Source: Bacteroidota bacterium
GTDB taxonomy: Bacteria > Bacteroidota > Bacteroidia > B-17B0 > Aurantibacillaceae
Direction of reading: 5' to 3'
Assembly (NCBI GenBank): GCA_016194985.1
Contig: JACQAK010000046.1
Span: 1 to 64,000, forward strand
DNA: 64,000 bases
The notes beneath the pieces are model-generated. The model worked only from the letters and a program-made list of their open reading frames with translations, was not told the DNA's origin and did not search any database. Positions 1 to 64,000 of this stretch are shown here, one piece after another; positions within the stretch are counted from its first letter, which is position 1, and each line of letters opens with the position of its first letter. Position numbers and translations under genes: made by a program.

Positions 1-208
1 GGTCCTTCAAAAAATCGCCCAAGGCTTTACCAAGGGTACCTTCCGGAAACCCCTGTAATTCTTTTGCACTTAAATTCCAGTTCTTGTCGCTTGTGCCATA
101 ATTAAATACCATTGGACCAATCAGTCCTGCTACCAGGGAGGATGTTTTGACATGTAACCACATGACGTAATCGATAATGTTTTTGGATTGTTTACAGGTT
201 GTTTTCAT
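1..208 (-). CDS. Coq4-like protein, truncated by the window edge
   Basis: The start codon is at 206-208 and the frame stays open for 69 codons to the window edge, so the C-terminal two thirds are missing. The visible part contains LSAKELQGFPEGTLGKALG, which matches the N-terminal region of the complete Coq4-like protein encoded just upstream (LSSDDFLKFSEGSLGNAMG). The two are therefore tandem paralogues. Coq4 proteins act on the quinone head group in ubiquinone synthesis, but Bacteroidota normally make menaquinone, so the substrate here is unknown. It is the last visible gene of a minus-strand series and lies 56 bp beyond the membrane protein at 265-765. The metal-binding His residues would lie outside the window. 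Confidence 0.6.
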   Translation of the reverse strand, partial: MKTTCKQSKNIIDYVMWLHVKTSSLVAGLIGPMVFNYGTSDKNWNLSAKELQGFPEGTLGKALGDFLKD

Positions 209-264
209 ATTTACTGTTTTTAATTTTTGCCCGCCGATGTCGCTGATTTTCGCAGATCATACTT

Positions 265-765
265 TTAGATTGCATCTTTGTAAGCAGAGATATTTGTCGG
301 GAAATTGTTTTCTAATTGTTTAATCTGATATTTGATATACAATAATGGGATCACACCAAACAAACCAAAACAACAATCAATGATTTGATGGTAAATTGGA
401 ATCTCCCGGATTGGTCCGCAAATAAAAGCTAAGGGAAACACTGCTATACAAGCCACAATACCAACATTCACAATGAATTTATTTCGAACGGGGTTTTGAT
501 ATACGCCCACAAAAAATAATCCGATGATGATATGCGCAAAGGCTAACCAATCCGTACCATACAAAACAATGGAAGGTGTTTGATGAACCGAATGATAAAC
601 CGTTTTAATCCAATCATGAAAAAATAGTGGAAAGGCATTAATATGCGCTAACATAAAATCAACTTCGGTTACTAAAGGAAAAGCAGTAATACCGCTTAAG
701 GCTAAAAGAATAATAAATACGATCACGACTCTTCGGATGTTTTTGATGGATGCTGTTGTTTTCAT
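265..765 (-). CDS. Four-helix membrane protein of unknown function
   Basis: A 166-residue protein with about four hydrophobic segments (residues about 12-30, 70-90, 98-118 and 128-148). Segments such as TDWLAFAH and IDCCFGLFGVIPL look like family motifs, but I cannot name a family. Its start overlaps the stop of the Coq4-like gene upstream by four bases (ATGA), so the two are probably translationally coupled. It is sandwiched between two Coq4-like paralogues, which suggests a shared membrane-associated pathway. That role is inferred only from position. Confidence 0.75.
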   Translation of the reverse strand: MKTTASIKNIRRVVIVFIILLALSGITAFPLVTEVDFMLAHINAFPLFFHDWIKTVYHSVHQTPSIVLYGTDWLAFAHIIIGLFFVGVYQNPVRNKFIVNVGIVACIAVFPLAFICGPIREIPIYHQIIDCCFGLFGVIPLLYIKYQIKQLENNFPTNISAYKDAI

Positions 766-1268
766 AAGAATTGATTTTTAGTGAATACCCTGTTTTTTAA
801 TATTTGTAAATCTTCGTTGAGCAGATGTTTAAAATTCCAATCGCGAATAGCGGTGGCCTGTTTCCCTTTTTGGAAGGCTGTTTTGAATTCCCGAAAATGA
901 TTTGGGAATATGATTGTGGTAATAAGACACGTACCTACCGTAAAAAAAGAGGGCTTGCCATTACCCCATAAAAAGAACTGCATGGCCGCTTCATCAATCA
1001 CATTGGTTGAGTAACCCAACAACACATGAAATACATCATGACGCTCGGCTTTAGGAATAGGTTCAAAATGTTGTGATTTATAAAACTGTCCCATTGCATT
1101 TCCTAAGCTACCCTCACTAAATTTCAGGAAGTCATCGGAACTTAAATTCCAGGCTATACGATGCGCATTAAGTTTAGCATGAATGGGAACTCCTTTTTCT
1201 AATAACCATAATACCGCTTTGCCTCTGTAAGAGTTTTCGGATTGATAATGAATTTCTATTGGTTTCAT
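762..1268 (-). CDS. Coq4-like protein with complete metal-binding motif
   Basis: A 168-residue protein resembling the Coq4 family. It carries the family signature H-D-x2-H-x11-E: H77, D78, H81 and E93 (HDVFHVLLGYSTNVIDE). As in eukaryotic Coq4, a hydrophobic stretch and a charged C-terminal helix follow. In ubiquinone producers Coq4 acts at C1 of the ring. Bacteroidota generally lack ubiquinone, so the reaction here is unknown and could involve another quinone or lipid. It is shorter than eukaryotic Coq4 at the N-terminus and has no targeting sequence. It lies directly downstream of a winged-helix regulator and overlaps the next gene by four bases. The fold assignment is fairly secure; the function is open. 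Confidence 0.7.
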   Translation of the reverse strand: MKPIEIHYQSENSYRGKAVLWLLEKGVPIHAKLNAHRIAWNLSSDDFLKFSEGSLGNAMGQFYKSQHFEPIPKAERHDVFHVLLGYSTNVIDEAAMQFFLWGNGKPSFFTVGTCLITTIIFPNHFREFKTAFQKGKQATAIRDWNFKHLLNEDLQILKNRVFTKNQFL

Positions 1269-1322
1269 GTTTTTTATTTAAAAGCACTTTGAATTACAAA
1301 GTTTAAATTCAAAAAAAAGGAG

Positions 1323-1619
1323 TTAACGTCCTTTCAATAATTGCTCAAGCGCATCCAGGTGATCGTTAAAAGCCTTCATACCGACTTTAGTAACAGAGTA
1401 TGTTGTTAACGGTTTCTTACCTACAAACTCTTTTTTTACATGGATATAGCCTTCTTTTTCCAATGCGGTAATATGACTGGCCAAATTTCCATCCGTTAGC
1501 TCAAGCGTTTCTTTCATAGTACTAAAATCCACACTATCATTCACCATCAATACACTCATGATCCCTAAGCGGATACGATTCTCAAATGCTTTATTTAAAT
1601 TATGTATATATGACTTCAA
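1323..1619 (-). CDS. Winged-helix transcriptional regulator
   Basis: A 98-residue single-domain DNA-binding protein of the ArsR/MarR-like winged-helix type common in Bacteroidota. It has an N-terminal helix (FENRIRLGIMSVLM), a helix-turn-helix (FSTMKETLELTDGNLASHI) and a wing with a basic strand (VKKEFVGKKPLTTYSVT). No effector domain or metal-binding cysteines are visible, so the signal is unknown. It sits between a six-helix membrane protein and the Coq4-like genes on the same strand, and probably controls this cluster, perhaps including itself. Confidence 0.85.
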   Translation of the reverse strand: MKSYIHNLNKAFENRIRLGIMSVLMVNDSVDFSTMKETLELTDGNLASHITALEKEGYIHVKKEFVGKKPLTTYSVTKVGMKAFNDHLDALEQLLKGR

Positions 1620-1722
1620 TTACAAACTATTTATTTTAATAATGAATTCAGAGACTTTTTGACTCAAGGGAATCAAGACAGCCATCATTATCCCTTTCAT
1701 CTCTTCTGTCTCTTTAATCCTT

Positions 1723-2358
1723 CTATCCCTTTCTCTCGTACTTATACCACATGGTTGCTCCGTATACAATATGTAACACTCCAAAACCAAAGGCCCAATA
1801 TAATAATCCGTTCCCTAAATTAAAAACATTGATCAATCCCAATACGATTTCACAAATTCCAAAATAACGAATATCATCATACGTATATTTACTGGCATTT
1901 ACCAAAGCCAAACCATAAAACAACAACATGGCAGGCGCTATATATACAATTGTTCCATGATATAATAAAGCCATGCAAAACACACCACCGGCCAATAAAG
2001 GAATAGCCAGATTAATCAAAACTCTGAGAGCCGCATGATCAAATAAATGATGTCCTTCTCTTTTGGCTTTTCGGTTAGAGAAAAAATAAGCGGTAGAAAT
2101 AGACAACGCCAATACCACCGATGCAATTAAAATAAAGTTCAGATAAATGTCATTTCGATTGAGAGCACTTTCGCCTCCCCTCACCCAGGTATGGTATAAA
2201 GAATTTAAATACAGATAAGCAACTACCGCCCCTGCCAGAGCATATATTCCGGCAAACACACCCGATAAACCACTGAGTGATAAAAAACGGGTTGATTTCT
2301 TCATCATTTGGCGTATATCCTTTATCGCCTCGAGGTGTTCTGCGTTTTCTTTTGTCAT
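1723..2358 (-). CDS. Six-helix integral membrane protein
   Basis: A 211-residue protein. An amphipathic N-terminus (residues 1-25) is followed by about six transmembrane segments: 26-50, 70-95, 110-128, 132-152, 165-185 and 188-205. No catalytic motif is visible. It is the first gene of the minus-strand series, 103 bp upstream of a winged-helix regulator. In Bacteroidota, small winged-helix regulators often sit beside such membrane proteins, which may act as a sensor or stress partner. That reading comes from general knowledge and context, not from a motif here. Confidence 0.75.
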   Translation of the reverse strand: MTKENAEHLEAIKDIRQMMKKSTRFLSLSGLSGVFAGIYALAGAVVAYLYLNSLYHTWVRGGESALNRNDIYLNFILIASVVLALSISTAYFFSNRKAKREGHHLFDHAALRVLINLAIPLLAGGVFCMALLYHGTIVYIAPAMLLFYGLALVNASKYTYDDIRYFGICEIVLGLINVFNLGNGLLYWAFGFGVLHIVYGATMWYKYERKG

Positions 2359-2490
2359 ACTAAAAGCACTTTGTAATACAAAGTTATAATTAATTTTGAT
2401 AGCTGCAATTTATTTTAACGTTTTTTTGAAGTTTTTTAACCGCCACTGCGCAAAGTGAAATTCTAAGTAGGCAAAAAGGAAGAAATTTTC

Positions 2491-2498
2491 TACATTTG
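2491..2498 (+). promoter_or_regulatory. Bacteroidota -7 promoter box TACATTTG
   Basis: TACATTTG matches the Bacteroidota sigma-A -7 consensus TAnnTTTG exactly and lies 21 bp before the antitoxin ATG at 2520. No clear TTG at -33 is visible. It supports starting the antitoxin at the ATG and not at the upstream TTG, which overlaps this box. Confidence 0.6.
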
Positions 2499-2519
2499 TT
2501 AGAAGCAAAAATATTAATC

Positions 2520-2735
2520 ATGCAACAATTACTTTTAAATATAAGCGATGCATCTAAAGTTGACAAATTAATGAATCTTTTGAATTCTCTTAATTATGTT
2601 AAGATTGAATCTTATACCGAAGAAAACATTGTTGTATCTGAAAAGGAAAAAACTTTGATTCGTAATAGAGTTAAAAATGCCAAACCAGAGGATTTTAAAA
2701 ACTGGGATGAATTTATTGACTCTTTTGAATTATAG
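2520..2735 (+). CDS. Antitoxin of a type II toxin-antitoxin pair
   Basis: A 71-residue protein when started at the ATG; an in-frame TTG at 2496 lies inside the likely promoter and is rejected. The acidic C-terminus (KPEDFKNWDEFIDSFEL) and small size are typical of antitoxins that wrap a RelE/ParE toxin. The N-terminal half resembles the beta-strand and helix region of Bacteroidota addiction antitoxins. It ends six bases before the toxin start, so the two are cotranscribed. Such antitoxins usually neutralise the toxin and repress their own promoter. The family name is not certain. Confidence 0.75.
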   Translation: MQQLLLNISDASKVDKLMNLLNSLNYVKIESYTEENIVVSEKEKTLIRNRVKNAKPEDFKNWDEFIDSFEL

Positions 2736-2741
2736 GATGTC

Positions 2742-3041
2742 ATGAAGAAATTCAAAGTTGTCATTCTTTCGGAAGCACAAAACGATCTTAGATATGCTAT
2801 TGACTATTATTCTAAAATAGATATTAAATTAGCAAAACGTTTTTTAAAAGCTACGAAAACAACCGTCAATGATTTGAAGAAAATGCCTCTATTTCAAATT
2901 AAGTACGACCAAATAAGACTTCGCATCATTCAAAAGTTCCCCTACACTATTCATTATTTGGTCAATGAAAGGAATCAAACCATTTTCATTTATGGTATTA
3001 GATACGCGACTTCTGACCCCAAAACATGGCCAAAGCCTTAA
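2742..3041 (+). CDS. RelE/ParE-type toxin
   Basis: A 99-residue basic protein with the RelE/ParE layout: N-terminal strand and helices (VVILSEAQNDLRYAIDYY), a basic strand region (RLRIIQKFPYTIHYLV) and a C-terminal strand (IFIYGIRYATSDPKTW) similar to the usual FHTSRDPxxW ending. Members block translation by mRNA cleavage, or poison gyrase. The sequence alone does not tell which. It is of full length for the family and appears intact, unlike the related toxin at 17.3 kb. Confidence 0.85.
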   Translation: MKKFKVVILSEAQNDLRYAIDYYSKIDIKLAKRFLKATKTTVNDLKKMPLFQIKYDQIRLRIIQKFPYTIHYLVNERNQTIFIYGIRYATSDPKTWPKP

Positions 3042-3201
3042 GTTTGAAGACTAAAATGAAAAAAATAGGAGCAAGGCTAATAAATTTTACTTTCTTCAAG
3101 TCTAATCACTCTGATACTTTTCTTTTAAAGAACCTTCTTATGTCTAAATTTAATTCAAATTGACTATATAATACTTTATTAAATTTCCCTACCTTCATCC
3201 C

Positions 3202-3618
3202 ATGGCAAGAATTATGGCAATAGATTATGGTAGCAAACGCGTTGGTATTGCGGTTACCGACCCTTTACAAATTATTGCCTCCGGTTTAACTACCGTACAT
3301 AGTAAAGACCTTATGGCTTATCTGGAAGCTTACTTAAAAAAAGAAACTGTAGAATGTATTGTCGTAGGTGAACCAAAGACCTTACAAAATGAAGCCTCGG
3401 ATAGTGCCCGTTTTATTGATCCTTTTGTTACGCATCTGACACGTAAATTTCCACATATTAAAATAGCCCGTTACGATGAGCGCTTTACCTCTACCCTTGC
3501 CCATCAAACCATGCTGATGGGTGGTTTAAAAAAGAAAGACAGAGCCAATAAAGATACCGTGGATATGGTAAGCGCTACGATTATTTTGCAGGATTATTTA
3601 TCTTTTATGGGTAAATAG
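3202..3618 (+). CDS. ruvX: RuvX/YqgF RNase H-fold protein
   Basis: A 138-residue protein of the YqgF family, described as a Holliday junction resolvase-like nuclease and also linked to pre-16S rRNA 5' end processing. It shows the RNase H-fold acidic residues in order: the first strand IMAIDYGSKRVGIA (Asp7), VVGEP near residue 57, YDERFTS near residue 97 and a C-terminal DTVDMVSA helix. The length is normal. An imperfect -7 box lies just before the ATG. It is a stand-alone gene facing the saccharopine dehydrogenase and shares a hairpin terminator with it. Confidence 0.93.
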   Translation: MARIMAIDYGSKRVGIAVTDPLQIIASGLTTVHSKDLMAYLEAYLKKETVECIVVGEPKTLQNEASDSARFIDPFVTHLTRKFPHIKIARYDERFTSTLAHQTMLMGGLKKKDRANKDTVDMVSATIILQDYLSFMGK

Positions 3619-3681
3619 TCGTTATAACGAATAGCTGTTCGGCAACGACGGAATATCAAACTTAATATAGAGTTATTTGAA

Positions 3682-3707
3682 ATTGCTTCACTGCGTTTGC
3701 AATGACG
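3682..3707. repeat. Short REP-like palindromic unit
   Basis: A short interrupted inverted repeat built around ATTGC...GCAAT and ending in AATGACG, in the gap between ruvX and the saccharopine dehydrogenase. It resembles the dispersed intergenic palindromes seen in many bacterial genomes and shares TTGCAATGAC with the larger palindromic element near 16.2 kb (the stretch there is ATTGCAATGACAG). Confidence 0.4.
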
Positions 3708-3712
3708 AAAAC

Positions 3713-3752
3713 AAAAAAGGCCTTGTTTTCACAAAGCCTTTATTTTATTTTT
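3713..3752. terminator. Bidirectional hairpin terminator
   Basis: AAAGGC (3716-3721) pairs with GCCTTT (3736-3741), and the inner bases TTG/CAA extend the stem. It is flanked by an A-run on the left and a T-rich stretch on the right, so it can end transcription from ruvX on the plus strand and from the saccharopine dehydrogenase on the minus strand. Confidence 0.75.
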
Positions 3753-5073
3753 CTGTTTCAGTAAATATCACATTTAACGTTTCTAACTCACTCAACAAAG
3801 GTTCGTAAATTTCTTTTACCATGGGCGTTTGTATACCGTACAATCTAAATTTACCGGTTAAGAAATTTTTAATGGTAATTGCTAATGGCAAACCCACTGT
3901 TTTTGCCATGGCAGTGTGCACTTCATCATCGCCAATCACTACTAAGGACGATTCTAATTTTTTACCGGCGCCATTCAGGGTGTATTCAAATTGATGCTGC
4001 ATCACAATCATATCTTTATCTCCCGGTTTCAATAACCATTTTTCTTCCAGTAAGTTTTGAAGTAATTCTGCAGGAGATCCTTCTTTCAAGGTAATTTTTC
4101 TGTTTGAAAACAATTCCAGAAATTCAAGTTTAGCAATCACCTCAGCATCCATATCAGAACCCATAAAAGCAATTAATTTTTCTTTTACTGAAGCTGTTCC
4201 TTTAGGTAAGAACGATTCCAATAAATCAGTATAAGTTAGCGTGTTGGCATTTTTGATTTTATAGGTATCATCCGTTAAGCCCAGTTTCACAAATACATTC
4301 CATGCTTTGCAATAACCTGGCATACGCAAAGTTCCTCTCAGCATCGTTTTTGCGTCATCTAAGCCATAAGGTTCTTTATAACCAATACTATCACGGTTTG
4401 CATATGCATCAAACTTGCCGTAGCCCTCTACTTCAATAGTTTCTATTTGAGTATAAATGCGGTTATATGGAATGAATTTCAATTTACCTTCTTCAATAAA
4501 CTGTGCCGTGCCCTGCCCTGCCAAAATCACATTACGAGGATTCCAGCTAAATTTATACCCCCACGGATTATCATTGCTTTCGGGTGCTACCAGGCCACCA
4601 CAAAACGATTTAAAGCTGGTAACTTTTCCTCCCTTATGCTGTATCTCGTGAATGACCTTCATGGCAGAAGCATGATCTATTCCCGGATCCAGACCGCATT
4701 CGTTCAATAATAACAATTTTTTTTGTTTGGCTTCTGCATCCAGCTCCTTCATATCCTGACTCACATAACTGGCCGTAGCAATATGCTTTCCTAATCGCAC
4801 ACAATCCCGTGCCACATCACCGTGCATAAATGCCGGAAGCATTGATACCACAAAGTCTGACTGTTTTATCAATTCCTCTCTCAATGCAACGTTTGCTACA
4901 TCAAACTCTACAGCAGTTGCTACATCTTTGTATTTACTAATTTTAGATTCAACAGCCTGTTTGTTGGCATCAGCAATGGTAACATGCCAGGCATATGTTT
5001 TTGCATTCGATAAAAAATAATCGATTAAACTTGAAGAAGAGCGCCCGGCGCCAATAATTAATATTTTGCTCAT
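3745..5073 (-). CDS. Saccharopine dehydrogenase family oxidoreductase
   Basis: A 442-residue protein. The N-terminal Rossmann domain has the nucleotide motif ILIIGAGRSSSS (residues 4-15) and is followed by the saccharopine dehydrogenase domain with NECGLDPGIDHASAM. Such enzymes interconvert saccharopine with lysine or glutamate plus the corresponding oxo acid or semialdehyde, using NAD(P). In Bacteroidota they are usually assigned to lysine breakdown. No partner enzyme of that pathway lies beside it. The length is normal and no active-site gap is apparent. Substrate specificity is inferred from family only. Confidence 0.85.
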   Translation of the reverse strand: MSKILIIGAGRSSSSLIDYFLSNAKTYAWHVTIADANKQAVESKISKYKDVATAVEFDVANVALREELIKQSDFVVSMLPAFMHGDVARDCVRLGKHIATASYVSQDMKELDAEAKQKKLLLLNECGLDPGIDHASAMKVIHEIQHKGGKVTSFKSFCGGLVAPESNDNPWGYKFSWNPRNVILAGQGTAQFIEEGKLKFIPYNRIYTQIETIEVEGYGKFDAYANRDSIGYKEPYGLDDAKTMLRGTLRMPGYCKAWNVFVKLGLTDDTYKIKNANTLTYTDLLESFLPKGTASVKEKLIAFMGSDMDAEVIAKLEFLELFSNRKITLKEGSPAELLQNLLEEKWLLKPGDKDMIVMQHQFEYTLNGAGKKLESSLVVIGDDEVHTAMAKTVGLPLAITIKNFLTGKFRLYGIQTPMVKEIYEPLLSELETLNVIFTETEK

Positions 5074-5100
5074 AAACTAAATTCTGCACAAAAATAACCT

Positions 5101-5108
5101 TAAATTTG
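5101..5108 (+). promoter_or_regulatory. -7 promoter box TAAATTTG
   Basis: An exact match to TAnnTTTG, 17 bp before the ATG of the DUF4476 gene. A TTG at 5076-5078 lies 22 bp upstream and could serve as the -33 element, slightly further than usual. Confidence 0.6.
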
Positions 5109-5125
5109 TTATCAAAACAGATAAT

Positions 5126-6229
5126 ATGTTTCAAAAGATCAAAGTCCTTATTTATCTTCTTTTTTGTGGACTTGTTGTTCAATCTCAAAACAATTCGCTG
5201 GTGATATTTAGTGAAACAGGTCATCCGTTTTATTTATCCGTAAATCATGAGAAAATTAATAAAACTGCCCAATCGGATATCAAAGTATATAACCTTTCTA
5301 CGGGTTGGAATTTTATAGAAATCAAGATTCCCGGCATCATTAAAGAATTACGGTTTAAAGATTCGATTTTGCTTAGCACTAAATCAAAATTTTTAAATAA
5401 TGAATTTACGTATGTGCTAAAAGAGAAAGATGATAAACTGTCTCTGCAATTCAAATCCGTATCCAAGCAATCGGGACCGGAAACCCCACCTGTTCCGGAA
5501 GCGCCTAAAGAAACTGCTCCTTTGGTTGACAACAGCATATATGGTAACTTATATAAATCAGTTAAAAACAAACCTGTGTTTTATAATAACTTTGATTCCA
5601 TAACAGGCACCTGTAAAACAATATTAACCAGTAAAGAAATAAATTATGCTCTTAATCTCCTGCATGGTGTAAATGATACAGAAACGGAATACAGATATCT
5701 CAGTAAAATTATTGATTATAATTGCTTATCAGTGGGGCAATTAAAATCACTTCTGGAGTTATCCTCCATTGATATGGATAGATTAAATCTGGCAAAAAAA
5801 GCATATACACGGATAACCGATAAAGAAAATATCAATCAGATTTTACCTGTATTTAAATACCCCACTATGAAAGAGTCTTATATGTCTTTTTTAAAAGACG
5901 AAGAGAATAAGCTCAAACAAAAAAAATTACAATGTAAAGTACCTGCTGATGATCAACAATTTGAAAGGGTGTACACAAAAATAAAGACCACCGCATACGA
6001 AAATGAAAAATTAACTATTTCTAAAAAATTATTGGTAGATGTTTGCTTATCAAGTTCTCAAATAAAAAAGATTGGCGAATTGTTTACTCATGACAGAGAA
6101 AAACTGGAATATATGAAATATGCATTGAATGTTTTAACGGACAAAGAAAATGTGGTTTCACTGTCCGATGAGTTTCAGTTTCAGGGAACCAAAGATGAAT
6201 TTTTAAACTATATTACCCATCAACAATGA
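5126..6229 (+). CDS. Secreted DUF4476 protein with duplicated domain
   Basis: A 367-residue protein with an N-terminal signal peptide (residues 1-20). The C-terminal 95 residues are a clear DUF4476 domain (FERVYTKIKTTAYENEKL, CLSSSQIKKIGELFTHDREK, LTDKENVVSLSDEF). A Pro-rich linker lies near residues 115-135. Between about residues 145 and 260 is a degenerate copy of the same domain (CLSVGQLKSLLELSSIDMDR, ITDKENINQILPVF). DUF4476 is common in Bacteroidota envelope proteins and has no known activity. The stop overlaps the start of the DUF423 gene by four bases. Confidence 0.85.
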   Translation: MFQKIKVLIYLLFCGLVVQSQNNSLVIFSETGHPFYLSVNHEKINKTAQSDIKVYNLSTGWNFIEIKIPGIIKELRFKDSILLSTKSKFLNNEFTYVLKEKDDKLSLQFKSVSKQSGPETPPVPEAPKETAPLVDNSIYGNLYKSVKNKPVFYNNFDSITGTCKTILTSKEINYALNLLHGVNDTETEYRYLSKIIDYNCLSVGQLKSLLELSSIDMDRLNLAKKAYTRITDKENINQILPVFKYPTMKESYMSFLKDEENKLKQKKLQCKVPADDQQFERVYTKIKTTAYENEKLTISKKLLVDVCLSSSQIKKIGELFTHDREKLEYMKYALNVLTDKENVVSLSDEFQFQGTKDEFLNYITHQQ

Positions 6230-6642
6230 ATTCAAAAAAAACAGTAATCATCGGCTTATTAGGTGCCATTGCAGTGGCTTTAGGAGCTTTAGGGGCTCAT
6301 TTCTTAAAAGGGAAACTTTCTACTGGTTTAATTACACCCGATCAGTTGAACGGTTTTGATACCGCTGTAAAATATCAGATGTATCATGTTTTGGCAATGC
6401 TGGCATTAGTGCTTCTTTCAAAACAATCGTCACATCAATATATTACCAGGGCATATTACTGCTTTCTGATAGGCATCATCCTATTTTCAGGATCTCTCTA
6501 TATTTTATGCACCCGAAACCTCTTCGGGGCCGATTGGTTAAAAATTTTGGGGCCAATCACGCCTATCGGAGGGTTATTCTTTATTGCAGGATGGCTTTTT
6601 TTAGCATTAACCGGAATAAAAAAAGAAAGCCGGCAAAATTAA
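6226..6642 (+). CDS. DUF423 family membrane protein
   Basis: A 138-residue protein with four transmembrane segments. The DUF423 (YgdD-like) signature is seen as GAIAVALGALGAHFLK at the first helix, FDTAVKYQMYHVLAML before the second and ILGPITPIGGLFFIAGW at the last. The function of the family is unknown. It overlaps the DUF4476 gene (ATGA) and is probably cotranslated with it. Confidence 0.92.
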   Translation: MNSKKTVIIGLLGAIAVALGALGAHFLKGKLSTGLITPDQLNGFDTAVKYQMYHVLAMLALVLLSKQSSHQYITRAYYCFLIGIILFSGSLYILCTRNLFGADWLKILGPITPIGGLFFIAGWLFLALTGIKKESRQN

Positions 6643-6817
6643 AATCCCTGGCCTTTTTCCACTAAATTCATCATACAGATAAAAGCCTGTATTTTCCCTC
6701 CTAGTAGCGCATTTTTACAGGTAAATCTCCCCTACATTAATATTCTGTTAATTTTCTGTAGTTTCTCAAAAAAAAGAGAAAAATACTTATCTTGGAGAGT
6801 TCTAAAACACGAAAGAG

Positions 6818-9800
6818 ATGAAATATATATACATACTTGGCTTATATTTAGTAAGCTTTAATTTATTATCTCAAAGAGGTAAAGATGGTACCCCTACTAT
6901 CTCAGCAGCAAATACCATTGTTAATGCTTATACGTCCTTAACCAGCAACGTTACATCAGGTTCCACCACATTAAATGTAGGAAACTCTTCGGCTTTTTCT
7001 GTTGGAGACTTAGTATATATCATTCAAATGCAGGGCGCCAATGTCTATTCTTATGATGGTAGTTTTACAGGTCCCTGGTATGATGGTAATTCCGCTTTCC
7101 CCACGGATACAACCTTTGGAAAAATAACAAATTATAATAACGCCGGAATGAACGAGTTTGCACAGGTAAATTCTATTCCTAACAATACATCTATTGTTAT
7201 TGACTGTGGATTAAAAAACAATTACGATGTAACGAAAAGCTACACTACTCAATCAGGCAAAAACATTACTTTACTCGGAAATGTTCAGGTTATCAGAGTG
7301 CCCCGTTATGCCTCATTAACCTTAAATGGAACCGCATCTATCTCTTGCCCTCAGTGGAATGGCAGTACCGGAGGTGTTGCCGTTGTTGAAGTATTAAATG
7401 ATATTCAATTAAATTCAACCGGTGCATTTAATGTTGCCGGTAAAGGATTCAGAGGTGGCGCTGTTTTTAACTACACACCTACGACTGTAATTAGTAGTGA
7501 TAAATATGGTGCGAATCCATCTCAGGAAGGCGGAGGAAAAGGAGAATCCATTGCCGGAGATTCTGCCATGTACAGAAATTATGCCTCGGTGTTTTGCAGA
7601 GGATCTATTGCCAATGGCGGTGGTGGAGCCAATTCTCATAACTCGGGCGGCGGCGGCGGCGCTAATGGTCATAACGGAGTGAGCTTTAACAGTTTGGGTA
7701 ATCCGGTAGCCGGCTATAATACTATCTGGAATTTAGAATTTGCAGGCATGGCCACCAATACCTCTTCCGGCGGCGGCAGAGGAGGGTATTCCTTCTCTAA
7801 TAGTAATCAAAATGTGTCAACCGTTGCTCCGGGAACCTACAGCACACCTTCAAATGCCTGGGGTGGCGATAAACGCAGAGCCGTTGGTGGTTTTGGCGGA
7901 CGTCCTCTGAACTACATCAATGGTAAACTATTTTTAGGCGGCGGCGGCGGCGCAGGGCATGGAAATGACAACAAAGCCAGTGGCGGTGGCAATGGCGGAG
8001 GAATTGTTTACGTAGTATGTTATGGTAACTTAAGCGGAACAGGTTCAATCATTGCCGATGGAGCAAGTGCTTCTAATACAGGTGCCGGCTGTTCTTCCAA
8101 TGACGGTGCCGGCGGCGGCGGCGGCGGCGGCGCCATTGTGTTAGATGTTAATGGAACTACCAATTTAACGGCTGCTACAGCATTGAGTGCAAATGGTGGT
8201 AATGGAGGTAATGTTAATTTTAATTGTATCGTATCAAATGCAACAGCTTATGGCCCCGGTGCCGGTGGCGGTGGCGGTTATATTGCCTCTACAGGCACAT
8301 TACCTGGTAATTCGTTAGCCGGTGGAAATAATGGAAATGTTACAGGAAACGCCAATAATATCGGAAACAATTTCCCTCCTAATGGGGCAACCAAAGGAGG
8401 TTCAGGAGGAACTGGCTCTGTAACGGCTTACACATTAACACCATCTGCCAGTCAAACAATTTGCACCAATCAAACATTTACGGTAACAGCTACCTCTACA
8501 GAACCCGGAACTACTATTAACTGGTACAACACCCTTACAGGAAATTCTGCTATTGCAACAGGAACAGCTTATGCGGCGCCTGCTTACGCAACAGCAGGAA
8601 CCTACACATTATTTGCCGGAGCCTGTTCAGGAACATACCGTCAACCTATTGTGATTACAGTATCGGGAGGATTAAACATTACGGCGAATACTCCAACCAT
8701 TTGTCCCGGTCAAACAGCAACATTAACCGCTTCCGGAGCCACCACTTATACCTGGAGTTCCGGTCCTCCTAATACCAATACCCTTTCTGTTTCTCCGGCA
8801 TCTACCACTGTTTACACTGTAAATGGTACATCCGGAACCTGTGCAGGGTCGCATACAACTGCAGTTGTTGTAAGCAGCGTTCCTTCGGTTAGTGTTACCA
8901 GTCCTTCTATTTGTTCAGGTAATTCAGCTACTTTAACTGCCAGTGGAGCTACTAATTACACATGGTCGCAGGGAGCCCAAACCACCGGTAGCATTGTTGT
9001 TACTCCTACAACAACTTCTTCATATACGGTTACCGGTTCAAATGGTGCCTGTACAAATTCTATTTCTACAACCGTAAGCGTAACAGCTACTCCTACATTG
9101 ATAGCGAACTCTGTAACTATATGCCCTGCTCAAACAGCAAGTTTAACTGCAAGCGGTGCCACTACCTACACATGGAACCCCGGAAATGTAACGGGTTCAT
9201 CATATACGATTAGTCCGGCATCTAATACAACAGTATCTGTTACAGGTGCCAACGGGGTCTGTACAAGTTTCAAAACAGTATCCGTTACTATAGGTTCAGG
9301 TATTTCTATTTCCGTTAATAATCCTACCATTTGTATAGGGCAAACAGCCTTATTAACAGCCAACGGTGCTACTACCTATACCTGGAATACGGGCCCAACA
9401 ACCAATACCTTATCCGTATCTCCGGGATCTACCACAACTTATACCATTTCCGGAGCTACCGGGGCCTGTACCGGAAGTAATACGGCCGTTGTAACAGTTG
9501 TTGCTGTGCCGTCTTTAACAGTGGCTAATACCTCTATTTGTTCAGGAAATACCGCTACATTAACAGCAAGCGGAGCGTCTTCCTATACATGGGCTCCTGA
9601 CGGGCAAACCACATCAAGCATTACCGATGCACCGGGTTCAAGCAAGAACTATACGATCACCGGATCCAATGGCATCTGTACAAACACAACAACAGCAAGT
9701 GTTAATGTTACTGCTACTCCAACCCTAGTAGCAAATTCCGTAACGATTTGCCCTGCTCAAACAGCTACATTAAATGTGAGTGGCGCAACAACCTTCACAT

Positions 9801-11953
9801 GGAATCCGGGAAATGTAACAGGATCAACATATACAATCAGTCCGGCGTCTAATACAACGGTATCCGTTATCGGAGAAAATAGCGGCTGTACGTCCTCCAA
9901 AACTGTTTCTGTTACTATCGGAACAGGTATTTCTATGTCTGTTAACAATCCTACCATTTGTGTTGGTCAATCAGCCTTATTAACCGCCAATGGCGCTTCT
10001 ACTTATACCTGGGATTCGGGAGCGAATACGAACACGTTAAGTATTTCTCCGGCATCAAGTACTTCTTACACTGTTTCGGGAACCAGTGGATCATGTACAG
10101 GAAGTGTAACAGCACTTGTAACAGTGCTATCCGTACCTTCTCTTACTGTAACCAATGCCGCTGTTTGCTCAGGAAATACAGCTACCTTAACCGCCAGTGG
10201 CGCATCAACTTATACATGGGCACCTGATGGGCAAACAACTGCAAGTATTACTGATAGTCCAAACTCTACCAAAAATTATACGGTTACCGGTTCAAACGGT
10301 GTGTGCTCCGGCATTGCAATAACTACAATTAGCGTTACTGCTACCCCAACATTAAATATTGTTAATTCAACTACAATCTGCGCCGGGCAAACAGCTACAA
10401 TTAGTGCATCAGGGGCTAATTCCTTTAATTGGATACCAGGAAATGTTTCCGGAAATATATATACAATTAGTCCTTCCAGCAATACAGTAGTTACGGTTGT
10501 CGGTTCTAATGGAACCTGTTCGACCCAAGCCACCTCTTCTGTTGTTATAGGAACAAGCATTTCCTTATCTGTCAATACTCCAACTATATGCGCAGGACAA
10601 ACAGCAACTTTAACTGCCAATGGTGCGGCCACTTATACATGGAATTCGTCTATAAATAGCAATTCCATTAGTGTGAACCCAAGTTCAACAACAGTATACA
10701 CCGTATCGGGTTCTAATGGTACCTGTAACGGTATAACAACCGCCACTGTTATGGTTAATGCTGTTCCTACGTTAACTGTAAATAGCCCTGCTATCTGTTC
10801 AGGCCAAACAGCAACCTTAATTGCCGGTGGTGCCAATACATATACATGGTCAAATAATGTTAATGGCAGCACTCAAACAGTAAGTCCATCTTCCCTGACT
10901 TTTTATAGTGTTTCAGGAACAGATTTAAATGGCTGTATTAATACATCTGTAACAACAGCAACGGTTAATGTAACAGCCACACCAACCATTAATGTGAACA
11001 CGGCATCTATTTGTGTAGGGCAAACAGCCACATTAACAGCCACTGGAGCAACCACTTTTACATGGAGTACAAACGAAACAACGGCCACCATCAATCCTTC
11101 TCCGGTTATTACAACAACCTATGCGGTATTGGGTTCCAACGGAGCTTGTGCCAGTGGATACACAATGACGGTTAATGTAACTCCATCTCCTACATTAAAT
11201 ATTAATGCATCCAATACCAGCGGATGTGCCCCTTTGTCTGTTACGTTCACCGATCAAACAAGCTCATCCTGCTCAAGCATCTTGTACAATTTTGGAGACG
11301 GATCTAACGGAAACAGTAATAATCCAAATCATAGCTATGCAGCCAGTGGTAATTATACAGTAACAGCTACCTGCACCTCTACCCTAGGTTGTTCAACTAC
11401 TTATACTTTACCAACGGCTATTCAGGTAATTTTAACACCTGTGGCTAATTTCAACATTGAAGAAGGAACCACTATTACTACCGGAAGTACCGTGCATTTA
11501 ACCAATACGAGTACAAATGCATCTTCTTCTGTTTGGGATTTATGCAATGGTGTTACATCTGTTTCTACCGATGTAACCACGTCGTATGCCGATACCGGAA
11601 GCTGTTGTATAACACTATTAGTGGCTAACGGAACATGCACTAATGCGGCCACCAAATGTATCAGTATTGTTAATGAGGCAACTGTCGTTATTCCTAACGT
11701 ATTTACACCAAACGGAGACAACAGCAACGAGATATTCAAAATCAGATCCACCGGATTAAAAAGTTTAAGTTGTTCCATTTTTGACCGTTGGGGTTTAAAA
11801 ATGTATGAATGGGACGGCGTAAACGGCTACTGGGATGGAAGTGCCAAATCAGGTATGGCTCCTGATGGAACCTACTTTTACATTATTACTTATACGGATC
11901 AAAAAGATAAGACTACAACTGAAAAAGGTTTCTTAAATTTGTTCAAGAATTAA
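6818..11953 (+). CDS. Giant repeat adhesin with type B T9SS sorting domain
   Basis: A 1711-residue secreted protein. Layout: signal peptide (1-19); a beta-rich N-terminal region; a glycine-rich region (about 145-540) with runs of up to eight Gly; twelve Ig-like modules (about 620-1457), each with a core like TICxGQTATLTASGATTYTW; a PKD domain (about 1460-1545, with YNFGDGS); a second PKD-like segment; and a C-terminal gliding-motility type domain (about 1623-1711: NVFTPNGDNSNE, FDRWGLKMYEWDG, DGTYFYI). That tail is the type B signal for the type IX secretion system, so the protein should be exported and held on the cell surface. The modules form a higher-order repeat. It resembles SprB-like adhesins but is much shorter. 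Confidence 0.93.
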   Translation: MKYIYILGLYLVSFNLLSQRGKDGTPTISAANTIVNAYTSLTSNVTSGSTTLNVGNSSAFSVGDLVYIIQMQGANVYSYDGSFTGPWYDGNSAFPTDTTFGKITNYNNAGMNEFAQVNSIPNNTSIVIDCGLKNNYDVTKSYTTQSGKNITLLGNVQVIRVPRYASLTLNGTASISCPQWNGSTGGVAVVEVLNDIQLNSTGAFNVAGKGFRGGAVFNYTPTTVISSDKYGANPSQEGGGKGESIAGDSAMYRNYASVFCRGSIANGGGGANSHNSGGGGGANGHNGVSFNSLGNPVAGYNTIWNLEFAGMATNTSSGGGRGGYSFSNSNQNVSTVAPGTYSTPSNAWGGDKRRAVGGFGGRPLNYINGKLFLGGGGGAGHGNDNKASGGGNGGGIVYVVCYGNLSGTGSIIADGASASNTGAGCSSNDGAGGGGGGGAIVLDVNGTTNLTAATALSANGGNGGNVNFNCIVSNATAYGPGAGGGGGYIASTGTLPGNSLAGGNNGNVTGNANNIGNNFPPNGATKGGSGGTGSVTAYTLTPSASQTICTNQTFTVTATSTEPGTTINWYNTLTGNSAIATGTAYAAPAYATAGTYTLFAGACSGTYRQPIVITVSGGLNITANTPTICPGQTATLTASGATTYTWSSGPPNTNTLSVSPASTTVYTVNGTSGTCAGSHTTAVVVSSVPSVSVTSPSICSGNSATLTASGATNYTWSQGAQTTGSIVVTPTTTSSYTVTGSNGACTNSISTTVSVTATPTLIANSVTICPAQTASLTASGATTYTWNPGNVTGSSYTISPASNTTVSVTGANGVCTSFKTVSVTIGSGISISVNNPTICIGQTALLTANGATTYTWNTGPTTNTLSVSPGSTTTYTISGATGACTGSNTAVVTVVAVPSLTVANTSICSGNTATLTASGASSYTWAPDGQTTSSITDAPGSSKNYTITGSNGICTNTTTASVNVTATPTLVANSVTICPAQTATLNVSGATTFTWNPGNVTGSTYTISPASNTTVSVIGENSGCTSSKTVSVTIGTGISMSVNNPTICVGQSALLTANGASTYTWDSGANTNTLSISPASSTSYTVSGTSGSCTGSVTALVTVLSVPSLTVTNAAVCSGNTATLTASGASTYTWAPDGQTTASITDSPNSTKNYTVTGSNGVCSGIAITTISVTATPTLNIVNSTTICAGQTATISASGANSFNWIPGNVSGNIYTISPSSNTVVTVVGSNGTCSTQATSSVVIGTSISLSVNTPTICAGQTATLTANGAATYTWNSSINSNSISVNPSSTTVYTVSGSNGTCNGITTATVMVNAVPTLTVNSPAICSGQTATLIAGGANTYTWSNNVNGSTQTVSPSSLTFYSVSGTDLNGCINTSVTTATVNVTATPTINVNTASICVGQTATLTATGATTFTWSTNETTATINPSPVITTTYAVLGSNGACASGYTMTVNVTPSPTLNINASNTSGCAPLSVTFTDQTSSSCSSILYNFGDGSNGNSNNPNHSYAASGNYTVTATCTSTLGCSTTYTLPTAIQVILTPVANFNIEEGTTITTGSTVHLTNTSTNASSSVWDLCNGVTSVSTDVTTSYADTGSCCITLLVANGTCTNAATKCISIVNEATVVIPNVFTPNGDNSNEIFKIRSTGLKSLSCSIFDRWGLKMYEWDGVNGYWDGSAKSGMAPDGTYFYIITYTDQKDKTTTEKGFLNLFKN
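9089..10978 (+). repeat. Three copies of a 627-bp higher-order repeat inside the adhesin
   Basis: Within the adhesin gene the Ig-like modules recur as an A-B-C trio: A has WNPGNVTG, B has NNPTIC or NTPTIC with TANGA, and C begins with CSG (with WAPDGQTT in copies 1 and 2). Equivalent points fall at 9089, 9716 and 10343, exactly 627 bp (209 residues) apart. The next boundary is near 10979, so the third copy is nine bases longer and more divergent. Confidence 0.8.
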
Positions 11954-11968
11954 CCTTTACCTTTTTTA

Positions 11969-12853
11969 ATGAACGAATTTAGAGAAGAACTTCTGATCAA
12001 ACTATCCATTCCTATTTACACCATTGTAATAGGGATTGAAATTTTATACAGCTATTGGCACAAGAAAAAATATTATTCAACCAAAGGAGTCTTAGCGAAT
12101 CTCTACTTAACCACGCTTAATTTTTCGTTGGATATTTTAGTACGTGGCGTTTGCCTGGCAGTACTCTGGTATTTTTATCAATTCAAACTGATCGGTATCG
12201 ACAAAGTTGCTCATCCGTTTGTATATTGGTCGGTATTAGTGATTGCTCAGGATTTTATGTTTTACTGGCTTCACCGCGTTGATCATTATTGTCGTTTTTT
12301 TTGGGCCGTACATGTTACTCATCATTCATCAGAAGAATTTAATTTAACTGTTGGGTTCCGATCATCTGTTTTTCAGCCACTTTATCGTTTTATGTATTTT
12401 ATTCCTTTATCGTTGGTTGGGTTTGATCCTTTGGATGTGATGTTTATTTATGCGGCTACTCAAATCTACGGCATCCTGATCCATACCAAAACCATTGGTA
12501 AATTAGGCTTTTTGGAATGGTTCTTATCAACCCCTTCTCATCACCGGGTTCATCATGCCAGTAATGTGAAGTACCTTGATAAAAATATGGGCATGGTACT
12601 TATTATATGGGACAGACTGTTTGGCACTTTTGCCAAAGAAGAAGAAGAAGTGGTATACGGATTAACCACTAACTTAAACACCTACAACCCAATAACGATG
12701 GTATTTCATGAATGGAAAGCCATTTTTAATGACTTAAAAAAAGAGACCTCTTTAAAAAACAAATTCATGTACGTATTTGGTCCTCCGGGGTGGAGTCATG
12801 ATGGCAGCCGAAAAACATCCCATCAACTACGTTCCGAATTAAAATCAAAATAA
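11969..12853 (+). CDS. Sterol desaturase / fatty acid hydroxylase family protein
   Basis: A 294-residue membrane protein with the di-iron histidine clusters of the family: HxxxH at 102-106 (HRVDH), HxxHH at 115-119 (HVTHH) and HHxxHH at 191-196 (HHRVHH). Four or more hydrophobic segments surround these. Members hydroxylate or desaturate lipids using oxygen; the substrate cannot be told here. The C-terminal segment FGPPGWSHDGSRKTS is typical of Bacteroidota members. The gene begins 15 bp after the adhesin stop with no obvious terminator between. Confidence 0.92.
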   Translation: MNEFREELLIKLSIPIYTIVIGIEILYSYWHKKKYYSTKGVLANLYLTTLNFSLDILVRGVCLAVLWYFYQFKLIGIDKVAHPFVYWSVLVIAQDFMFYWLHRVDHYCRFFWAVHVTHHSSEEFNLTVGFRSSVFQPLYRFMYFIPLSLVGFDPLDVMFIYAATQIYGILIHTKTIGKLGFLEWFLSTPSHHRVHHASNVKYLDKNMGMVLIIWDRLFGTFAKEEEEVVYGLTTNLNTYNPITMVFHEWKAIFNDLKKETSLKNKFMYVFGPPGWSHDGSRKTSHQLRSELKSK

Positions 12854-12865
12854 CGCTACAAAAAA

Positions 12866-12873
12866 TACATTTG
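12866..12873 (+). promoter_or_regulatory. -7 promoter box TACATTTG
   Basis: An exact TAnnTTTG match 16 bp before the ATG of the YihY gene, indicating its own promoter separate from the desaturase gene. Confidence 0.6.
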
Positions 12874-12889
12874 TTATATTTACATTATC

Positions 12890-14221
12890 ATGGCAAACGT
12901 AATTACACTTTTTAAACGCATCTCCCACTTTTTAACCCATAAATTATGGCGTGTTCGTTTAAATAAATTAGACAAGAAGCAAGGCTTTTTGTTAAAGCAA
13001 TTACGGATATTTTCGCTGGCCATTAAAGGATTTAATGAAGATAAATGTTTATTAAAAGCCTCTGCCCTTACCTATTATACCCTCTTTTCGATTGTACCGG
13101 TTATTGCATTGGCCTTTGCTATTGCCAAAGGATTTGGATATCAGGAAGATTTGAAACAACAGATCCTTTCAAAATTCCAAAATCAACAAGACGTATTATT
13201 ACAGGCATTTGACTATGCCGACAAAATGCTGGCTAATACACACGGTGGTTTAATTGCAGGTATTGGCGTTGTATTATTACTGTGGTCGGTGATGAAGCTA
13301 TTAAGCAGCATCGAAAACAGTTTTAATGAGATCTGGGAAATTAAAAGAGACAGAACCTGGTTAAGAAAAATTACCGATTACTTATCCATTATGTTAGTGG
13401 CTCCGATTTTCCTTATCCTGTCCGGCACATTAACCGTTGGTCTTAAAAGCAGCATCGAAGCCGTTTCTGAGAGCCATGTGTATTTTAGCCCTGTAAGTTT
13501 TGTTCTTTTAAAACTTTTGGCCTTTGCTCTTATCTGGGCCATATTTGCCTTTATATACATTGCTCTACCCAACACCAAAGTTTCTTTTAAAGCCGGTGCT
13601 ATGGGAGCATTAATAGCAGCTGTTTTATTTGAGTTATTACAATGGATTTATGTCGCTTCTCAGGTTGGCGTGGCACAATACAATGCCATTTATGGAAGTT
13701 TTGCAGCCCTTCCGCTCTTTTTAATTTGGGTACAATATTCCTGGTATATCATGCTCTTTGGCTCCGAATTGGCATTTGCCAATCAAAATGTGGATCACTA
13801 CGAATTGGAAAATGATATTACCAATATCAGTGACCGCTATAAACGCGTTATTGCTCTTATGATTGCGAACCATGTTGTAAAAAATTTCAATGACGGGAAA
13901 CCTGCCTTAACGTCTATCGAAATTGCCACAAAGCTTGATTTGCCTGTGAGACTTGCCAGAGTGATCATCAATGAATTTACAGAAACAGGTGTATTTAATG
14001 AAGTAAAAATGATGGAGGATAAAGAAATTGGTTACCAACCCGGTATTTCTGACTCTAAATTAACCGTAAAATATATCATCGATAAACTGGATGAAAAAGG
14101 AGTAAACCATTTACCAATAGAGGACAGTAAAGAGCTGGCTACCGTTAACAGATTGATGAAAGATATGGATGATGTATTGAACACTTCCAAGGGAAATATG
14201 TTAGTGAAAGATTTGGCTTAA
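12890..14221 (+). CDS. YihY/BrkB family inner-membrane protein
   Basis: A 443-residue protein with the YihY core of about six transmembrane helices (residues about 50-300). It shows KASALTYYTLFSIVPVIALA near the first helix and YGSFAALPLFLIWVQYSWYI near the last. The family was once called RNase BN; that activity was later assigned elsewhere and the role is unknown. A soluble C-terminal part (about 310-443) resembles a winged-helix-like extension (SIEIATKLDLPVRLARVI), as in longer family members. The hydrolase gene follows after five bases. Confidence 0.9.
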   Translation: MANVITLFKRISHFLTHKLWRVRLNKLDKKQGFLLKQLRIFSLAIKGFNEDKCLLKASALTYYTLFSIVPVIALAFAIAKGFGYQEDLKQQILSKFQNQQDVLLQAFDYADKMLANTHGGLIAGIGVVLLLWSVMKLLSSIENSFNEIWEIKRDRTWLRKITDYLSIMLVAPIFLILSGTLTVGLKSSIEAVSESHVYFSPVSFVLLKLLAFALIWAIFAFIYIALPNTKVSFKAGAMGALIAAVLFELLQWIYVASQVGVAQYNAIYGSFAALPLFLIWVQYSWYIMLFGSELAFANQNVDHYELENDITNISDRYKRVIALMIANHVVKNFNDGKPALTSIEIATKLDLPVRLARVIINEFTETGVFNEVKMMEDKEIGYQPGISDSKLTVKYIIDKLDEKGVNHLPIEDSKELATVNRLMKDMDDVLNTSKGNMLVKDLA

Positions 14222-14226
14222 TACAA

Positions 14227-15099
14227 ATGGCTATTATCAAACGGTTTTTCAAATGGTTGTTTTTGATAGTGATCTCCGCTTTTTGTGTATTGAGTATCCT
14301 TCCTTATGTTTTTAGTAATCATTTAAAAGACGCGCAGGTAAAGCCCTTTGAGAATTCATCATTCTTTGAATTCAATCATACCAAATTTCATTATCGGCTA
14401 TTTGTTCCCAAACATATCCGGCATAAAGTTTTATTAATTCATGGCTTTAGCGGCAGTACCTTTTCCTTTCGTAATACCATCGATTCATTGCTAAACCATG
14501 ACATTCTTGTTATTGCCATGGATATGCCAGCCTTTGGCTATAGCGATAAAAGACCCGATGCTGATTACAGCGACACCACTAAAATTAAGGCCATTCATTT
14601 TTTATTACACAAAGTCGATGAATTGACGAATCACAAAAAATGGCATTTAACCGGACATAGTATGGGAGGCATAGTTATTGGCCAGTTTGCCAGCTCTTAT
14701 CCCCAACAAACACAATCCCTCATTTTTATTGATGGCTTACCCTTTTCTCAAAGCCATTCGATCACTCAAAAACTAGCTGTTTATCCTCCGCTTTTAAAAT
14801 GGGCCGACATATTATTGGAGCGTCAGTTTTTAAATCAGTCATCATTTCAGGAATTATTGAGCTCAGCTTACAGCCAGCCTGCAGATAGCATCAGTGTTGA
14901 TGGTTATCTGCAGCCTTTTCAAACTAAATATAGTGGTTCTGCCATCTTTCAAATGTTTGCCGGCTCCGGTTATGTGCAAACCAACGATTCTATTCTGAAT
15001 GGTATTCCTAAGCTGATTATCTGGGGAAAACAAGATGCCCCATGGAAACACAGCCTATTGAGACTAACGCTGCCATTACTAATTTTATTAGTACTTTAG
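14227..15099 (+). CDS. Alpha/beta hydrolase, damaged by an internal out-of-frame deletion
   Basis: The first 270 residues are a normal alpha/beta hydrolase: a membrane anchor (11-30), the oxyanion strand LLIHGFSGSTF, the nucleophile elbow GHSMGG (Ser145) and the acid strand IIWGKQD (Asp270). After Asp270 the frame runs into an unrelated hydrophobic tail and stops. In another frame, 15036-15104 encode CPMETQPIETNAAITNF..., the usual end that directly follows the catalytic Gly-His in this family. A block of perhaps 25 codons holding the catalytic His is therefore missing and the reading frame is shifted. The product should be inactive. Either this is a pseudogene or the assembly has lost sequence here. 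Confidence 0.85.
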   Translation: MAIIKRFFKWLFLIVISAFCVLSILPYVFSNHLKDAQVKPFENSSFFEFNHTKFHYRLFVPKHIRHKVLLIHGFSGSTFSFRNTIDSLLNHDILVIAMDMPAFGYSDKRPDADYSDTTKIKAIHFLLHKVDELTNHKKWHLTGHSMGGIVIGQFASSYPQQTQSLIFIDGLPFSQSHSITQKLAVYPPLLKWADILLERQFLNQSSFQELLSSAYSQPADSISVDGYLQPFQTKYSGSAIFQMFAGSGYVQTNDSILNGIPKLIIWGKQDAPWKHSLLRLTLPLLILLVL

Positions 15100-15114
15100 A
15101 GTAGTTAAAAAAGA

Positions 15115-16017
15115 TTGCATTTGTTACGTGTTAAGTTTTTCATACTTCTTTTATTATCTGTAAATCAGTTAGCGTTTGCATCCGATTCGTTATCCGTATT
15201 TAAAAAACGAAAACTAGCGCTGGGCATATCTTCACTGGCACTAACGTCGGGCTCACTTATCTATTTAAATCAGGCTTGGTATCAGGAATACAACACATCC
15301 ACCTTTCACACATTCAATGACAATGACGAATGGTTTCAGATGGATAAATGCGGGCATACTTTTACTACATACCAAACCGGAAGACTGATGATGAATGCTA
15401 TGGAATGGGCGGGCTATTCCAAAAAGTATCAACTTATTATAGGAGGCTTAAGTGGTCTGGCTTACATGAGTGCTATCGAAGTGATGGATGGCTATAGCGC
15501 CGGCTGGGGCTTTAGTTGGGGCGACATGAGTGTAAATGCGTTAGGCAGCGGTTTGGCTATAGGACAAAAACTCTTATGGAATGAGCAACGCATTCAATTA
15601 AAATTTTCGTTTTATTCTTCAGAGTATGCTAAATACCGACCAGATCTGCTAGGAAAATCGTTTGCCACACAAATATTAAAAGACTACAACGGACAAATTT
15701 ACTGGCTCAGTATCAATCCTTCTTCCTTTATGAAAAAAGAAACCAAATTTCCAAAATGGCTGAATGTAGCCTTTGGGTATGGGGCCAACGGCATGCTTGG
15801 GGCTAAATACAACAATATTGTGATTGAAGATGAAGATGGCAACGTAAAAAATTTTAACCGCTATCGACAAGGGTATGTTTCGCTGGATGTTGATCTCACC
15901 CGCATTAAAACAAAATCAAAAGTGTTGAAATCTGTTTTCTCCTGCCTCAATATGATTAAGATTCCGTTTCCTAATTTAGAACTAAGCGAAGGGAAATTAA
16001 AGTTTAATTATTATTGA
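15115..16017 (+). CDS. DUF2279 family exported protein
   Basis: A 300-residue protein starting at a TTG just after the hydrolase remnant. It has a signal peptide (about residues 3-23, ending near AFAS) and the DUF2279 core: DKCGHTFTTYQTGRLM, a short hydrophobic stretch, and GWGFSWGDMSVNALGSGL. The family is predicted to be periplasmic or outer-membrane associated, with no known function. A second in-frame TTG six bases on is an alternative start. It may be cotranscribed with the hydrolase. Confidence 0.85.
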   Translation: MHLLRVKFFILLLLSVNQLAFASDSLSVFKKRKLALGISSLALTSGSLIYLNQAWYQEYNTSTFHTFNDNDEWFQMDKCGHTFTTYQTGRLMMNAMEWAGYSKKYQLIIGGLSGLAYMSAIEVMDGYSAGWGFSWGDMSVNALGSGLAIGQKLLWNEQRIQLKFSFYSSEYAKYRPDLLGKSFATQILKDYNGQIYWLSINPSSFMKKETKFPKWLNVAFGYGANGMLGAKYNNIVIEDEDGNVKNFNRYRQGYVSLDVDLTRIKTKSKVLKSVFSCLNMIKIPFPNLELSEGKLKFNYY

Positions 16018-16041
16018 TTATTCTTATAGCAATTATTCGTT

Positions 16042-16300
16042 CTACAAATTGGGCACGTTTCTGCAAGAGGCAAGCAGAAACCGGACTGTCGCTTCAATCT
16101 TTTTGAAGCTTCGTGCCTCCGCTGCAAAAGGATTTTCGTTTACATCCCTCGCGCGAAGACATTCCATATAAAAATTAACCTTCGATTCTAAATGCAAAGC
16201 CGCGCGAGGACTGCAAATGGAAATCCTTTTTTGTGTAACAAAAAAGATTGCAATGACAGTCCGGTTCGGCTCACGCCGAACGCGCCCAAATACTACAAAT
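16042..16300. mobile_element. MITE-like long palindromic element with 8-bp flanking direct repeat
   Basis: This fills most of the 376-bp gap between the DUF2279 and metallo-hydrolase genes; the gap holds no gene. The arms (about 16050-16157 and 16199-16292) are imperfect inverted copies sharing the blocks GGGC.CGTT, CCGGACTGTC, CAATCTTTTT, AAAGGATTT and CTCGCGCG. Each arm carries a small hairpin at the same place (TTTCTGC/GCAGAAA on the left, TTCGGC/GCCGAA on the right). CTACAAAT stands directly outside both ends (16042-16049 and 16293-16300), as a target-site duplication would. No transposase is inside, so movement would need an enzyme from elsewhere. Similar long palindromes are dispersed in Bacteroidota genomes. 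Confidence 0.65.
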
Positions 16301-16393
16301 AATTAGTATTGTAAAAGAAGATACATAACATTCCCTTGCACTACTCTAATTTTCTATTTATATTTAATTCATCATTCTTAATCACAAAAAACA

Positions 16394-17233
16394 ATGCAAC
16401 TATACTCTATAAACACCGGACATTTTAAATTAGACGGAGGCGCTATGTTTGGCGTTGTTCCAAAATCAATATGGAATAAATCAAATCCTGCAGATGATAA
16501 TAACATGTGCAGTTGGGCCATGCGTTGTTTATTAGTACAGGATGGCAAACGCCTTATCCTGATCGATAATGGCATGGGCAATAAACAGGATGATAAATTT
16601 TTTGGTTATTATTATTTACACGGAACCGATACGCTTGATAAATCACTTGCAAAATATGGCTTTCACAGAGATGATATTACGGATGTGTTTTTAACACATC
16701 TGCATTTTGATCATTGCGGCGGAAGTATTGAGTACAATGCCGACAGAACAAAATTAACCCCTGCCTTTAAAAATGCAACCTACTGGTGTAACGAAAAACA
16801 CTGGGAATGGGCCGTTAATCCTAACCCAAGAGAAAAAGCCAGTTTCTTAAAAGATAATATCATGCCGATTAAAGAAAGCGGGCAATTGCAGTACTTAGAT
16901 AGCGGTAAGGATTTTATGCCCGGATTTGGTATGTATGAAGCCAATGGGCATACAGAAGCGATGATGTTGCCATTATTAACTTATAAAGGAACAACCGTTG
17001 CCTTTATGGCCGACCTGATTCCTTCTGTTGGGCACATTCCCCTGCCGTATGTGATGGGCTACGATGTACGCCCTTTAAATACTTTAAAAGAAAAAGAATA
17101 TATTTTAAAACAAGCGACTGAAAATAACTGGACGTTGTTTTTTGAACACGACCCTAGCATTGAATGCTGCACCGTTGCTCAAACAGAAAGAGGTATTAGA
17201 CTGGATAAGAGTTTTGGGTTAGGAGAATTGTGA
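16394..17233 (+). CDS. Metallo-beta-lactamase fold hydrolase
   Basis: A 279-residue cytoplasmic protein with the metal-binding signature HLHFDHCGG (His102, His104, Asp106, His107). A further His sits in ANGHTEAM, an Asp in FMADLIPS and a last His in FFEHDPS. It resembles the quorum-quenching lactonase / methyl parathion hydrolase-like branch by the N-terminal GGAMFG and the ADLIPS motif, but the substrate cannot be assigned. It begins downstream of the palindromic element and appears intact. Confidence 0.9.
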   Translation: MQLYSINTGHFKLDGGAMFGVVPKSIWNKSNPADDNNMCSWAMRCLLVQDGKRLILIDNGMGNKQDDKFFGYYYLHGTDTLDKSLAKYGFHRDDITDVFLTHLHFDHCGGSIEYNADRTKLTPAFKNATYWCNEKHWEWAVNPNPREKASFLKDNIMPIKESGQLQYLDSGKDFMPGFGMYEANGHTEAMMLPLLTYKGTTVAFMADLIPSVGHIPLPYVMGYDVRPLNTLKEKEYILKQATENNWTLFFEHDPSIECCTVAQTERGIRLDKSFGLGEL

Positions 17234-17252
17234 TCCTTTACCTTATAAGATT

Positions 17253-17547
17253 TTATTTTTTTGGATATTTTTCAGTGCTTTGAGATGTATGAAAAACAGC
17301 TTCTACAAATTTTTTTTTGTTTTTCATCGATCTAATAAAAAATTATAAAGGGAAATTTTTTGAGAGGTAATATTCGGATATTTCCAGAATAAACTTTAAA
17401 AAAGGGGTTTACTATAATTGCATCAATATATTCAAACACTTCATTATAAAACTCTTCACCTAGCCCTATTTGCTGCTCATCATAATAATTGATGGAATTT
17501 TGAATATCCGAAATAGCTCTTGGTTGAAATACAATTGTGTATTTCAT
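17253..17547 (-). pseudogene. RelE/ParE-type toxin broken by a one-base frameshift
   Basis: The frame from the ATG at 17547 gives 71 residues with a RelE/ParE start (IVFQPRAISDIQNSINYY) and the core strand LPLKKFPFIIF, then stops at 17332. The usual ending (FVEAVFHTSQSTEKYPKK) is encoded just downstream in another frame and ends with TAA at 17253-17255. The span is 295 bases, one more than a 97-residue protein needs. Removing one T from the six-T run (minus-strand sense) restores the full length and removes the stop. Alternatively, a nonsense codon plus an extra A in the nine-A run explains it. The toxin should be inactive. Confidence 0.75.
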
Positions 17548-17550
17548 AAA

Positions 17551-17757
17551 CTATTTTTTAAAGGTTAACGCTTTTTTTGCATCCTTCAGGGAAATATAAT
17601 CTTCTTCTTGAGTAGAATTTATTCTGTTGGTTACCTCTTCTATTTGCCATTGGGGAATTGAATGCTTTTCCTCTTCCACCTTAACCTCCGGCAAATGCTT
17701 CAAAAAATCCATAAACGTATTATAGAAACTATCTTGAATATTTAAAGTAACTTTCAT
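17551..17757 (-). CDS. Antitoxin partner of the broken toxin
   Basis: A 68-residue acidic protein ending three bases before the toxin start, as expected for a type II antitoxin gene. The N-terminus (MKVTLNIQDSFYNTFMDFL) and the acidic middle (VKVEEEKHSIPQWQIEEV) match the general form of antitoxins found with this toxin type in Bacteroidota. It is intact although its toxin is not, which fits loss of toxin function first. It differs in sequence from the antitoxin at 2.5 kb. Confidence 0.75.
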   Translation of the reverse strand: MKVTLNIQDSFYNTFMDFLKHLPEVKVEEEKHSIPQWQIEEVTNRINSTQEEDYISLKDAKKALTFKK

Positions 17758-17799
17758 TGTAATAAAGATATGATTTTTAGCTTAAATAAACAAACTACT

Positions 17800-18114
17800 C
17801 TAATTCATAATCAACTCAGGTAAACCCATGGGAGCTGAGTCGAAAAAGGCCAGTTCAAAGATCTCCACTTTCACATCCTTAATGATAGGAAACGTTGACA
17901 AAACATCCATCACTGCTTCCTGATCTTTGGCCTGCATGGTTACCCATAACTGACTACGATCCATATCCAAAGCATAATTCAAAATAACCCGTTCTTCCAT
18001 TAGTTGATTGACGCGTTCACGCTGTTGCGGAATTAATGCGGCAAAACGACGGGTGAAAATATCCGGTAATTTTATATGAACCTGAAAGGTGTTTAAGCGG
18101 TTGAAATAACTCAT
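17800..18114 (-). CDS. Small conserved-looking protein of unknown function
   Basis: A 104-residue soluble protein with no signal peptide. Alternating strands and helices (FQVHIKLPDIF, LNYALDMDRSQLWVTMQA, AVMDVLSTFPIIKDVKVEIF) suggest a small alpha-beta, ferredoxin-like fold such as that of muconolactone isomerase-like or YciI-like proteins. This is a guess from pattern only, and I recognise no family. It is divergent from yebC and transcribed alone or ahead of the antitoxin. Confidence 0.65.
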   Translation of the reverse strand: MSYFNRLNTFQVHIKLPDIFTRRFAALIPQQRERVNQLMEERVILNYALDMDRSQLWVTMQAKDQEAVMDVLSTFPIIKDVKVEIFELAFFDSAPMGLPELIMN

Positions 18115-18166
18115 TTTTTGTTCTTAATTTATAAGTAAATGTAGTGAAGCTATTGAGATTTTGAGT

Positions 18167-18174
18167 TAAATTTG
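18167..18174 (+). promoter_or_regulatory. -7 promoter box TAAATTTG
   Basis: An exact match to TAnnTTTG, 31 bp before the yebC ATG in the short divergent gap. No convincing -33 TTG at the right distance. Confidence 0.55.
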
Positions 18175-18205
18175 TCGAAATTTAGATAATTTAAGATTTA
18201 ACTGT

Positions 18206-18919
18206 ATGGGACGTATTTTTGAAACCAGAAAAGCCACAATGTTTAAGCGCTACGCCAAAATGGCGAAGCAATTTACCAAAATAGGACGTGAAATTGTGAT
18301 GGCCGTGAAGCAAGGCGGACCTCACCCTGAATTAAACCCAAAATTAAGAGCCTGTATTGCCAATGCCAAGGCCGTTAATATGCCCAAAACCAATGTAGAA
18401 AGTGCTATTAAACGTGCTTCCGAAAAAGATTCGTCTAATTTCGACGAAATCCTATACGAAGGATATGGCCCTTTTGGCGTTCCTGTATTGGTAGAATGCG
18501 CTACAGATAACCCTACCCGTACGGTAGCTAATTTACGTGTGTATTTTAGCCGGGCTAATGGATCGTTGGGAACAACAGGATCCGTAAGCTTTATGTTTGA
18601 GCGTAAAGGCTTATTTAAAGTCGACTCAACCGGATTAAATCACGACGATGTTGAATTAGACATTATTGATTATGGAGCAGAAGAATTAACCTGGGATGAC
18701 GAAAATAACGAATTAATTGTACAAGTAGCCTTTACAGATCTCGGATCTATGCAGGCAGGATTGGAAGAAAAAAAATATGTGGTTAAAGAAACCATCAAAA
18801 CATATATTCCTACAACTACCAAAGAATTAACGGAAGAAGAAGAAATTGAATTTAAAAAAATGATAGATAAAATGGAAGATGATGATGATATCATGACCGT
18901 TTATCATAACATTGCTTAA
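18206..18919 (+). CDS. YebC/PmpR/TACO1 family protein
   Basis: A 237-residue protein of normal length for the YebC family. It shows GRIFETRKATMFKRYAKMAK at the N-terminus, GGPHPELNPKLRACIANAK, the central YEGYGPFGVPVLVECATDN and TTGSVSFMFERKGLF. The family is annotated as a transcriptional regulator; some members are linked to relief of ribosome stalling. Which role applies here cannot be told. It is followed by a palindromic repeat and then recJ. Confidence 0.95.
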   Translation: MGRIFETRKATMFKRYAKMAKQFTKIGREIVMAVKQGGPHPELNPKLRACIANAKAVNMPKTNVESAIKRASEKDSSNFDEILYEGYGPFGVPVLVECATDNPTRTVANLRVYFSRANGSLGTTGSVSFMFERKGLFKVDSTGLNHDDVELDIIDYGAEELTWDDENNELIVQVAFTDLGSMQAGLEEKKYVVKETIKTYIPTTTKELTEEEEIEFKKMIDKMEDDDDIMTVYHNIA

Positions 18920-18945
18920 GTACTGACAATATCTTTTGAATTAGC

Positions 18946-19000
18946 CATGCTGAACTTGTTTCAGCATCTCATAGAGACCCTGAAACAAGTTCAGGGTGAC
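18946..19000. repeat. Intergenic inverted repeat with CTGAACTTGTTTCAG arms
   Basis: CTGAACTTGTTTCAG (18950-18964) is answered by its exact inverted copy CTGAAACAAGTTCAG (18980-18994) across a 15-bp loop, ending in GGTGAC. It fills the gap between yebC and recJ. The form (CTGAACTTGTTTCAG...CAGGGTGAC) is like dispersed palindromes in Bacteroidota. A partly similar unit (CTGAACTTGTTTTAG) occurs at 34.4 kb. Confidence 0.6.
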
Positions 19001-19033
19001 AATCAGGCCAATTAATTTTATAGAAAGTAAATC

Positions 19034-20737
19034 GTGCAAAAGAAATGGAACATACATCATATTAAACAGCCTGAAGTAGTTTCTTCTCTGCAACAGGCAT
19101 TATCAGTTGATGAAACCATTGCCCGCTTACTGGTATTGCGCAACATTAACACCTTTGATGAAGCTAAAACATTTTTTCGCCCCGGCTTAGACATGTTACA
19201 CGATCCTTTCTTAATGAAAGGGATGAATATTGCGGTTGACCGCATTGTTAAGGCCATTGCCAATAAAGAAAAAGTATTGATATTTGGTGATTACGATGTA
19301 GACGGTACTACTTCCGTAGCGCTTGTTTACAGCTTCTTCAAAAAATACATCCCCGAGATCAGATATTATATTCCCGACAGATATGCCGAAGGCTACGGTA
19401 TCTCATTCAAAAGTATTGATTACGCTGCCGAAAATAATTACTCCTTAATTATAGCATTGGATTGTGGTATAAAAGCCAATGATAAAATAGATTACGCTAA
19501 TTCTAAAAAGGTGGATTTTATTATTTGCGACCATCACCTGCCCGGAGATGAAATTCCGAAAGCGGTTGCGGTATTGGATCCAAAACAACACGATTGTCCT
19601 TACCCATACAAAGAACTGGCCGGTTGCGGTATTGGTTTCAAATTAGCTCAGGCCTTTTGTATTCAAAATGGCATTGATCCTACAGAGGTATTTCAATATC
19701 TGGATCTGGTAGTAACCAGCATTGCTGCCGACATTGTTCCTATTACCGGAGAAAACAGAGTTCTGGCACATTTCGGATTAAAGCAGTTAAACGCCAATCC
19801 CCGTCCCGGATTAAAAGCCCTGTTAGCTCTTAATAAACAGGAAAAAGAATTAGACATTAATACATTGGTATTTACGATTGCTCCGCGTATTAATGCCGCA
19901 GGACGTATAGAACATGGTTCGAAAGCAGTGGAGTTATTAATTAGTGATACGGAGGAAGCCACCGAGTTTTCAAAAAAAATAAATGAAACCAATTTGCAAC
20001 GTCGTGATATTGACATCAGTATTACCGACGAAGCATTTGAAACGATGGACCGTGATCCAATCACACCCTTCAAAAAATCAACGGTATTATTTAATCCATC
20101 ATGGCATAAAGGCGTTGTTGGTATTGTTGCGTCCCGCATGATCGAACGTTACTATAAACCTACCATTATCTTAACCGAATCAAATGGTATGGCAACCGGA
20201 TCAGCACGTAGCGTGAAAGATTTTGATGTGTACACCGCTATTGAAAATTGCAGTCATTTATTGGAACAATTTGGCGGCCATAAATTCGCGGCCGGATTAT
20301 CTTTAAAAACAGAAAATATCAAAGCCTTTACAGAAGCCTTTGAGCATGAGGTTTCCCGAACCATCACCGACGATATGCTCATTCCTGTAGTAGAAATAGA
20401 TCTAGAAATTTTACTGGATGATATCAATGATAAACTGATCCGGATTTTAAATCAATTTGCTCCACATGGTCCACATAACATGACACCGGTGTTTGTAAGC
20501 CGCGGTGTATTGGATACGGGCTTTGCCAAAGTGGTTGGCAATAATCATTTAAAACTGGAAGTATATCAACCTAATACCAAACTCACCAAAATAGAAGCTA
20601 TTGCTTTTAATAAGGGAGATTTTTTAAACTTTTTCAAACGCAACATCCCTGTTGACATTGTATACAAAATAAAAGTAAATGAGTTTAGAGGGACTACCTC
20701 TATTCAGTTGATGATCGAGGAGATGAAGGCGTCTTAG
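19034..20737 (+). CDS. recJ: Single-stranded-DNA exonuclease RecJ
   Basis: A 567-residue protein of usual RecJ length, starting at a GTG. It has the DHH phosphoesterase motifs DYDVDG near residue 86 and CDHH near residue 165, the DHHA1 motif GGHKFAAG near residue 415, and a C-terminal OB-like domain. RecJ degrades single-stranded DNA 5' to 3' in recombination and mismatch or base-excision repair. It stands alone, with the DUF2971 gene convergent four bases away. Confidence 0.96.
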   Translation: MQKKWNIHHIKQPEVVSSLQQALSVDETIARLLVLRNINTFDEAKTFFRPGLDMLHDPFLMKGMNIAVDRIVKAIANKEKVLIFGDYDVDGTTSVALVYSFFKKYIPEIRYYIPDRYAEGYGISFKSIDYAAENNYSLIIALDCGIKANDKIDYANSKKVDFIICDHHLPGDEIPKAVAVLDPKQHDCPYPYKELAGCGIGFKLAQAFCIQNGIDPTEVFQYLDLVVTSIAADIVPITGENRVLAHFGLKQLNANPRPGLKALLALNKQEKELDINTLVFTIAPRINAAGRIEHGSKAVELLISDTEEATEFSKKINETNLQRRDIDISITDEAFETMDRDPITPFKKSTVLFNPSWHKGVVGIVASRMIERYYKPTIILTESNGMATGSARSVKDFDVYTAIENCSHLLEQFGGHKFAAGLSLKTENIKAFTEAFEHEVSRTITDDMLIPVVEIDLEILLDDINDKLIRILNQFAPHGPHNMTPVFVSRGVLDTGFAKVVGNNHLKLEVYQPNTKLTKIEAIAFNKGDFLNFFKRNIPVDIVYKIKVNEFRGTTSIQLMIEEMKAS

Positions 20738-20741
20738 TTAT

Positions 20742-21770
20742 TTATATCATTTTTACAATTTCTAATTCTTCTGTTATTTGATACACATCAAAATCATATA
20801 TATTTTTATGGATCCTCTTTATTTCATGAATGAATTGATTTATTTCAACTTTATTTTCAACAGATAAATTATATCCTAATACGACACGACTTATCTGTAT
20901 TTGCGGATAGCAGTTAATGATGTCTTCTTTTGTACCTCTTTTTAAATTGTCTTCTGTTATTAAATCATGGCGACCGTTTAAGTATATTTTAGAAAAATAT
21001 TTCACTTCCTGATTTGAATTAAAATCTTGATAAATAGTTGAATCATTATGTGGTTCATGTTCGCTCTTATCTTTTCTAAATAACACCCTCACTTCATTTT
21101 CACAGGAATATCGTTTTGCCTTATGAAATGCTTGAATTTCAAGAATTAAACTCAAAAAATCTTCTGGAAAAAAGCCATTATTTTCCATCTTAAATTTTTC
21201 GGATAAAATTTTTAATTGGCGCAGTGGTTCTAGAGCTTCCAAACCATATTGTACCTTTCCGAAAATATGAAAATATGGTTTTTTATCCGTGAATTCATAT
21301 TCAATAAACACTCCTCTGCCTTTGTCACCATAAGCTTCCCACATAAATGAATCACGCTGTGTATTTGCATTTGCCTCACACGCTGAAAGGCAAAATATAT
21401 TGTTCTTTAGTTCTTTCAATTTTTTGACTTGACTATCTTCAAATACCTTTGCTCCATAAAACAATTCATTTTTGTCAGTTAAATTACCAAATTCAGACAT
21501 TCTCAGCCACCCATTATCTAAAATTGACTTTAAAGCAAACAGTGATGTAAAGTGAATAAACCTACCATTACCCTTATGTTTATATTCATATTCCGTATTC
21601 TTAAATAGATCATTAAGCAATAATTTACCATTAAAAGAATTCGCCTCGGATGAGCCATTCATTCCAGCTTGAGAAAAAACTGCATACGGAAATATTACAT
21701 TAAGAACTTCTCTTCTAAATTTATCTACCTTTGCAAAAGGAGCTGTCCATTCATCATTTTCTTTACTCAT
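20742..21770 (-). CDS. DUF2971 domain protein
   Basis: A 342-residue soluble protein. The DUF2971 signature is at about residues 65-180: FIHFTSLFALKSILDNGWLR, MSEFGNLTDKNE, FCLSACEANANTQRDSFMW and GDKGRGVFIEY. The family is sporadically distributed; its biochemical role is unknown. The gene is more AT-rich than its neighbours recJ and dtd and interrupts the housekeeping run, which suggests acquisition. No second gene of a possible system lies beside it, so a defence role cannot be argued. Confidence 0.85.
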   Translation of the reverse strand: MSKENDEWTAPFAKVDKFRREVLNVIFPYAVFSQAGMNGSSEANSFNGKLLLNDLFKNTEYEYKHKGNGRFIHFTSLFALKSILDNGWLRMSEFGNLTDKNELFYGAKVFEDSQVKKLKELKNNIFCLSACEANANTQRDSFMWEAYGDKGRGVFIEYEFTDKKPYFHIFGKVQYGLEALEPLRQLKILSEKFKMENNGFFPEDFLSLILEIQAFHKAKRYSCENEVRVLFRKDKSEHEPHNDSTIYQDFNSNQEVKYFSKIYLNGRHDLITEDNLKRGTKEDIINCYPQIQISRVVLGYNLSVENKVEINQFIHEIKRIHKNIYDFDVYQITEELEIVKMI

Positions 21771-21808
21771 ATTTTAATATAGCGAATTTTCTAAACATAT
21801 TTCAAACA

Positions 21809-22261
21809 TTACTCCCTATTCTTACTATCCATCAAAATAGTCACCGGGCCGTCATTTACCAGACTCACTTTCATATCAGCTCCAAATTGACCGGTTTTAA
21901 TTGGTTTGTTAAGGAGCTTTGATAATAATTCAATACAGTATTCGTAAAGAGGAATAGCAACGTCGGGCTTAGCGGATTTTATAAAAGAAGGGCGATTACC
22001 TTTTTTAGTAGAAGCAAATAAGGTAAATTGAGAAACTAATAATACATCGCCGTTAATATCCTGCAAGGACAAATTCATCTTATCATCTGCATCCGAAAAA
22101 ATACGTAAGGAAATTAATTTATTACATAGCCAGTCAGCATCTTCTTTGGTATCAGCTTCTTCTATGCCTACCAATACTAAAAAACCTTTTTGTATATCGG
22201 AATAAACCGCTCCCTCAATTTTTACCGAAGCTTCAGATACCCGTTGAATCACAAAACGCAT
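21809..22261 (-). CDS. dtd: D-aminoacyl-tRNA deacylase
   Basis: A 150-residue protein of normal length for DTD, which removes D-amino acids wrongly attached to tRNA. It shows the SQFTLFAS motif near residue 78 and the NDGPVTI motif near residue 138, both active-site elements, and the RVSEASVKI start. It ends 38 bp before the DUF2971 gene and starts five bases after the DsbD-like gene on the same strand, so it may be read from that operon. Confidence 0.96.
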   Translation of the reverse strand: MRFVIQRVSEASVKIEGAVYSDIQKGFLVLVGIEEADTKEDADWLCNKLISLRIFSDADDKMNLSLQDINGDVLLVSQFTLFASTKKGNRPSFIKSAKPDVAIPLYEYCIELLSKLLNKPIKTGQFGADMKVSLVNDGPVTILMDSKNRE

Positions 22262-22266
22262 GGCAC

Positions 22267-24258
22267 TTATTTTTTATAATTAGCGATTCCTTCGTCTAAC
22301 CACTTAATATAATCCGTAATGCTAGGATCGTAACCACGAATGGTATTTAAAACCTTCTCTGTGCTATCTACCAAAACATACAAGGGCTGAGTGCTTTGCC
22401 CGTATACTTTTTCTTCCATATACTTGAACTTGTCTCCTATATCAGTCAACTCACGTTCCTTGCCATACCAGAATACTTTCTGATAATCTTTGGGATCTAA
22501 TTCTCTTTTATCATCTACATACAAAGACACCAATACTACATTTTTATTCAGGCGGTTTTTTACTTCAGGGTCCGGCCAAACATAATCCTCTGTATTTACC
22601 TCCATGTATTTACCGAATTCTTCATCCTGAGGGATAAGAGATTCGGCTGCACTAGCACCGGAACCGCCAAATCCATGTGGCGATTCAGAATATTCTAATG
22701 GCGGCAGGATACCACTGAATAATTTCAAAGGGGCGCCCCACATTCCCGGAATTAAATAAATGGTCACAAAAAAGGAAGCCATGGCTATGAACAACCTGCC
22801 AACCGATACATGTTTTAAATCGCTGTCATGAGAGGTTTTAAACAAGCCTAATAAATACATGGTCAATAATGCAAATATCACGATCCACAAACCAACAAAT
22901 ACTTCACGTGTTAAGATACCGGCCTGTACTACCAGATCAGCATTAGATGCGAATTTCAATGCCAACGCTAATTCTAAAAAACCCAGGGTTACTTTCACCG
23001 CATTTAACCAACCTCCTGATTGGGGTAAAGAATTCAACCAACCCGGGAAAGCGGCGAATAAACCGAAAGGTAACGCTAATGCCAATGCAAAGCCAAACAT
23101 TCCCCAAAACGGACCGGTAATATTGCCTGTGGAAGACGCTTCTACCAACAAGGTTCCGATAATGGGTCCTGTGCACGAAAAAGAGACCAACGCCAATGTA
23201 AAGGCCATAAAGAAAATACCGATATACCCGCCTCTATCAGCTTTGGCATCTATTTTATTGACAAAGCCGCTAGGCAAGGTAATTTCGAAGGCTCCTAAAA
23301 ACGACATGGCAAATACCAATAACAATACAAAGAATGCCAGGTTAAACCAGACGTTGGTTGATAGAGAATGTAAAGCCCCCGCGCCAAAGATCAGTGTAAC
23401 ACCAAGTCCCAGGCCTACATACAATACAATGATAGATACCGAATAAAATAATGCATTACGAATACCCTGTGCTTTGGTTTTAGATTGTTTGGTAAAAAAA
23501 CTCACATTCATTGGAATCATAGGAAATACGCAAGGCGTTAGTAATGCCAAGGCACCACCAATAAAGCCTGCAATAAAAATACCCCACCATGTTCTGGTTT
23601 CCTTAGGTCTTTCGGTAGTTGGTGTAACCTGAGTTCCCAGTTTATGTTTAATATTCTTTTCTTCCGAACGTAGTGTTACCGTATCAGTATTCTCAGAAGC
23701 CTCTGCTGTTTGCACGCTTGATGAAGATGTTGTTATCGTTGTTACGGTACCAACAGGAGTCGTGGAAGCCGGTGTTTCGGCAACACAGGCTTTTGTTCCC
23801 TGCAGTTGAAATTCAAAGGTTTCGCCGGGAGGTGATAAATCGCATTTGGCATCGGTACAAATCTGGTATTCATACTCACCTTGTATAGTCACTTTTTTAT
23901 CGGTTTTTAATCTGATCCGTTGTGTAAATGTAGCTGAGTGTTCATAATATTCTAATTTGGCGTCAAATATTTTATCATATTCAACTATCGGTTTACTTTG
24001 AGTCATTTTACCTACTAACTCAATCCCATCCTTTTTTTTGAATTTGAATACCGTTGGTAAAGGTCCGTCCGGTGGCACTTGCAAAGAAAAGATATGCCAA
24101 CCTTCGTTAATACTGGCGTTAAACTGCAAATCATATTCACACTCTGTAATTTTCTTGGCAGTAAATGTCCATTGTGAATGAAGCTCCTGAGAAAACAACA
24201 CGGAAGAACCGGTGATGAGTAATAAAAGAAGTAGGGATAGTTTTTTTAGCATAGTCAT
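22267..24258 (-). CDS. DsbD-like protein lacking the C-terminal CxxC
   Basis: A 663-residue protein in the order of Bacteroidota DsbD: signal peptide (1-23); periplasmic alpha-like domain (25-155) with CTDAKC (Cys133, Cys138); eight-helix transmembrane domain (about 225-505) with the redox cysteines in PCVFP (Cys242) and SCTGP (Cys361); then a thioredoxin-like C-terminus (about 540-663). Family members carry a CVNC active site there just before the EDYVWPDPEV stretch. Here about 30 residues, including both cysteines, are absent: the protein goes from PQDEEFGKYMEV straight to NTEDYVWPD. Electron transfer out of the membrane domain should therefore be impaired unless a separate thioredoxin substitutes. 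The loss keeps the frame. Confidence 0.88.
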   Translation of the reverse strand: MTMLKKLSLLLLLLITGSSVLFSQELHSQWTFTAKKITECEYDLQFNASINEGWHIFSLQVPPDGPLPTVFKFKKKDGIELVGKMTQSKPIVEYDKIFDAKLEYYEHSATFTQRIRLKTDKKVTIQGEYEYQICTDAKCDLSPPGETFEFQLQGTKACVAETPASTTPVGTVTTITTSSSSVQTAEASENTDTVTLRSEEKNIKHKLGTQVTPTTERPKETRTWWGIFIAGFIGGALALLTPCVFPMIPMNVSFFTKQSKTKAQGIRNALFYSVSIIVLYVGLGLGVTLIFGAGALHSLSTNVWFNLAFFVLLLVFAMSFLGAFEITLPSGFVNKIDAKADRGGYIGIFFMAFTLALVSFSCTGPIIGTLLVEASSTGNITGPFWGMFGFALALALPFGLFAAFPGWLNSLPQSGGWLNAVKVTLGFLELALALKFASNADLVVQAGILTREVFVGLWIVIFALLTMYLLGLFKTSHDSDLKHVSVGRLFIAMASFFVTIYLIPGMWGAPLKLFSGILPPLEYSESPHGFGGSGASAAESLIPQDEEFGKYMEVNTEDYVWPDPEVKNRLNKNVVLVSLYVDDKRELDPKDYQKVFWYGKERELTDIGDKFKYMEEKVYGQSTQPLYVLVDSTEKVLNTIRGYDPSITDYIKWLDEGIANYKK

Positions 24259-24286
24259 AAGTTAACTAGATAAGATTCTTTATTGG

Positions 24287-24754
24287 TTATTTCTTAGCGG
24301 TTGTTTCAGGAACAGCAACTACAAAATTTAAGGTAGAAGGTGGTAAACATTGTGCGTCGTTACAGCACATAAACTCTAAAGAAGTATTAATGGTAAAGGC
24401 TTTTTTGTTTTTGCGTTTTACTTTTTGCTTAAAGACAGCTTCTCCCGAAAATACAAATACTTTGGCATCAAAGGCAGCTACATATTCTTCATGGGCATCT
24501 TTTTCCTCTACCTTACCTACAGATTCAAAGTTGGCATTAGGTGTTATGACAAAGGAAGTTGGTATTGGTCCCACGTCGGTTGGACGCTGAGAATAGATAT
24601 GCCATTTTTTTTCGATGGTTGCTGTAAATACGATTTCTCCTTCGGTAGCTGATTTCTCAACATATACCGCATGCCATGTAACGGGTTTTAGGGCATTTTG
24701 AGAAAAAACAGAAACAGTGATCAGGGAAAAGAACGCAAGTAATAATGTCTTCAT
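24287..24754 (-). CDS. Exported DsbD N-terminal domain-like protein
   Basis: A 155-residue protein with a signal peptide (1-18) and a single domain like the periplasmic N-terminal domain of DsbD (immunoglobulin-like, the electron acceptor part). It includes KKWHIYSQRP, FKQKVKRK and CCNDAQCLPP, the last resembling the redox pair of that domain. It lies 28 bp upstream of the DsbD-like gene, in operon with it, and looks like a detached paralogue of its N-terminal domain. It may carry electrons to or from the membrane protein in the periplasm. Confidence 0.85.
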   Translation of the reverse strand: MKTLLLAFFSLITVSVFSQNALKPVTWHAVYVEKSATEGEIVFTATIEKKWHIYSQRPTDVGPIPTSFVITPNANFESVGKVEEKDAHEEYVAAFDAKVFVFSGEAVFKQKVKRKNKKAFTINTSLEFMCCNDAQCLPPSTLNFVVAVPETTAKK

Positions 24755-24889
24755 AAGGCTAATTTTAAGTGAAAATAGGCATTAAAACTTAGTTAATAAA
24801 ATCGCTATTTCTTAAAAAATGTTAGTAGAAACCTACTCTTCAAGCATATGAATCATTAAAACGGACATTTCACTAAAACTTATTTCTGT

Positions 24890-25064
24890 AACTTCGAGCG
24901 TAGTCGAGAAGTACAAACACCTAAAATACCTAAACTATAAGCGTTTTAAAGTTCCCGACTACGCTCGAACTGACACCAAGCCGTCACCCTGTCCGCCATC
25001 TGGCGGATCAGGGTCTGATCTGGTTTATGAGATGCTGAATCCGCCAGCTGGCGGACAGCATGAC
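24890..25064. repeat. Cluster of intergenic palindromes
   Basis: This fills half of the 342-bp gene-free gap 24755-25096; the left half shows nothing recognisable. An inverted pair, CTTCGAGCGTAGTCGAGAAG (24892-24911) and CCGACTACGCTCGAACT (24955-24971), is followed by two compact palindromes with TCCGCCA.CTGGCGGA cores at about 24988-25013 and 25034-25059, the latter ending in AGCATGAC. Such units are dispersed between genes in Bacteroidota. They could act as transcription stops between sppA and the DsbD operon. Confidence 0.65.
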
Positions 25065-25096
25065 TTCGACATTTCAACCCTCTACCTGACAATAAA

Positions 25097-26872
25097 TTAC
25101 TGAATAATCATCTCATAAGGCAAACGGGCCTGAACGCCTTTTAACTGCAATACATTTTTTAATTGTTTAACATAAATGTACTGTTCTCCCAGGTTGGCTT
25201 TCATAGCTCTGGTTTCCATATCGTCTTCGGCATGACCAAATAATTCCTGTATAGGATCCTTTTGTTTAGGCAGGTTAACTACCTTGTAATTGCTCAATTT
25301 AGCTTGTCGGGCTGCATAAGCAATGGCATCATTAATACCGCCTAATTCATCCACCAGGTTTATTTTAATAGCATCTGCCCCACTCCATACGCGTCCTTGT
25401 CCAATGCTGTCGATATTGTTTTTAGAGGTTTTTCTTCCTAAAGCTACTTTCGAAATAAACACATCATAGATATGTTCTACGCTTTGTTGTACATATTGGT
25501 ATTCATCCGGTGTGGTTCCTCTTAAAATAGTTCCTACATCACTGTGTTTATTGGTATTAACGGTGTCAATGGTGATTCCCAGTTTTTCCGATAAGGCTTT
25601 TTGCGCATTAGGAATCATACCAAATACACCAATAGAACCGGTAATGGTATTAGGTTGCGCAAAAATACGATCAGCGGCGCAACTAATGTAATATCCTCCA
25701 CTAGCCGCTACATCACCCATAGATACAATAAATGGTTTTGTTTTTTGAGCCAATACGGTTTCTCTCCAGATTACATCACTGGCCAAAGCACTTCCTCCCG
25801 GAGAATTAACACGCAATACAATTGCTTTCACATTCTCATCCAAACGGGCTTCCCTGATGGCTTTCACAATTCGGGCGCTGCCAATCTTTTCATCATTGCC
25901 TTCTCCGCTTTCGATTTCCCCAACGGCATAAATTACTGCAATTCTATCTTTCGATACTTTGGTTTCATTCACTGATTCTGAGTAATCACTTAAGGATACA
26001 AACCTGATCTTATCGGTTTCCTTAAGATTGATCTTCTTCTTGATATTACTAAACACCTCATCTTCATATAACAAATCATCTACCAGCTTATATTTTACGG
26101 CATCTTCGGGGCTTCTCACTGCCAGATTATCTGCCATGTCATTGATCTCTTTCACAGTGATATTTCTGCTCTTACCTATCCCTGTAATCATGTGATTCCA
26201 TAAAGAACCTAAGTACGTCTCCACCTGTGTACGGTTGGCATCACTCATTTTATCCAGCATAAATGGCTCAATAGCACTTTTAAATTTACCATGTCTGAAA
26301 ATCTGAACTTCCATATCGGTTTTCTCGAGCATTTTTTTAAAGAACATCATTTGTGTACTTAAGCCTTTGATTTCCATACCTCCCTGAGGATTCAGGTATA
26401 ATTTACTGGCTGTACTGGCAATATAATAGGCTTTTTGCGAATAGCCTTCGGCATAGGCATAAATAAATTTACCGGATGTTTTAAAATCCAATAAGGCATT
26501 ACGCATTTCTTCTAACGTTGCAAAACCGGTAACAGGATTGCTGATCTCCAAGTAAATACCTTTAATGGTTTTATCGTCTTTTGCTTTTTTTAAGCTGGCA
26601 ATGATATCATTTAACCCTACTGAGCCCTTTGGCATAAATGGCCCCAGATCCATATCACCAAAAGGATTTTTAACCCCTCTTTCATTGATATCTCCGTCAA
26701 GATTGATTCTTAATACTGAATTTTCTTTGGGTTTATAGCTTTCACGGGCATTCATTTTAATGGCCTCAGAAAACATACTGGTAATGGAGGCAATAACAAT
26801 AACAATCATCACAACTCCCGTTATTAAAATCCCTAAACATGAGCCAAAAAAGGCACCGAAAAACTGCTTCAT
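25097..26872 (-). CDS. sppA: Signal peptide peptidase SppA, long type
   Basis: A 591-residue membrane-anchored protease of the 67-kDa SppA class, with a transmembrane helix at about residues 10-32 and two ClpP-like halves. The Lys of the dyad lies in the first half (SQKAYYIAS, near residue 147) and the Ser in the second (ASGGYYISC, near residue 395). SppA degrades signal peptides left in the inner membrane. The length is normal and the active-site residues are present. It is read away from folK, with promoters in the 60-bp divergent gap. Confidence 0.95.
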   Translation of the reverse strand: MKQFFGAFFGSCLGILITGVVMIVIVIASITSMFSEAIKMNARESYKPKENSVLRINLDGDINERGVKNPFGDMDLGPFMPKGSVGLNDIIASLKKAKDDKTIKGIYLEISNPVTGFATLEEMRNALLDFKTSGKFIYAYAEGYSQKAYYIASTASKLYLNPQGGMEIKGLSTQMMFFKKMLEKTDMEVQIFRHGKFKSAIEPFMLDKMSDANRTQVETYLGSLWNHMITGIGKSRNITVKEINDMADNLAVRSPEDAVKYKLVDDLLYEDEVFSNIKKKINLKETDKIRFVSLSDYSESVNETKVSKDRIAVIYAVGEIESGEGNDEKIGSARIVKAIREARLDENVKAIVLRVNSPGGSALASDVIWRETVLAQKTKPFIVSMGDVAASGGYYISCAADRIFAQPNTITGSIGVFGMIPNAQKALSEKLGITIDTVNTNKHSDVGTILRGTTPDEYQYVQQSVEHIYDVFISKVALGRKTSKNNIDSIGQGRVWSGADAIKINLVDELGGINDAIAYAARQAKLSNYKVVNLPKQKDPIQELFGHAEDDMETRAMKANLGEQYIYVKQLKNVLQLKGVQARLPYEMIIQ

Positions 26873-26932
26873 AATTTTATAATTTAATTAAGCCAAGTTA
26901 GCTCACATTCTTGTATTTTTACAAATAATTAT

Positions 26933-27427
26933 ATGAACGAGGCGTATTTATGTTTGGGCGGTAATATTGAAGACAGGGAATTGGCTCTGAAACAGGCAAT
27001 ATTAAAAATAAACCGTGAAGTTGGTGAAATTGTAGCCAAATCCGGCATTTATGAAACAGAGGCCTGGGGAGTAGATAACCAGCAAGCTTACCTTAATCAA
27101 TGTGTTAAATTACAAACAGACTTGCATGCCTCTGACTTAATTCACACCTTATTGGCTATTGAAAAAGAACTGGGCCGTGAACGAATGTTAAGCGGCACCT
27201 ACGAACCCAGGATCATTGACATTGATGTGCTTTTTTTTAATGATGCCGTTATCGAAAGTGATGCCCTGATTGTTCCACACCCCCGATTGCATTTAAGGAA
27301 ATTTGTACTAATTCCTCTTCAGGAAATTGCCCCCGATTATTTGCATCCTGTTTTAAATAAAACTATCTTTAGTTTGTTAAGTGATTGTCAGGATACCTCT
27401 GACGTTAAATTATATAAATCCTATTAG
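26933..27427 (+). CDS. folK: 2-amino-4-hydroxy-6-hydroxymethyldihydropteridine diphosphokinase
   Basis: A 164-residue enzyme of folate synthesis that transfers pyrophosphate from ATP to 6-hydroxymethyl-7,8-dihydropterin. The HPPK signature is seen as LGRERMLSGTYEPRIIDIDV (about residues 82-101), with YLCLGGNIEDRE at the start and VPHPRLHLRKFVL toward the end. It lies six bases ahead of a deoxynucleoside kinase gene, a pairing common in Bacteroidota. Confidence 0.96.
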   Translation: MNEAYLCLGGNIEDRELALKQAILKINREVGEIVAKSGIYETEAWGVDNQQAYLNQCVKLQTDLHASDLIHTLLAIEKELGRERMLSGTYEPRIIDIDVLFFNDAVIESDALIVPHPRLHLRKFVLIPLQEIAPDYLHPVLNKTIFSLLSDCQDTSDVKLYKSY

Positions 27428-27432
27428 TAATT

Positions 27433-28041
27433 ATGTTTATTTGTATAGAAGGCAACATTGGCTCCGGAAAAAGCACACTGGCTCAAGCCCTGGCTAAAAA
27501 ATTAAAGGCAACTTACCTGCCCGAACAATTTGAAGAAAATACATTGTTACCCCTGTTTTACAGCGACAATAAAACCTTTGCCTTTCCAACGGAATATTCT
27601 TTCTTAATAGATCGCCAGAAACAATTAAGCAATTATTTCAAAGCGGTTAAAAAGAATACAACAACCGTTAGTGATTTTCATTTCGACAAATGTGTATGCT
27701 TTGCTAATGCAAATCTGTCATCCAAAGATTTTTCCTTTTTCAAAAAACATTTCAAGCCTTTACGCAAAACTATTCCTACTCCCGATTTGGTAGTATATCT
27801 TGACACATCCACCTCTTTATTAATGAAAAACATTGACAAACGAGGCAGAACAATTGAAAAAAAATTAAAGAAAAATTATCTTGAAAAATTAAAAAAGAGT
27901 CTGGATAGATACTACATGGCTGACGGAAAAGTCAACACTATTGTCCTGATCTTAACGATTAACGAATACAACTCCACTACCCTCGATAATTGTTGTAAAG
28001 AAATTATTGAAATTGTACAAAAATTGGTAGGAATTTTGTAA
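27433..28041 (+). CDS. Deoxynucleoside kinase family protein
   Basis: A 202-residue P-loop kinase. The Walker A motif GNIGSGKST is at residues 7-15, the FPTEYSFLIDRQKQL region follows, and the substrate and LID elements VVYLDTS and KRGRTIEKK come later. Such enzymes phosphorylate deoxynucleosides in salvage; the base preference cannot be told. It is cotranscribed with folK. The end of the gene almost touches an OmpA-family gene whose own start is missing, so the junction right after this stop is suspicious. Confidence 0.88.
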   Translation: MFICIEGNIGSGKSTLAQALAKKLKATYLPEQFEENTLLPLFYSDNKTFAFPTEYSFLIDRQKQLSNYFKAVKKNTTTVSDFHFDKCVCFANANLSSKDFSFFKKHFKPLRKTIPTPDLVVYLDTSTSLLMKNIDKRGRTIEKKLKKNYLEKLKKSLDRYYMADGKVNTIVLILTINEYNSTTLDNCCKEIIEIVQKLVGIL

Positions 28042-28076
28042 ACAACAAGCCTCTGAACAATACCAAAATTAAGGTA

Positions 28077-29900
28077 ATGAATGGTTCTACTACCATTACC
28101 GAATTTGATACCAAAGACAACCATAACTTTAAAACCAAATTACAATACGGTAACGTTTATGATATCTATTTTATCAATGCCAAGTGTCAAACCATGTTTA
28201 TCAGGATATTTGCCGATGGTGTTCCGGAAAACAAACGTTACTACAAAATTACCTATGCATTGGATATTCCTTTTTTCCTGAAAGATCATAATGTAATTGA
28301 TACCACACAATTCATCAAACCTTTTCATCAGATCGTATTTGATGGTAAATCAAAGTTTGTAGATGATACTGTTTACATGAATAAGTTCATTAAAAACATT
28401 TACAAAAAAGAAGTGCCTGTTGCTGTTGTAAAAAAAGACACCACTGTTCCTTTCATCAATACTGAAAAACTAAAAGAATACGTTCAGCTGGCCGGTAAAT
28501 TAAGTCTCGACAATGACAAACAATCTCCTTTAAAAAACAAAACCATTTCATTAGTCAATAAAAAAGGCGAAGTTATTTCAACATCACAAACCACTAATCA
28601 TGGCATGTTTATATTTCAGGGCATTGATGCCGAGCAGGCAGACGGCATCAGCGTAACCCTAAGCAGTGCTGATAATCCTAATAACGATAAGGTAAAACTT
28701 CAAAACACCTCCCATGATAATATTGACCTGACTTCCGGAGATGCCAATCAAACCTATTCTTTCAAAAATAAAGAAGGAAACAATCTAATCACCAAACTGA
28801 TAAATAAAGACTTCAGATATAATATTGCCGGTAAGCTGGTGGCTTCAAATGGTTCAGAGAAAAAAGTAGGATCCAACAAATCGGTGTATTTGATGAATAA
28901 CAAAAATGTGATTGTTCAGAAAACAAAAACCAATGCCTTGGGAGTATTCTTATTTCCAAAGATCGTTCCGGGAGAATCTTATACCATTGCATATGATAGT
29001 GCTGATGCGGAACTTAATTTTGTAATGAATTTATATAGTGTAAAAGATAAATTCATTAAACGTTTGGACTCCGTTTCCGGTAAAAAATTTGTATACAAAT
29101 TCTTATCCATTTCCAATAGTTCATTCAATGATTTGGTGATGGATGATTCCGAATTAAAAATGAACGTAAAAGGGCGATTGTATGGTGATAATAAAAACAA
29201 TCCCTTATCTGATTTAAAAGTTTTGTTATTAAACGATAAATTCGAAAAAATTGACTCAGCAATAACCAATAAGGATGGGGATTTTTCGTTTAAACATTTA
29301 CCTTATACCAAACAGATCCTGATCACCGCCGAAAATGAAAAAAGTATCTTGGAGTCCTTTAATAATATATTGGTGTTTGATAATGAAGATAATCTGATAA
29401 AATTAGTATCGCAGGTAAAAGGGCAAAAATTCAACTACAAACCTTTATCAACCGAACAAAGTCGTTTTACTGAAATTTATGTAGATGATCCATGGTTATC
29501 GATTATTGAACGGGAAACCTCATCAAGAACTAAGCAGGGCACTAATGAAACGATCATTGAAAACATTTTATTTGAATTTAATAAGGCCGATCTTCAGGTA
29601 CAATCTCAGCAAACACTGGATAAAGTAGTATTAGCAATGTTAAGTAATGATAAATTCAATATCGAATTAAGTGCGCACAGCGATAGTAAAGGGAGCGATG
29701 CTTATAATTTGAAGTTAAGCGAACAACGCGCCAACTCTGCTAAAAATTACATTATCAGCAAAGGCATTGATGCCGGCAGAATAAAAGCTATTGGCTTTGG
29801 AGAATCTAAATTATTAAACAACTGCGGCAATAATGCAATTTGCAGCGACGATGAACATGCAGTAAACAGACGTTTAGAATTTAAACTGATTTTCAAATAA
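28077..29900 (+). CDS. OmpA-family protein lacking its signal peptide
   Basis: 607 residues from the first ATG. The C-terminal domain (about 490-607) is OmpA-like peptidoglycan-binding: ILFEFNKADLQVQSQQ, HSDSKGSDAYNLKLSEQRA and NRRLEFKL. Three carboxypeptidase-regulatory-like modules lie near residues 138-215, 243-310 and 360-425. The start is odd. The frame is open upstream to a TGA at 28008-28010 and encodes VNNKPLNNTKIKV, a natural part of the first module, but no start codon or signal peptide exists before the dNK gene is reached. Relatives carry a signal peptide here. The 5' end therefore seems to have been deleted or misassembled. Confidence 0.85.
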   Translation: MNGSTTITEFDTKDNHNFKTKLQYGNVYDIYFINAKCQTMFIRIFADGVPENKRYYKITYALDIPFFLKDHNVIDTTQFIKPFHQIVFDGKSKFVDDTVYMNKFIKNIYKKEVPVAVVKKDTTVPFINTEKLKEYVQLAGKLSLDNDKQSPLKNKTISLVNKKGEVISTSQTTNHGMFIFQGIDAEQADGISVTLSSADNPNNDKVKLQNTSHDNIDLTSGDANQTYSFKNKEGNNLITKLINKDFRYNIAGKLVASNGSEKKVGSNKSVYLMNNKNVIVQKTKTNALGVFLFPKIVPGESYTIAYDSADAELNFVMNLYSVKDKFIKRLDSVSGKKFVYKFLSISNSSFNDLVMDDSELKMNVKGRLYGDNKNNPLSDLKVLLLNDKFEKIDSAITNKDGDFSFKHLPYTKQILITAENEKSILESFNNILVFDNEDNLIKLVSQVKGQKFNYKPLSTEQSRFTEIYVDDPWLSIIERETSSRTKQGTNETIIENILFEFNKADLQVQSQQTLDKVVLAMLSNDKFNIELSAHSDSKGSDAYNLKLSEQRANSAKNYIISKGIDAGRIKAIGFGESKLLNNCGNNAICSDDEHAVNRRLEFKLIFK

Positions 29901-29901
29901 C

Positions 29902-30609
29902 ATGTTCCCTCCTTCCGAAATTATTGAAGCTTCTCAGGTTATTTATGAAGACAATCATTTGATTGTGATCAATAAAAAAGCGTCTGAAATTGTGCAGGGC
30001 GATAAAACCGGCGACACACCTTTGTCTGAAAAAGTAAAGAATTTTATTAAGCAACGGGATAACAAACCCGGCAATGTGTTCTGTGGTGTGTGCCACCGCT
30101 TAGACAGGCCTGTTTCGGGCATTGTTATTTTTGCCAAAACCAGTAAGGCTTTATCGCGCATGAATGAATTATTCAGAGACAAGACCATTCAAAAAACCTA
30201 CTGGGCAGTGGTAAAAAATAACCCACCTAAAATAACAGACCGCTTAACGCACTATTTAATTAAGAACGAGAAAACAAATACGTCCAAAGCATTTGCTACT
30301 GAACGTCCTGGTGCTTTAAAAGCAGAATTATCCTATACCTTGATTGCTTCTATATCCAATTACCATTTACTGGAAATCAATTTATATACAGGACGCCATC
30401 ATCAGATACGGGCACAATTATCTGCTATTGGCTGCCCCATTAAAGGTGATTTGAAATACGGCTTCGACCGTTCCAACCAAACGCCTTTTATACATTTACA
30501 TTCCTATAAAGCAGAATTCATACATCCTATTAAACAGGAAAAAATAAGTATTACCTGTAAACCCCGAACGGATGATACGGTATGGAATGAATTAACGAAA
30601 CTGGTTTAG
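29902..30609 (+). CDS. RluA-family pseudouridine synthase
   Basis: A 235-residue enzyme that converts uridine to pseudouridine in RNA. It has the catalytic motif HRLDRPVSG (Asp near residue 67), GRHHQIRAQL near residue 163 and the DLKYG segment. The short form without an S4 domain resembles RluA/RluC-like enzymes; the target site (rRNA or tRNA) is unknown. It starts one base after the OmpA stop and overlaps by four bases the convergent gene beyond it. Confidence 0.93.
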   Translation: MFPPSEIIEASQVIYEDNHLIVINKKASEIVQGDKTGDTPLSEKVKNFIKQRDNKPGNVFCGVCHRLDRPVSGIVIFAKTSKALSRMNELFRDKTIQKTYWAVVKNNPPKITDRLTHYLIKNEKTNTSKAFATERPGALKAELSYTLIASISNYHLLEINLYTGRHHQIRAQLSAIGCPIKGDLKYGFDRSNQTPFIHLHSYKAEFIHPIKQEKISITCKPRTDDTVWNELTKLV

Positions 30610-31232
30610 AATTTTCCCTGAATACCAATTCCGAAATTAACACCACCACCTGTCAGATCAAGCACATCGTTATAATTGGTAAAGGTGTTTTTAAAATCCA
30701 TATTACGGTAAGCATAATGCACATAGGCCAGGTTAATAAACATACCTACATATTTACCAAAATAAAAACGAGGTTGTAAGTGTATATCGAATACTAAACC
30801 ACCGCCCTTTGCTGATGAAATAGCTTGATCACGCTGTTCCCAATTAATATTAGAATATCCTATATTAAAGCCACCTAACATATCTACATATTTAGCTCTT
30901 ACAAAGTGAGCATTTACTAAAGCAGTTATATCAATCGCTTTAATAGAAGGTGTTGAATGTGTTGCAGTATCTTCAGACGTAAAATAATCAGATAGCTGAA
31001 CTTTAGCCCCAACACCTAACCAATTTAAAACCCCACGTTCGTACTGCAGGCTTAGCATTTTATTAGCAGCCGCACTGTGATCGGATTTAGGATTGGTAGC
31101 CACTTTGGATGTGTAACTATAAATACCCAAATCTGCTCCAAAAGCCACCACATTGGTATTTTTCTCGAAACTTTTTTGTGCAAATGCACTCACAGAACTT
31201 ACGATTGCCAAAACGAAAATTATTTTCTTCAT
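30606..31232 (-). CDS. Probable outer-membrane beta-barrel protein
   Basis: A 208-residue protein with a signal peptide (1-18, ending SAFAQ) and alternating hydrophobic strands typical of a small barrel (VVAFGADLGIYSYTS, LVNAHFVRAKYVDMLGGFNI, MFINLAYVHYAYRN), ending in a terminal Phe (GIGIQGKF). The C-terminal Phe is the usual BAM recognition residue. No named family is recognised. It lies downstream of a PorE-like gene on the same strand, 24 bp away, and is probably cotranscribed. Confidence 0.75.
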   Translation of the reverse strand: MKKIIFVLAIVSSVSAFAQKSFEKNTNVVAFGADLGIYSYTSKVATNPKSDHSAAANKMLSLQYERGVLNWLGVGAKVQLSDYFTSEDTATHSTPSIKAIDITALVNAHFVRAKYVDMLGGFNIGYSNINWEQRDQAISSAKGGGLVFDIHLQPRFYFGKYVGMFINLAYVHYAYRNMDFKNTFTNYNDVLDLTGGGVNFGIGIQGKF

Positions 31233-31256
31233 ATAGTCTTTTTTTATAAAATTAAT

Positions 31257-33281
31257 CTATTTCCCCGTAATTAAAAACTCCGTCCGTCTGTTTTTTGCAC
31301 GACCTTCTTCCGTAGTATTTTCTGCAATAGGCTTATTAGGCCCGAAACCTTTGGCGGTAATACGTTTTCCGTCAACCCCCTTTTCTTCCAAATACGCTTT
31401 CACCGTATAAGCCCTGTTAGCCGACAAAGCCTCGTTAGCTTTGGCCGCACCCACATTATCTGTGTGTCCTTGTATCTCAATTGTAATGGTAGGATTTTCT
31501 GATAAATATTCAGCAAATGATTCCAGAACAATGAACGATTCCTTCTTTATATCTGCCGAATTGGTGTTGTAATATAAATTATTGATCACAAACGAACTTC
31601 CGGCATTAGCCTGATTTACTTCCATTTTCACCGGTTTGGGCTGATTAGCAAAACTGGCATCTTTAACACTTACAACCTTTGATGAGAAGGCATAATCTTC
31701 TTTTTTTACGGTAATCAACAGGTCATCTTTCTTTTTCAAATTGATGGCCACCATCGCCGTTCCTTTAGCGGAATCCACTACCGCCAATGTTTTTTCTTTT
31801 GTAACGGTATTGGTAACTTCTACTTTAGCCCCTTCAATTTTATTACCTGATTTATCCTTCATTTCAATATTCATGAAGGTGGTTTCCTGCGGACGTGCTT
31901 CCTTATATAAATCAAAGGAATACAAGTCATAACGGCCTATGCCCTTACCTCTCATTTTTCCTTCGTCATAAGAAAAGAAATAACCGGTTTTACTATCTGT
32001 ACTCACAAAAAAACCTACATCATCTGCTTCTGTATTGATAGGATAACCAATATTTTCAGGTTCTGCCCATTCGCCTTTTTCGTTTTTACGAACATAAAAA
32101 ATATCCATACCTCCAAAACCAAAATGCCCGTCGCTACTAAAATACAGAGTTTCACTATCCGAGTGAATGAATGGTGTTTTTTCGTGACCGGATGTATTGA
32201 TTTTAGGCCCCATATTTTGCGGCACGCCCCAAACTCCTGTTTTAGGGTCTTTACGCGTAACATACAAATCAATTCCGCCATAACCTCCCGGTCTGTCGCT
32301 CGCAAAATATAGTGAGTTGCCATCGGCACTTAAGGTAGGCTGCGAATCCCAATACACCGGGTGATTAACATTGGCTCCTATTTTACTAATCTCGCTCCAG
32401 GATTCATCTTCATTTCTACTCACATAAATATCACAATTGGGCTGTGCACCTCCTTCCTGGCGGCTCATAGCAAAGTATAATAATTTATTATCAATGGAAA
32501 TGGTACAACCACCCTGATTATCATCGGTGGTATTAAAAGGCGGCGACATCGGTTCTCCGGCATTAAACACACCTGTTTTATCGCGTGTAGCTACCATAAA
32601 CATTTCCTTTTCACCATCCAGCGCTTTTACAGTATTCATTGATTTTAAAGGAACTTTACGGGTAAAGAAACATAATTTGTCATCCGGAGAAATATAAGCC
32701 AGATACTCATCTGTTTTAGTAGAAACTCCCGTTACGACTTTAGGTTCAAAAGGCACAATTTTCTTTTTAAGTTCGCTTTCCTTTTTAGCGTACTTGATCA
32801 TTTCTTTTGCCTGATAAATCTGCCCTTCATACTCCCTCGCAAATTTTTTATCATCATCATCTTTAAATTTTAAAAAGAGTTGTAAGTATTTAATAGCCGA
32901 ATCATTTTTCATTTCCTCATAATAATTAAAACCTATATAATAATATGGCTCTGAATGTATCTGAGGACAGGCAGCTATGGCTTTATAAAAAAACGGAACT
33001 GCCGCCGCAAATGATTTATCTTCCAGCTTACTATGAACAACAATCTCGCGAGCCATGGCCAGATTAGCTTCCGCAAAATCAGGTTCTTCAGTCAGACATT
33101 CTCTTAAAAAACCAAGACGCTCAGGCTTTTTATATTTCTTTTTATCAATGGCTTTTTCATAAAGCTTTAAGGCTTTCTTATTATCAATCTCTACACAATA
33201 CTTGGAAGGAGCACCCTCTTCTTCCTGTGCAATAAACGAAACAGAATACATTAAAAACAGAGATAATATTAGTTTGTTCAT
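31257..33281 (-). CDS. TPR / PD40 propeller / OmpA protein, PorE-like
   Basis: A 674-residue protein. After a signal peptide (1-19) come TPR-like helices (about 30-170), a PD40 beta-propeller (about 190-450, with TLSADGNSLYFASDRPGGYG and YFSSDGHFGFGGMDI), a regulatory-like domain (about 470-545) and an OmpA domain (about 555-674, with IEIQGHTDNVG and AKNRRTEFLI). The order TPR, propeller, CRD and OmpA is that of PorE, a periplasmic part of the T9SS that binds peptidoglycan. No lipobox Cys is seen, unlike the lipoprotein PorE. Many Bacteroidota have several paralogues, so the T9SS role is probable, not proven. Confidence 0.82.
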   Translation of the reverse strand: MNKLILSLFLMYSVSFIAQEEEGAPSKYCVEIDNKKALKLYEKAIDKKKYKKPERLGFLRECLTEEPDFAEANLAMAREIVVHSKLEDKSFAAAVPFFYKAIAACPQIHSEPYYYIGFNYYEEMKNDSAIKYLQLFLKFKDDDDKKFAREYEGQIYQAKEMIKYAKKESELKKKIVPFEPKVVTGVSTKTDEYLAYISPDDKLCFFTRKVPLKSMNTVKALDGEKEMFMVATRDKTGVFNAGEPMSPPFNTTDDNQGGCTISIDNKLLYFAMSRQEGGAQPNCDIYVSRNEDESWSEISKIGANVNHPVYWDSQPTLSADGNSLYFASDRPGGYGGIDLYVTRKDPKTGVWGVPQNMGPKINTSGHEKTPFIHSDSETLYFSSDGHFGFGGMDIFYVRKNEKGEWAEPENIGYPINTEADDVGFFVSTDSKTGYFFSYDEGKMRGKGIGRYDLYSFDLYKEARPQETTFMNIEMKDKSGNKIEGAKVEVTNTVTKEKTLAVVDSAKGTAMVAINLKKKDDLLITVKKEDYAFSSKVVSVKDASFANQPKPVKMEVNQANAGSSFVINNLYYNTNSADIKKESFIVLESFAEYLSENPTITIEIQGHTDNVGAAKANEALSANRAYTVKAYLEEKGVDGKRITAKGFGPNKPIAENTTEEGRAKNRRTEFLITGK

Positions 33282-33296
33282 TATAATATTTTAAGA

Positions 33297-33385
33297 TTTA
33301 GAAGGTTTAGAATGTGAGAAAATTAGAAAATTGAATGATAGTAATTACTTAATTTTTCTAAACTTTCTAACTTTCAATTCTTAAT
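33297..33385. repeat. AT-rich imperfect inverted repeat
   Basis: The gap holds GAAGGTTTAGAA with TTAGAAAATTGAA on one side and the near-inverse TTTTTCTAAACTTTCTAAC with TTTCAATTC on the other. It is an AT-rich stem-loop of the kind found dispersed between Bacteroidota genes. Confidence 0.4.
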
Positions 33386-34324
33386 TTACTTAGGCTTATA
33401 AACAGGCGTTTGCTTGTCCGGTTCAGGCTTTTTAACATTATCTGTTTTATCCTTATCCTTTCTGATATCAATAGCAGGCTCATATACCCATTTACCTTTT
33501 TTCATTTCCAGAGCATCAAAACTGCCATCCGGACCATAGTACTGATATTGCCCTTCCAATGTAGGATCCAAACCATTGGGCGCCAAATGACTAAACACGA
33601 TCTGCTTTCTTCCTGAATTGTATTTTAACGACATAGATACTTCATCGGCATACTCAAACATAATACGTTTGGCAAATTTGCCCGGAAATTTAAATACGTC
33701 TTTTCCAAATACAGGTGTTCCATCCGGTTTAAAGGACAATACATCAATGAATTTTCGTTGAGTCAGTTTCTCATTTCCATCCCAGGCAATTAAGGTATAA
33801 AAATCATCGTCGGATTTAATGCAGTCTACATAAAGCATTCCAAACCATTTACCGGGATCTGACACGTAATTTTCAGGAGTCTTTACAGTTGCCGATTTAT
33901 CCAGTAATTGAAACACTTCGTATTGTGATGTTGTTTCTTTCTTAAACAACCCCTTTTTAACTGTTTTAGAATTATTGACCTGTATAAATCCAAAGTAGTA
34001 ATAGGTTTCATCATCTTTACGCATATCCCAGGTAATAATCCTGAATTTTTTATCGGGAGATAGCACAAAAGACACATCCCTTTTTAAGCTATCGAACGAA
34101 TAAGTCATAGATTTTTCATCTTTCAGAATCTCATTCCAAAGTGCCAGAAATTGCTTATTGGCTTCAAAACGATTGGCTTCTTTTTTACTGTAAAATACTT
34201 TTTGAGAAATGTGCTTCAACGAATCCTCCAGCTGAGCATAATAGCTGATATCCGTTTCGGATAGCTGAGCCAAGGCTTTACCGAAAAAACAGATGAATAA
34301 ACTAACTGAAAGGATAATCCGCAT
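33386..34324 (-). CDS. Exported protein of unknown function
   Basis: A 312-residue protein with a signal peptide (1-19, FICFFGKALAQ) and a soluble body of mixed strands and helices (FVLSPDKKFRIITWDMRKDD, YYYFGFIQVNN, LYVDCIKSDDDFYTLIAWDG, KYNSGRKQIVFSHLAPN). The final 25 residues are rich in Lys, Pro and Asp. It looks like a periplasmic or surface protein of a Bacteroidota-specific type that I cannot name. It reads in the same direction as the PorE-like gene, with a repeat between. Confidence 0.75.
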   Translation of the reverse strand: MRIILSVSLFICFFGKALAQLSETDISYYAQLEDSLKHISQKVFYSKKEANRFEANKQFLALWNEILKDEKSMTYSFDSLKRDVSFVLSPDKKFRIITWDMRKDDETYYYFGFIQVNNSKTVKKGLFKKETTSQYEVFQLLDKSATVKTPENYVSDPGKWFGMLYVDCIKSDDDFYTLIAWDGNEKLTQRKFIDVLSFKPDGTPVFGKDVFKFPGKFAKRIMFEYADEVSMSLKYNSGRKQIVFSHLAPNGLDPTLEGQYQYYGPDGSFDALEMKKGKWVYEPAIDIRKDKDKTDNVKKPEPDKQTPVYKPK

Positions 34325-34426
34325 TGACCTATAACTTAATTATGAGTGGAAAGTTACAGAAAATTAGTTAGTAATTTAAGAGTCAGGTTCTTAAAGAATA
34401 TTAAAAAGAAAGTAGAATTTACCCTG

Positions 34427-34508
34427 TCGTCATTCTGAACTTGTTTTAGAATCTCAACGGTAGTAAAATCAATATCTAAAAGATGCCGAATCAAGTTCGG
34501 CATGACAA
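34427..34508. repeat. Dispersed palindromic unit upstream of the exported protein
   Basis: TCATTCTGAACTTGTTTTAGAATCTCA is followed after about 40 bp by ATGCCGAATCAAGTTCGGCATGACA; the latter contains the palindrome TGCCGAATCAAGTTCGGCA. The left part resembles the unit at 18.95 kb. It lies between abcF and the next gene and may end transcription. Confidence 0.55.
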
Positions 34509-34509
34509 T

Positions 34510-36135
<1,626 letters not shown>

Positions 36136-36159
36136 TTAAAAAAATTAGGCGGCAAAGAT

Positions 36160-36260
36160 ACCAAAAAGATGTGAGATTTAAGATATGAGAACAGAGATTT
36201 AAAACCTCAAAAAAACATAAAATCTGCCTTCTTTTATCTTATATCTCATATCTCATATCC
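36160..36260. repeat. Intergenic AT-rich inverted repeat with ATATCTCAT units
   Basis: GATGTGAGATTTAAGATATGAGA faces ATCTTATATCTCATATCTCATATCC across about 50 bp. These are imperfect inverted copies built from ATATCTCAT steps, between the divergent abcF and pruA genes. Any hairpin would sit in the leader or promoter zone. Confidence 0.4.
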
Positions 36261-36298
36261 AAAAAATGGGTAACTTCGTTCCTCTAAAAATTAACGAT

Positions 36299-37930
36299 AT
36301 GCCTAAAGGAATTTATAAAGTGCCCGTTGCGGCAAACGAACCCATAAAAAGCTATGCTCCGGGAAGCCCTGAGCGCAAAGAATTACAAGCCATGCTTGCC
36401 GAACTTCGCAGCAAAGAAATTAATATCCCTATGTATATTGGTGGTAAAGAAGTAGAAAGTAACGTATTGGTACGTTTACACCCACCACATGACCATCAGC
36501 ATGTATTAGGTCATTTTCATAAAAGCGATAAAACCCATGTTACTCAAGCCATTGAGGCGGCTCTGGCCGCTAAAGAAAAGTGGGCTAATTTGAGCTGGGA
36601 ACACAGAGCCAGTATATTTTTGCGCGCAGCCGAGTTAATTGCAGGTCCTTACAGAGCCAAGTTAAACGCAGCCACCATGTTGGGTCAAAGTAAAAATGCG
36701 TTCCAGGCTGAGATTGACAGTGCCTGTGAAATCATTGATTTTTTAAGATTCAATGTACAATACATGACGGAGATCTATGCCGAACAACCTATTTCATCAC
36801 CCGGTGTTTGGAACCGCTTGGAGTGGAGACCTTTGGAAGGCTTTATTTATGCGTTAACACCATTTAATTTCACGGCTATTGCCGGAAATTTACCGACAAG
36901 TTGTGCCATGATGGGAAATACCGTTGTTTGGAAACCTAGTAATACTCAGGTATACAGCGCTAATGTTTTAATGGAGATTTTCAAAAAAGCAGGCGTGCCG
37001 GATGGCGTTATTAATTTAATTTATCCTAGTGGACCGGATGCGGCTGACGTAATTTTTAATCACAAAGATTTTGCAGGTATACACTTTACAGGTAGCACAG
37101 AGGTTTTTCAAAATATCTGGCAAACGATCGGGAATAATATTCATAAATACCGTTCTTATCCTCGTATCGTAGGAGAAACAGGTGGTAAGGATTTCATCAT
37201 GGCTCATAAATCAGCCGAAACAAAATCCTTAGCAGTGGCTATTTCACGCGGGGCGTTTGAGTATCAGGGACAAAAATGTTCGGCTGCTTCACGTGCCTAT
37301 ATTCCTACCAATATCTGGGAAGAAGTAAAAGGCTACGTGTTGGCAGATTTAAAGGATATGAAAATGGGACCTACGGAAGATTTCACCAACTTTATTAATG
37401 CCGTTATTGATGAGAAAAGCTTTGATAAACTGGCTAAATACATTGATGCTGCGAAAAAAGACAGCAATGTAGAAGTTATTGCAGGCGGTAAATATGATAA
37501 GAGCAAAGGCTACTTTATTGAGCCAACGATTATAGTAACAAAAGACCCAAAATATGTTACCATGTGTGAAGAGCTTTTCGGACCGGTATTAACTGTTTTT
37601 GTGTATGACGAAAACAAGTTCGAAGAGACTTTAGAACTGGTGGATTCTACTTCCCCGTATGCCTTAACAGGAGCTATTTTAGCTCAGGACCGTTATGCAA
37701 TCGAAGTGGCAACAAAAAAATTAAGTAATTCGGCCGGTAACTTTTACATTAACGATAAATGTACCGGAGCTGTGGTTGGTCAACAGCCATTTGGCGGTGC
37801 CCGTGGCAGTGGAACCAATGATAAAGCTGGCGCGAAAATTAATTTATTACGTTGGGTTTCTCCTCGTACCATTAAAGAAACATTTACTCCTCCAACGGAC
37901 TATAAATACCCGTTTTTACAAGCTGATTAA
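36299..37930 (+). CDS. pruA: L-glutamate gamma-semialdehyde (P5C) dehydrogenase
   Basis: A 543-residue aldehyde dehydrogenase that oxidises glutamate semialdehyde to glutamate with NAD in proline breakdown. The catalytic Cys lies in GQKCSAASRAY near residue 327 and the Glu in GETGGKDF near 292. The start MPKGIYKVPVAANEPIKSYA is the usual one for the family. An ATG 33 bases earlier is rejected because the stretch between contains TAACTTCG, a near match to the -7 box. A strong terminator follows. No proline dehydrogenase gene lies nearby. Confidence 0.95.
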   Translation: MPKGIYKVPVAANEPIKSYAPGSPERKELQAMLAELRSKEINIPMYIGGKEVESNVLVRLHPPHDHQHVLGHFHKSDKTHVTQAIEAALAAKEKWANLSWEHRASIFLRAAELIAGPYRAKLNAATMLGQSKNAFQAEIDSACEIIDFLRFNVQYMTEIYAEQPISSPGVWNRLEWRPLEGFIYALTPFNFTAIAGNLPTSCAMMGNTVVWKPSNTQVYSANVLMEIFKKAGVPDGVINLIYPSGPDAADVIFNHKDFAGIHFTGSTEVFQNIWQTIGNNIHKYRSYPRIVGETGGKDFIMAHKSAETKSLAVAISRGAFEYQGQKCSAASRAYIPTNIWEEVKGYVLADLKDMKMGPTEDFTNFINAVIDEKSFDKLAKYIDAAKKDSNVEVIAGGKYDKSKGYFIEPTIIVTKDPKYVTMCEELFGPVLTVFVYDENKFEETLELVDSTSPYALTGAILAQDRYAIEVATKKLSNSAGNFYINDKCTGAVVGQQPFGGARGSGTNDKAGAKINLLRWVSPRTIKETFTPPTDYKYPFLQAD

Positions 37931-37946
37931 AATTAGCATTAGTTAT

Positions 37947-37980
37947 AAAAAAACCTCATTGATTGTAATGAGGTTTTTTT
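37947..37980 (+). terminator. Hairpin terminator after pruA
   Basis: AAAAAACCTCATT pairs with AATGAGGTTTTTT around the loop GATTGT; a T-run follows. It is a perfect 13-bp stem, positioned 16 bp after the pruA stop. Confidence 0.88.
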
Positions 37981-38041
37981 ATGTCTGTATTGTTAGTTAA
38001 TTATTTTATCTATATATTTAAGTCCTATACCTTCAATAAAA

Positions 38042-38425
38042 ATGGATTCGTCTAATAAAGTCATATTCGAGAATTTTTCGGTTAAAGTGAACGAGGATGA
38101 CTTTTATGAGATCGAGGTATTTAATGATAAGGAATTCAGTTTTCTTCAATTAGAAGAGTTAATCAAGGTACAAATAGCCTGGGGATCCAATAAAAAACCT
38201 GTACTGATTCTTTGCGAAGAATTTGCTTCGACAGATACCTCATTTGCCAAGCATTTGTCCAAAAACAAAAACAATCCGTTTTCGGCAGCAGATGCTTTTG
38301 TGATTACCTCGATGGCGCAAAAATTAATTGCCAATTTTTATTTAAAGATTTCTACTCCCGAAAGGCCTACCAGATTCTTTAAAGATAAGGGAGAAGCAAC
38401 CGAATGGCTAAAACAGTTTGCTTAG
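38042..38425 (+). CDS. Small orphan protein, paralogue of the 62.3 kb gene
   Basis: A 127-residue soluble protein with no signal peptide. It aligns over its length with the 136-residue protein at 62.3 kb. They share AFVITSMAQKLIANF (AYVIKSLAQRLILNF there), PERPTRFF (PVPVRFF) and a terminal A..WL..F helix. A beta strand (KPVLILCE) followed by helices hints at an anti-sigma antagonist (STAS/SpoIIAA-like) fold, a guess from pattern. No Ser or Thr of the usual STAS phosphorylation motif stands out. The function is unknown. It may pair with the downstream barrel gene. Confidence 0.7.
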   Translation: MDSSNKVIFENFSVKVNEDDFYEIEVFNDKEFSFLQLEELIKVQIAWGSNKKPVLILCEEFASTDTSFAKHLSKNKNNPFSAADAFVITSMAQKLIANFYLKISTPERPTRFFKDKGEATEWLKQFA

Positions 38426-38447
38426 ATTTTAGTACCTTTAACCTGTT

Positions 38448-39107
38448 TTGAAAACGATTATTTTCATATTTCTTTTAATCCCTTTTTCTTTTATTGGTCA
38501 GGAAAAGAAAAATGTATTTAATTTATTATTAACGGCAGGCGTTTCTCCATCGCAGGTACATGGCGATGCTTACAGTGGATTTCATAAGCTCGGTGCTATG
38601 GGTGGCATTGGTGTAGAATCTGTTTTCTCAGAAAGCACAAGTATGAATTTATCCTTTTTATTTATTCAGAAAGGGGCGCAAAAAAATCAAAACTTAACAA
38701 AAAACGATTTAACCTATTATTATTTAAACCTCAACTATCTTGAAGTTCCGTTGCTGGTAACCTATACGCAAAAGAAATTTTTATTTGACATAGGTGTTTC
38801 GGCAGCATATCTTATCAACTATTATGAGGCTTCAGAGGCCGGCAATCTCACAGGTCTTTATCCTTTTCAAAAGTTTGACTATTCAGTAAAAATAGGATTA
38901 GGATATAATATCACCCCTAAATGGTTTGTAAACTTCAGAAGTAGTAATTCATTTATCACCACCAGACCCAACCGGATAAAACAGGCTATTTATTACAACA
39001 ATATCATTGCCCGAACGTTTAATAAAGGATACTACAATAACATTTTAGAATTTACATTAGGATATCGAATCAAAACTAATAACAAAAAAGTTGGGCCAAA
39101 AACATAA
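38448..39107 (+). CDS. Outer-membrane beta-barrel protein
   Basis: A 219-residue protein starting at a TTG, with a signal peptide (1-17, FIFLLIPFSFIGQ). Strands typical of the PorT/OmpW-like small barrel follow: MGGIGVESVFSESTSMNLSF, LNLNYLEVPLLVTYTQKKF, FDIGVSAAYLINYY, YSVKIGLGYNITPKWFV. The motif LEVPLL with neighbouring strands is characteristic of this Bacteroidota porin group. The TACCTTTA box 9 bp upstream resembles a -7 element. It overlaps the ubiX start by 17 bases. Confidence 0.85.
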   Translation: MKTIIFIFLLIPFSFIGQEKKNVFNLLLTAGVSPSQVHGDAYSGFHKLGAMGGIGVESVFSESTSMNLSFLFIQKGAQKNQNLTKNDLTYYYLNLNYLEVPLLVTYTQKKFLFDIGVSAAYLINYYEASEAGNLTGLYPFQKFDYSVKIGLGYNITPKWFVNFRSSNSFITTRPNRIKQAIYYNNIIARTFNKGYYNNILEFTLGYRIKTNNKKVGPKT

Positions 39108-39660
39108 AATAATTGTAGCCATTACAGGCGCTAGTGGAAGCATTTACGCTAAAGTATTGCTGGATAAATTATCAAAACTCTCCGGTCAAATTGAACAGGT
39201 GGGTGTTGTGATGAGTGATAATGCCAAAGACGTTTGGAAACATGAATTGGGAAATGAAGATTATAAAAACTATTCGCAGTTTACCTTTTATGAAAAAACC
39301 AATTTCTATGCTCCTTTCGCTTCCGGGTCAGCAAAATACAACACCATGATCGTTTGTCCTTGTAGTATGGGCACACTGGCTCGTATTGCTTCAGGTATCA
39401 GTAATGATTTAACGACACGTGCAGCAGATGTGATTTTAAAGGAAAGACGGAAACTGATCTTAATGATCAGAGACACACCATATAGTTTGATTCACATAAA
39501 TAATATGCAAACAGTTACCCAGTCCGGTGGTATCATCTGCCCTGCCTCTCCTTCCTTTTATAGCAACCCAAAAACGTTTGAGGAACTTGCCGCTACTGTA
39601 ATTGACAGAGTATTGGATTTATCCGGGCTGGAAATCAACAGTTATCGATGGTCGGAATAA
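39091..39660 (+). CDS. ubiX: Flavin prenyltransferase UbiX
   Basis: A 189-residue enzyme that attaches a dimethylallyl group to FMN to make prenylated FMN, the cofactor of UbiD-type decarboxylases. It has AITGASGSIYAKVLL at the N-terminus (FMN site), VCPCSMGTLARIASG near residue 90 and RDTPYSLIHINNM near residue 128. It starts at a TTG inside the barrel gene end. No ubiD partner lies in the window. In Bacteroidota it usually serves the menaquinone or other decarboxylase route. Confidence 0.95.
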   Translation: MGQKHKIIVAITGASGSIYAKVLLDKLSKLSGQIEQVGVVMSDNAKDVWKHELGNEDYKNYSQFTFYEKTNFYAPFASGSAKYNTMIVCPCSMGTLARIASGISNDLTTRAADVILKERRKLILMIRDTPYSLIHINNMQTVTQSGGIICPASPSFYSNPKTFEELAATVIDRVLDLSGLEINSYRWSE

Positions 39661-39663
39661 TAC

Positions 39664-40470
39664 TTATTTTTTAGCAGGTGGCGGTAAAATCTGATGTTTT
39701 TCAAAAACTTTTTTAGCAAGCTCTACGGTATCCGAATTTATCATCGAAAAATTAGAGGAAAGGCTATACGCTTTAATGGATAAGGTTACGCCTCCATCTA
39801 TAATTTTAACAGCGGCTACTTCGGGAGCAGGGTCTTTTAATACATGTTCATGTTTCAATAGCTCTTCTATCAACAAGCGTTTTACCATATCAATATCATG
39901 AACTGCAGAAACGGTTACCTGTACATCTCCTCTTAAAATACCGTACTTGGTATTATTAACGATCGTTCCATTTGAAACAGCACCATTGGGCAATATCACT
40001 GTTCTTAAATCGGACGTTAAAAGAATAGTATTAAAAATCTGAATCTCCTTCACTGTTCCCGATTGTCCTAAAACATCAATCGAATCTCCTACCCGATATG
40101 GCTTAAAGATTAGTACCAGTACTCCTCCTGCAAAATTTGACAAAGAGCCCTGCAATGCCAAACCAACCGCCAAACCTGCCGCTCCCAGAATAGTAACAAA
40201 CGATGTTGTGCCTATTCCTATCATTCCTGCCACGGTAACAATCAACACCACCTTTAATCCGATGGAAATTAAACTTCGGAGAAATGTGCGTAACGACACA
40301 TCCAGGTCTCTGTTTTCCATTGATTTGGTTGCCAGTTTGGATAAGCGTTTGATCAGCCATAATCCAACAATCAAAACCAGTGTTGCTCCAATCACTCTCG
40401 GTGTATATTCTATTAATATAGAAATAATATGTTCTACGTGTTTCTCTATATTTAAAGGCTTAATGTTCAT
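39664..40470 (-). CDS. Small-conductance mechanosensitive channel (MscS family)
   Basis: A 268-residue protein with three transmembrane helices (about 13-32, 53-75 and 85-110) and the pore helix motif GAAGLAVGLALQGSLSNFAGG. The beta domain contains VGDSIDVLGQSGTVKEI and VILPNGAVSNGTIVN. MscS channels open under membrane tension and release solutes. The length is normal for the smallest members. It is convergent with ubiX. Confidence 0.94.
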   Translation of the reverse strand: MNIKPLNIEKHVEHIISILIEYTPRVIGATLVLIVGLWLIKRLSKLATKSMENRDLDVSLRTFLRSLISIGLKVVLIVTVAGMIGIGTTSFVTILGAAGLAVGLALQGSLSNFAGGVLVLIFKPYRVGDSIDVLGQSGTVKEIQIFNTILLTSDLRTVILPNGAVSNGTIVNNTKYGILRGDVQVTVSAVHDIDMVKRLLIEELLKHEHVLKDPAPEVAAVKIIDGGVTLSIKAYSLSSNFSMINSDTVELAKKVFEKHQILPPPAKK

Positions 40471-40510
40471 CTTTTTATTTTTATATTTAAAGCTCGAAGA
40501 TAATTAATAG

Positions 40511-41560
40511 ATGCGTTTATTTTTAATCATAGTATTGTTTATTTTAAATTTCAGTTCTTTTTTTGCTCAAAAAAGAGGCTGGGACACTACTTATTATACG
40601 AAATACAGAAATAAACTTATTATCTCTTTTTTTCAATCCTACAGAAATTATGGTATTGATATTGAGCAAAAACTGGTAAAGGATTCTCTCGGAACATCCA
40701 AGCTCTCCTATTTAGCAGAATCCAGATTAGTATATGGATTAGAGGTAAACTACGATAAATTCAATATCTCGATTGGTTTTAAAAATCCTTCTTCTCAGAC
40801 AGATAAAAAGGGCGACACCAAATACCGTAATTTTGCTTTAAATGTTGGTGGGAACCACTGGCTTTTGGAAAACAGTTACAGGAGTTACAGTGGGTTTTAT
40901 AATAAAAATACCGCTAATTACGACACCAGTTTTAAAAGAACAGGTATTTATGATCAGTTTCCGGGTATACGATCAGAAGCTTATAAAACAAAGTTCTTAT
41001 TTTTTACCAATTCCAATAAATTCTCATTCAAATCAGGATACTCCTGTAATTATCATCAGCTAAAATCAGCATTTAGCTTTGTGTTGTCTGCCAATATTTA
41101 TTACAACCGCTTAAACTCGGATAGTTCATTCTTTCCACTACCGGTGCGAACTTTTTACGATACCCATCAATCTTTAAATGGCTTGAATGTATTTGCCTTT
41201 TCTGTATATGGAGGAGGAAGTCTCAATCTGGTTTTATGGAAAGCCTTCTTTATGAATTTTACACTAATCATAGGCCCGGAAGAGCAATGGAGAAATTATC
41301 ATTATTTAGACACCTACTCCACTCAAACTCTCTTCTATACATCTATATCAGGCGATTTCAGAGGTTCTATCGGATTGAATTTTAAAAAGTTTTTTGTGTT
41401 ATTGAGTGCCACCAGTGATTTTAGCTGGTACAATGCCAGTCAGATAACATTTTTATCAAAGTATGGAGCCGTTAACTTCTCGTTGGGTTATCGCTTCAAA
41501 GTAAAACCTTCCAAGTTCTATCAGAAATTTCAGCAAACTAAATTATACCGGAAGTTATAA
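40511..41560 (+). CDS. DUF4421 family outer-membrane protein
   Basis: A 349-residue protein with a signal peptide (1-19, SSFFAQ). The rest consists of amphipathic beta strands (LVYGLEVNYDKFNISIGFKN, FALNVGGNHWLLENSYRS, FSLGYRFKV) as in DUF4421, a Bacteroidota family of barrel-like outer-membrane proteins of unknown function. It is divergent from mscS with a 40-bp gap, and convergent with the phosphatase gene. Confidence 0.85.
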   Translation: MRLFLIIVLFILNFSSFFAQKRGWDTTYYTKYRNKLIISFFQSYRNYGIDIEQKLVKDSLGTSKLSYLAESRLVYGLEVNYDKFNISIGFKNPSSQTDKKGDTKYRNFALNVGGNHWLLENSYRSYSGFYNKNTANYDTSFKRTGIYDQFPGIRSEAYKTKFLFFTNSNKFSFKSGYSCNYHQLKSAFSFVLSANIYYNRLNSDSSFFPLPVRTFYDTHQSLNGLNVFAFSVYGGGSLNLVLWKAFFMNFTLIIGPEEQWRNYHYLDTYSTQTLFYTSISGDFRGSIGLNFKKFFVLLSATSDFSWYNASQITFLSKYGAVNFSLGYRFKVKPSKFYQKFQQTKLYRKL

Positions 41561-41588
41561 TTCCGCAGAAACAATCATGAGCCTTGCG

Positions 41589-44500
41589 TTATGCAATTCG
41601 CACGCCAATAACCAATACATCATCTATCTGCTCCAGATCTGATTTCCATTCAATCAATTCTTTATGCAGGCGTTCTCTCTGCTCATGCATAGGCAAATGA
41701 CTAATACTGATTAATAATTCTTTTAATTGCTTGTACATGAATTTTTTTCCTTTCGGTCCACCAAACTGATCAGGCATACCATCCGTTAATGCATACACAA
41801 CATCACCTTTTTGCAATTCCAATGAATGTTGTGTAAACGACTCTGTATCTCTGTCATGCTTACCAACCGGCATTTTATCGGGTTTTAATTCGATAATACT
41901 TCCTTCCCGCACCACCCAGATAGGATTATTGGCAGCGCTATAGCTCAATTGGTTATTTTTCAAATCAAAGCTGATTAAGCTGCAGTCCATTCCATCTTTT
42001 CCTCCGGCTTCACTTCCATCATTGGATAGATGTTTGATAATTTTGCTGCGGGTATAATTTAAAATATCACTTGGTTGTTTTAATTTTTGACCTTCGATAG
42101 CCTCGTTTAAGCAAGAAATATTTAACATACTCATAATGGCACCCGGTACTCCGTGCCCTGTACTATCAGCTGTTACCAGAACAAATCGTTGATTATCCAG
42201 TTCAGCTCCCCAATAAAAATCACCACTTACAATATCCTTTGGTTGAAAGAACACAAAGTAATTTTTTAAATTATTTTTCAATAAAGTATCGCTTGCCAAT
42301 AGTGATTTTTGTATACGTTGAGCATAGTTGATACTATCTACAATTTCTTTATTCTTATGTTCCAACTCATGCTTTTGGTCAACAATTGTTTTTGTGCGCA
42401 ATGCTATCGTATTTTCAAGACTTATGTTCTTTTCTTTCAATCGTTTGGTATAAAGTTTCACAAAGATGATAACAGCTCCTATCAGCAATAGCACATATGA
42501 TACGCAAGCCCATGTGGTTCTATACCAAGGTGGCAGGATCGTGAATGAAAAGCTGATCTCTTCCGATTCTATACCTAATATGTTTTTTGCTTTTAAATGA
42601 AAAACATAATAACCTTCATTTATTTTAGGGATCTCGATCACTTTTCTTTCGGCCCAATCACTGTAGGCTTCGTCAGCACCTTCCAGATAATAGGAGAATT
42701 TAATGAATTCAGGACCAAAATAACTTGTAGCAGCCGGGTAAACATACAGTTGGTTATTTTTATATAAAATGTCGGGCGATTCAATTGCAAAATCTCCTGA
42801 ATAATTCTCAAGAAAGCTGGAATCTTTTTCAACACCAAAAAAAGCTCTTGAGATAATGGTTTTAAACTTGGACCGTTTTAATGTTTGCTGAAGATCGTAA
42901 CAAAACAAACCCTGATTGGTGCCTATATACACTTTGTTATGATCATAAAAAAAGTGTTTGGCATTAGCGCCCTGAATACGATTCAAAAAAGACGTGGTTA
43001 ATTTAAACTTGTTATGATCGGGTGCTATGCTCACTATTTCTTCAAGACTCTCATTGATCTTCTTATCTTCATGTGTTGACTGAAACCAGATTTCATCTTT
43101 GATTTGAGCGGCTGATGCGATATACATTACTGAAGATGAGTATGAATTTAATTTAACCGAAGCAACAACTTTATTTTCTGATTGAGGGTTCCATTCAAAA
43201 AAGCCACTATCGGTAGATATAAACAATCGGCCATTATATGAAAAGACATGGTTTTCATTCATTCCCGGTAAGCCTTCTTTTGTGGTTAAATGTATCTTCT
43301 TGCCATCAGGTTTTAAAACAAATACACCATTATTAGCTGTGGCAGTCATTATATTACCTTCTTTATCACTGGCGATATACCTCACTGCTCCTATATCTTC
43401 AAGCTTATCGGTTATACTATATTTACCTCCGGCTAGCTTTCCTTTATATAAATTATAATCCGTTCCTACATATAAATCATTTTTAATACTATCATAAAAT
43501 ACTGAATAGGTAAATTCTTCCAACACTAACTTATATTGTTTTCCATCATACAAATAAAGGCCGTCAACGGACGCAATGAACAAATCTTCTTTTGAATTTG
43601 CCAGCGAAAAGCACCCAATGGTGATTTCTGTTTCTTCAAACTTTGAAGTATTTTCATTTAATTTTAAAAGTCCTTTATCCGTTGCGGCAAAAGTGTTTCC
43701 TTTATGTATGATCACATTTTCCACTACCCCTTTCACACCTTCTGTTTTTTTCCAGAACGTAATAGGCGTGTTGTTCTCATAAAAAGCTATCCCAAAATTC
43801 AAGGATAGCCAAAGATTGTCATTTGAATCCTGATAAATATTTTTTACCGCATCATCCTGCAAGCCGTTATTGGAATTTAATTTCGAAATGATTCGGAAGG
43901 CCCTATCGGTAATAATCATCCCGCCTTTTAAACTACCAAAGGCATATCTGTTTTCTCCAATACGTGAACCGCAATACAATTCATTTTCTTTGAGCCATGT
44001 ATCTATTAATGAGGTACGCTTTACAAATACAGATTTGGTAGGATTTTTATCATTATAATATAATATATAAACGCCATCATTGCGGGTTGCCACCATGTAG
44101 GTATTGCCCTCTACGTTTAAAATGGCATATACCTTTTTATCCGCAAACTCTTCGCTTCCCTGTATAAAATGAAGTTCTCCGTTTTCAAATACTTTAAATC
44201 CTTTATCATATTCCCGAACAAATAAATGTTTTCCGACTTTAAAAAATGTGTGAAATGCGCTTCCTTCGGGGGAAAAGGATTTGATTGTTTTTTGATTATA
44301 CCAGAATAACTTTTCGTTACTACAAAAGAATACATCTGATTCTATACAATGTGTTGCCCAGGTTGTGGTAAACTCCTTATCTTTTTCCGACAGACCTTTT
44401 GAAAGGGAGACATAATTAATAATACCATTTGAATTTTGCTGCAAACATCCAAATTCATTATCGCCACCCACATAAATTTTATCGTTGTTATCTTTATCCA

Positions 44501-44750
44501 ACGAGAAAACACTGGCATTGTTCAACAAGCGAACTGTTTTCCAGAAACGGCCGTCATACATAATAACGCCATTGAGATTGGCAAAGTACAATTTTCCAAC
44601 AGTATCCTGAACAGCATCCCAGTTTTGATCACTTCCTTTATAAATAGCAGTAGAAAAGTTACTGGTATATCCGTTTCCTTGCTGGGCAGTTAATGAGTAG
44701 CTGCATACAATAAAAAGAAGGAAACTGATATATAAATGTCGAACGCGCAC
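41589..44750 (-). CDS. Propeller sensor with SpoIIE/RsbU-type phosphatase
   Basis: A 1053-residue membrane protein starting at GTG. Signal peptide (1-22); two-component-regulator-type beta-propeller blades (about 30-640, with NIYQDSNDNLWLSLNFGIAF); a Y_Y_Y-like domain (about 655-740, with FSYYLEGADEAYSDWAERK); one transmembrane helix (about 748-772); a coiled coil (about 778-825); and a PP2C-like SpoIIE phosphatase (about 840-1053, with SGDFYWG, DSTGHGVPGAIMSMLN and DGMPDQFGGP). It probably senses something in the periplasm and dephosphorylates an anti-sigma antagonist in the cytoplasm. No such partner gene is adjacent. The phosphatase metal residues are present. Confidence 0.92.
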   Translation of the reverse strand: MRVRHLYISFLLFIVCSYSLTAQQGNGYTSNFSTAIYKGSDQNWDAVQDTVGKLYFANLNGVIMYDGRFWKTVRLLNNASVFSLDKDNNDKIYVGGDNEFGCLQQNSNGIINYVSLSKGLSEKDKEFTTTWATHCIESDVFFCSNEKLFWYNQKTIKSFSPEGSAFHTFFKVGKHLFVREYDKGFKVFENGELHFIQGSEEFADKKVYAILNVEGNTYMVATRNDGVYILYYNDKNPTKSVFVKRTSLIDTWLKENELYCGSRIGENRYAFGSLKGGMIITDRAFRIISKLNSNNGLQDDAVKNIYQDSNDNLWLSLNFGIAFYENNTPITFWKKTEGVKGVVENVIIHKGNTFAATDKGLLKLNENTSKFEETEITIGCFSLANSKEDLFIASVDGLYLYDGKQYKLVLEEFTYSVFYDSIKNDLYVGTDYNLYKGKLAGGKYSITDKLEDIGAVRYIASDKEGNIMTATANNGVFVLKPDGKKIHLTTKEGLPGMNENHVFSYNGRLFISTDSGFFEWNPQSENKVVASVKLNSYSSSVMYIASAAQIKDEIWFQSTHEDKKINESLEEIVSIAPDHNKFKLTTSFLNRIQGANAKHFFYDHNKVYIGTNQGLFCYDLQQTLKRSKFKTIISRAFFGVEKDSSFLENYSGDFAIESPDILYKNNQLYVYPAATSYFGPEFIKFSYYLEGADEAYSDWAERKVIEIPKINEGYYVFHLKAKNILGIESEEISFSFTILPPWYRTTWACVSYVLLLIGAVIIFVKLYTKRLKEKNISLENTIALRTKTIVDQKHELEHKNKEIVDSINYAQRIQKSLLASDTLLKNNLKNYFVFFQPKDIVSGDFYWGAELDNQRFVLVTADSTGHGVPGAIMSMLNISCLNEAIEGQKLKQPSDILNYTRSKIIKHLSNDGSEAGGKDGMDCSLISFDLKNNQLSYSAANNPIWVVREGSIIELKPDKMPVGKHDRDTESFTQHSLELQKGDVVYALTDGMPDQFGGPKGKKFMYKQLKELLISISHLPMHEQRERLHKELIEWKSDLEQIDDVLVIGVRIA

Positions 44751-44893
44751 TAATCCTGAGTATCTATTTTACCTAGTAAATATAAAATTAAAAATCGAAA
44801 AAACTGCATTTTTCGCATTCGACGAATTAACATTTAAAGTCGCTTTATTTCACTTTTAACATGACCATTTAACCGATAAACGAAAAAAAGTAC

Positions 44894-44901
44894 TATTTTT
44901 G
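44894..44901 (+). promoter_or_regulatory. -7 promoter box TATTTTTG
   Basis: Matches TAnnTTTG and lies 18 bp before the ATG of the surface protein gene. The rest of the 170-bp gap shows only AT-rich DNA. Confidence 0.55.
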
Positions 44902-44919
44902 TTATAAAATATACTCATC

Positions 44920-46038
44920 ATGAAAAAACATGTATTTACAATTTTAGTAACCCTATTATCTTCTTTTTTAGTCGGCCAATCGATTCCAAACGGAGGTTTT
45001 GAAAGTTGGAACACAATTAACTACGAAAACCCATCTAATTATGATGCGTCCAACCTTCACGGTGATCATGGAACCATTGGACCAATTAATGTTATAAAAA
45101 CAACAGATGCCTTTCATGGAAATTATGCCATTAAATTAACAACGATGTTATCCGGCACTGATACAAGTCTGGCCTATTTTGCTAATGGTGATCCCGGAAA
45201 AAACCCTCCACGTGGTGGATTTCCGTATACTCAAACGCCTACAGGATTAAGATTTCATTACAAAAGCAACATCATGCCTAATGACTCATCCTTAATCATT
45301 GTTATGTTCAAGAAAAACGGGACATTGATCGGTCAATACATGTGGGCTATTACGGCTACACAATCTTCCTACACTCTTTTTTCAAAAAACTTTAGCCCTG
45401 CTTTAGCTACAGCTCCTGATTCCGTTATTATTGGTATGGCGTCCAGTTTTCCTTTTGGTAACAACAAAGGCGTTCCGGGAAACATGTTACAGGTTGACAG
45501 TATTTCTTTTACCGGCGTGTCTTTTCAGCCGTCATTACTTAACGGCGATTTAGAATCCTGGCAAACATTAAGCAACTCTCAGGTTGTTGGATGGAATATT
45601 AATGGTAACAACCAGGGAGGAAATTACCAAACCAGTGATTTCTATAGTGGTACTTATGCCCTTGAATTGCAAACTCAAAGCCCATCGTTTGGTGGTGGTG
45701 GTGTAAGCGCTGCCGTTGCTACTACCGGATCTTTTGTAAACAATGGCCCCCCAAGAGGAGGATTGCCTTATAATCAACAAATAGACACCTTAATTTTTTA
45801 CTATAAATATTTACCGGCAGATGTTAATGATAGCGCAAATGTTAGCTTAAATTTTAAATTAAACGGAAACTTCCATTCGGGTGCACAAAAATTCTTACAT
45901 GTTTCCGGTGGGTATCAAATGGTAAAAGTACCAATCAACATTTCGGGTGCGGCACCTGACACCTCCGGTGGCGAATTTTTCAATGCCTGTATCCGGTTGT
46001 ATTGGTCAACCTATTCAATTAACGGATCATTCAGCTAA
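44920..46038 (+). CDS. Surface protein, 5' part of a broken gene
   Basis: 372 residues with a signal peptide (1-19). Two similar domains follow, at about 20-205 and 206-350: IPNGGFESWNTINYENPSNY and LLNGDLESWQTLSNSQVVGW. Both are of the carbohydrate-binding-like type often found in T9SS substrates. After GAAPDT near residue 350 the frame continues into a short tail and stops at 46036-46038. In the next frame the sequence from 45950 reads as a normal PKD-containing protein (next entry). The two are evidently the halves of one gene, joined out of frame by a deletion. Confidence 0.8.
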   Translation: MKKHVFTILVTLLSSFLVGQSIPNGGFESWNTINYENPSNYDASNLHGDHGTIGPINVIKTTDAFHGNYAIKLTTMLSGTDTSLAYFANGDPGKNPPRGGFPYTQTPTGLRFHYKSNIMPNDSSLIIVMFKKNGTLIGQYMWAITATQSSYTLFSKNFSPALATAPDSVIIGMASSFPFGNNKGVPGNMLQVDSISFTGVSFQPSLLNGDLESWQTLSNSQVVGWNINGNNQGGNYQTSDFYSGTYALELQTQSPSFGGGGVSAAVATTGSFVNNGPPRGGLPYNQQIDTLIFYYKYLPADVNDSANVSLNFKLNGNFHSGAQKFLHVSGGYQMVKVPINISGAAPDTSGGEFFNACIRLYWSTYSINGSFS

Positions 46039-47293
46039 TATGGCCAGTGGCTGGAACTGGATTATGCCTGGAGGAAGTCCATCCAGCTCTACATCTCAAA
46101 ACCCTCAGGTAACTTATTCCAGTATTGGTACAAAAACAATTACGTTATATGCAACCAATGTTATTGGAACTACCAATACCAGTGCCGCATTTTCAAAAAC
46201 CATTGCGATATATTCTATCCCGTCTGTTAATGCCACATCTGCAACTATTTGTGGAGGAACAAGTGCTACATTAACCGCCAGCGGAGCAACAAGCTATACA
46301 TGGAGTTCAGGACAAAATACAGCATCTGTTACAGTAACCCCTTCAGCAACTACCATATATACTGTAACAGGATCAACCAACGGATGTTCAAATTCGGCGG
46401 TATCTTCCGTAATTATTCCTGCTACGTCTGCTCCAAGCATTTGCATGGTAACAGCAGACAGTGTGTTTGCCAACAATATCATTTATTGGGACAAAACGAT
46501 TTCGAGCAAAGTGGATAGTTTCATTATTTACAGAGAAGTAAGTACCAATACCTACAAACGTATCGGTGCTCAAAAATATTCTGCATTCAGTCGCTTTATT
46601 GATACGGCCCGTAGCGTAGGACCTGCCAACGGTGATCCTAACATTACCTCTTACCGTTATAAATTACAGTTACGTGATAGTTGTGGAAATTATAGTGCTT
46701 TAAGCCCATATCATAACTCTGTCTATTTTTATACCAATACAACAGGGACTTATTTATGGAATGCTTATACGATTGAAAATCAAACAACGCCTGTAACAAC
46801 TTACGATTTGTTTAGAGATAATTTTGCTACAGGAACATGGACCTTAGTAGGAAGCTGTGCAGGAAGCCAAACATCATTAAACGACCCGGCTTACTCTTCA
46901 TACCCAAATGCCATTTGGAGGGTAGATGCTAATGGCTTTAACTGTAATCCTTCTGCCAGAACCAATCAACAGTTAAGCAAGTCAAAATCCAATGTTAAAA
47001 ATAATTTCAATGCCGGCGGTATTCCAACAAACATTACTTCTGCAGAATTAAATTCGTTGGTTAGCTTGTCTCCAAATCCTGCTACTACTGAACTAGCAGT
47101 GCATTTTAGTAATACAATCAATATTGCTACCAAATTATCTGTAACGGATGTTTTAGGAAAAGTAGTATTCTATTCAGAAATCAATGATGGAAATACCGCC
47201 GTTATACCAGTTAATGAACTGACAAACGGAGTATATTTCATTAAAATTCAACAAGCGAAAAACTCAGTAGTTAAAAAATTTGTAAAGGAATAA
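45947..47293 (+). CDS. Surface protein with T9SS type A tail, 3' part of a broken gene
   Basis: A frame open from about 45947 (GTG) to 47293. It begins inside a PKD-like domain (PPVANFSMPVSGCIGQPIQL, WNWIMPGGSPSSS), so the true start is in the upstream fragment. One Ig-like module follows (ATICGGTSATLTASGATSYT), then a conserved block (about residues 165-330, YREVSTNTYKRIG, NITSYRYKLQLRDSCGNYS) and a T9SS type A sorting tail (SLSPNPATTEL, VTDVLGKVV, NGVYFIKIQ). Without the upstream signal peptide it cannot be exported. The C-terminal half is very like that of the next gene. Confidence 0.8.
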   Translation: MRHLTPPVANFSMPVSGCIGQPIQLTDHSANMASGWNWIMPGGSPSSSTSQNPQVTYSSIGTKTITLYATNVIGTTNTSAAFSKTIAIYSIPSVNATSATICGGTSATLTASGATSYTWSSGQNTASVTVTPSATTIYTVTGSTNGCSNSAVSSVIIPATSAPSICMVTADSVFANNIIYWDKTISSKVDSFIIYREVSTNTYKRIGAQKYSAFSRFIDTARSVGPANGDPNITSYRYKLQLRDSCGNYSALSPYHNSVYFYTNTTGTYLWNAYTIENQTTPVTTYDLFRDNFATGTWTLVGSCAGSQTSLNDPAYSSYPNAIWRVDANGFNCNPSARTNQQLSKSKSNVKNNFNAGGIPTNITSAELNSLVSLSPNPATTELAVHFSNTINIATKLSVTDVLGKVVFYSEINDGNTAVIPVNELTNGVYFIKIQQAKNSVVKKFVKE

Positions 47294-47332
47294 TGAACCA
47301 TTTTTAATTTTTCAAAAACATATAACCAAGTC

Positions 47333-50300
47333 ATGCAACAAAAACACATTTTTAATTTTATTCTAATCATTATTCTTTCAATTAGCTGTAGGACAACTGC
47401 ACAAAATTTTGTTTGGGCAAAGTCTTTTGGTAGTGCTGGCAGTGGTATTTTTAGTCAGTCTTATGATTGGGCTCAAGAGATGGTAACTGATCCATCGGGC
47501 AATGTAATAGTTGCTGGTGGCTTTAATAATACCGTTGATTTTGACCCGGGCATTGGAGTAACTAATTTAACGTCTGCTGGTGGACGAGATATTTTTATTG
47601 CTAAATTTAATACCAATGGAGGATTGATTTGGGCTAAACGAATTGGGAATACTACCGATAATGACAACATTTCAGATTTAAAATGTGATGCAAATGGAAA
47701 TATTTTTTATATAGGACAGTTTACAGGGACTGTAGATTTTGATCCAGGCGCTTCTACCTCTAATTTGGTTTCAAACGGTGGTAGTGATATGTTTTTTTCT
47801 TGTCTTGATCCAAATGGAAATATGTTGGGAACTCCCTTTAAAATTGGCAGTACAAGCACAGATTATGGTGTAGCGCTAACAATTGATAATGCAGGATCTG
47901 TTTATGTAACAGGAGCATTTACAGGAACAGTAGATTTCGATATATCAGCCTCTACCTATAACTTAACCTCACATGGCTTACAAGATATTTTTGTTTTTAA
48001 GTATAATAATATAGCAACTTCTCCTTCATTTGTATGGGCCAGTATAATGGGAGGAGCTAATAGTGAAAGTCCAAGTGATATTGAGTTAAATACAGCTCAA
48101 AATTATTTGTACATGGTTTGTGCTTATACAGCAAGTATAACAAATGGAGTTACCTCTTTTACTGCGGCTGGTGCTTCCGATGTTTATATGCAACGAATAC
48201 CAGCTGCGACTGGCGGTTTAAATTTAGCGAAATCATTTGGAGGAACTGATAACGATGGAGTAACTGATCTTGCAATAGATGCATTGGATAATCTTTATTT
48301 GACAGGTAGTTTTGCAGGCGCTTGTGATTTTGATCCAAGTCCGGGTGTTAGCCAATTAATTGTTCAAACAGCAAATGATAATGATGGATATATAAGTAAA
48401 TTGAATTCAAATTTTGTATTTAGCTGGGTACAACATATTGAAAGTACATCATCGGATGGTGGTACCAAAATTATTTTAGATTCAGATAAAAATATTTTAC
48501 TGGAAGGTTTTTTTACAGGCCCAGATGTAGATTTAGATTTAAGTGCAGCCGGAACATATACTGTTAGTAATATTGGTGGCACTAATGTAGATGGATTATT
48601 AATAAAAATGGATCCTGCTGGAAATTTTGTATGGGGTAAAAACTGGGGAAACAGCAGTGGGGTTAACGCTGAAGGGTTTGCCCTTGATGCACATAATAAT
48701 ATTTTTATATGCGGCGATTATTTTGGAACCTGTGATTTTGACCCAAGTCCAACTAGTACCTATTCATTAACTGCAAATTTATACGGTTCAGATGCATATA
48801 TGTTTAAACTTTCGTGCACCCCTCCATCTACAGTTACCACAACATCCAATATAACACCGCTTTGTATGGGAAGTAGCGCCACAAGAACAATTGCATTAGC
48901 ATCAACTCCCGAACTGGGTGTTACGTATTCCTGGGGAACTCTTGGTTCATCCGGTATTTCCTTTTCGCCAACTACTGGTACAGCCACAACCATATCATAT
49001 AGTCCAACTACAACATTTAGTATTGTGGTAACTGCTACTAATGTCTGTGGAACATCGACAACAATGGTTCAATCTGTTACTCCTTATTCGTTGCCTTCCA
49101 TTTCAATCAGTATTGTTCCTTCTCCCACTATATGCTATGGTGACCCTGCAGCATTTACTGCTTCCGGAGCCTCCACCTATACATGGAATCCATCGTATAT
49201 TCTTAACGGTATGCCAACTGTGCATACTTCAGGAGGAATCTTTACCGTTACAGCCACCGACGCAAATTCATGCGTCAATACAAAAACCGTAAATTTTACA
49301 GTAATAAACACGCCTTCCATTTCTATTACCGGTAAAAATCTGGTATGTTTAAATAAACCCAATACACTTGCGGCAAGCGGCGCCTCCACGTACACTTGGC
49401 TTCCGGGCTCTGTAACGGGATCCACTATTAATGCGCAGCCATCCGGCAACACGGTGTATACGGTTAATGCTCAAGACAGCTATGGCTGTAATGCTTCAAA
49501 AACATTTAGTTTAAATTTGGTAACACCTGTTACGCCATCTATCTGTGTTGTAACTGTTGATTCTTTATCGCAATTTAATCATATCATCTGGGATAAAACG
49601 CCATATAATAACGTGGATAGTTTTATTGTGTATCGTGAAGTCAGCACCGGAACTTATAGACGAATTGGCTCTTTACATCAGTCGGCTTATAGTGAGTTTA
49701 TTGATACGGCCAGAAGTATAGGCCCTGCTAATGGTAACCCCAACATTACATCATACCGCTACAAATTACAATTACGGGATAGCTGTGGTAATTATAGTGC
49801 GATGAGTGCTTACCATAATTCTATTTATTTTATTTCCAACTCAACGGGTACTTACTTTTGGAACACCTATGATGTAGAAGGAGCTGCCAATACTCCTGTA
49901 AGTACGTTTAATCTGATAAGAGACAATACGGCCAGCGGAACATGGACCGTTGTGGGAAGCGCATCGGGAACTCAAACGTCGTTAAATGATCCTGCCTACG
50001 CAAGTTATCCAAATGGTGTTTGGAGAGTGGAAGCGCTTGGCTTCAATTGTTCTGCTTCATTTAAGTTATCACCTAACGCTCAAATCAATAAATCAAAATC
50101 CAATGTGAAAAATAATTTCAACATACCTCTTGGTATGAATACGATTAATCTGGATAAATTGATAAGCATCGCACCAAATCCTGCTACTACTGAAATCACA
50201 ATATCGTTTAATGAAGACATATCCATTAAAACAACCATTACGATCACGGATGTTCTTGGCAAAGCCATCAACAGTACTGAATTATATGAAGGAAAAAAAG

Positions 50301-50395
50301 CAGTGATGCCTGTTAATGAGCTAACCGACGGTTTTTATTTTATAAGGATTCAGCAGGGAAATAGTATAGCTATTAAGAAATTGGTTAAACACTAA
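47333..50395 (+). CDS. SBBP-repeat surface protein with T9SS type A tail
   Basis: A 1020-residue protein with a signal peptide (1-23). Residues about 25-490 hold SBBP-type beta-propeller repeats: FVWAKSFGSAGSG, VIVAGGFNNTVDFDPG, IFIAKFNTNGGLIWAKRIG. Two or three Ig-like modules (about 500-730) and the block VDSFIVYREVSTGTYRRIGS (about 730-930) follow. The tail (about 935-1020) is a type A T9SS sorting domain: SIAPNPATTEITISF, ITDVLGKAI, DGFYFIRIQ. It should be exported through the outer membrane. It shares its C-terminal half with the broken gene upstream, so the pair arose by duplication. Confidence 0.92.
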   Translation: MQQKHIFNFILIIILSISCRTTAQNFVWAKSFGSAGSGIFSQSYDWAQEMVTDPSGNVIVAGGFNNTVDFDPGIGVTNLTSAGGRDIFIAKFNTNGGLIWAKRIGNTTDNDNISDLKCDANGNIFYIGQFTGTVDFDPGASTSNLVSNGGSDMFFSCLDPNGNMLGTPFKIGSTSTDYGVALTIDNAGSVYVTGAFTGTVDFDISASTYNLTSHGLQDIFVFKYNNIATSPSFVWASIMGGANSESPSDIELNTAQNYLYMVCAYTASITNGVTSFTAAGASDVYMQRIPAATGGLNLAKSFGGTDNDGVTDLAIDALDNLYLTGSFAGACDFDPSPGVSQLIVQTANDNDGYISKLNSNFVFSWVQHIESTSSDGGTKIILDSDKNILLEGFFTGPDVDLDLSAAGTYTVSNIGGTNVDGLLIKMDPAGNFVWGKNWGNSSGVNAEGFALDAHNNIFICGDYFGTCDFDPSPTSTYSLTANLYGSDAYMFKLSCTPPSTVTTTSNITPLCMGSSATRTIALASTPELGVTYSWGTLGSSGISFSPTTGTATTISYSPTTTFSIVVTATNVCGTSTTMVQSVTPYSLPSISISIVPSPTICYGDPAAFTASGASTYTWNPSYILNGMPTVHTSGGIFTVTATDANSCVNTKTVNFTVINTPSISITGKNLVCLNKPNTLAASGASTYTWLPGSVTGSTINAQPSGNTVYTVNAQDSYGCNASKTFSLNLVTPVTPSICVVTVDSLSQFNHIIWDKTPYNNVDSFIVYREVSTGTYRRIGSLHQSAYSEFIDTARSIGPANGNPNITSYRYKLQLRDSCGNYSAMSAYHNSIYFISNSTGTYFWNTYDVEGAANTPVSTFNLIRDNTASGTWTVVGSASGTQTSLNDPAYASYPNGVWRVEALGFNCSASFKLSPNAQINKSKSNVKNNFNIPLGMNTINLDKLISIAPNPATTEITISFNEDISIKTTITITDVLGKAINSTELYEGKKAVMPVNELTDGFYFIRIQQGNSIAIKKLVKH

Positions 50396-50467
50396 TAATT
50401 AGAATAACATTGCTGAAGGTGTTACTTTTTCTTCAATGATGCATTATATAAAAAACGACAAACTCAT

Positions 50468-50602
50468 ATGAAGTTCACCAAATATATTTGCATCATGCTG
50501 GTTACCTTTATATTGATGGGCGCCATTAGTTCCTGCAGAACTCACCGCGACTGCAAAGGCAGAAAAAAGACAGCAAAAACAGCCATGGGCGGGTGGTTGT
50601 AA
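50468..50602 (+). CDS. Mini-lipoprotein of 44 residues
   Basis: A short gene missed by length cut-offs. The product starts MKFTKYICIMLVTFILMGA, followed by the lipobox ISSC, so Cys23 would be lipidated and a basic 22-residue tail (RTHRDCKGRKKTAKTAMGG...) would follow. It has its own ATG, and a perfect terminator hairpin comes 18 bp after its stop. The same short form, a lipobox then a basic tail ending in Gly-Gly-Trp, is seen in many Bacteroidota. Its role is unknown. It lies just before serC. Confidence 0.75.
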   Translation: MKFTKYICIMLVTFILMGAISSCRTHRDCKGRKKTAKTAMGGWL

Positions 50603-50620
50603 ACTTAATTTTAATTCTTT

Positions 50621-50656
50621 AAAAAGCCCATTTATCAGTTGATAAATGGGCTTTTT
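50621..50656 (+). terminator. Strong hairpin terminator
   Basis: AAAAAGCCCATTTATC (50621-50636) pairs perfectly with GATAAATGGGCTTTTT around the loop AGTT: a 16-bp stem followed by T-rich DNA. It ends the mini-lipoprotein transcript before serC. Confidence 0.92.
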
Positions 50657-50744
50657 ATTTTTTGAAAATTATATACTCAAAGATTATTTTATGCTATTAT
50701 AATAATTACTAATTTTACCCATCGAAAAACTAAACACTATCCTT

Positions 50745-51818
50745 ATGTCAAAAGTTCACAATTTTAGCGCAGGTCCCGGTATTTTACCTTTAGAGGTTTT
50801 AAAACAAGCGGCTGATGCCTGTATTAATTTCGACAATATGAATTTATCATTGTTGGAAATTTCTCACCGTAGTAAAAACTATGTAGCGGTTATGGATGAA
50901 GCCCGCGCTTTAATTAAAGAATTATTTGAAGTAGGCGATGAATATGAAGTACTATATCTAGGTGGTGGTGCCAGTACGCAATTTGCGATGGTACCATATA
51001 ACTTGTTAACAGACAATGGATATGCGGCTTACGTTAATACAGGTGTTTGGGCAAGTAAAGCTATTAAAGAATCTAAGATCGTAGGTAATACAAAAGTAAT
51101 TGCATCCTCAGAAGATAAAAACTTCAGCTATATACCAAAAGGCTATGAGGTTCCTAAGGATGCAGATTATCTTCACATTACATCTAATAATACTATTTAC
51201 GGAACTCAAATGAAAAGTTTTCCTAAATGCGACATTCCATTAGTATGTGATATGAGTTCCGACCTCTTTAGCAGAAAAGTAAATGCTAAAGATTTTGCCC
51301 TGATTTATGCCGGTGCACAAAAAAATATTGGTCCTGCGGGAAGTACCATGATTATGGTAAAAAAAGATATTCTTGGTAAAACAGGACGCAAAATGTTATC
51401 CATGTTGGATTATCAGGTACATATCAAAGGAGAGTCCATGTACAACACACCTCCTGTATTTCCGGTATATGTTACCATGTTAACCTTACGTTGGTTAAAG
51501 AAAAACGGAGGCATTAGCTGGGTGGAAAAACTGAATCAACAAAAAGCAGATTTATTATATAACGAAATCGACAGAAACTCTCAGTTTGTTGGAACGGCGG
51601 CAAAAGAAGACAGAAGTAATATGAATGCCTGTTTCTTACTGAATAAACCTGAATTGGAACCTGAGTTTGATAAGTTATGGAAAAGTGCTAATATAGATGG
51701 TATTCGCGGGCACCGGGATGTAGGAGGATACAGAGCATCAATGTACAATGCGTTACCTATAGAAAGTGTGCAGGTATTAGTAGATGTTATGAAAGAATTT
51801 GAAGCCAAATTTGCTTAA
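50745..51818 (+). CDS. serC: Phosphoserine aminotransferase
   Basis: A 357-residue class V aminotransferase that makes phosphoserine from 3-phosphohydroxypyruvate and glutamate, using PLP. It shows NFSAGPGILPLEVL at the start, the PLP Lys in AGAQKNIGPAG near residue 193 and the C-terminal HRDVGGYRASMYNA. Normal length. It stands alone between two hairpin terminators, so it is its own transcription unit; serA is not nearby. Confidence 0.96.
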   Translation: MSKVHNFSAGPGILPLEVLKQAADACINFDNMNLSLLEISHRSKNYVAVMDEARALIKELFEVGDEYEVLYLGGGASTQFAMVPYNLLTDNGYAAYVNTGVWASKAIKESKIVGNTKVIASSEDKNFSYIPKGYEVPKDADYLHITSNNTIYGTQMKSFPKCDIPLVCDMSSDLFSRKVNAKDFALIYAGAQKNIGPAGSTMIMVKKDILGKTGRKMLSMLDYQVHIKGESMYNTPPVFPVYVTMLTLRWLKKNGGISWVEKLNQQKADLLYNEIDRNSQFVGTAAKEDRSNMNACFLLNKPELEPEFDKLWKSANIDGIRGHRDVGGYRASMYNALPIESVQVLVDVMKEFEAKFA

Positions 51819-51835
51819 TACCAATTAGTTTTTTT

Positions 51836-51870
51836 AAAGCCTGCATTTTAAATAAAATGCAGGCTTTTTT
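51836..51870 (+). terminator. Hairpin terminator after serC
   Basis: AAAGCCTGCATTTTA pairs with TAAAATGCAGGCTTT (the loop is very short, around AA) and is followed by a T-run. It is 17 bp after the serC stop. Confidence 0.9.
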
Positions 51871-51960
51871 ATGCACCTGTATTTTCAATAATCAGGGTCG
51901 TCATATGTGAATATTTTAGTTATATTAGCAATAATTAATCCTGTGGCACGTTATAATCCA

Positions 51961-52629
51961 GTGAAATACATTTTTTTAAACATACTCTTGATATGCTATT
52001 TGTCCTCTTTTTCTCAGGACAATATACCTAAATTGCCAAAGTTTTTGATACGCGCCAATGTGGGTATACCTAAAGTAGCTTCCAGTAAACAATTCAGAAC
52101 GTCCTTTACCGGAGTCATCACGGCTGATGCCAGTGTAAACTATAAATTGTTTTCCAACTTTTTTGTAGGCTTAGGATATTCCTACACCTACTTTAAATGT
52201 CAAAAATATTTCAGAGACCCCTTACGTGACAATATCAATACAAATTTACAGGTACAGAATGGTTACTTAAAACTTGGCTATGATAAGTTTTTTAGCGACA
52301 ATGGCTTTGCAACGTTTTCAGTAAACATGGGCTATAGCACAGGAGAATACAGGAGTATCCGCTATAAAAATGATTCTCTAATAGGAAAATACCCTACATC
52401 ATACGTTACAGGTTTTATTGAACCAATGGTTGGTTTATATTTCATTGTTGACCCAAATTTTGCAATTGGCGGACATTTGTCGTACAACTATAGCTTTACT
52501 CAATTCAATCCCTTGTCGCCTCAATTCAATCAGTGGGGGCCAAGTGATTACACCAAGCTATCCAATAAATGGAACATAAGTATGATAACTCTTGGCTTTG
52601 GCTTTTATTATGGCTTAGCTAAAAAATAA
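51961..52629 (+). CDS. Probable outer-membrane beta-barrel protein
   Basis: 223 residues when started at GTG 51961, which gives a normal signal peptide (KYIFLNILLICYLSSFSQ). A GTG at 51907 would add 18 residues in front of it and is less likely. The body has barrel-type strands: NYKLFSNFFVGLGYSYTYF, GYLKLGYDKFFSDNGFATFS, VEPMVGLYF-like segments and ISMITLGFGFYYGL at the end. No named family is recognised. It follows serC but is separated from it by a terminator. Confidence 0.72.
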   Translation: MKYIFLNILLICYLSSFSQDNIPKLPKFLIRANVGIPKVASSKQFRTSFTGVITADASVNYKLFSNFFVGLGYSYTYFKCQKYFRDPLRDNINTNLQVQNGYLKLGYDKFFSDNGFATFSVNMGYSTGEYRSIRYKNDSLIGKYPTSYVTGFIEPMVGLYFIVDPNFAIGGHLSYNYSFTQFNPLSPQFNQWGPSDYTKLSNKWNISMITLGFGFYYGLAKK

Positions 52630-52639
52630 GTTTAGCATT

Positions 52640-52740
52640 TTCAACGCAGAGAGTCATAGTTTTTGAGTTCACTGAGTAATTAAAAGATATTTATATTCTG
52701 TGTCCTCTTATTCCTCATTCACTCTGTGTTGAGAAATTAA
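52640..52740. repeat. Intergenic repeat-like sequence with CAGAGAGT / ACTCTGTG words
   Basis: AACGCAGAGAGTCATAG, GTTCACTGAGTAATT, CTGTGTCCTC and CACTCTGTGTTGAG follow each other in a 100-bp gap between convergent genes. This pattern (AACxCAGAGxxx, ACTCTGTG) recalls dispersed sequences that I have seen in many Bacteroidota intergenic regions. It has no coding capacity. Confidence 0.4.
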
Positions 52741-52745
52741 GTAAT

Positions 52746-53987
52746 TTATTCAAATCGTAAACTCTCAATAGGATCTAACTGAGACGCGCGTTTAGCAGGG
52801 AGATAACCACTAATTAAACCCACAATCAAACATACCGTAAATCCGATAATAATCCATGTCCATGGCATAAAAAAAGAAGAACTTAAATTAAAGGAAATCA
52901 AATTAGCGGCAATAATTCCCATCAAGATTCCAAAGAAACCACCACAGACGCATATCACAATACTTTCAATTAAAAATTGATTTTTAATGGTTTCGGAGGT
53001 GGCGCCCAATGCTTTTCTAATACCTATTTCTTTGGTACGTTCTGTTACCGACACTAACATAATATTCATTAAGCCGATAGAGGCGCCAATCAATGTGATA
53101 ATGCCAATAATAAGCGCACCCATAGAAGCTTTACTGGTTAAACCAATCAGCATGCTTGCCAAACTGTCTGCCCTTGTGATTTCAAAATTATCTTCTTCCC
53201 CCAATGGAACTTTTCGTATTTTTCTGAATAAGCCATTGGCTTCTCCCAAAGCCAATTCCAACCAATGAGCATCTTTAGCCAATACGCTTATTGTAAAACT
53301 CATATCAGGTTTGCTAAAATATTGTCGGGCAGCAGTTAACGGGATGATACTAATTTTATCACCACCAAAACCCATGCTGTTTCCTTTACTGGCCAACACT
53401 CCAATAACTTTATATTTACCGCCGTTAATCGTTACTGTTTTATCCAATGCTTTTTGTTTCCCTTTAAATAAAGCAAACTCTACATCTTTACCAATGATCA
53501 CAACATGAGAACCGCTAATGATTTCCTGTGGGGAAAAATTCCTTCCCTTTTCCAATTCATAACCGCTGGTAGCCAGATAGTTCTCATCACCTCCAAATAC
53601 CTGGATATTGGGATTCGTTTTTTCTGCCTCAAATTTTAAACGGGAATTAAAAGATGCCATGGTAGATACCGCTGTGGTTACCGGAAACACAAACTCATCC
53701 TTAAACCGGATCGCTTCTTTATAGGTGATGGATTCGTATTGCTTGGCCCGTTTACCATGCCTGCCAACTTTTACATTCGTATCCTTGTTACGGATGGTGA
53801 ACGAATTAGCGCCCATACTGGTAAAATTACTGTTAATGGAACCCTTCATTGCATCAATAGCCGAAGAAATCCCAACCAAAGCAGTAATACCAAAGAAAAT
53901 AATCAGCATCGTTAAAAACGCCCTTAACTTATTGCCTTTAATCGAATCGGTAGCAACCTTAATATTTTCTTTCAGCAGTAATGCCAT
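52746..53987 (-). CDS. ABC transporter permease, MacB/FtsX type
   Basis: A 413-residue inner-membrane protein. TM1 is at about 20-42, a MacB-type periplasmic domain (about 45-270) follows, then three helices (about 285-310, 335-360 and 375-400) with the FtsX core and the motif SVTERTKEIGIRKALGATS. MacB-like permeases pair with an ABC ATPase and carry substrates or drive mechanotransmission. Neither the ATPase nor an adaptor lies in this window, so the partner is elsewhere. The ending DPIESLRFE is typical. Confidence 0.92.
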   Translation of the reverse strand: MALLLKENIKVATDSIKGNKLRAFLTMLIIFFGITALVGISSAIDAMKGSINSNFTSMGANSFTIRNKDTNVKVGRHGKRAKQYESITYKEAIRFKDEFVFPVTTAVSTMASFNSRLKFEAEKTNPNIQVFGGDENYLATSGYELEKGRNFSPQEIISGSHVVIIGKDVEFALFKGKQKALDKTVTINGGKYKVIGVLASKGNSMGFGGDKISIIPLTAARQYFSKPDMSFTISVLAKDAHWLELALGEANGLFRKIRKVPLGEEDNFEITRADSLASMLIGLTSKASMGALIIGIITLIGASIGLMNIMLVSVTERTKEIGIRKALGATSETIKNQFLIESIVICVCGGFFGILMGIIAANLISFNLSSSFFMPWTWIIIGFTVCLIVGLISGYLPAKRASQLDPIESLRFE

Positions 53988-54127
53988 ACTACAAAAATAA
54001 CCATTTACAAGAGATTTGATTTACCGTTGGTGTAGGAAAATAACTTCATATTGCGCATAACTTTTTTTATACATTTTAAAATTAAGCTATAATTTAAGGC
54101 GTTGTATTTAACTATTAATAACAAACC

Positions 54128-56446
54128 GTGATCCTCTGTATTGCCGAAAAACCAAGTGTTGGAAAAGAAATTGCCCGTATTTTAGGAGCAACTAACCGAC
54201 GTGATGGATTTTACGAAGGCAATAATTATTTGATCAGCTGGACCTTTGGTCATCTGTGTACCCTAAAAGCTCCCGACGATTATAGTGACGACTGGAAGCG
54301 TTGGGATCTGAATTTTCTACCAATGATCCCGCCAAAATTTCAATTAAAGGTCATTGACAACAGCGGTGTCACCAAACAATTCAACACTCTAAAATCACTA
54401 ATAGAACAATGCTCTGAAGTAGTAAACTGTGGTGATGCCGGAATTGAAGGAGAATTGATACAACGCTGGGTACTGGCAAAAGCATCCAACAATAAACCCG
54501 TTAAGCGCCTTTGGATTTCATCCATGACAGATGAAGCCATTAAAGAAGGGTTCGAGAATTTAAAAGACAGTAAGGATTACGACCTTTTATATGCCGCAGG
54601 AAATGCCCGTGCTATTGGAGATTGGTTACTGGGGATGAATGCCAGCAGGCTATATACGGTGAAATATGCCAACGGAAAAGGTGTATTGTCTATTGGACGT
54701 GTGCAAACCCCTACTCTGGCTCTTATTGTAAATCGTTATCACGAAATACAAAATTTTAAACCCGAAATTTATTGGGAATTAAAAACGACCTACCGTGCTG
54801 TTGTATTCAATTCAGCTAAACGAAAATTTACAAAAAAGGAAGATGCCTCCCAGCTTTTAGAAAGCATCAAGAATCACTTATTTGAAATTGTTTCGAGTAC
54901 GAAAAAAAATGCCAACGAAAGCCCGCTGCCCTTATTTGATCTAACATCGCTACAAGTTGAATGCAATAAAAAATTAAATTTCACGGCAGACGATACACTA
55001 AAGAATTTGCAAAAGCTTTACGAATCAAAGCTGGTAACCTATCCAAGAGTTGACACGACTTACCTTCCGGAGAACATGTACCCTAAAATCAAAGGAATTT
55101 TAGAGAACATGAAACCTTACGAGCAATTCACCAAAGTATTGCTAGATAAGCCCATTAGAAAAAGCAAAAAAGTGTTCGATGATAAAAAAATAACAGACCA
55201 TCATGCCATTATTCCAACAGGAGTAATGCCTCCATCCGGCATGTATTTACCTGAGAAGCAGGTATACGATATCATTGCACGACGTTTTATTGCTGCCTTT
55301 TATCCCGATTGTGTTGTAAGTAATACCGTTGTATTAGGCGACGTAGATGGTAATGAATTCAGCGCCACCGGAAAAGTTATTTTGGAAGAAGGCTGGAGAA
55401 TTCTGTATCCGAAAAAAGACACTGCAAATGGTGATGACAAAGAAAAAGAAGATGAAGAACAGTTAATGCCTTTGTTTGTGAAAGGAGAAAAAGGCGAGCA
55501 TACGCCCGATTTGCAGGAAAAACAAACTCAACCACCAAAAATGCACACGGAAGCCACACTCTTAAGAGCTATGGAAACAGCGGGAAAACAGGTGGATGAC
55601 CCTGAATTAAGGGATCTGATGAAGGAGAACGGCATTGGCCGACCTTCTACAAGAGCCAACATTATTGAAACATTATTTAAAAGAAACTACATTACACGCC
55701 AGAGAAAAAATTTAGTACCAACTATTACCGGTATACAATTAATAAAAACCATTAATAATGAATTGCTCAAATCCGTTGAACTAACAGGGATTTGGGAAAA
55801 GAAATTACGTCAAATCGAAAAAGGGGAATATGATCCGCATTTGTTCTTGACCGAAATGAAAGACATGGTGAGTGACCTGACGAAAGAAGTAAAATCGGAG
55901 TTTGGAAATTCTATTACAATTGAAGCGGAAAAGAAACAGGATACTGCCGTCACTTCGGGTGCAGCCGGCAAGTCCGTCGCATCAGATCAAAAAACAAAAA
56001 GCGATACCAAACCGGCAAAAGAAATACCTCTCACCTGTCCTAAATGTGGTAAAGGACAGATGATAAAAGGCAAAACAGCTTTTGGCTGCAGTCATTTTAA
56101 AGAAGGCTGCTCCTTCAGAATTAATTTTGAGTTTGGCGAAAAAAAACTCAGCGACAAACAAATTCAAGCCCTGATTCAAAAAAAGAAAACACCATCCATC
56201 AAAGGATTTACAATTCACCACAAAAAAGTAAACGGGCATTTAATCTTAAACAACGATTTTGGTATTGAGTTAATAGAAGAAACTGAAAAGAGTAAAGCCT
56301 CGTTAACTTCCGCTACTCCTGTTTCCAACACCATTACCGAAGGCCAGACTTGTCCAAAGTGCAAGCAAGGAGTCATCCTTAAAGGTAAGACCGCTTATGG
56401 CTGTAATCGTTTTAAAGAAGGTTGTGATTTCAGAGTGCTGTTCTAA
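54128..56446 (+). CDS. topB: DNA topoisomerase III with two C-terminal zinc-ribbon modules
   Basis: A 772-residue type IA topoisomerase starting at GTG (MILCIAEKPSVGKEIARIL). The toprim domain has the NCGDAGIEGELIQRW region, the catalytic Tyr lies in TYPRVDTTYLP near residue 305, and GIGRPSTRANIIETL lies in the core. Two zinc-ribbon-like modules end the protein: CPKCGKGQMIKGKTAFGC and CPKCKQGVILKGKTAYGC, each with a downstream GC. They are near copies separated by a spacer. TopB decatenates single-stranded crossings during replication and recombination. Highly charged linkers lie at about 435-455 and 600-625. Confidence 0.95.
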   Translation: MILCIAEKPSVGKEIARILGATNRRDGFYEGNNYLISWTFGHLCTLKAPDDYSDDWKRWDLNFLPMIPPKFQLKVIDNSGVTKQFNTLKSLIEQCSEVVNCGDAGIEGELIQRWVLAKASNNKPVKRLWISSMTDEAIKEGFENLKDSKDYDLLYAAGNARAIGDWLLGMNASRLYTVKYANGKGVLSIGRVQTPTLALIVNRYHEIQNFKPEIYWELKTTYRAVVFNSAKRKFTKKEDASQLLESIKNHLFEIVSSTKKNANESPLPLFDLTSLQVECNKKLNFTADDTLKNLQKLYESKLVTYPRVDTTYLPENMYPKIKGILENMKPYEQFTKVLLDKPIRKSKKVFDDKKITDHHAIIPTGVMPPSGMYLPEKQVYDIIARRFIAAFYPDCVVSNTVVLGDVDGNEFSATGKVILEEGWRILYPKKDTANGDDKEKEDEEQLMPLFVKGEKGEHTPDLQEKQTQPPKMHTEATLLRAMETAGKQVDDPELRDLMKENGIGRPSTRANIIETLFKRNYITRQRKNLVPTITGIQLIKTINNELLKSVELTGIWEKKLRQIEKGEYDPHLFLTEMKDMVSDLTKEVKSEFGNSITIEAEKKQDTAVTSGAAGKSVASDQKTKSDTKPAKEIPLTCPKCGKGQMIKGKTAFGCSHFKEGCSFRINFEFGEKKLSDKQIQALIQKKKTPSIKGFTIHHKKVNGHLILNNDFGIELIEETEKSKASLTSATPVSNTITEGQTCPKCKQGVILKGKTAYGCNRFKEGCDFRVLF

Positions 56447-56480
56447 TGAAATTGATAAGGGGTTCTTCAAACTAAAGACC

Positions 56481-56494
56481 CCGCTTAAAAGCGG
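56481..56494. other. Small hairpin in the topB downstream gap
   Basis: CCGCTTAAAAGCGG forms a 5-bp GC-rich stem with a four-base loop, within GACCCCGCTTAAAAGCGG. No T-run follows in either sense, so it is a weak terminator at best. Confidence 0.4.
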
Positions 56495-56532
56495 AGCCTT
56501 TACCGATAGGTATTTGTAAATGATAGAGTGTG

Positions 56533-57069
56533 CTATTTGTGTTTTGATTTCTTTAATGCAGTAGCATCTGATACATTAACGGTTGTTAAATCCCAATCCT
56601 GATGTGTAAATTGATAATACGACTCACTGGCCTGTAGCAGTTCCTCTTTTTTATTAATATTAAGAACAGCCACCGGGTAATCTTCTATTTCTTCACTATT
56701 TTTAGTTAATGACTGAGTCATTTCCACTTCAAAATCAAATGTATCATCCTGCATTTCTTTCAATCCCTCAGGTATAATGGTATTCACAATCAGGATCTTA
56801 TCCTTGCATCCTTGTTTCTGAAATAAAAAAGTATATACCTGATTGTAATTCACATAAAATTTGATCTTTCTTTTGGACTTATTATACATAGAATCGATTT
56901 TGGTACCATCCAGATATACCGATATGGCATAATCATTCGTGCGGCTATCATTTAACAAAGCAGCACCGGTGATTTCCAACTGAGAAACTCCAGACCCTTT
57001 TTGAGAAAATACAGTTAGTGTAGTAATATTCATGAATATCATACATACAAATACATTGATCGTTTTCAT
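56533..57069 (-). CDS. Exported protein of unknown function
   Basis: A 178-residue protein with a signal peptide (1-22, TTLTVFSQKGSG). The N-terminal half suggests a small beta sandwich (LEITGAALLNDSRTNDYAIS, RKIKFYVNYNQVYTFLF, KDKILIVNTIIPEGL). The end is Lys-rich. I recognise no family. It may be a periplasmic or surface protein. The 57.07-57.25 kb gap upstream is AT-rich and shows only the short inverted repeat listed separately. Confidence 0.65.
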   Translation of the reverse strand: MKTINVFVCMIFMNITTLTVFSQKGSGVSQLEITGAALLNDSRTNDYAISVYLDGTKIDSMYNKSKRKIKFYVNYNQVYTFLFQKQGCKDKILIVNTIIPEGLKEMQDDTFDFEVEMTQSLTKNSEEIEDYPVAVLNINKKEELLQASESYYQFTHQDWDLTTVNVSDATALKKSKHK

Positions 57070-57155
57070 AATTTTACGTATTTAATTAATAGCTCTTTTC
57101 TTATACCAAAATTAGGTTCAAAGGAGCCAAATAGAAATAGTTGTAGATATGATTG

Positions 57156-57180
57156 TTTTGTCATAGAAACAATGACAAAA
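57156..57180. repeat. 9-bp inverted repeat
   Basis: TTTTGTCAT (57156-57164) and ATGACAAAA (57172-57180) form a perfect 9-bp stem with a 7-base loop in the 185-bp gap between the exported protein and the QueA-like gene. There is no T-run on either side. It could be an operator or a weak terminator for the minus-strand queA-like gene. Confidence 0.4.
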
Positions 57181-57254
57181 GAAAAGCATTAAAAAATACT
57201 TAAAACTGAACAGATAAGAATGCACATAGCATATCTGGCAACAAAAAAATATTT

Positions 57255-58469
57255 TTATGTAGTTCTGAAAAGCAAAGAGCCGTCGCCATAACTCAAAAAC
57301 CTGAAGTCATGATCGAGCGCATATTGATACACTGTTCGCCAATCCTTTCCAATAAAAGCGGCTACCAATAAAATCAGTGTACTTTCCGGCTGATGAAAAT
57401 TTGTAATTAATTGATTCACTACTTTAAACTGATAACCGGGTGCAATTAGCAAACTGGTTTTAGCATACAATGTATTTAATTGATGCCTTTTTAAATAGGT
57501 AATGATACTTAGTAAAGCTTCCTCCAAAGATATAACAGTAACCGATTCATAGGGCTGCCATTGGGTTATAGACAATTCCTGTGGTTTCAAAAATGGCTCA
57601 CGGCTGATCTTTTCCCCCATCCAAAATAAACTTTCCAGCGTTCTTAAAGAGGTTGTACCCACAGCGGTAATCGGTTTATGTAAATTTGAGTAGAGATACT
57701 CCACCGTTGATAAAGGTACATCAATATATTCTGCATGCATATCATGCTCCCCCATGGTTTCAGACTTTACCGGCTTAAAGGTGCCTGCGCCCACATGTAG
57801 CGTAACATAAGTGGGTACAATATTCCTGGTTCTCAATGTTTCAAATACAGCATCTGTAAAATGCAAACCTGCGGTTGGCGCTGCCACAGAGCCTTCCTTA
57901 TTAGCGTATATCGTTTGATACCGCTCAAGGTCCAGTTCTTCGGTAGCCCTCTTCAAATAAGGAGGAATAGGAATTGCACCGGCTATTTGCAATACCTCTG
58001 CAAATGTTTTATCGGAAGGTTCCCATGTAAACGTTAATATAAAAGTTCCCTGTAGTCGCTCTTTAATCTCTGCTTTAATTTGTATAACCGGATGATGTAA
58101 AAAGACAAACTGTTGTTTCCATTTGGCAGCCCCGCCAACCAGGCATTTCCAGGTAGAGCTACCCTGCTCCATCATATTGGCATACACATCACTGTTATCC
58201 GAAATAGGCTCGAGGCAAAATATTTCAATATCTTTTCCGGTATCTGTTTTAAAAAATAAACGGGCTGGAATAACTTTTGTATTATTAAAAAACAATAAAC
58301 TATCCGCAGGTAAAAAATCAGCAATAGAAGTATATTGAGACTGGGAAATAACTCCTCCTTTGTATACCAATAATTTTGACTGATCCCTTTCTGCTAAAGG
58401 ATATTGGGCGATACGATCTACGGGCAAATCATAATAAAAGTCTTTTATCGAAATGAGTTGCTGCTCCAT
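57255..58469 (-). CDS. QueA-like tRNA preQ1(34) ribosyltransferase-isomerase
   Basis: A 404-residue protein of the QueA family, which transfers the ribosyl part of S-adenosylmethionine to preQ1 in tRNA to make epoxyqueuosine. Family segments are seen: DFYYDLPVDRIAQYPLAERD, LLFFNNTKVIPARLFF, GSVAAPTAGLHFTDAVFETL, VTLHVGAGTFKPV and LITNFHQPESTLILLVAAF. The length is near that of the longer Bacteroidota type. Bacteroidota often carry two QueA copies, so this may be a paralogue of less certain role. Confidence 0.9.
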   Translation of the reverse strand: MEQQLISIKDFYYDLPVDRIAQYPLAERDQSKLLVYKGGVISQSQYTSIADFLPADSLLFFNNTKVIPARLFFKTDTGKDIEIFCLEPISDNSDVYANMMEQGSSTWKCLVGGAAKWKQQFVFLHHPVIQIKAEIKERLQGTFILTFTWEPSDKTFAEVLQIAGAIPIPPYLKRATEELDLERYQTIYANKEGSVAAPTAGLHFTDAVFETLRTRNIVPTYVTLHVGAGTFKPVKSETMGEHDMHAEYIDVPLSTVEYLYSNLHKPITAVGTTSLRTLESLFWMGEKISREPFLKPQELSITQWQPYESVTVISLEEALLSIITYLKRHQLNTLYAKTSLLIAPGYQFKVVNQLITNFHQPESTLILLVAAFIGKDWRTVYQYALDHDFRFLSYGDGSLLFRTT

Positions 58470-58554
58470 TAATTATTCCTCAAAAACATATACAATTATA
58501 AAAGCGCAATAATATTATTTTTTTGGCCAATTGTATTTATTTATAAAAAGAAAA

Positions 58555-61047
58555 TTAGTTGTTTAGAGCTATTTTTTTCACTATAACATCATTTCCTACC
58601 TGTAATCTCAGAAAATACATTCCGTTAGGTTGATCTGATAGATCAATGGTTGTATCGCCTTTGGATTCGATAGTAGTAACCGATAATTGATGACCCATTA
58701 AATCCAACACAGATAACGTGGCATTGGTTGTGTTATCAAAACGAACATTCACTGTTCCGGTAGACGGATTTGGAAACACATCAAACGAAGAAAGGGCATT
58801 ACGTTGAACGCCGGTTGCAGTTAAACAGGAAATAATAGCCTTCCAGCCGGTAGTAGTATAACCTTCATCTGAATGAAATACAAAGGTTAAAGCACCACTT
58901 GCATGAGAAGATGTTACCTGGCCCGGAGAATTAGTTCCACAATACATCCCTAACAATGTCGACGACGTATTGGGTCCGTCATATATCTTTAAATAATCAT
59001 ATCCGCATGAAGGTTCATCTTCTACATCAAACTCAATAAAATCGGCTTTGATAACACTGTTGGATGAAGAAGGAAAAATCGTTTTTGTAAAATCTGTATT
59101 ATTATCATAATTAGTTTCTCCATTGGCATCGTAAAATAGTGCCGAGCAGGTGTTATCCGAAGAATTACTCATTAACAACTGCACTCCCACAATAATTGTT
59201 CGCGTAATATAAATCGAATCTGTTCCATCCGACAATAGAAATTTTAAATCAATAGCTGTTCCTAAAGCAGCGCCCGGTGAAATTGTAATATTAAAAGCAG
59301 ATGGAATAGTTTGCCCCACGGCAATAGTCCCAAGCATTGCTAACGGTGTATTTACAGTAACTAAACCTGCGTTAGGGCCAATAGCAGTACAGGTAACACT
59401 TGCCGAAGAAGAGCTCAATTGACCAAAATTAAGCGAATTGACGTTAAGGTTTGCCGATTCTCCCGGTTCCACAAAGCCATTCCCGTTGGTATCACCAGAC
59501 AAATTCACATACATCAAATTTAACGAAGGTCCTGCCTGACCACTACCCAAACGATAGGTCATATTGGTCATGGCATTACTGATATCCCATACTCTTAAAC
59601 CACTTGGGTCGCCATTATAAAAATTTGAACCCGGAGTAGTAGAGTAACTATACTCTGCATTAAACCCATTTCTGAAACAGGCATTATCCTCATTATTATA
59701 ATTATTATCGGCGTGTTCCAGCCACACTTCATGATGAGTAGATTGATTATCGCCGTTTCTATCGATGTGCCATATAGTCAATCCCTGATCGGGGATATAC
59801 GTACTACGATCGACCGCCATTCTGTTTTCCAGTAAAAAAAACTCATTTGTGTCATTAATATTTCGGTATTTATAGCAAGTCATGGAGTTGGCTGTATCCT
59901 TATTGATGCCATTATAATTAGTCACATCCACAACTCTTCCCCATCCTACATTGCTTCTGAATAAAGGATTAGGAGGCACGGGGTTATACGAATCGCCATA
60001 CCAGCACATCAGATCAAATGCGCCAATACCGTCAGGTCCAGAAGTGTTACCGTACTTATAGGTATCCGGCCATTTACCAATCATGTGTCCGTTTTCGTGG
60101 GCTACCGTAGCCAGCGTTAAAGGATCTTTTGCAGGTGAACAGTTATAATCGTTGGAATGTACACCATCTGCGGAGAAGCCAATATAGTTTCCTTTATGAA
60201 ACCACATGCCCTGTGCCCAGTTTGGAGGAGTACCCGTGTACATTAAATTAATGGCCTGTATGCTCCCGTCGGGATTAGTGGATAAAGTCGAAAAATCAAA
60301 ACCCTGAGAATCGATCCAGTTAAGTGCCAATCCCAAAATCTGTTGCGCTCCTTGCGCATAAGGCATGGCATCATATTGTGCAAAGGTTAATGGCGCTCTG
60401 AAATAACCATATACCACATTTTGATAATCCACTAAACCTCCTGAAATATCTTTATAGAATTTACGTAATGATCCATTGTTACCATAATTGGTATAATTCA
60501 AATCGTTACAGAAATTATTAAACTCTGTCATTGGCACCGTACCTACTTCATCCGAAAAATCTACGACAATGCAAAGCCCTTTGATATTACCGGCTACCAA
60601 ATTAACCGGTGTTCCGGAAACACGCTTGTTAATACTATTGGTGGGGTGAGTACTTCCATGAGCAGTACCTTCCAAAGCAGTTTGATTTTTTTTAATGATC
60701 TCTTTAATAGCTGCAGGCAAGATATCCAGATGCTTGGAAACTCCTATATCATTTCGCAAACTCGAAACATCACCAACAATCCCTTTATAAACAACAGACG
60801 TCGCTCTAAGTTCCATTTTATCATCCGACAAGGTTGCATAACAAATCCAACCGTTCACCTTATCACGCACCAATGTATAGCCGTCAAGTCCTTCGGCACG
60901 CATATAAAACTCATTTCCATATAGCCTTACATCTACCATACTGCCATCGGGCTGCTTAAAATGCTGTATTTGTCCATTAAAAGGAGCTGCTAATACATTA
61001 CCGCCAAAAGCGATACAAACAATGATAATGGATACTATTTTTCTCAT
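58555..61047 (-). CDS. M6 family metalloprotease with CUB domain and T9SS type A tail
   Basis: An 830-residue secreted protein with a signal peptide (1-20). The M6 catalytic domain (about 150-470) has the zinc motif HENGHMIGKWPD near residue 313. A beta-rich region (about 500-640) is followed by a CUB-like domain (about 640-745, SCGYDYLKIYDGPN and GWKAIISC) and a sorting tail (about 755-830, DVFPNPSTGTVNVRF, VLDLMGHQLS, NGMYFLRLQ). The sorting tail predicts export by the T9SS. The catalytic Glu is intact. M6 peptidases digest proteins outside the cell; the substrate is unknown. Confidence 0.93.
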   Translation of the reverse strand: MRKIVSIIIVCIAFGGNVLAAPFNGQIQHFKQPDGSMVDVRLYGNEFYMRAEGLDGYTLVRDKVNGWICYATLSDDKMELRATSVVYKGIVGDVSSLRNDIGVSKHLDILPAAIKEIIKKNQTALEGTAHGSTHPTNSINKRVSGTPVNLVAGNIKGLCIVVDFSDEVGTVPMTEFNNFCNDLNYTNYGNNGSLRKFYKDISGGLVDYQNVVYGYFRAPLTFAQYDAMPYAQGAQQILGLALNWIDSQGFDFSTLSTNPDGSIQAINLMYTGTPPNWAQGMWFHKGNYIGFSADGVHSNDYNCSPAKDPLTLATVAHENGHMIGKWPDTYKYGNTSGPDGIGAFDLMCWYGDSYNPVPPNPLFRSNVGWGRVVDVTNYNGINKDTANSMTCYKYRNINDTNEFFLLENRMAVDRSTYIPDQGLTIWHIDRNGDNQSTHHEVWLEHADNNYNNEDNACFRNGFNAEYSYSTTPGSNFYNGDPSGLRVWDISNAMTNMTYRLGSGQAGPSLNLMYVNLSGDTNGNGFVEPGESANLNVNSLNFGQLSSSSASVTCTAIGPNAGLVTVNTPLAMLGTIAVGQTIPSAFNITISPGAALGTAIDLKFLLSDGTDSIYITRTIIVGVQLLMSNSSDNTCSALFYDANGETNYDNNTDFTKTIFPSSSNSVIKADFIEFDVEDEPSCGYDYLKIYDGPNTSSTLLGMYCGTNSPGQVTSSHASGALTFVFHSDEGYTTTGWKAIISCLTATGVQRNALSSFDVFPNPSTGTVNVRFDNTTNATLSVLDLMGHQLSVTTIESKGDTTIDLSDQPNGMYFLRLQVGNDVIVKKIALNN

Positions 61048-61209
61048 AAAATCTATTATTAAGTAAACAGGGATTAAAAACTACATACAAGATAACGATT
61101 TACCTCTAAATTCCCTAATAATTTAATTCACAAATTGCATATAAAACCTGGCATTGTCCGTTTATAACCTTATCTTTAATAACTGTCTGTCTAATCAGGC
61201 TTATAGCCT

Positions 61210-61803
61210 ATGGAAAATGACTTTGAAACATTGATCGAAAGTTTTATAAAAGATAATGTCGGTATCGCCGATCATTTTATAAGCCACGAACTTTCTCAGC
61301 ACCTGAAACAAAATATGGCAACCCTGCTGAAGCAAAAAAAAATGGTGCCAGCAGGCACCGGTAATCAGGCAGAGCTCACCCACGACACCAATGTAAGAAG
61401 CGATTTGATTTACTGGCTCGACAGAGCACATCACAACCCGCATGAAGATGATTTTTTTGATCAGGTTGATGATTTTGTGAAATACCTGAACCGCAGTTGT
61501 TTTGCGGGTATCACGGATTACGAATTCCATTACTCTTTATACCAGACCGGAAGTTTTTACCAAAAACACGTCGATCAATTTAAAAATAACACCAGTCGCA
61601 AATACTCCATGATCAGTTATCTGAATGAAGATTGGAAAGAAGAAGACGGAGGACAATTAGTCATTTATCAGAACTACAACACTAAAAAAATAAACCCTAC
61701 CGAAGGCAAAACCGTTTTCTTTAAAAGCAATGAACTGCAGCACGAAGTACTTGTAACACAGCAACCCCGTATGAGTATTACAGGATGGCTCAAAAGAAAC
61801 TGA
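61210..61803 (+). CDS. 2-oxoglutarate / Fe(II) dioxygenase (prolyl 4-hydroxylase-like)
   Basis: A 197-residue protein with the jelly-roll core of the family. The iron ligands HxD are at KHVDQF and the distal His at LQHEVLVT; the Arg that binds 2-oxoglutarate lies in QPRMSITGW. The segment YSLYQTGSFYQKHVD and DWKEEDGGQLVIY are typical. It hydroxylates a protein or small molecule that cannot be named here. It lies divergent to the M6 protease. An earlier N-terminal helical part (1-70) is of unclear role. Confidence 0.9.
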   Translation: MENDFETLIESFIKDNVGIADHFISHELSQHLKQNMATLLKQKKMVPAGTGNQAELTHDTNVRSDLIYWLDRAHHNPHEDDFFDQVDDFVKYLNRSCFAGITDYEFHYSLYQTGSFYQKHVDQFKNNTSRKYSMISYLNEDWKEEDGGQLVIYQNYNTKKINPTEGKTVFFKSNELQHEVLVTQQPRMSITGWLKRN

Positions 61804-61904
61804 TCAAATACACACGGTCATATACACTATAAAATACCACGCATTGGGTATGTTTAACTCCCAAACAATTGGTATTTTTACCATAAACATGCCTACTTTA
61901 TCAT

Positions 61905-62153
61905 ATGAAACTACTGAGTGAAGACCTTTTAAAAGAATACGGATTTATTGAAAAAGCGCATACGCCCGACCGTGTTATTATAAAAATAATGACACGTGAT
62001 CTCATCGATATTGCGATTCGAAAAGATGGCATTTACTATAGTAATATGGGAATCGATTATCCCTTAAGAGACACTGCGGCATTGCGCAAACTTTATAAAG
62101 AAATAAAGAACGAAGATCTTAAACCCATCCATCCTGATATCCTTTCAGAATAA
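61905..62153 (+). CDS. Small protein of unknown function
   Basis: An 82-residue protein with no signal peptide and no known domain that I can name. It shows strands VIIKIMTRDLIDIAIRKDG and a central IYYSNMGIDYPLRDTAALR, ending in a charged helix. It is separated from both neighbours by about 100 bp of AT-rich DNA. Similar short proteins are common in Bacteroidota, so it is probably real. Confidence 0.6.
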   Translation: MKLLSEDLLKEYGFIEKAHTPDRVIIKIMTRDLIDIAIRKDGIYYSNMGIDYPLRDTAALRKLYKEIKNEDLKPIHPDILSE

Positions 62154-62263
62154 AACGTCAAACAAAAACGCGTATAAACCAATCATCTGATTTTAAACAA
62201 AAACCATCTTCAATCTACTGATATTAATCAAGTCTGATAAATTTCATCCTTCAAAAATAATTG

Positions 62264-62271
62264 TATTTTTG
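62264..62271 (+). promoter_or_regulatory. -7 promoter box TATTTTTG
   Basis: Matches TAnnTTTG seven bases before the ATG at 62279, implying a transcript with almost no leader. It also argues against the alternative TTG start at 62261, which overlaps the box. Confidence 0.55.
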
Positions 62272-62278
62272 CCTACCG

Positions 62279-62689
62279 ATGGCACTTAAACAACCTGTAA
62301 AAATTAATCTCGGTCACACTGAATTAAAGTTACGTAATGACTCAATTATTCAGATCAACTCTACAGACCGAACATACACCGTAGCGGATATCAAAGAAAT
62401 TCACAAAGCTGTTAGCCAATTAAGCAACAACCAAAAAGCTCTTTTATTACTGAGTGCCAGCAATTATACCTTAATCGACATCGACGCAAAAAAGTTCCTC
62501 TCTACCCCCGAAGCAGGCCTTCACTCTATTGCCGAAGCTTATGTCATAAAATCATTGGCACAACGTCTTATCCTTAATTTTTTGATAAAGGTCCACGGAA
62601 CTCCCGTTCCTGTTAGATTTTTTACTGAAATTCATACAGCAATTGCCTGGTTAAATAATTTTAAACCTCCCATTCTTGCGGACCAGTAA
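62279..62689 (+). CDS. Small orphan protein, paralogue of the 38.0 kb gene
   Basis: A 136-residue soluble protein. Residues about 45-130 align with the 127-residue protein at 38.0 kb (AYVIKSLAQRLILNF, PVPVRFF, AIAWLNNF). It starts at MALKQPVKI; the TTG-initiated longer version overlaps the -7 box and is not used. The KALLLLSASNYTL strand lies where the other has KPVLILCEEF. The fold may be STAS-like, a guess. It sits upstream of a DUF1275 membrane gene, with no link in function known. Confidence 0.7.
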   Translation: MALKQPVKINLGHTELKLRNDSIIQINSTDRTYTVADIKEIHKAVSQLSNNQKALLLLSASNYTLIDIDAKKFLSTPEAGLHSIAEAYVIKSLAQRLILNFLIKVHGTPVPVRFFTEIHTAIAWLNNFKPPILADQ

Positions 62690-62758
62690 AAATTATAGCA
62701 CCTTTGTAGAAACATTAATTAGTAACAAAACAATAAAGTAAAAAAAGCCACTACTTAT

Positions 62759-63469
62759 ATGTTTAGACACAGAGGAGAAACAAGAACATTAGCACACAAT
62801 TTAAGTATTGCCTCCTTATTATCTTTTGTAGCAGGAGTTGTGAATGTGGCGGGGTTTTTAGCTGTTCAAAAATTAACAACAAATGTAACGGGGCATTTCG
62901 CTTTTTTTGTTGACGAGCTATTAAAACTCAATGTATGGCAAGGATTCATTTACTTTTTATATATCTTCTTTTTCTTTTTGGGTTCCTTTTTCTCCAATAT
63001 TTTAATTGAACTTGCCGCTAAAGTAAATGATCGGCTGATTTACAGAGTCCCGGTGATCATTGAGAGCCTGATTTTAATATCTGTAGCTATCTTTGGGCAG
63101 CAACTGATTTCGAAAGCCCCAAATGTTCTGGCATTTGCATTGCTATTTGCAATGGGCTTGCAAAATTCTTTGGTTACTACAATTTCAAACGCAGCCGTAA
63201 GAACAACGCACCTAACCGGACTATTCACAGATCTTGGAATTGAAATATCCCAGCTGTTTTTTTACAAATTAAAAGAACAAAAAGAGAAACTATATTCTTC
63301 CATAAAATTAAGATTAACCATTATTAGCTTTTTCTTTTTAGGTGGTCTTCTTGGCGGTATACTTTATTCAGGGATGGAACTTTATGTACTTATTATTGCA
63401 GCATCATTCTTACTTATTGGACTCATCTATGACGACATTAAATTAAGATTTGAGAAACAAGCCAACTAA
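62759..63469 (+). CDS. DUF1275 (YoaK) family membrane protein
   Basis: A 236-residue protein with about six transmembrane helices. The N-terminus LSIASLLSFVAGVVNVAGFL and the motif TTNVTGHFAFF are typical of DUF1275/YoaK, as is FAMGLQNSLVTTISNAAVRT. Members are predicted transporters or sensors; the function is unknown. The gene starts 70 bp after the small orphan gene and ends 110 bp before the partial surface protein. Confidence 0.9.
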   Translation: MFRHRGETRTLAHNLSIASLLSFVAGVVNVAGFLAVQKLTTNVTGHFAFFVDELLKLNVWQGFIYFLYIFFFFLGSFFSNILIELAAKVNDRLIYRVPVIIESLILISVAIFGQQLISKAPNVLAFALLFAMGLQNSLVTTISNAAVRTTHLTGLFTDLGIEISQLFFYKLKEQKEKLYSSIKLRLTIISFFFLGGLLGGILYSGMELYVLIIAASFLLIGLIYDDIKLRFEKQAN

Positions 63470-63579
63470 ATAGCTGTTATTATTTAATTAGTCTATTTGA
63501 CTTTTTCCTTAATTGAGTTGTCACTAAATCAAAATCGTTCGTTATAACGGTCAAATTTTACGATTTGGCAATTAGCTTT

Positions 63580-64000
63580 ATGAAAGTTATTACGATTTTT
63601 ATTTTCTACATGATACTTATTGACTTATCCAGGGCACAAAATCTCGTCCCTGATTCAAGTTTTGAAATGAATAAATTTATTCCGATGGATTTTTCGAAAG
63701 TAAGCGCATCTGATTTCTGGAGCATTCCCAGTTGGGGAACATCTGACCTCTTTTGCCATTGTAATCGACAAACCAAAGAACGGTCGGACAACATCTATTC
63801 GGAAGTAGACGTTCCTCAAAACACGATGGGTTATCAATATCCTCATTCAGGAACCTGCTACGCCGGTTTCTTTGCCTTTTCGCATGGAAATTACCGCGAA
63901 TATCTTCAAACGCCTTTAAAAGAACCATTAAAAAAGAACCACACCTATCTTTTCACCATGTACCTCAGCCTCGCCGATTACTCACAGGCATCTGTCAATC
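63580..64000 (+). CDS. Surface protein, truncated at the window end
   Basis: An open frame from the ATG at 63580 to the window end, about 140 residues. A signal peptide (1-20, DLSRAQ) is followed by NLVPDSSFEM, VPQNTMGYQYPHSG, CYAGFFAFSHGNYREYLQTP and MYLSLADYSQASV. This is the recurring N-terminal domain of many Bacteroidota surface and OmpA-type proteins. The rest is not visible, so its C-terminal domain is unknown. Confidence 0.8.
   Translation, partial: MKVITIFIFYMILIDLSRAQNLVPDSSFEMNKFIPMDFSKVSASDFWSIPSWGTSDLFCHCNRQTKERSDNIYSEVDVPQNTMGYQYPHSGTCYAGFFAFSHGNYREYLQTPLKEPLKKNHTYLFTMYLSLADYSQASVN

Follow-up and report, generated by a model that had tools for sequence, protein, structure and literature searches.

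The long imperfect palindrome at positions 16050-16292 of the window, the 64,000-nucleotide stretch of Bacteroidota DNA analysed here, is made up of two copies, placed head to head, of a folded unit related to Flavo-1 (RF01705). It lies between a gene for a 300-aa DUF2279 protein (15115-16017, plus strand) and one for a 279-aa metallo-beta-lactamase-fold protein (16394-17233, plus strand). The 243 bp are enclosed by two plus-strand copies of CTACAAAT (16042-16049 and 16293-16300). The left arm is one folded unit on the minus strand (16051-16154), with an outer stem P1 (GCGCG/CGTGC), a stem P2 carrying a Flavo-1-like core, and a terminal hairpin P3 at 16058-16080 (TTTCTGC/GCAGAAA at 16058-16064/16074-16080). 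The right arm is the same unit on the plus strand (16202-16287), with P1 GCGCG/CGCGC, a Flavo-1-like P2 core and P3 at 16264-16281 (GTTCGGC/GCCGAAC at 16264-16270/16275-16281). A spacer of 47 bp (16155-16201) separates the two. Two nested inverted repeats were found in the element, one of 26 nt with 88% and the other of 30 nt with 83% complementarity. The arm block CCGGACTGTC (16081-16090) has its counterpart in GACAGTCCGG (16255-16264), and CTCGCGCG (16148-16155) in CGCGCGAG (16201-16208). Folding was compared with that of shuffled sequences, yielding z-scores of -7.8 (RNA) and -6.75 (DNA), with none of 200 shuffles as good. The inverted repeats and the z-scores bear out the sequence-only reading of this DNA in so far as it described a real palindrome with a sub-hairpin in each arm.

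A permissive Rfam scan matched RF01705 to both arms on opposite strands, at 16194-16270 (plus; 34.5 bits, E = 1.3e-5) and 16075-16159 (minus; 24.4 bits, E = 0.0076). Both matches cover model positions 1-76 and agree with the core fold and sequence; neither reaches the gathering score of 42 bits, and nothing in the window passes it. A model named R1, built from an alignment of 68 units of the host genome, matched the right arm at 96.5 bits (16194-16303, plus) and the left arm at 71.0 bits (16035-16162, minus). Each arm folds into a full three-way junction, made up of P1 (GCGYG/CRCGC), an irregular P2 with the Flavo-1 core, and P3; the arm's outer end carries GCCC. From a reading of the copies, pairing is conserved in P1 and P3, which lie outside the RF01705 model; P1 occurs as GCGTG/CACGC, GCGTT/AACGC, GCGAG/CTCGC, GCGCA/TGCGC, GTGTG/CACAC and GCATT/AATGC. 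RF01705 gave 98 matches in the host genome at E<=1, with 63 above the cut-off. The two best, at 74.2 and 71.8 bits, are canonical Flavo-1 copies (G000:C231:3524-3599 and C172:4450-4547) that score 25 and 22 bits with R1 and have no P1.

At least 134 R1 units were found in the host genome at E<=0.1, a lower bound, with 150 of 2740 candidates scored. Pairing was analysed for 125 of the 130 R1 matches in the fetched loci; two window rows (duplicates of L157) and three matches of 22-25 bits (L082, L083 and L149) were left out. Eighty-eight units form 44 pairs, every one divergent, and no convergent pair occurs inside an element; one neighbouring plus/minus couple falls between two adjacent elements. 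Spacers between model ends peak near 11 and at 31-33, and their length is fixed within subfamilies. The other 37 units have no R1-detected partner within 150 bp. From GGGC to GCCC, the median element length is 243.5 bp (42 pairs). The median best identity between copies is 74.5%, and the GAGCTC-containing subfamily alone reaches 94.5%. The copies are old, and mobility in the host genome is therefore historical. Of 70 placements determined relative to genes, 39 were tandem, 22 convergent and 9 divergent.

A second class of arm keeps the frame of P1, GGG-CCC and P3 around a different P2 core (GAGGCATTGTTTGAGCTC...GCGAGTGCCGAAAGCCC, with GAGCTC). Examples are L126:666-793, L136:369-496 and L058:2407-2527; the L126 and L136 arms are absent from the RF01705 matches listed. 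Copies with this arm class can bear extra outer inverted ends, TAGAATAATGTAGGTTTATTTTA (L192-L221), which gave 40 matches with three or fewer mismatches and none in the reversed control. The same ends also surround internally deleted remnants (e.g. L204 and L195).

Covariation was measured on 68 of the 91 listed units. The alignment was made with MAFFT from sequence only and the structure was written by hand; units with long inserts, degenerate units and the two canonical Flavo-1 copies were left out by hand. Among 1824 cells, 93.9% were paired, compared with 81.0% after shuffling. Compensatory double changes numbered 251, against 90.0 from shuffles, and none of 500 shuffles reached the observed value. 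The covariation score was 0.359 (shuffled, 0.132), and none of the five measures was matched by any shuffle. Sliding the partner by 1-3 columns reduced pairing to below 50%, a control that favours the structure, which was read from the same sequences; P1 and P2 rest on the number of pair types. In P1 alone, 99.4% of cells were paired and there were 38 double changes. The alignment is poorer in P3, whose two parts have 80% and 73% paired cells. Similarity between arms was no higher within an element than between elements (58.9% and 59.0% identity, respectively; 42 elements, P = 0.55), so selection would act on each arm and not on the long hairpin, and the latter was rejected as its target. The proposal of selection on structure, made originally for the palindrome as a whole, thus holds for the fold of each arm and fails for the long hairpin.

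The two CTACAAAT copies had been read as an 8-bp target-site duplication exactly at the element ends. Both copies are present; their placement on the ends is asymmetric, the left one overlapping TTGGGC by one T and the right one beginning 5 nt past GCCC. Direct repeats within 8 bp of both ends were sought in 42 paired elements of the host genome and compared with permuted flanks; 2 of the 44 pairs were skipped, as the outer GCCC was not found. A repeat of at least 8 bp occurred in a single element, the window copy. The permutation chance was 0.0042 per element, and approximately 0.17 chance cases are expected across the set. Mean repeat length was 2.43, compared with 2.07 +- 0.28 for permuted flanks, and 10.8% of permutations were equally high. 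No repeat of this kind flanks the orthologous element in G009. A duplication of constant length, as made at most copies of a duplicating miniature element, was therefore rejected as a trait of the family on the count of 1 in 42, and the CTACAAAT pair at the window copy is probably due to chance. A lack of flanking duplications at other copies had been named beforehand as grounds for refuting the earlier reading, and this is what the 42 elements show. In relatives without the element (e.g. G017 and G004), the locus holds short, unalignable intergenic stretches with no CTACAAAT at all.

Copy number is uneven. In 20 genomes of the genus, R1 copies at E<=1e-6 numbered 96, 73, 63, 62, 40, 36, 28, 26, 22, 21, 10, 9, 4, 3, 2, 2, 2, 2, 1 and 0. 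At least 40 of 61 genomes of the family were R1-positive (at most 59 candidates scored per genome), as were at least 25 of 198 genomes drawn from Bacteroidota at E<=1e-8 (at most 18 candidates per genome, with stricter filters). Eight sites of G005 gave 18 two-flank comparisons with G019, G003 and G004, in which the unit was absent in 16, single in one and paired in one. Nine sites of G019 were sought in G005; of the eight comparable, five had the element, one had one arm replaced and two were without. Sites differ between species that share 94% identity in one gene. Since even G005 and G019 have diverged in their intergenic flanks, the insertion boundary was not fixed to the base. Some free sites hold other palindromic repeats, and these gaps are therefore regarded as general landing places. 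Losses could be included beside gains at the polymorphic sites: G003 and G004 (3 and 2 copies) may have lost some, as many are present in the species that are sister or outgroup to them. No plasmid match was found for the window element and no phage match for a GAGCTC-type copy. A Flavobacterium unit gave partial matches of 74-75% in Paraclostridium plasmids and nothing better, and plasmids and phages were rejected as carriers. Uneven copy number (0 to 96), together with sites that hold a unit in one species and are empty in a neighbouring one, supports a dispersed and formerly mobile element. The earlier classification as a non-autonomous mobile element therefore survives on dispersal (at least 134 units) and site polymorphism, without the duplication as its mark.

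At the window locus, R1 units were found in 3 of 14 loci having both neighbour genes, with two in G000, two in G009 and four in G007. The window copy is old, since the same intergenic space is occupied in G009 and G007. By eye, the left-arm P3 differs from that of the G009 ortholog (TTCCTGT/ACAGGAA) by two compensatory differences, and the stretch 5' of the beta-lactamase-fold gene start, presumably its promoter, resembles the G009 and G007 counterparts. The orthologous gap of G007 (L059:2395-3059) carries three minus units and one plus unit, a local expansion. Other palindromic or tandem repeat families lie before the beta-lactamase-fold gene in G003, G019, G005 and G006 (L053, L054, L056 and L061), as if this were a general landing site.

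Neither an autonomous copy nor a transposase whose own ends match those of the element was found. The only gene for a Y1 transposase in the host genome (L051) sits among a different repeat; at L051:1230-1500, five short palindromes of the AAGCCCGCAGGGCTTGAACATGAAT type precede it, a REP-like set of its own. Ten genus genomes carry 20 units or more, and five of them, including G007 (63 units, 99% complete), gave no Y1 match; among these five, G019 is 76% and G016 87% complete. Open reading frames beside the units of six low-copy genomes (L164, L166, L170, L171, L173 and L174), read by eye with no family scan, showed no evident transposase. A composite in G005 (L227:1031-2468) has two divergent R1 arms 1.2 kb apart around the gene for a 399-aa secreted protein (Por_Secre_tail), with no transposase. 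The 1.44-kb stretch is missing from G004, and G003 has another palindrome instead; it could be cargo between two arms or two insertions beside a gained gene. An integron-like array at L429:3995-12000 (G198:C25:199494-207499) has a tyrosine recombinase gene (PF13495 and PF00589), same-strand genes and attC-like sequences between genes (e.g. near 7425-7550), with three R1 units embedded as larger repeated segments.

Divergence at orthologous copies was counted in 14 of 17 arm comparisons, drawn from G000/G009, G005/G019 and three sets of Flavobacterium sites; both arms of L240/L247 were left out, as was the left arm of L233/L248. Differing positions numbered 16 of 566 in P1 and P2 stems, 27 of 244 in core internal loops, 18 of 152 in the P3 stem, 41 of 181 in hairpin loops and 108 of 364 in outer flanks. 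Stems thus diverged about ten times more slowly than flanks, a difference partly favoured by the selection of orthologs that both had to match the model. Counted pair by pair without L240/L247, four changes were fully compensated, and there were single changes to G.U and some breaks, mostly in P3. Between G019 and G005, the paired element of L240/L247 seems to be inverted at its site, and it was dropped for this reason as a case of in-place compensation. In L239/L243, the inner hairpin loop of a shared unit is swapped in G005 for a small palindrome, AACTGAGCGGAGCCGAAGTT, and loops are therefore taken to be exchanged as modules. Units in Flavobacterium are solo and recur at matching positions across several species, one such position being upstream of a gene taken from its protein to be rpsU (L319, L353 and L364), and thus resemble a fixed functional element. 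The fold was probably kept after insertion, and each arm's fold would then still do something; hairpin-templated repair could preserve the stems as an alternative to selection. A fold of one strand as RNA predicts more G.U pairs than A.C mismatches. Both were counted in 128 + 74 distinct units, giving G.U to A.C ratios of 44:25 in P1-P2b (P = 0.03), 15:17 in P2c and 29:57 in the poorly aligned P3. These weak counts do not decide between RNA and DNA, nor on the functional strand.

The reading favoured here, with some reserve, is that of a miniature non-autonomous repeat of two head-to-head folded arms, spread by a trans-acting enzyme, with the fold preserved after insertion. The enzyme's substrate would have been the folded single strand, with no target duplication seen, and units would have inserted at tolerant sites, mostly between genes and seldom between divergent ones. 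The likeliest role would be that of a structured element acting when single-stranded, either as RNA in a read-through transcript or as DNA. With the arms inverted, one of them is sense whichever way the region is copied. A cut-and-paste miniature element of a DDE-type insertion sequence making 8-bp target duplications, as proposed earlier, is unlikely. It would account for CTACAAAT on either side of the window copy, for the inverted arms and for the outer inverted ends TAGAATAATGTAGGTTTATTTTA of one subfamily, but not for an end repeat of at least 8 bp in only 1 of 42 elements, a mean repeat length within the permuted range, a G009 ortholog lacking the repeat, or units with no transposase seen beside them in six low-copy genomes. 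A Bacteroidota REPIN, a REP doublet mobilised by a REP-associated tyrosine (Y1, HUH) transposase, shares the intergenic inverted hairpin doublets, the many copies and the lack of target duplication. It is very unlikely, however, given that the host's Y1 gene is placed among another repeat, that half of the ten genus genomes rich in units are Y1-negative, and that no GT[AG]G foot is conserved; on the Y1 search of the host genome and 20 genus genomes, membership of the RAYT/REPIN system was rejected.

That the units are a resident structured RNA (Flavo-1 proper, as an sRNA or untranslated-region element) and not mobile DNA is doubtful. RF01705 is annotated as an RNA family, unit sites are orthologous across Flavobacterium species, stems are conserved in place, and there is a slight G.U excess on the unit strand. 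Inverted pairs, 0-96 copies per genome within a genus and sites that differ between close species are nevertheless unlike a resident gene, and Flavo-1 matches in F. psychrophilum (Guerin 2021, PMC9723704) show no distinction between sense and antisense orientation to transcribed regions, with many outside them. That the element is simply a bidirectional terminator, or a palindrome arisen by chance, is highly improbable. The distribution of placements (39 tandem, 22 convergent, 9 divergent) would suit a terminator, but the bias is mild and the unit consensus, as read, has no T run after any stem; this candidate was rejected on both grounds. Chance was refuted by more than 130 homologous copies with covariation and by the fold z-scores against shuffles. 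A more speculative reading, possible though on balance not expected, is that the Flavo-1 'RNAs' are DNA-level substrates. These would be modular three-way-junction sites, with a constant P1-GGG/CCC-P3 frame and at least two classes of exchangeable P2 cores, read as a folded single strand by a putative recombinase, in a class distinct from IS200/REP hairpins and attC, and later fixed as a conserved intergenic element across Bacteroidota.

Flavo-1 is given as a likely RNA that is not cis-regulatory in Table 1 of Weinberg et al. 2010 (PMC2864571), and PMC9029176 counts it as one of the most abundant sRNA families of bacteria for which no function is known. No paper treating it as a mobile or paired repeat was found in the open-licence literature searched. 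The larger covarying fold, the inverted pairs and the uneven copy number turn the puzzle of the Flavo-1 RNA annotation into a testable question of mobile DNA, and an unexplained candidate RNA family is thereby linked to mobile repeats. R1 is a better model than RF01705 for finding these elements. Mutations in P1 or P3, outside the Rfam model, are predicted to matter.

Among known systems, Flavo-1 RNA shares the core GATTG..RYGGAAATCC-hairpin-GATTG..RYG..AGC, the occurrence in Bacteroidota and the many copies. It differs in that P1 surrounds the window-type core and P3 comes after that core, both stems being absent from the 76-position RF01705 model, in that units come as inverted pairs, in that a second arm class has another core, and in that the window arms fall below the gathering threshold. 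The defining features of REPs were taken from a passage of PMC6006769, where REPINs are described as inverted doublets of hairpins. Two inverted hairpin units with fixed spacing were found here (44 divergent pairs, with spacers near 11 or 31-33), with no conserved tetranucleotide corresponding to GT[AG]G 5' of P1 in the columns of the 68 units and no cognate Y1 gene flanked by the same repeats in the host and 20 genus genomes. The likeness to REPINs and BIMEs thus lies in extragenic inverted hairpin doublets at high copy number without target duplication, and the difference in arms that are three-way junctions of 85-105 nt and not short single hairpins. Integron attC sites carry the end boxes RYYYAAC and GTTRRRY. 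The units resemble attC as sites folded from a single strand with conserved bulges, whereas their consensus, as read, lacks both boxes; the L429 array has attC-like sites of its own side by side with R1 units, and for this reason the units were not taken to be attC. ERIC, RU and Correia-type elements are long imperfect intergenic palindromes, dispersed and probably mobilised in trans. The window family is like them in each of these respects, and differs in having no end duplication and in a constraint that acts on each arm's own fold.
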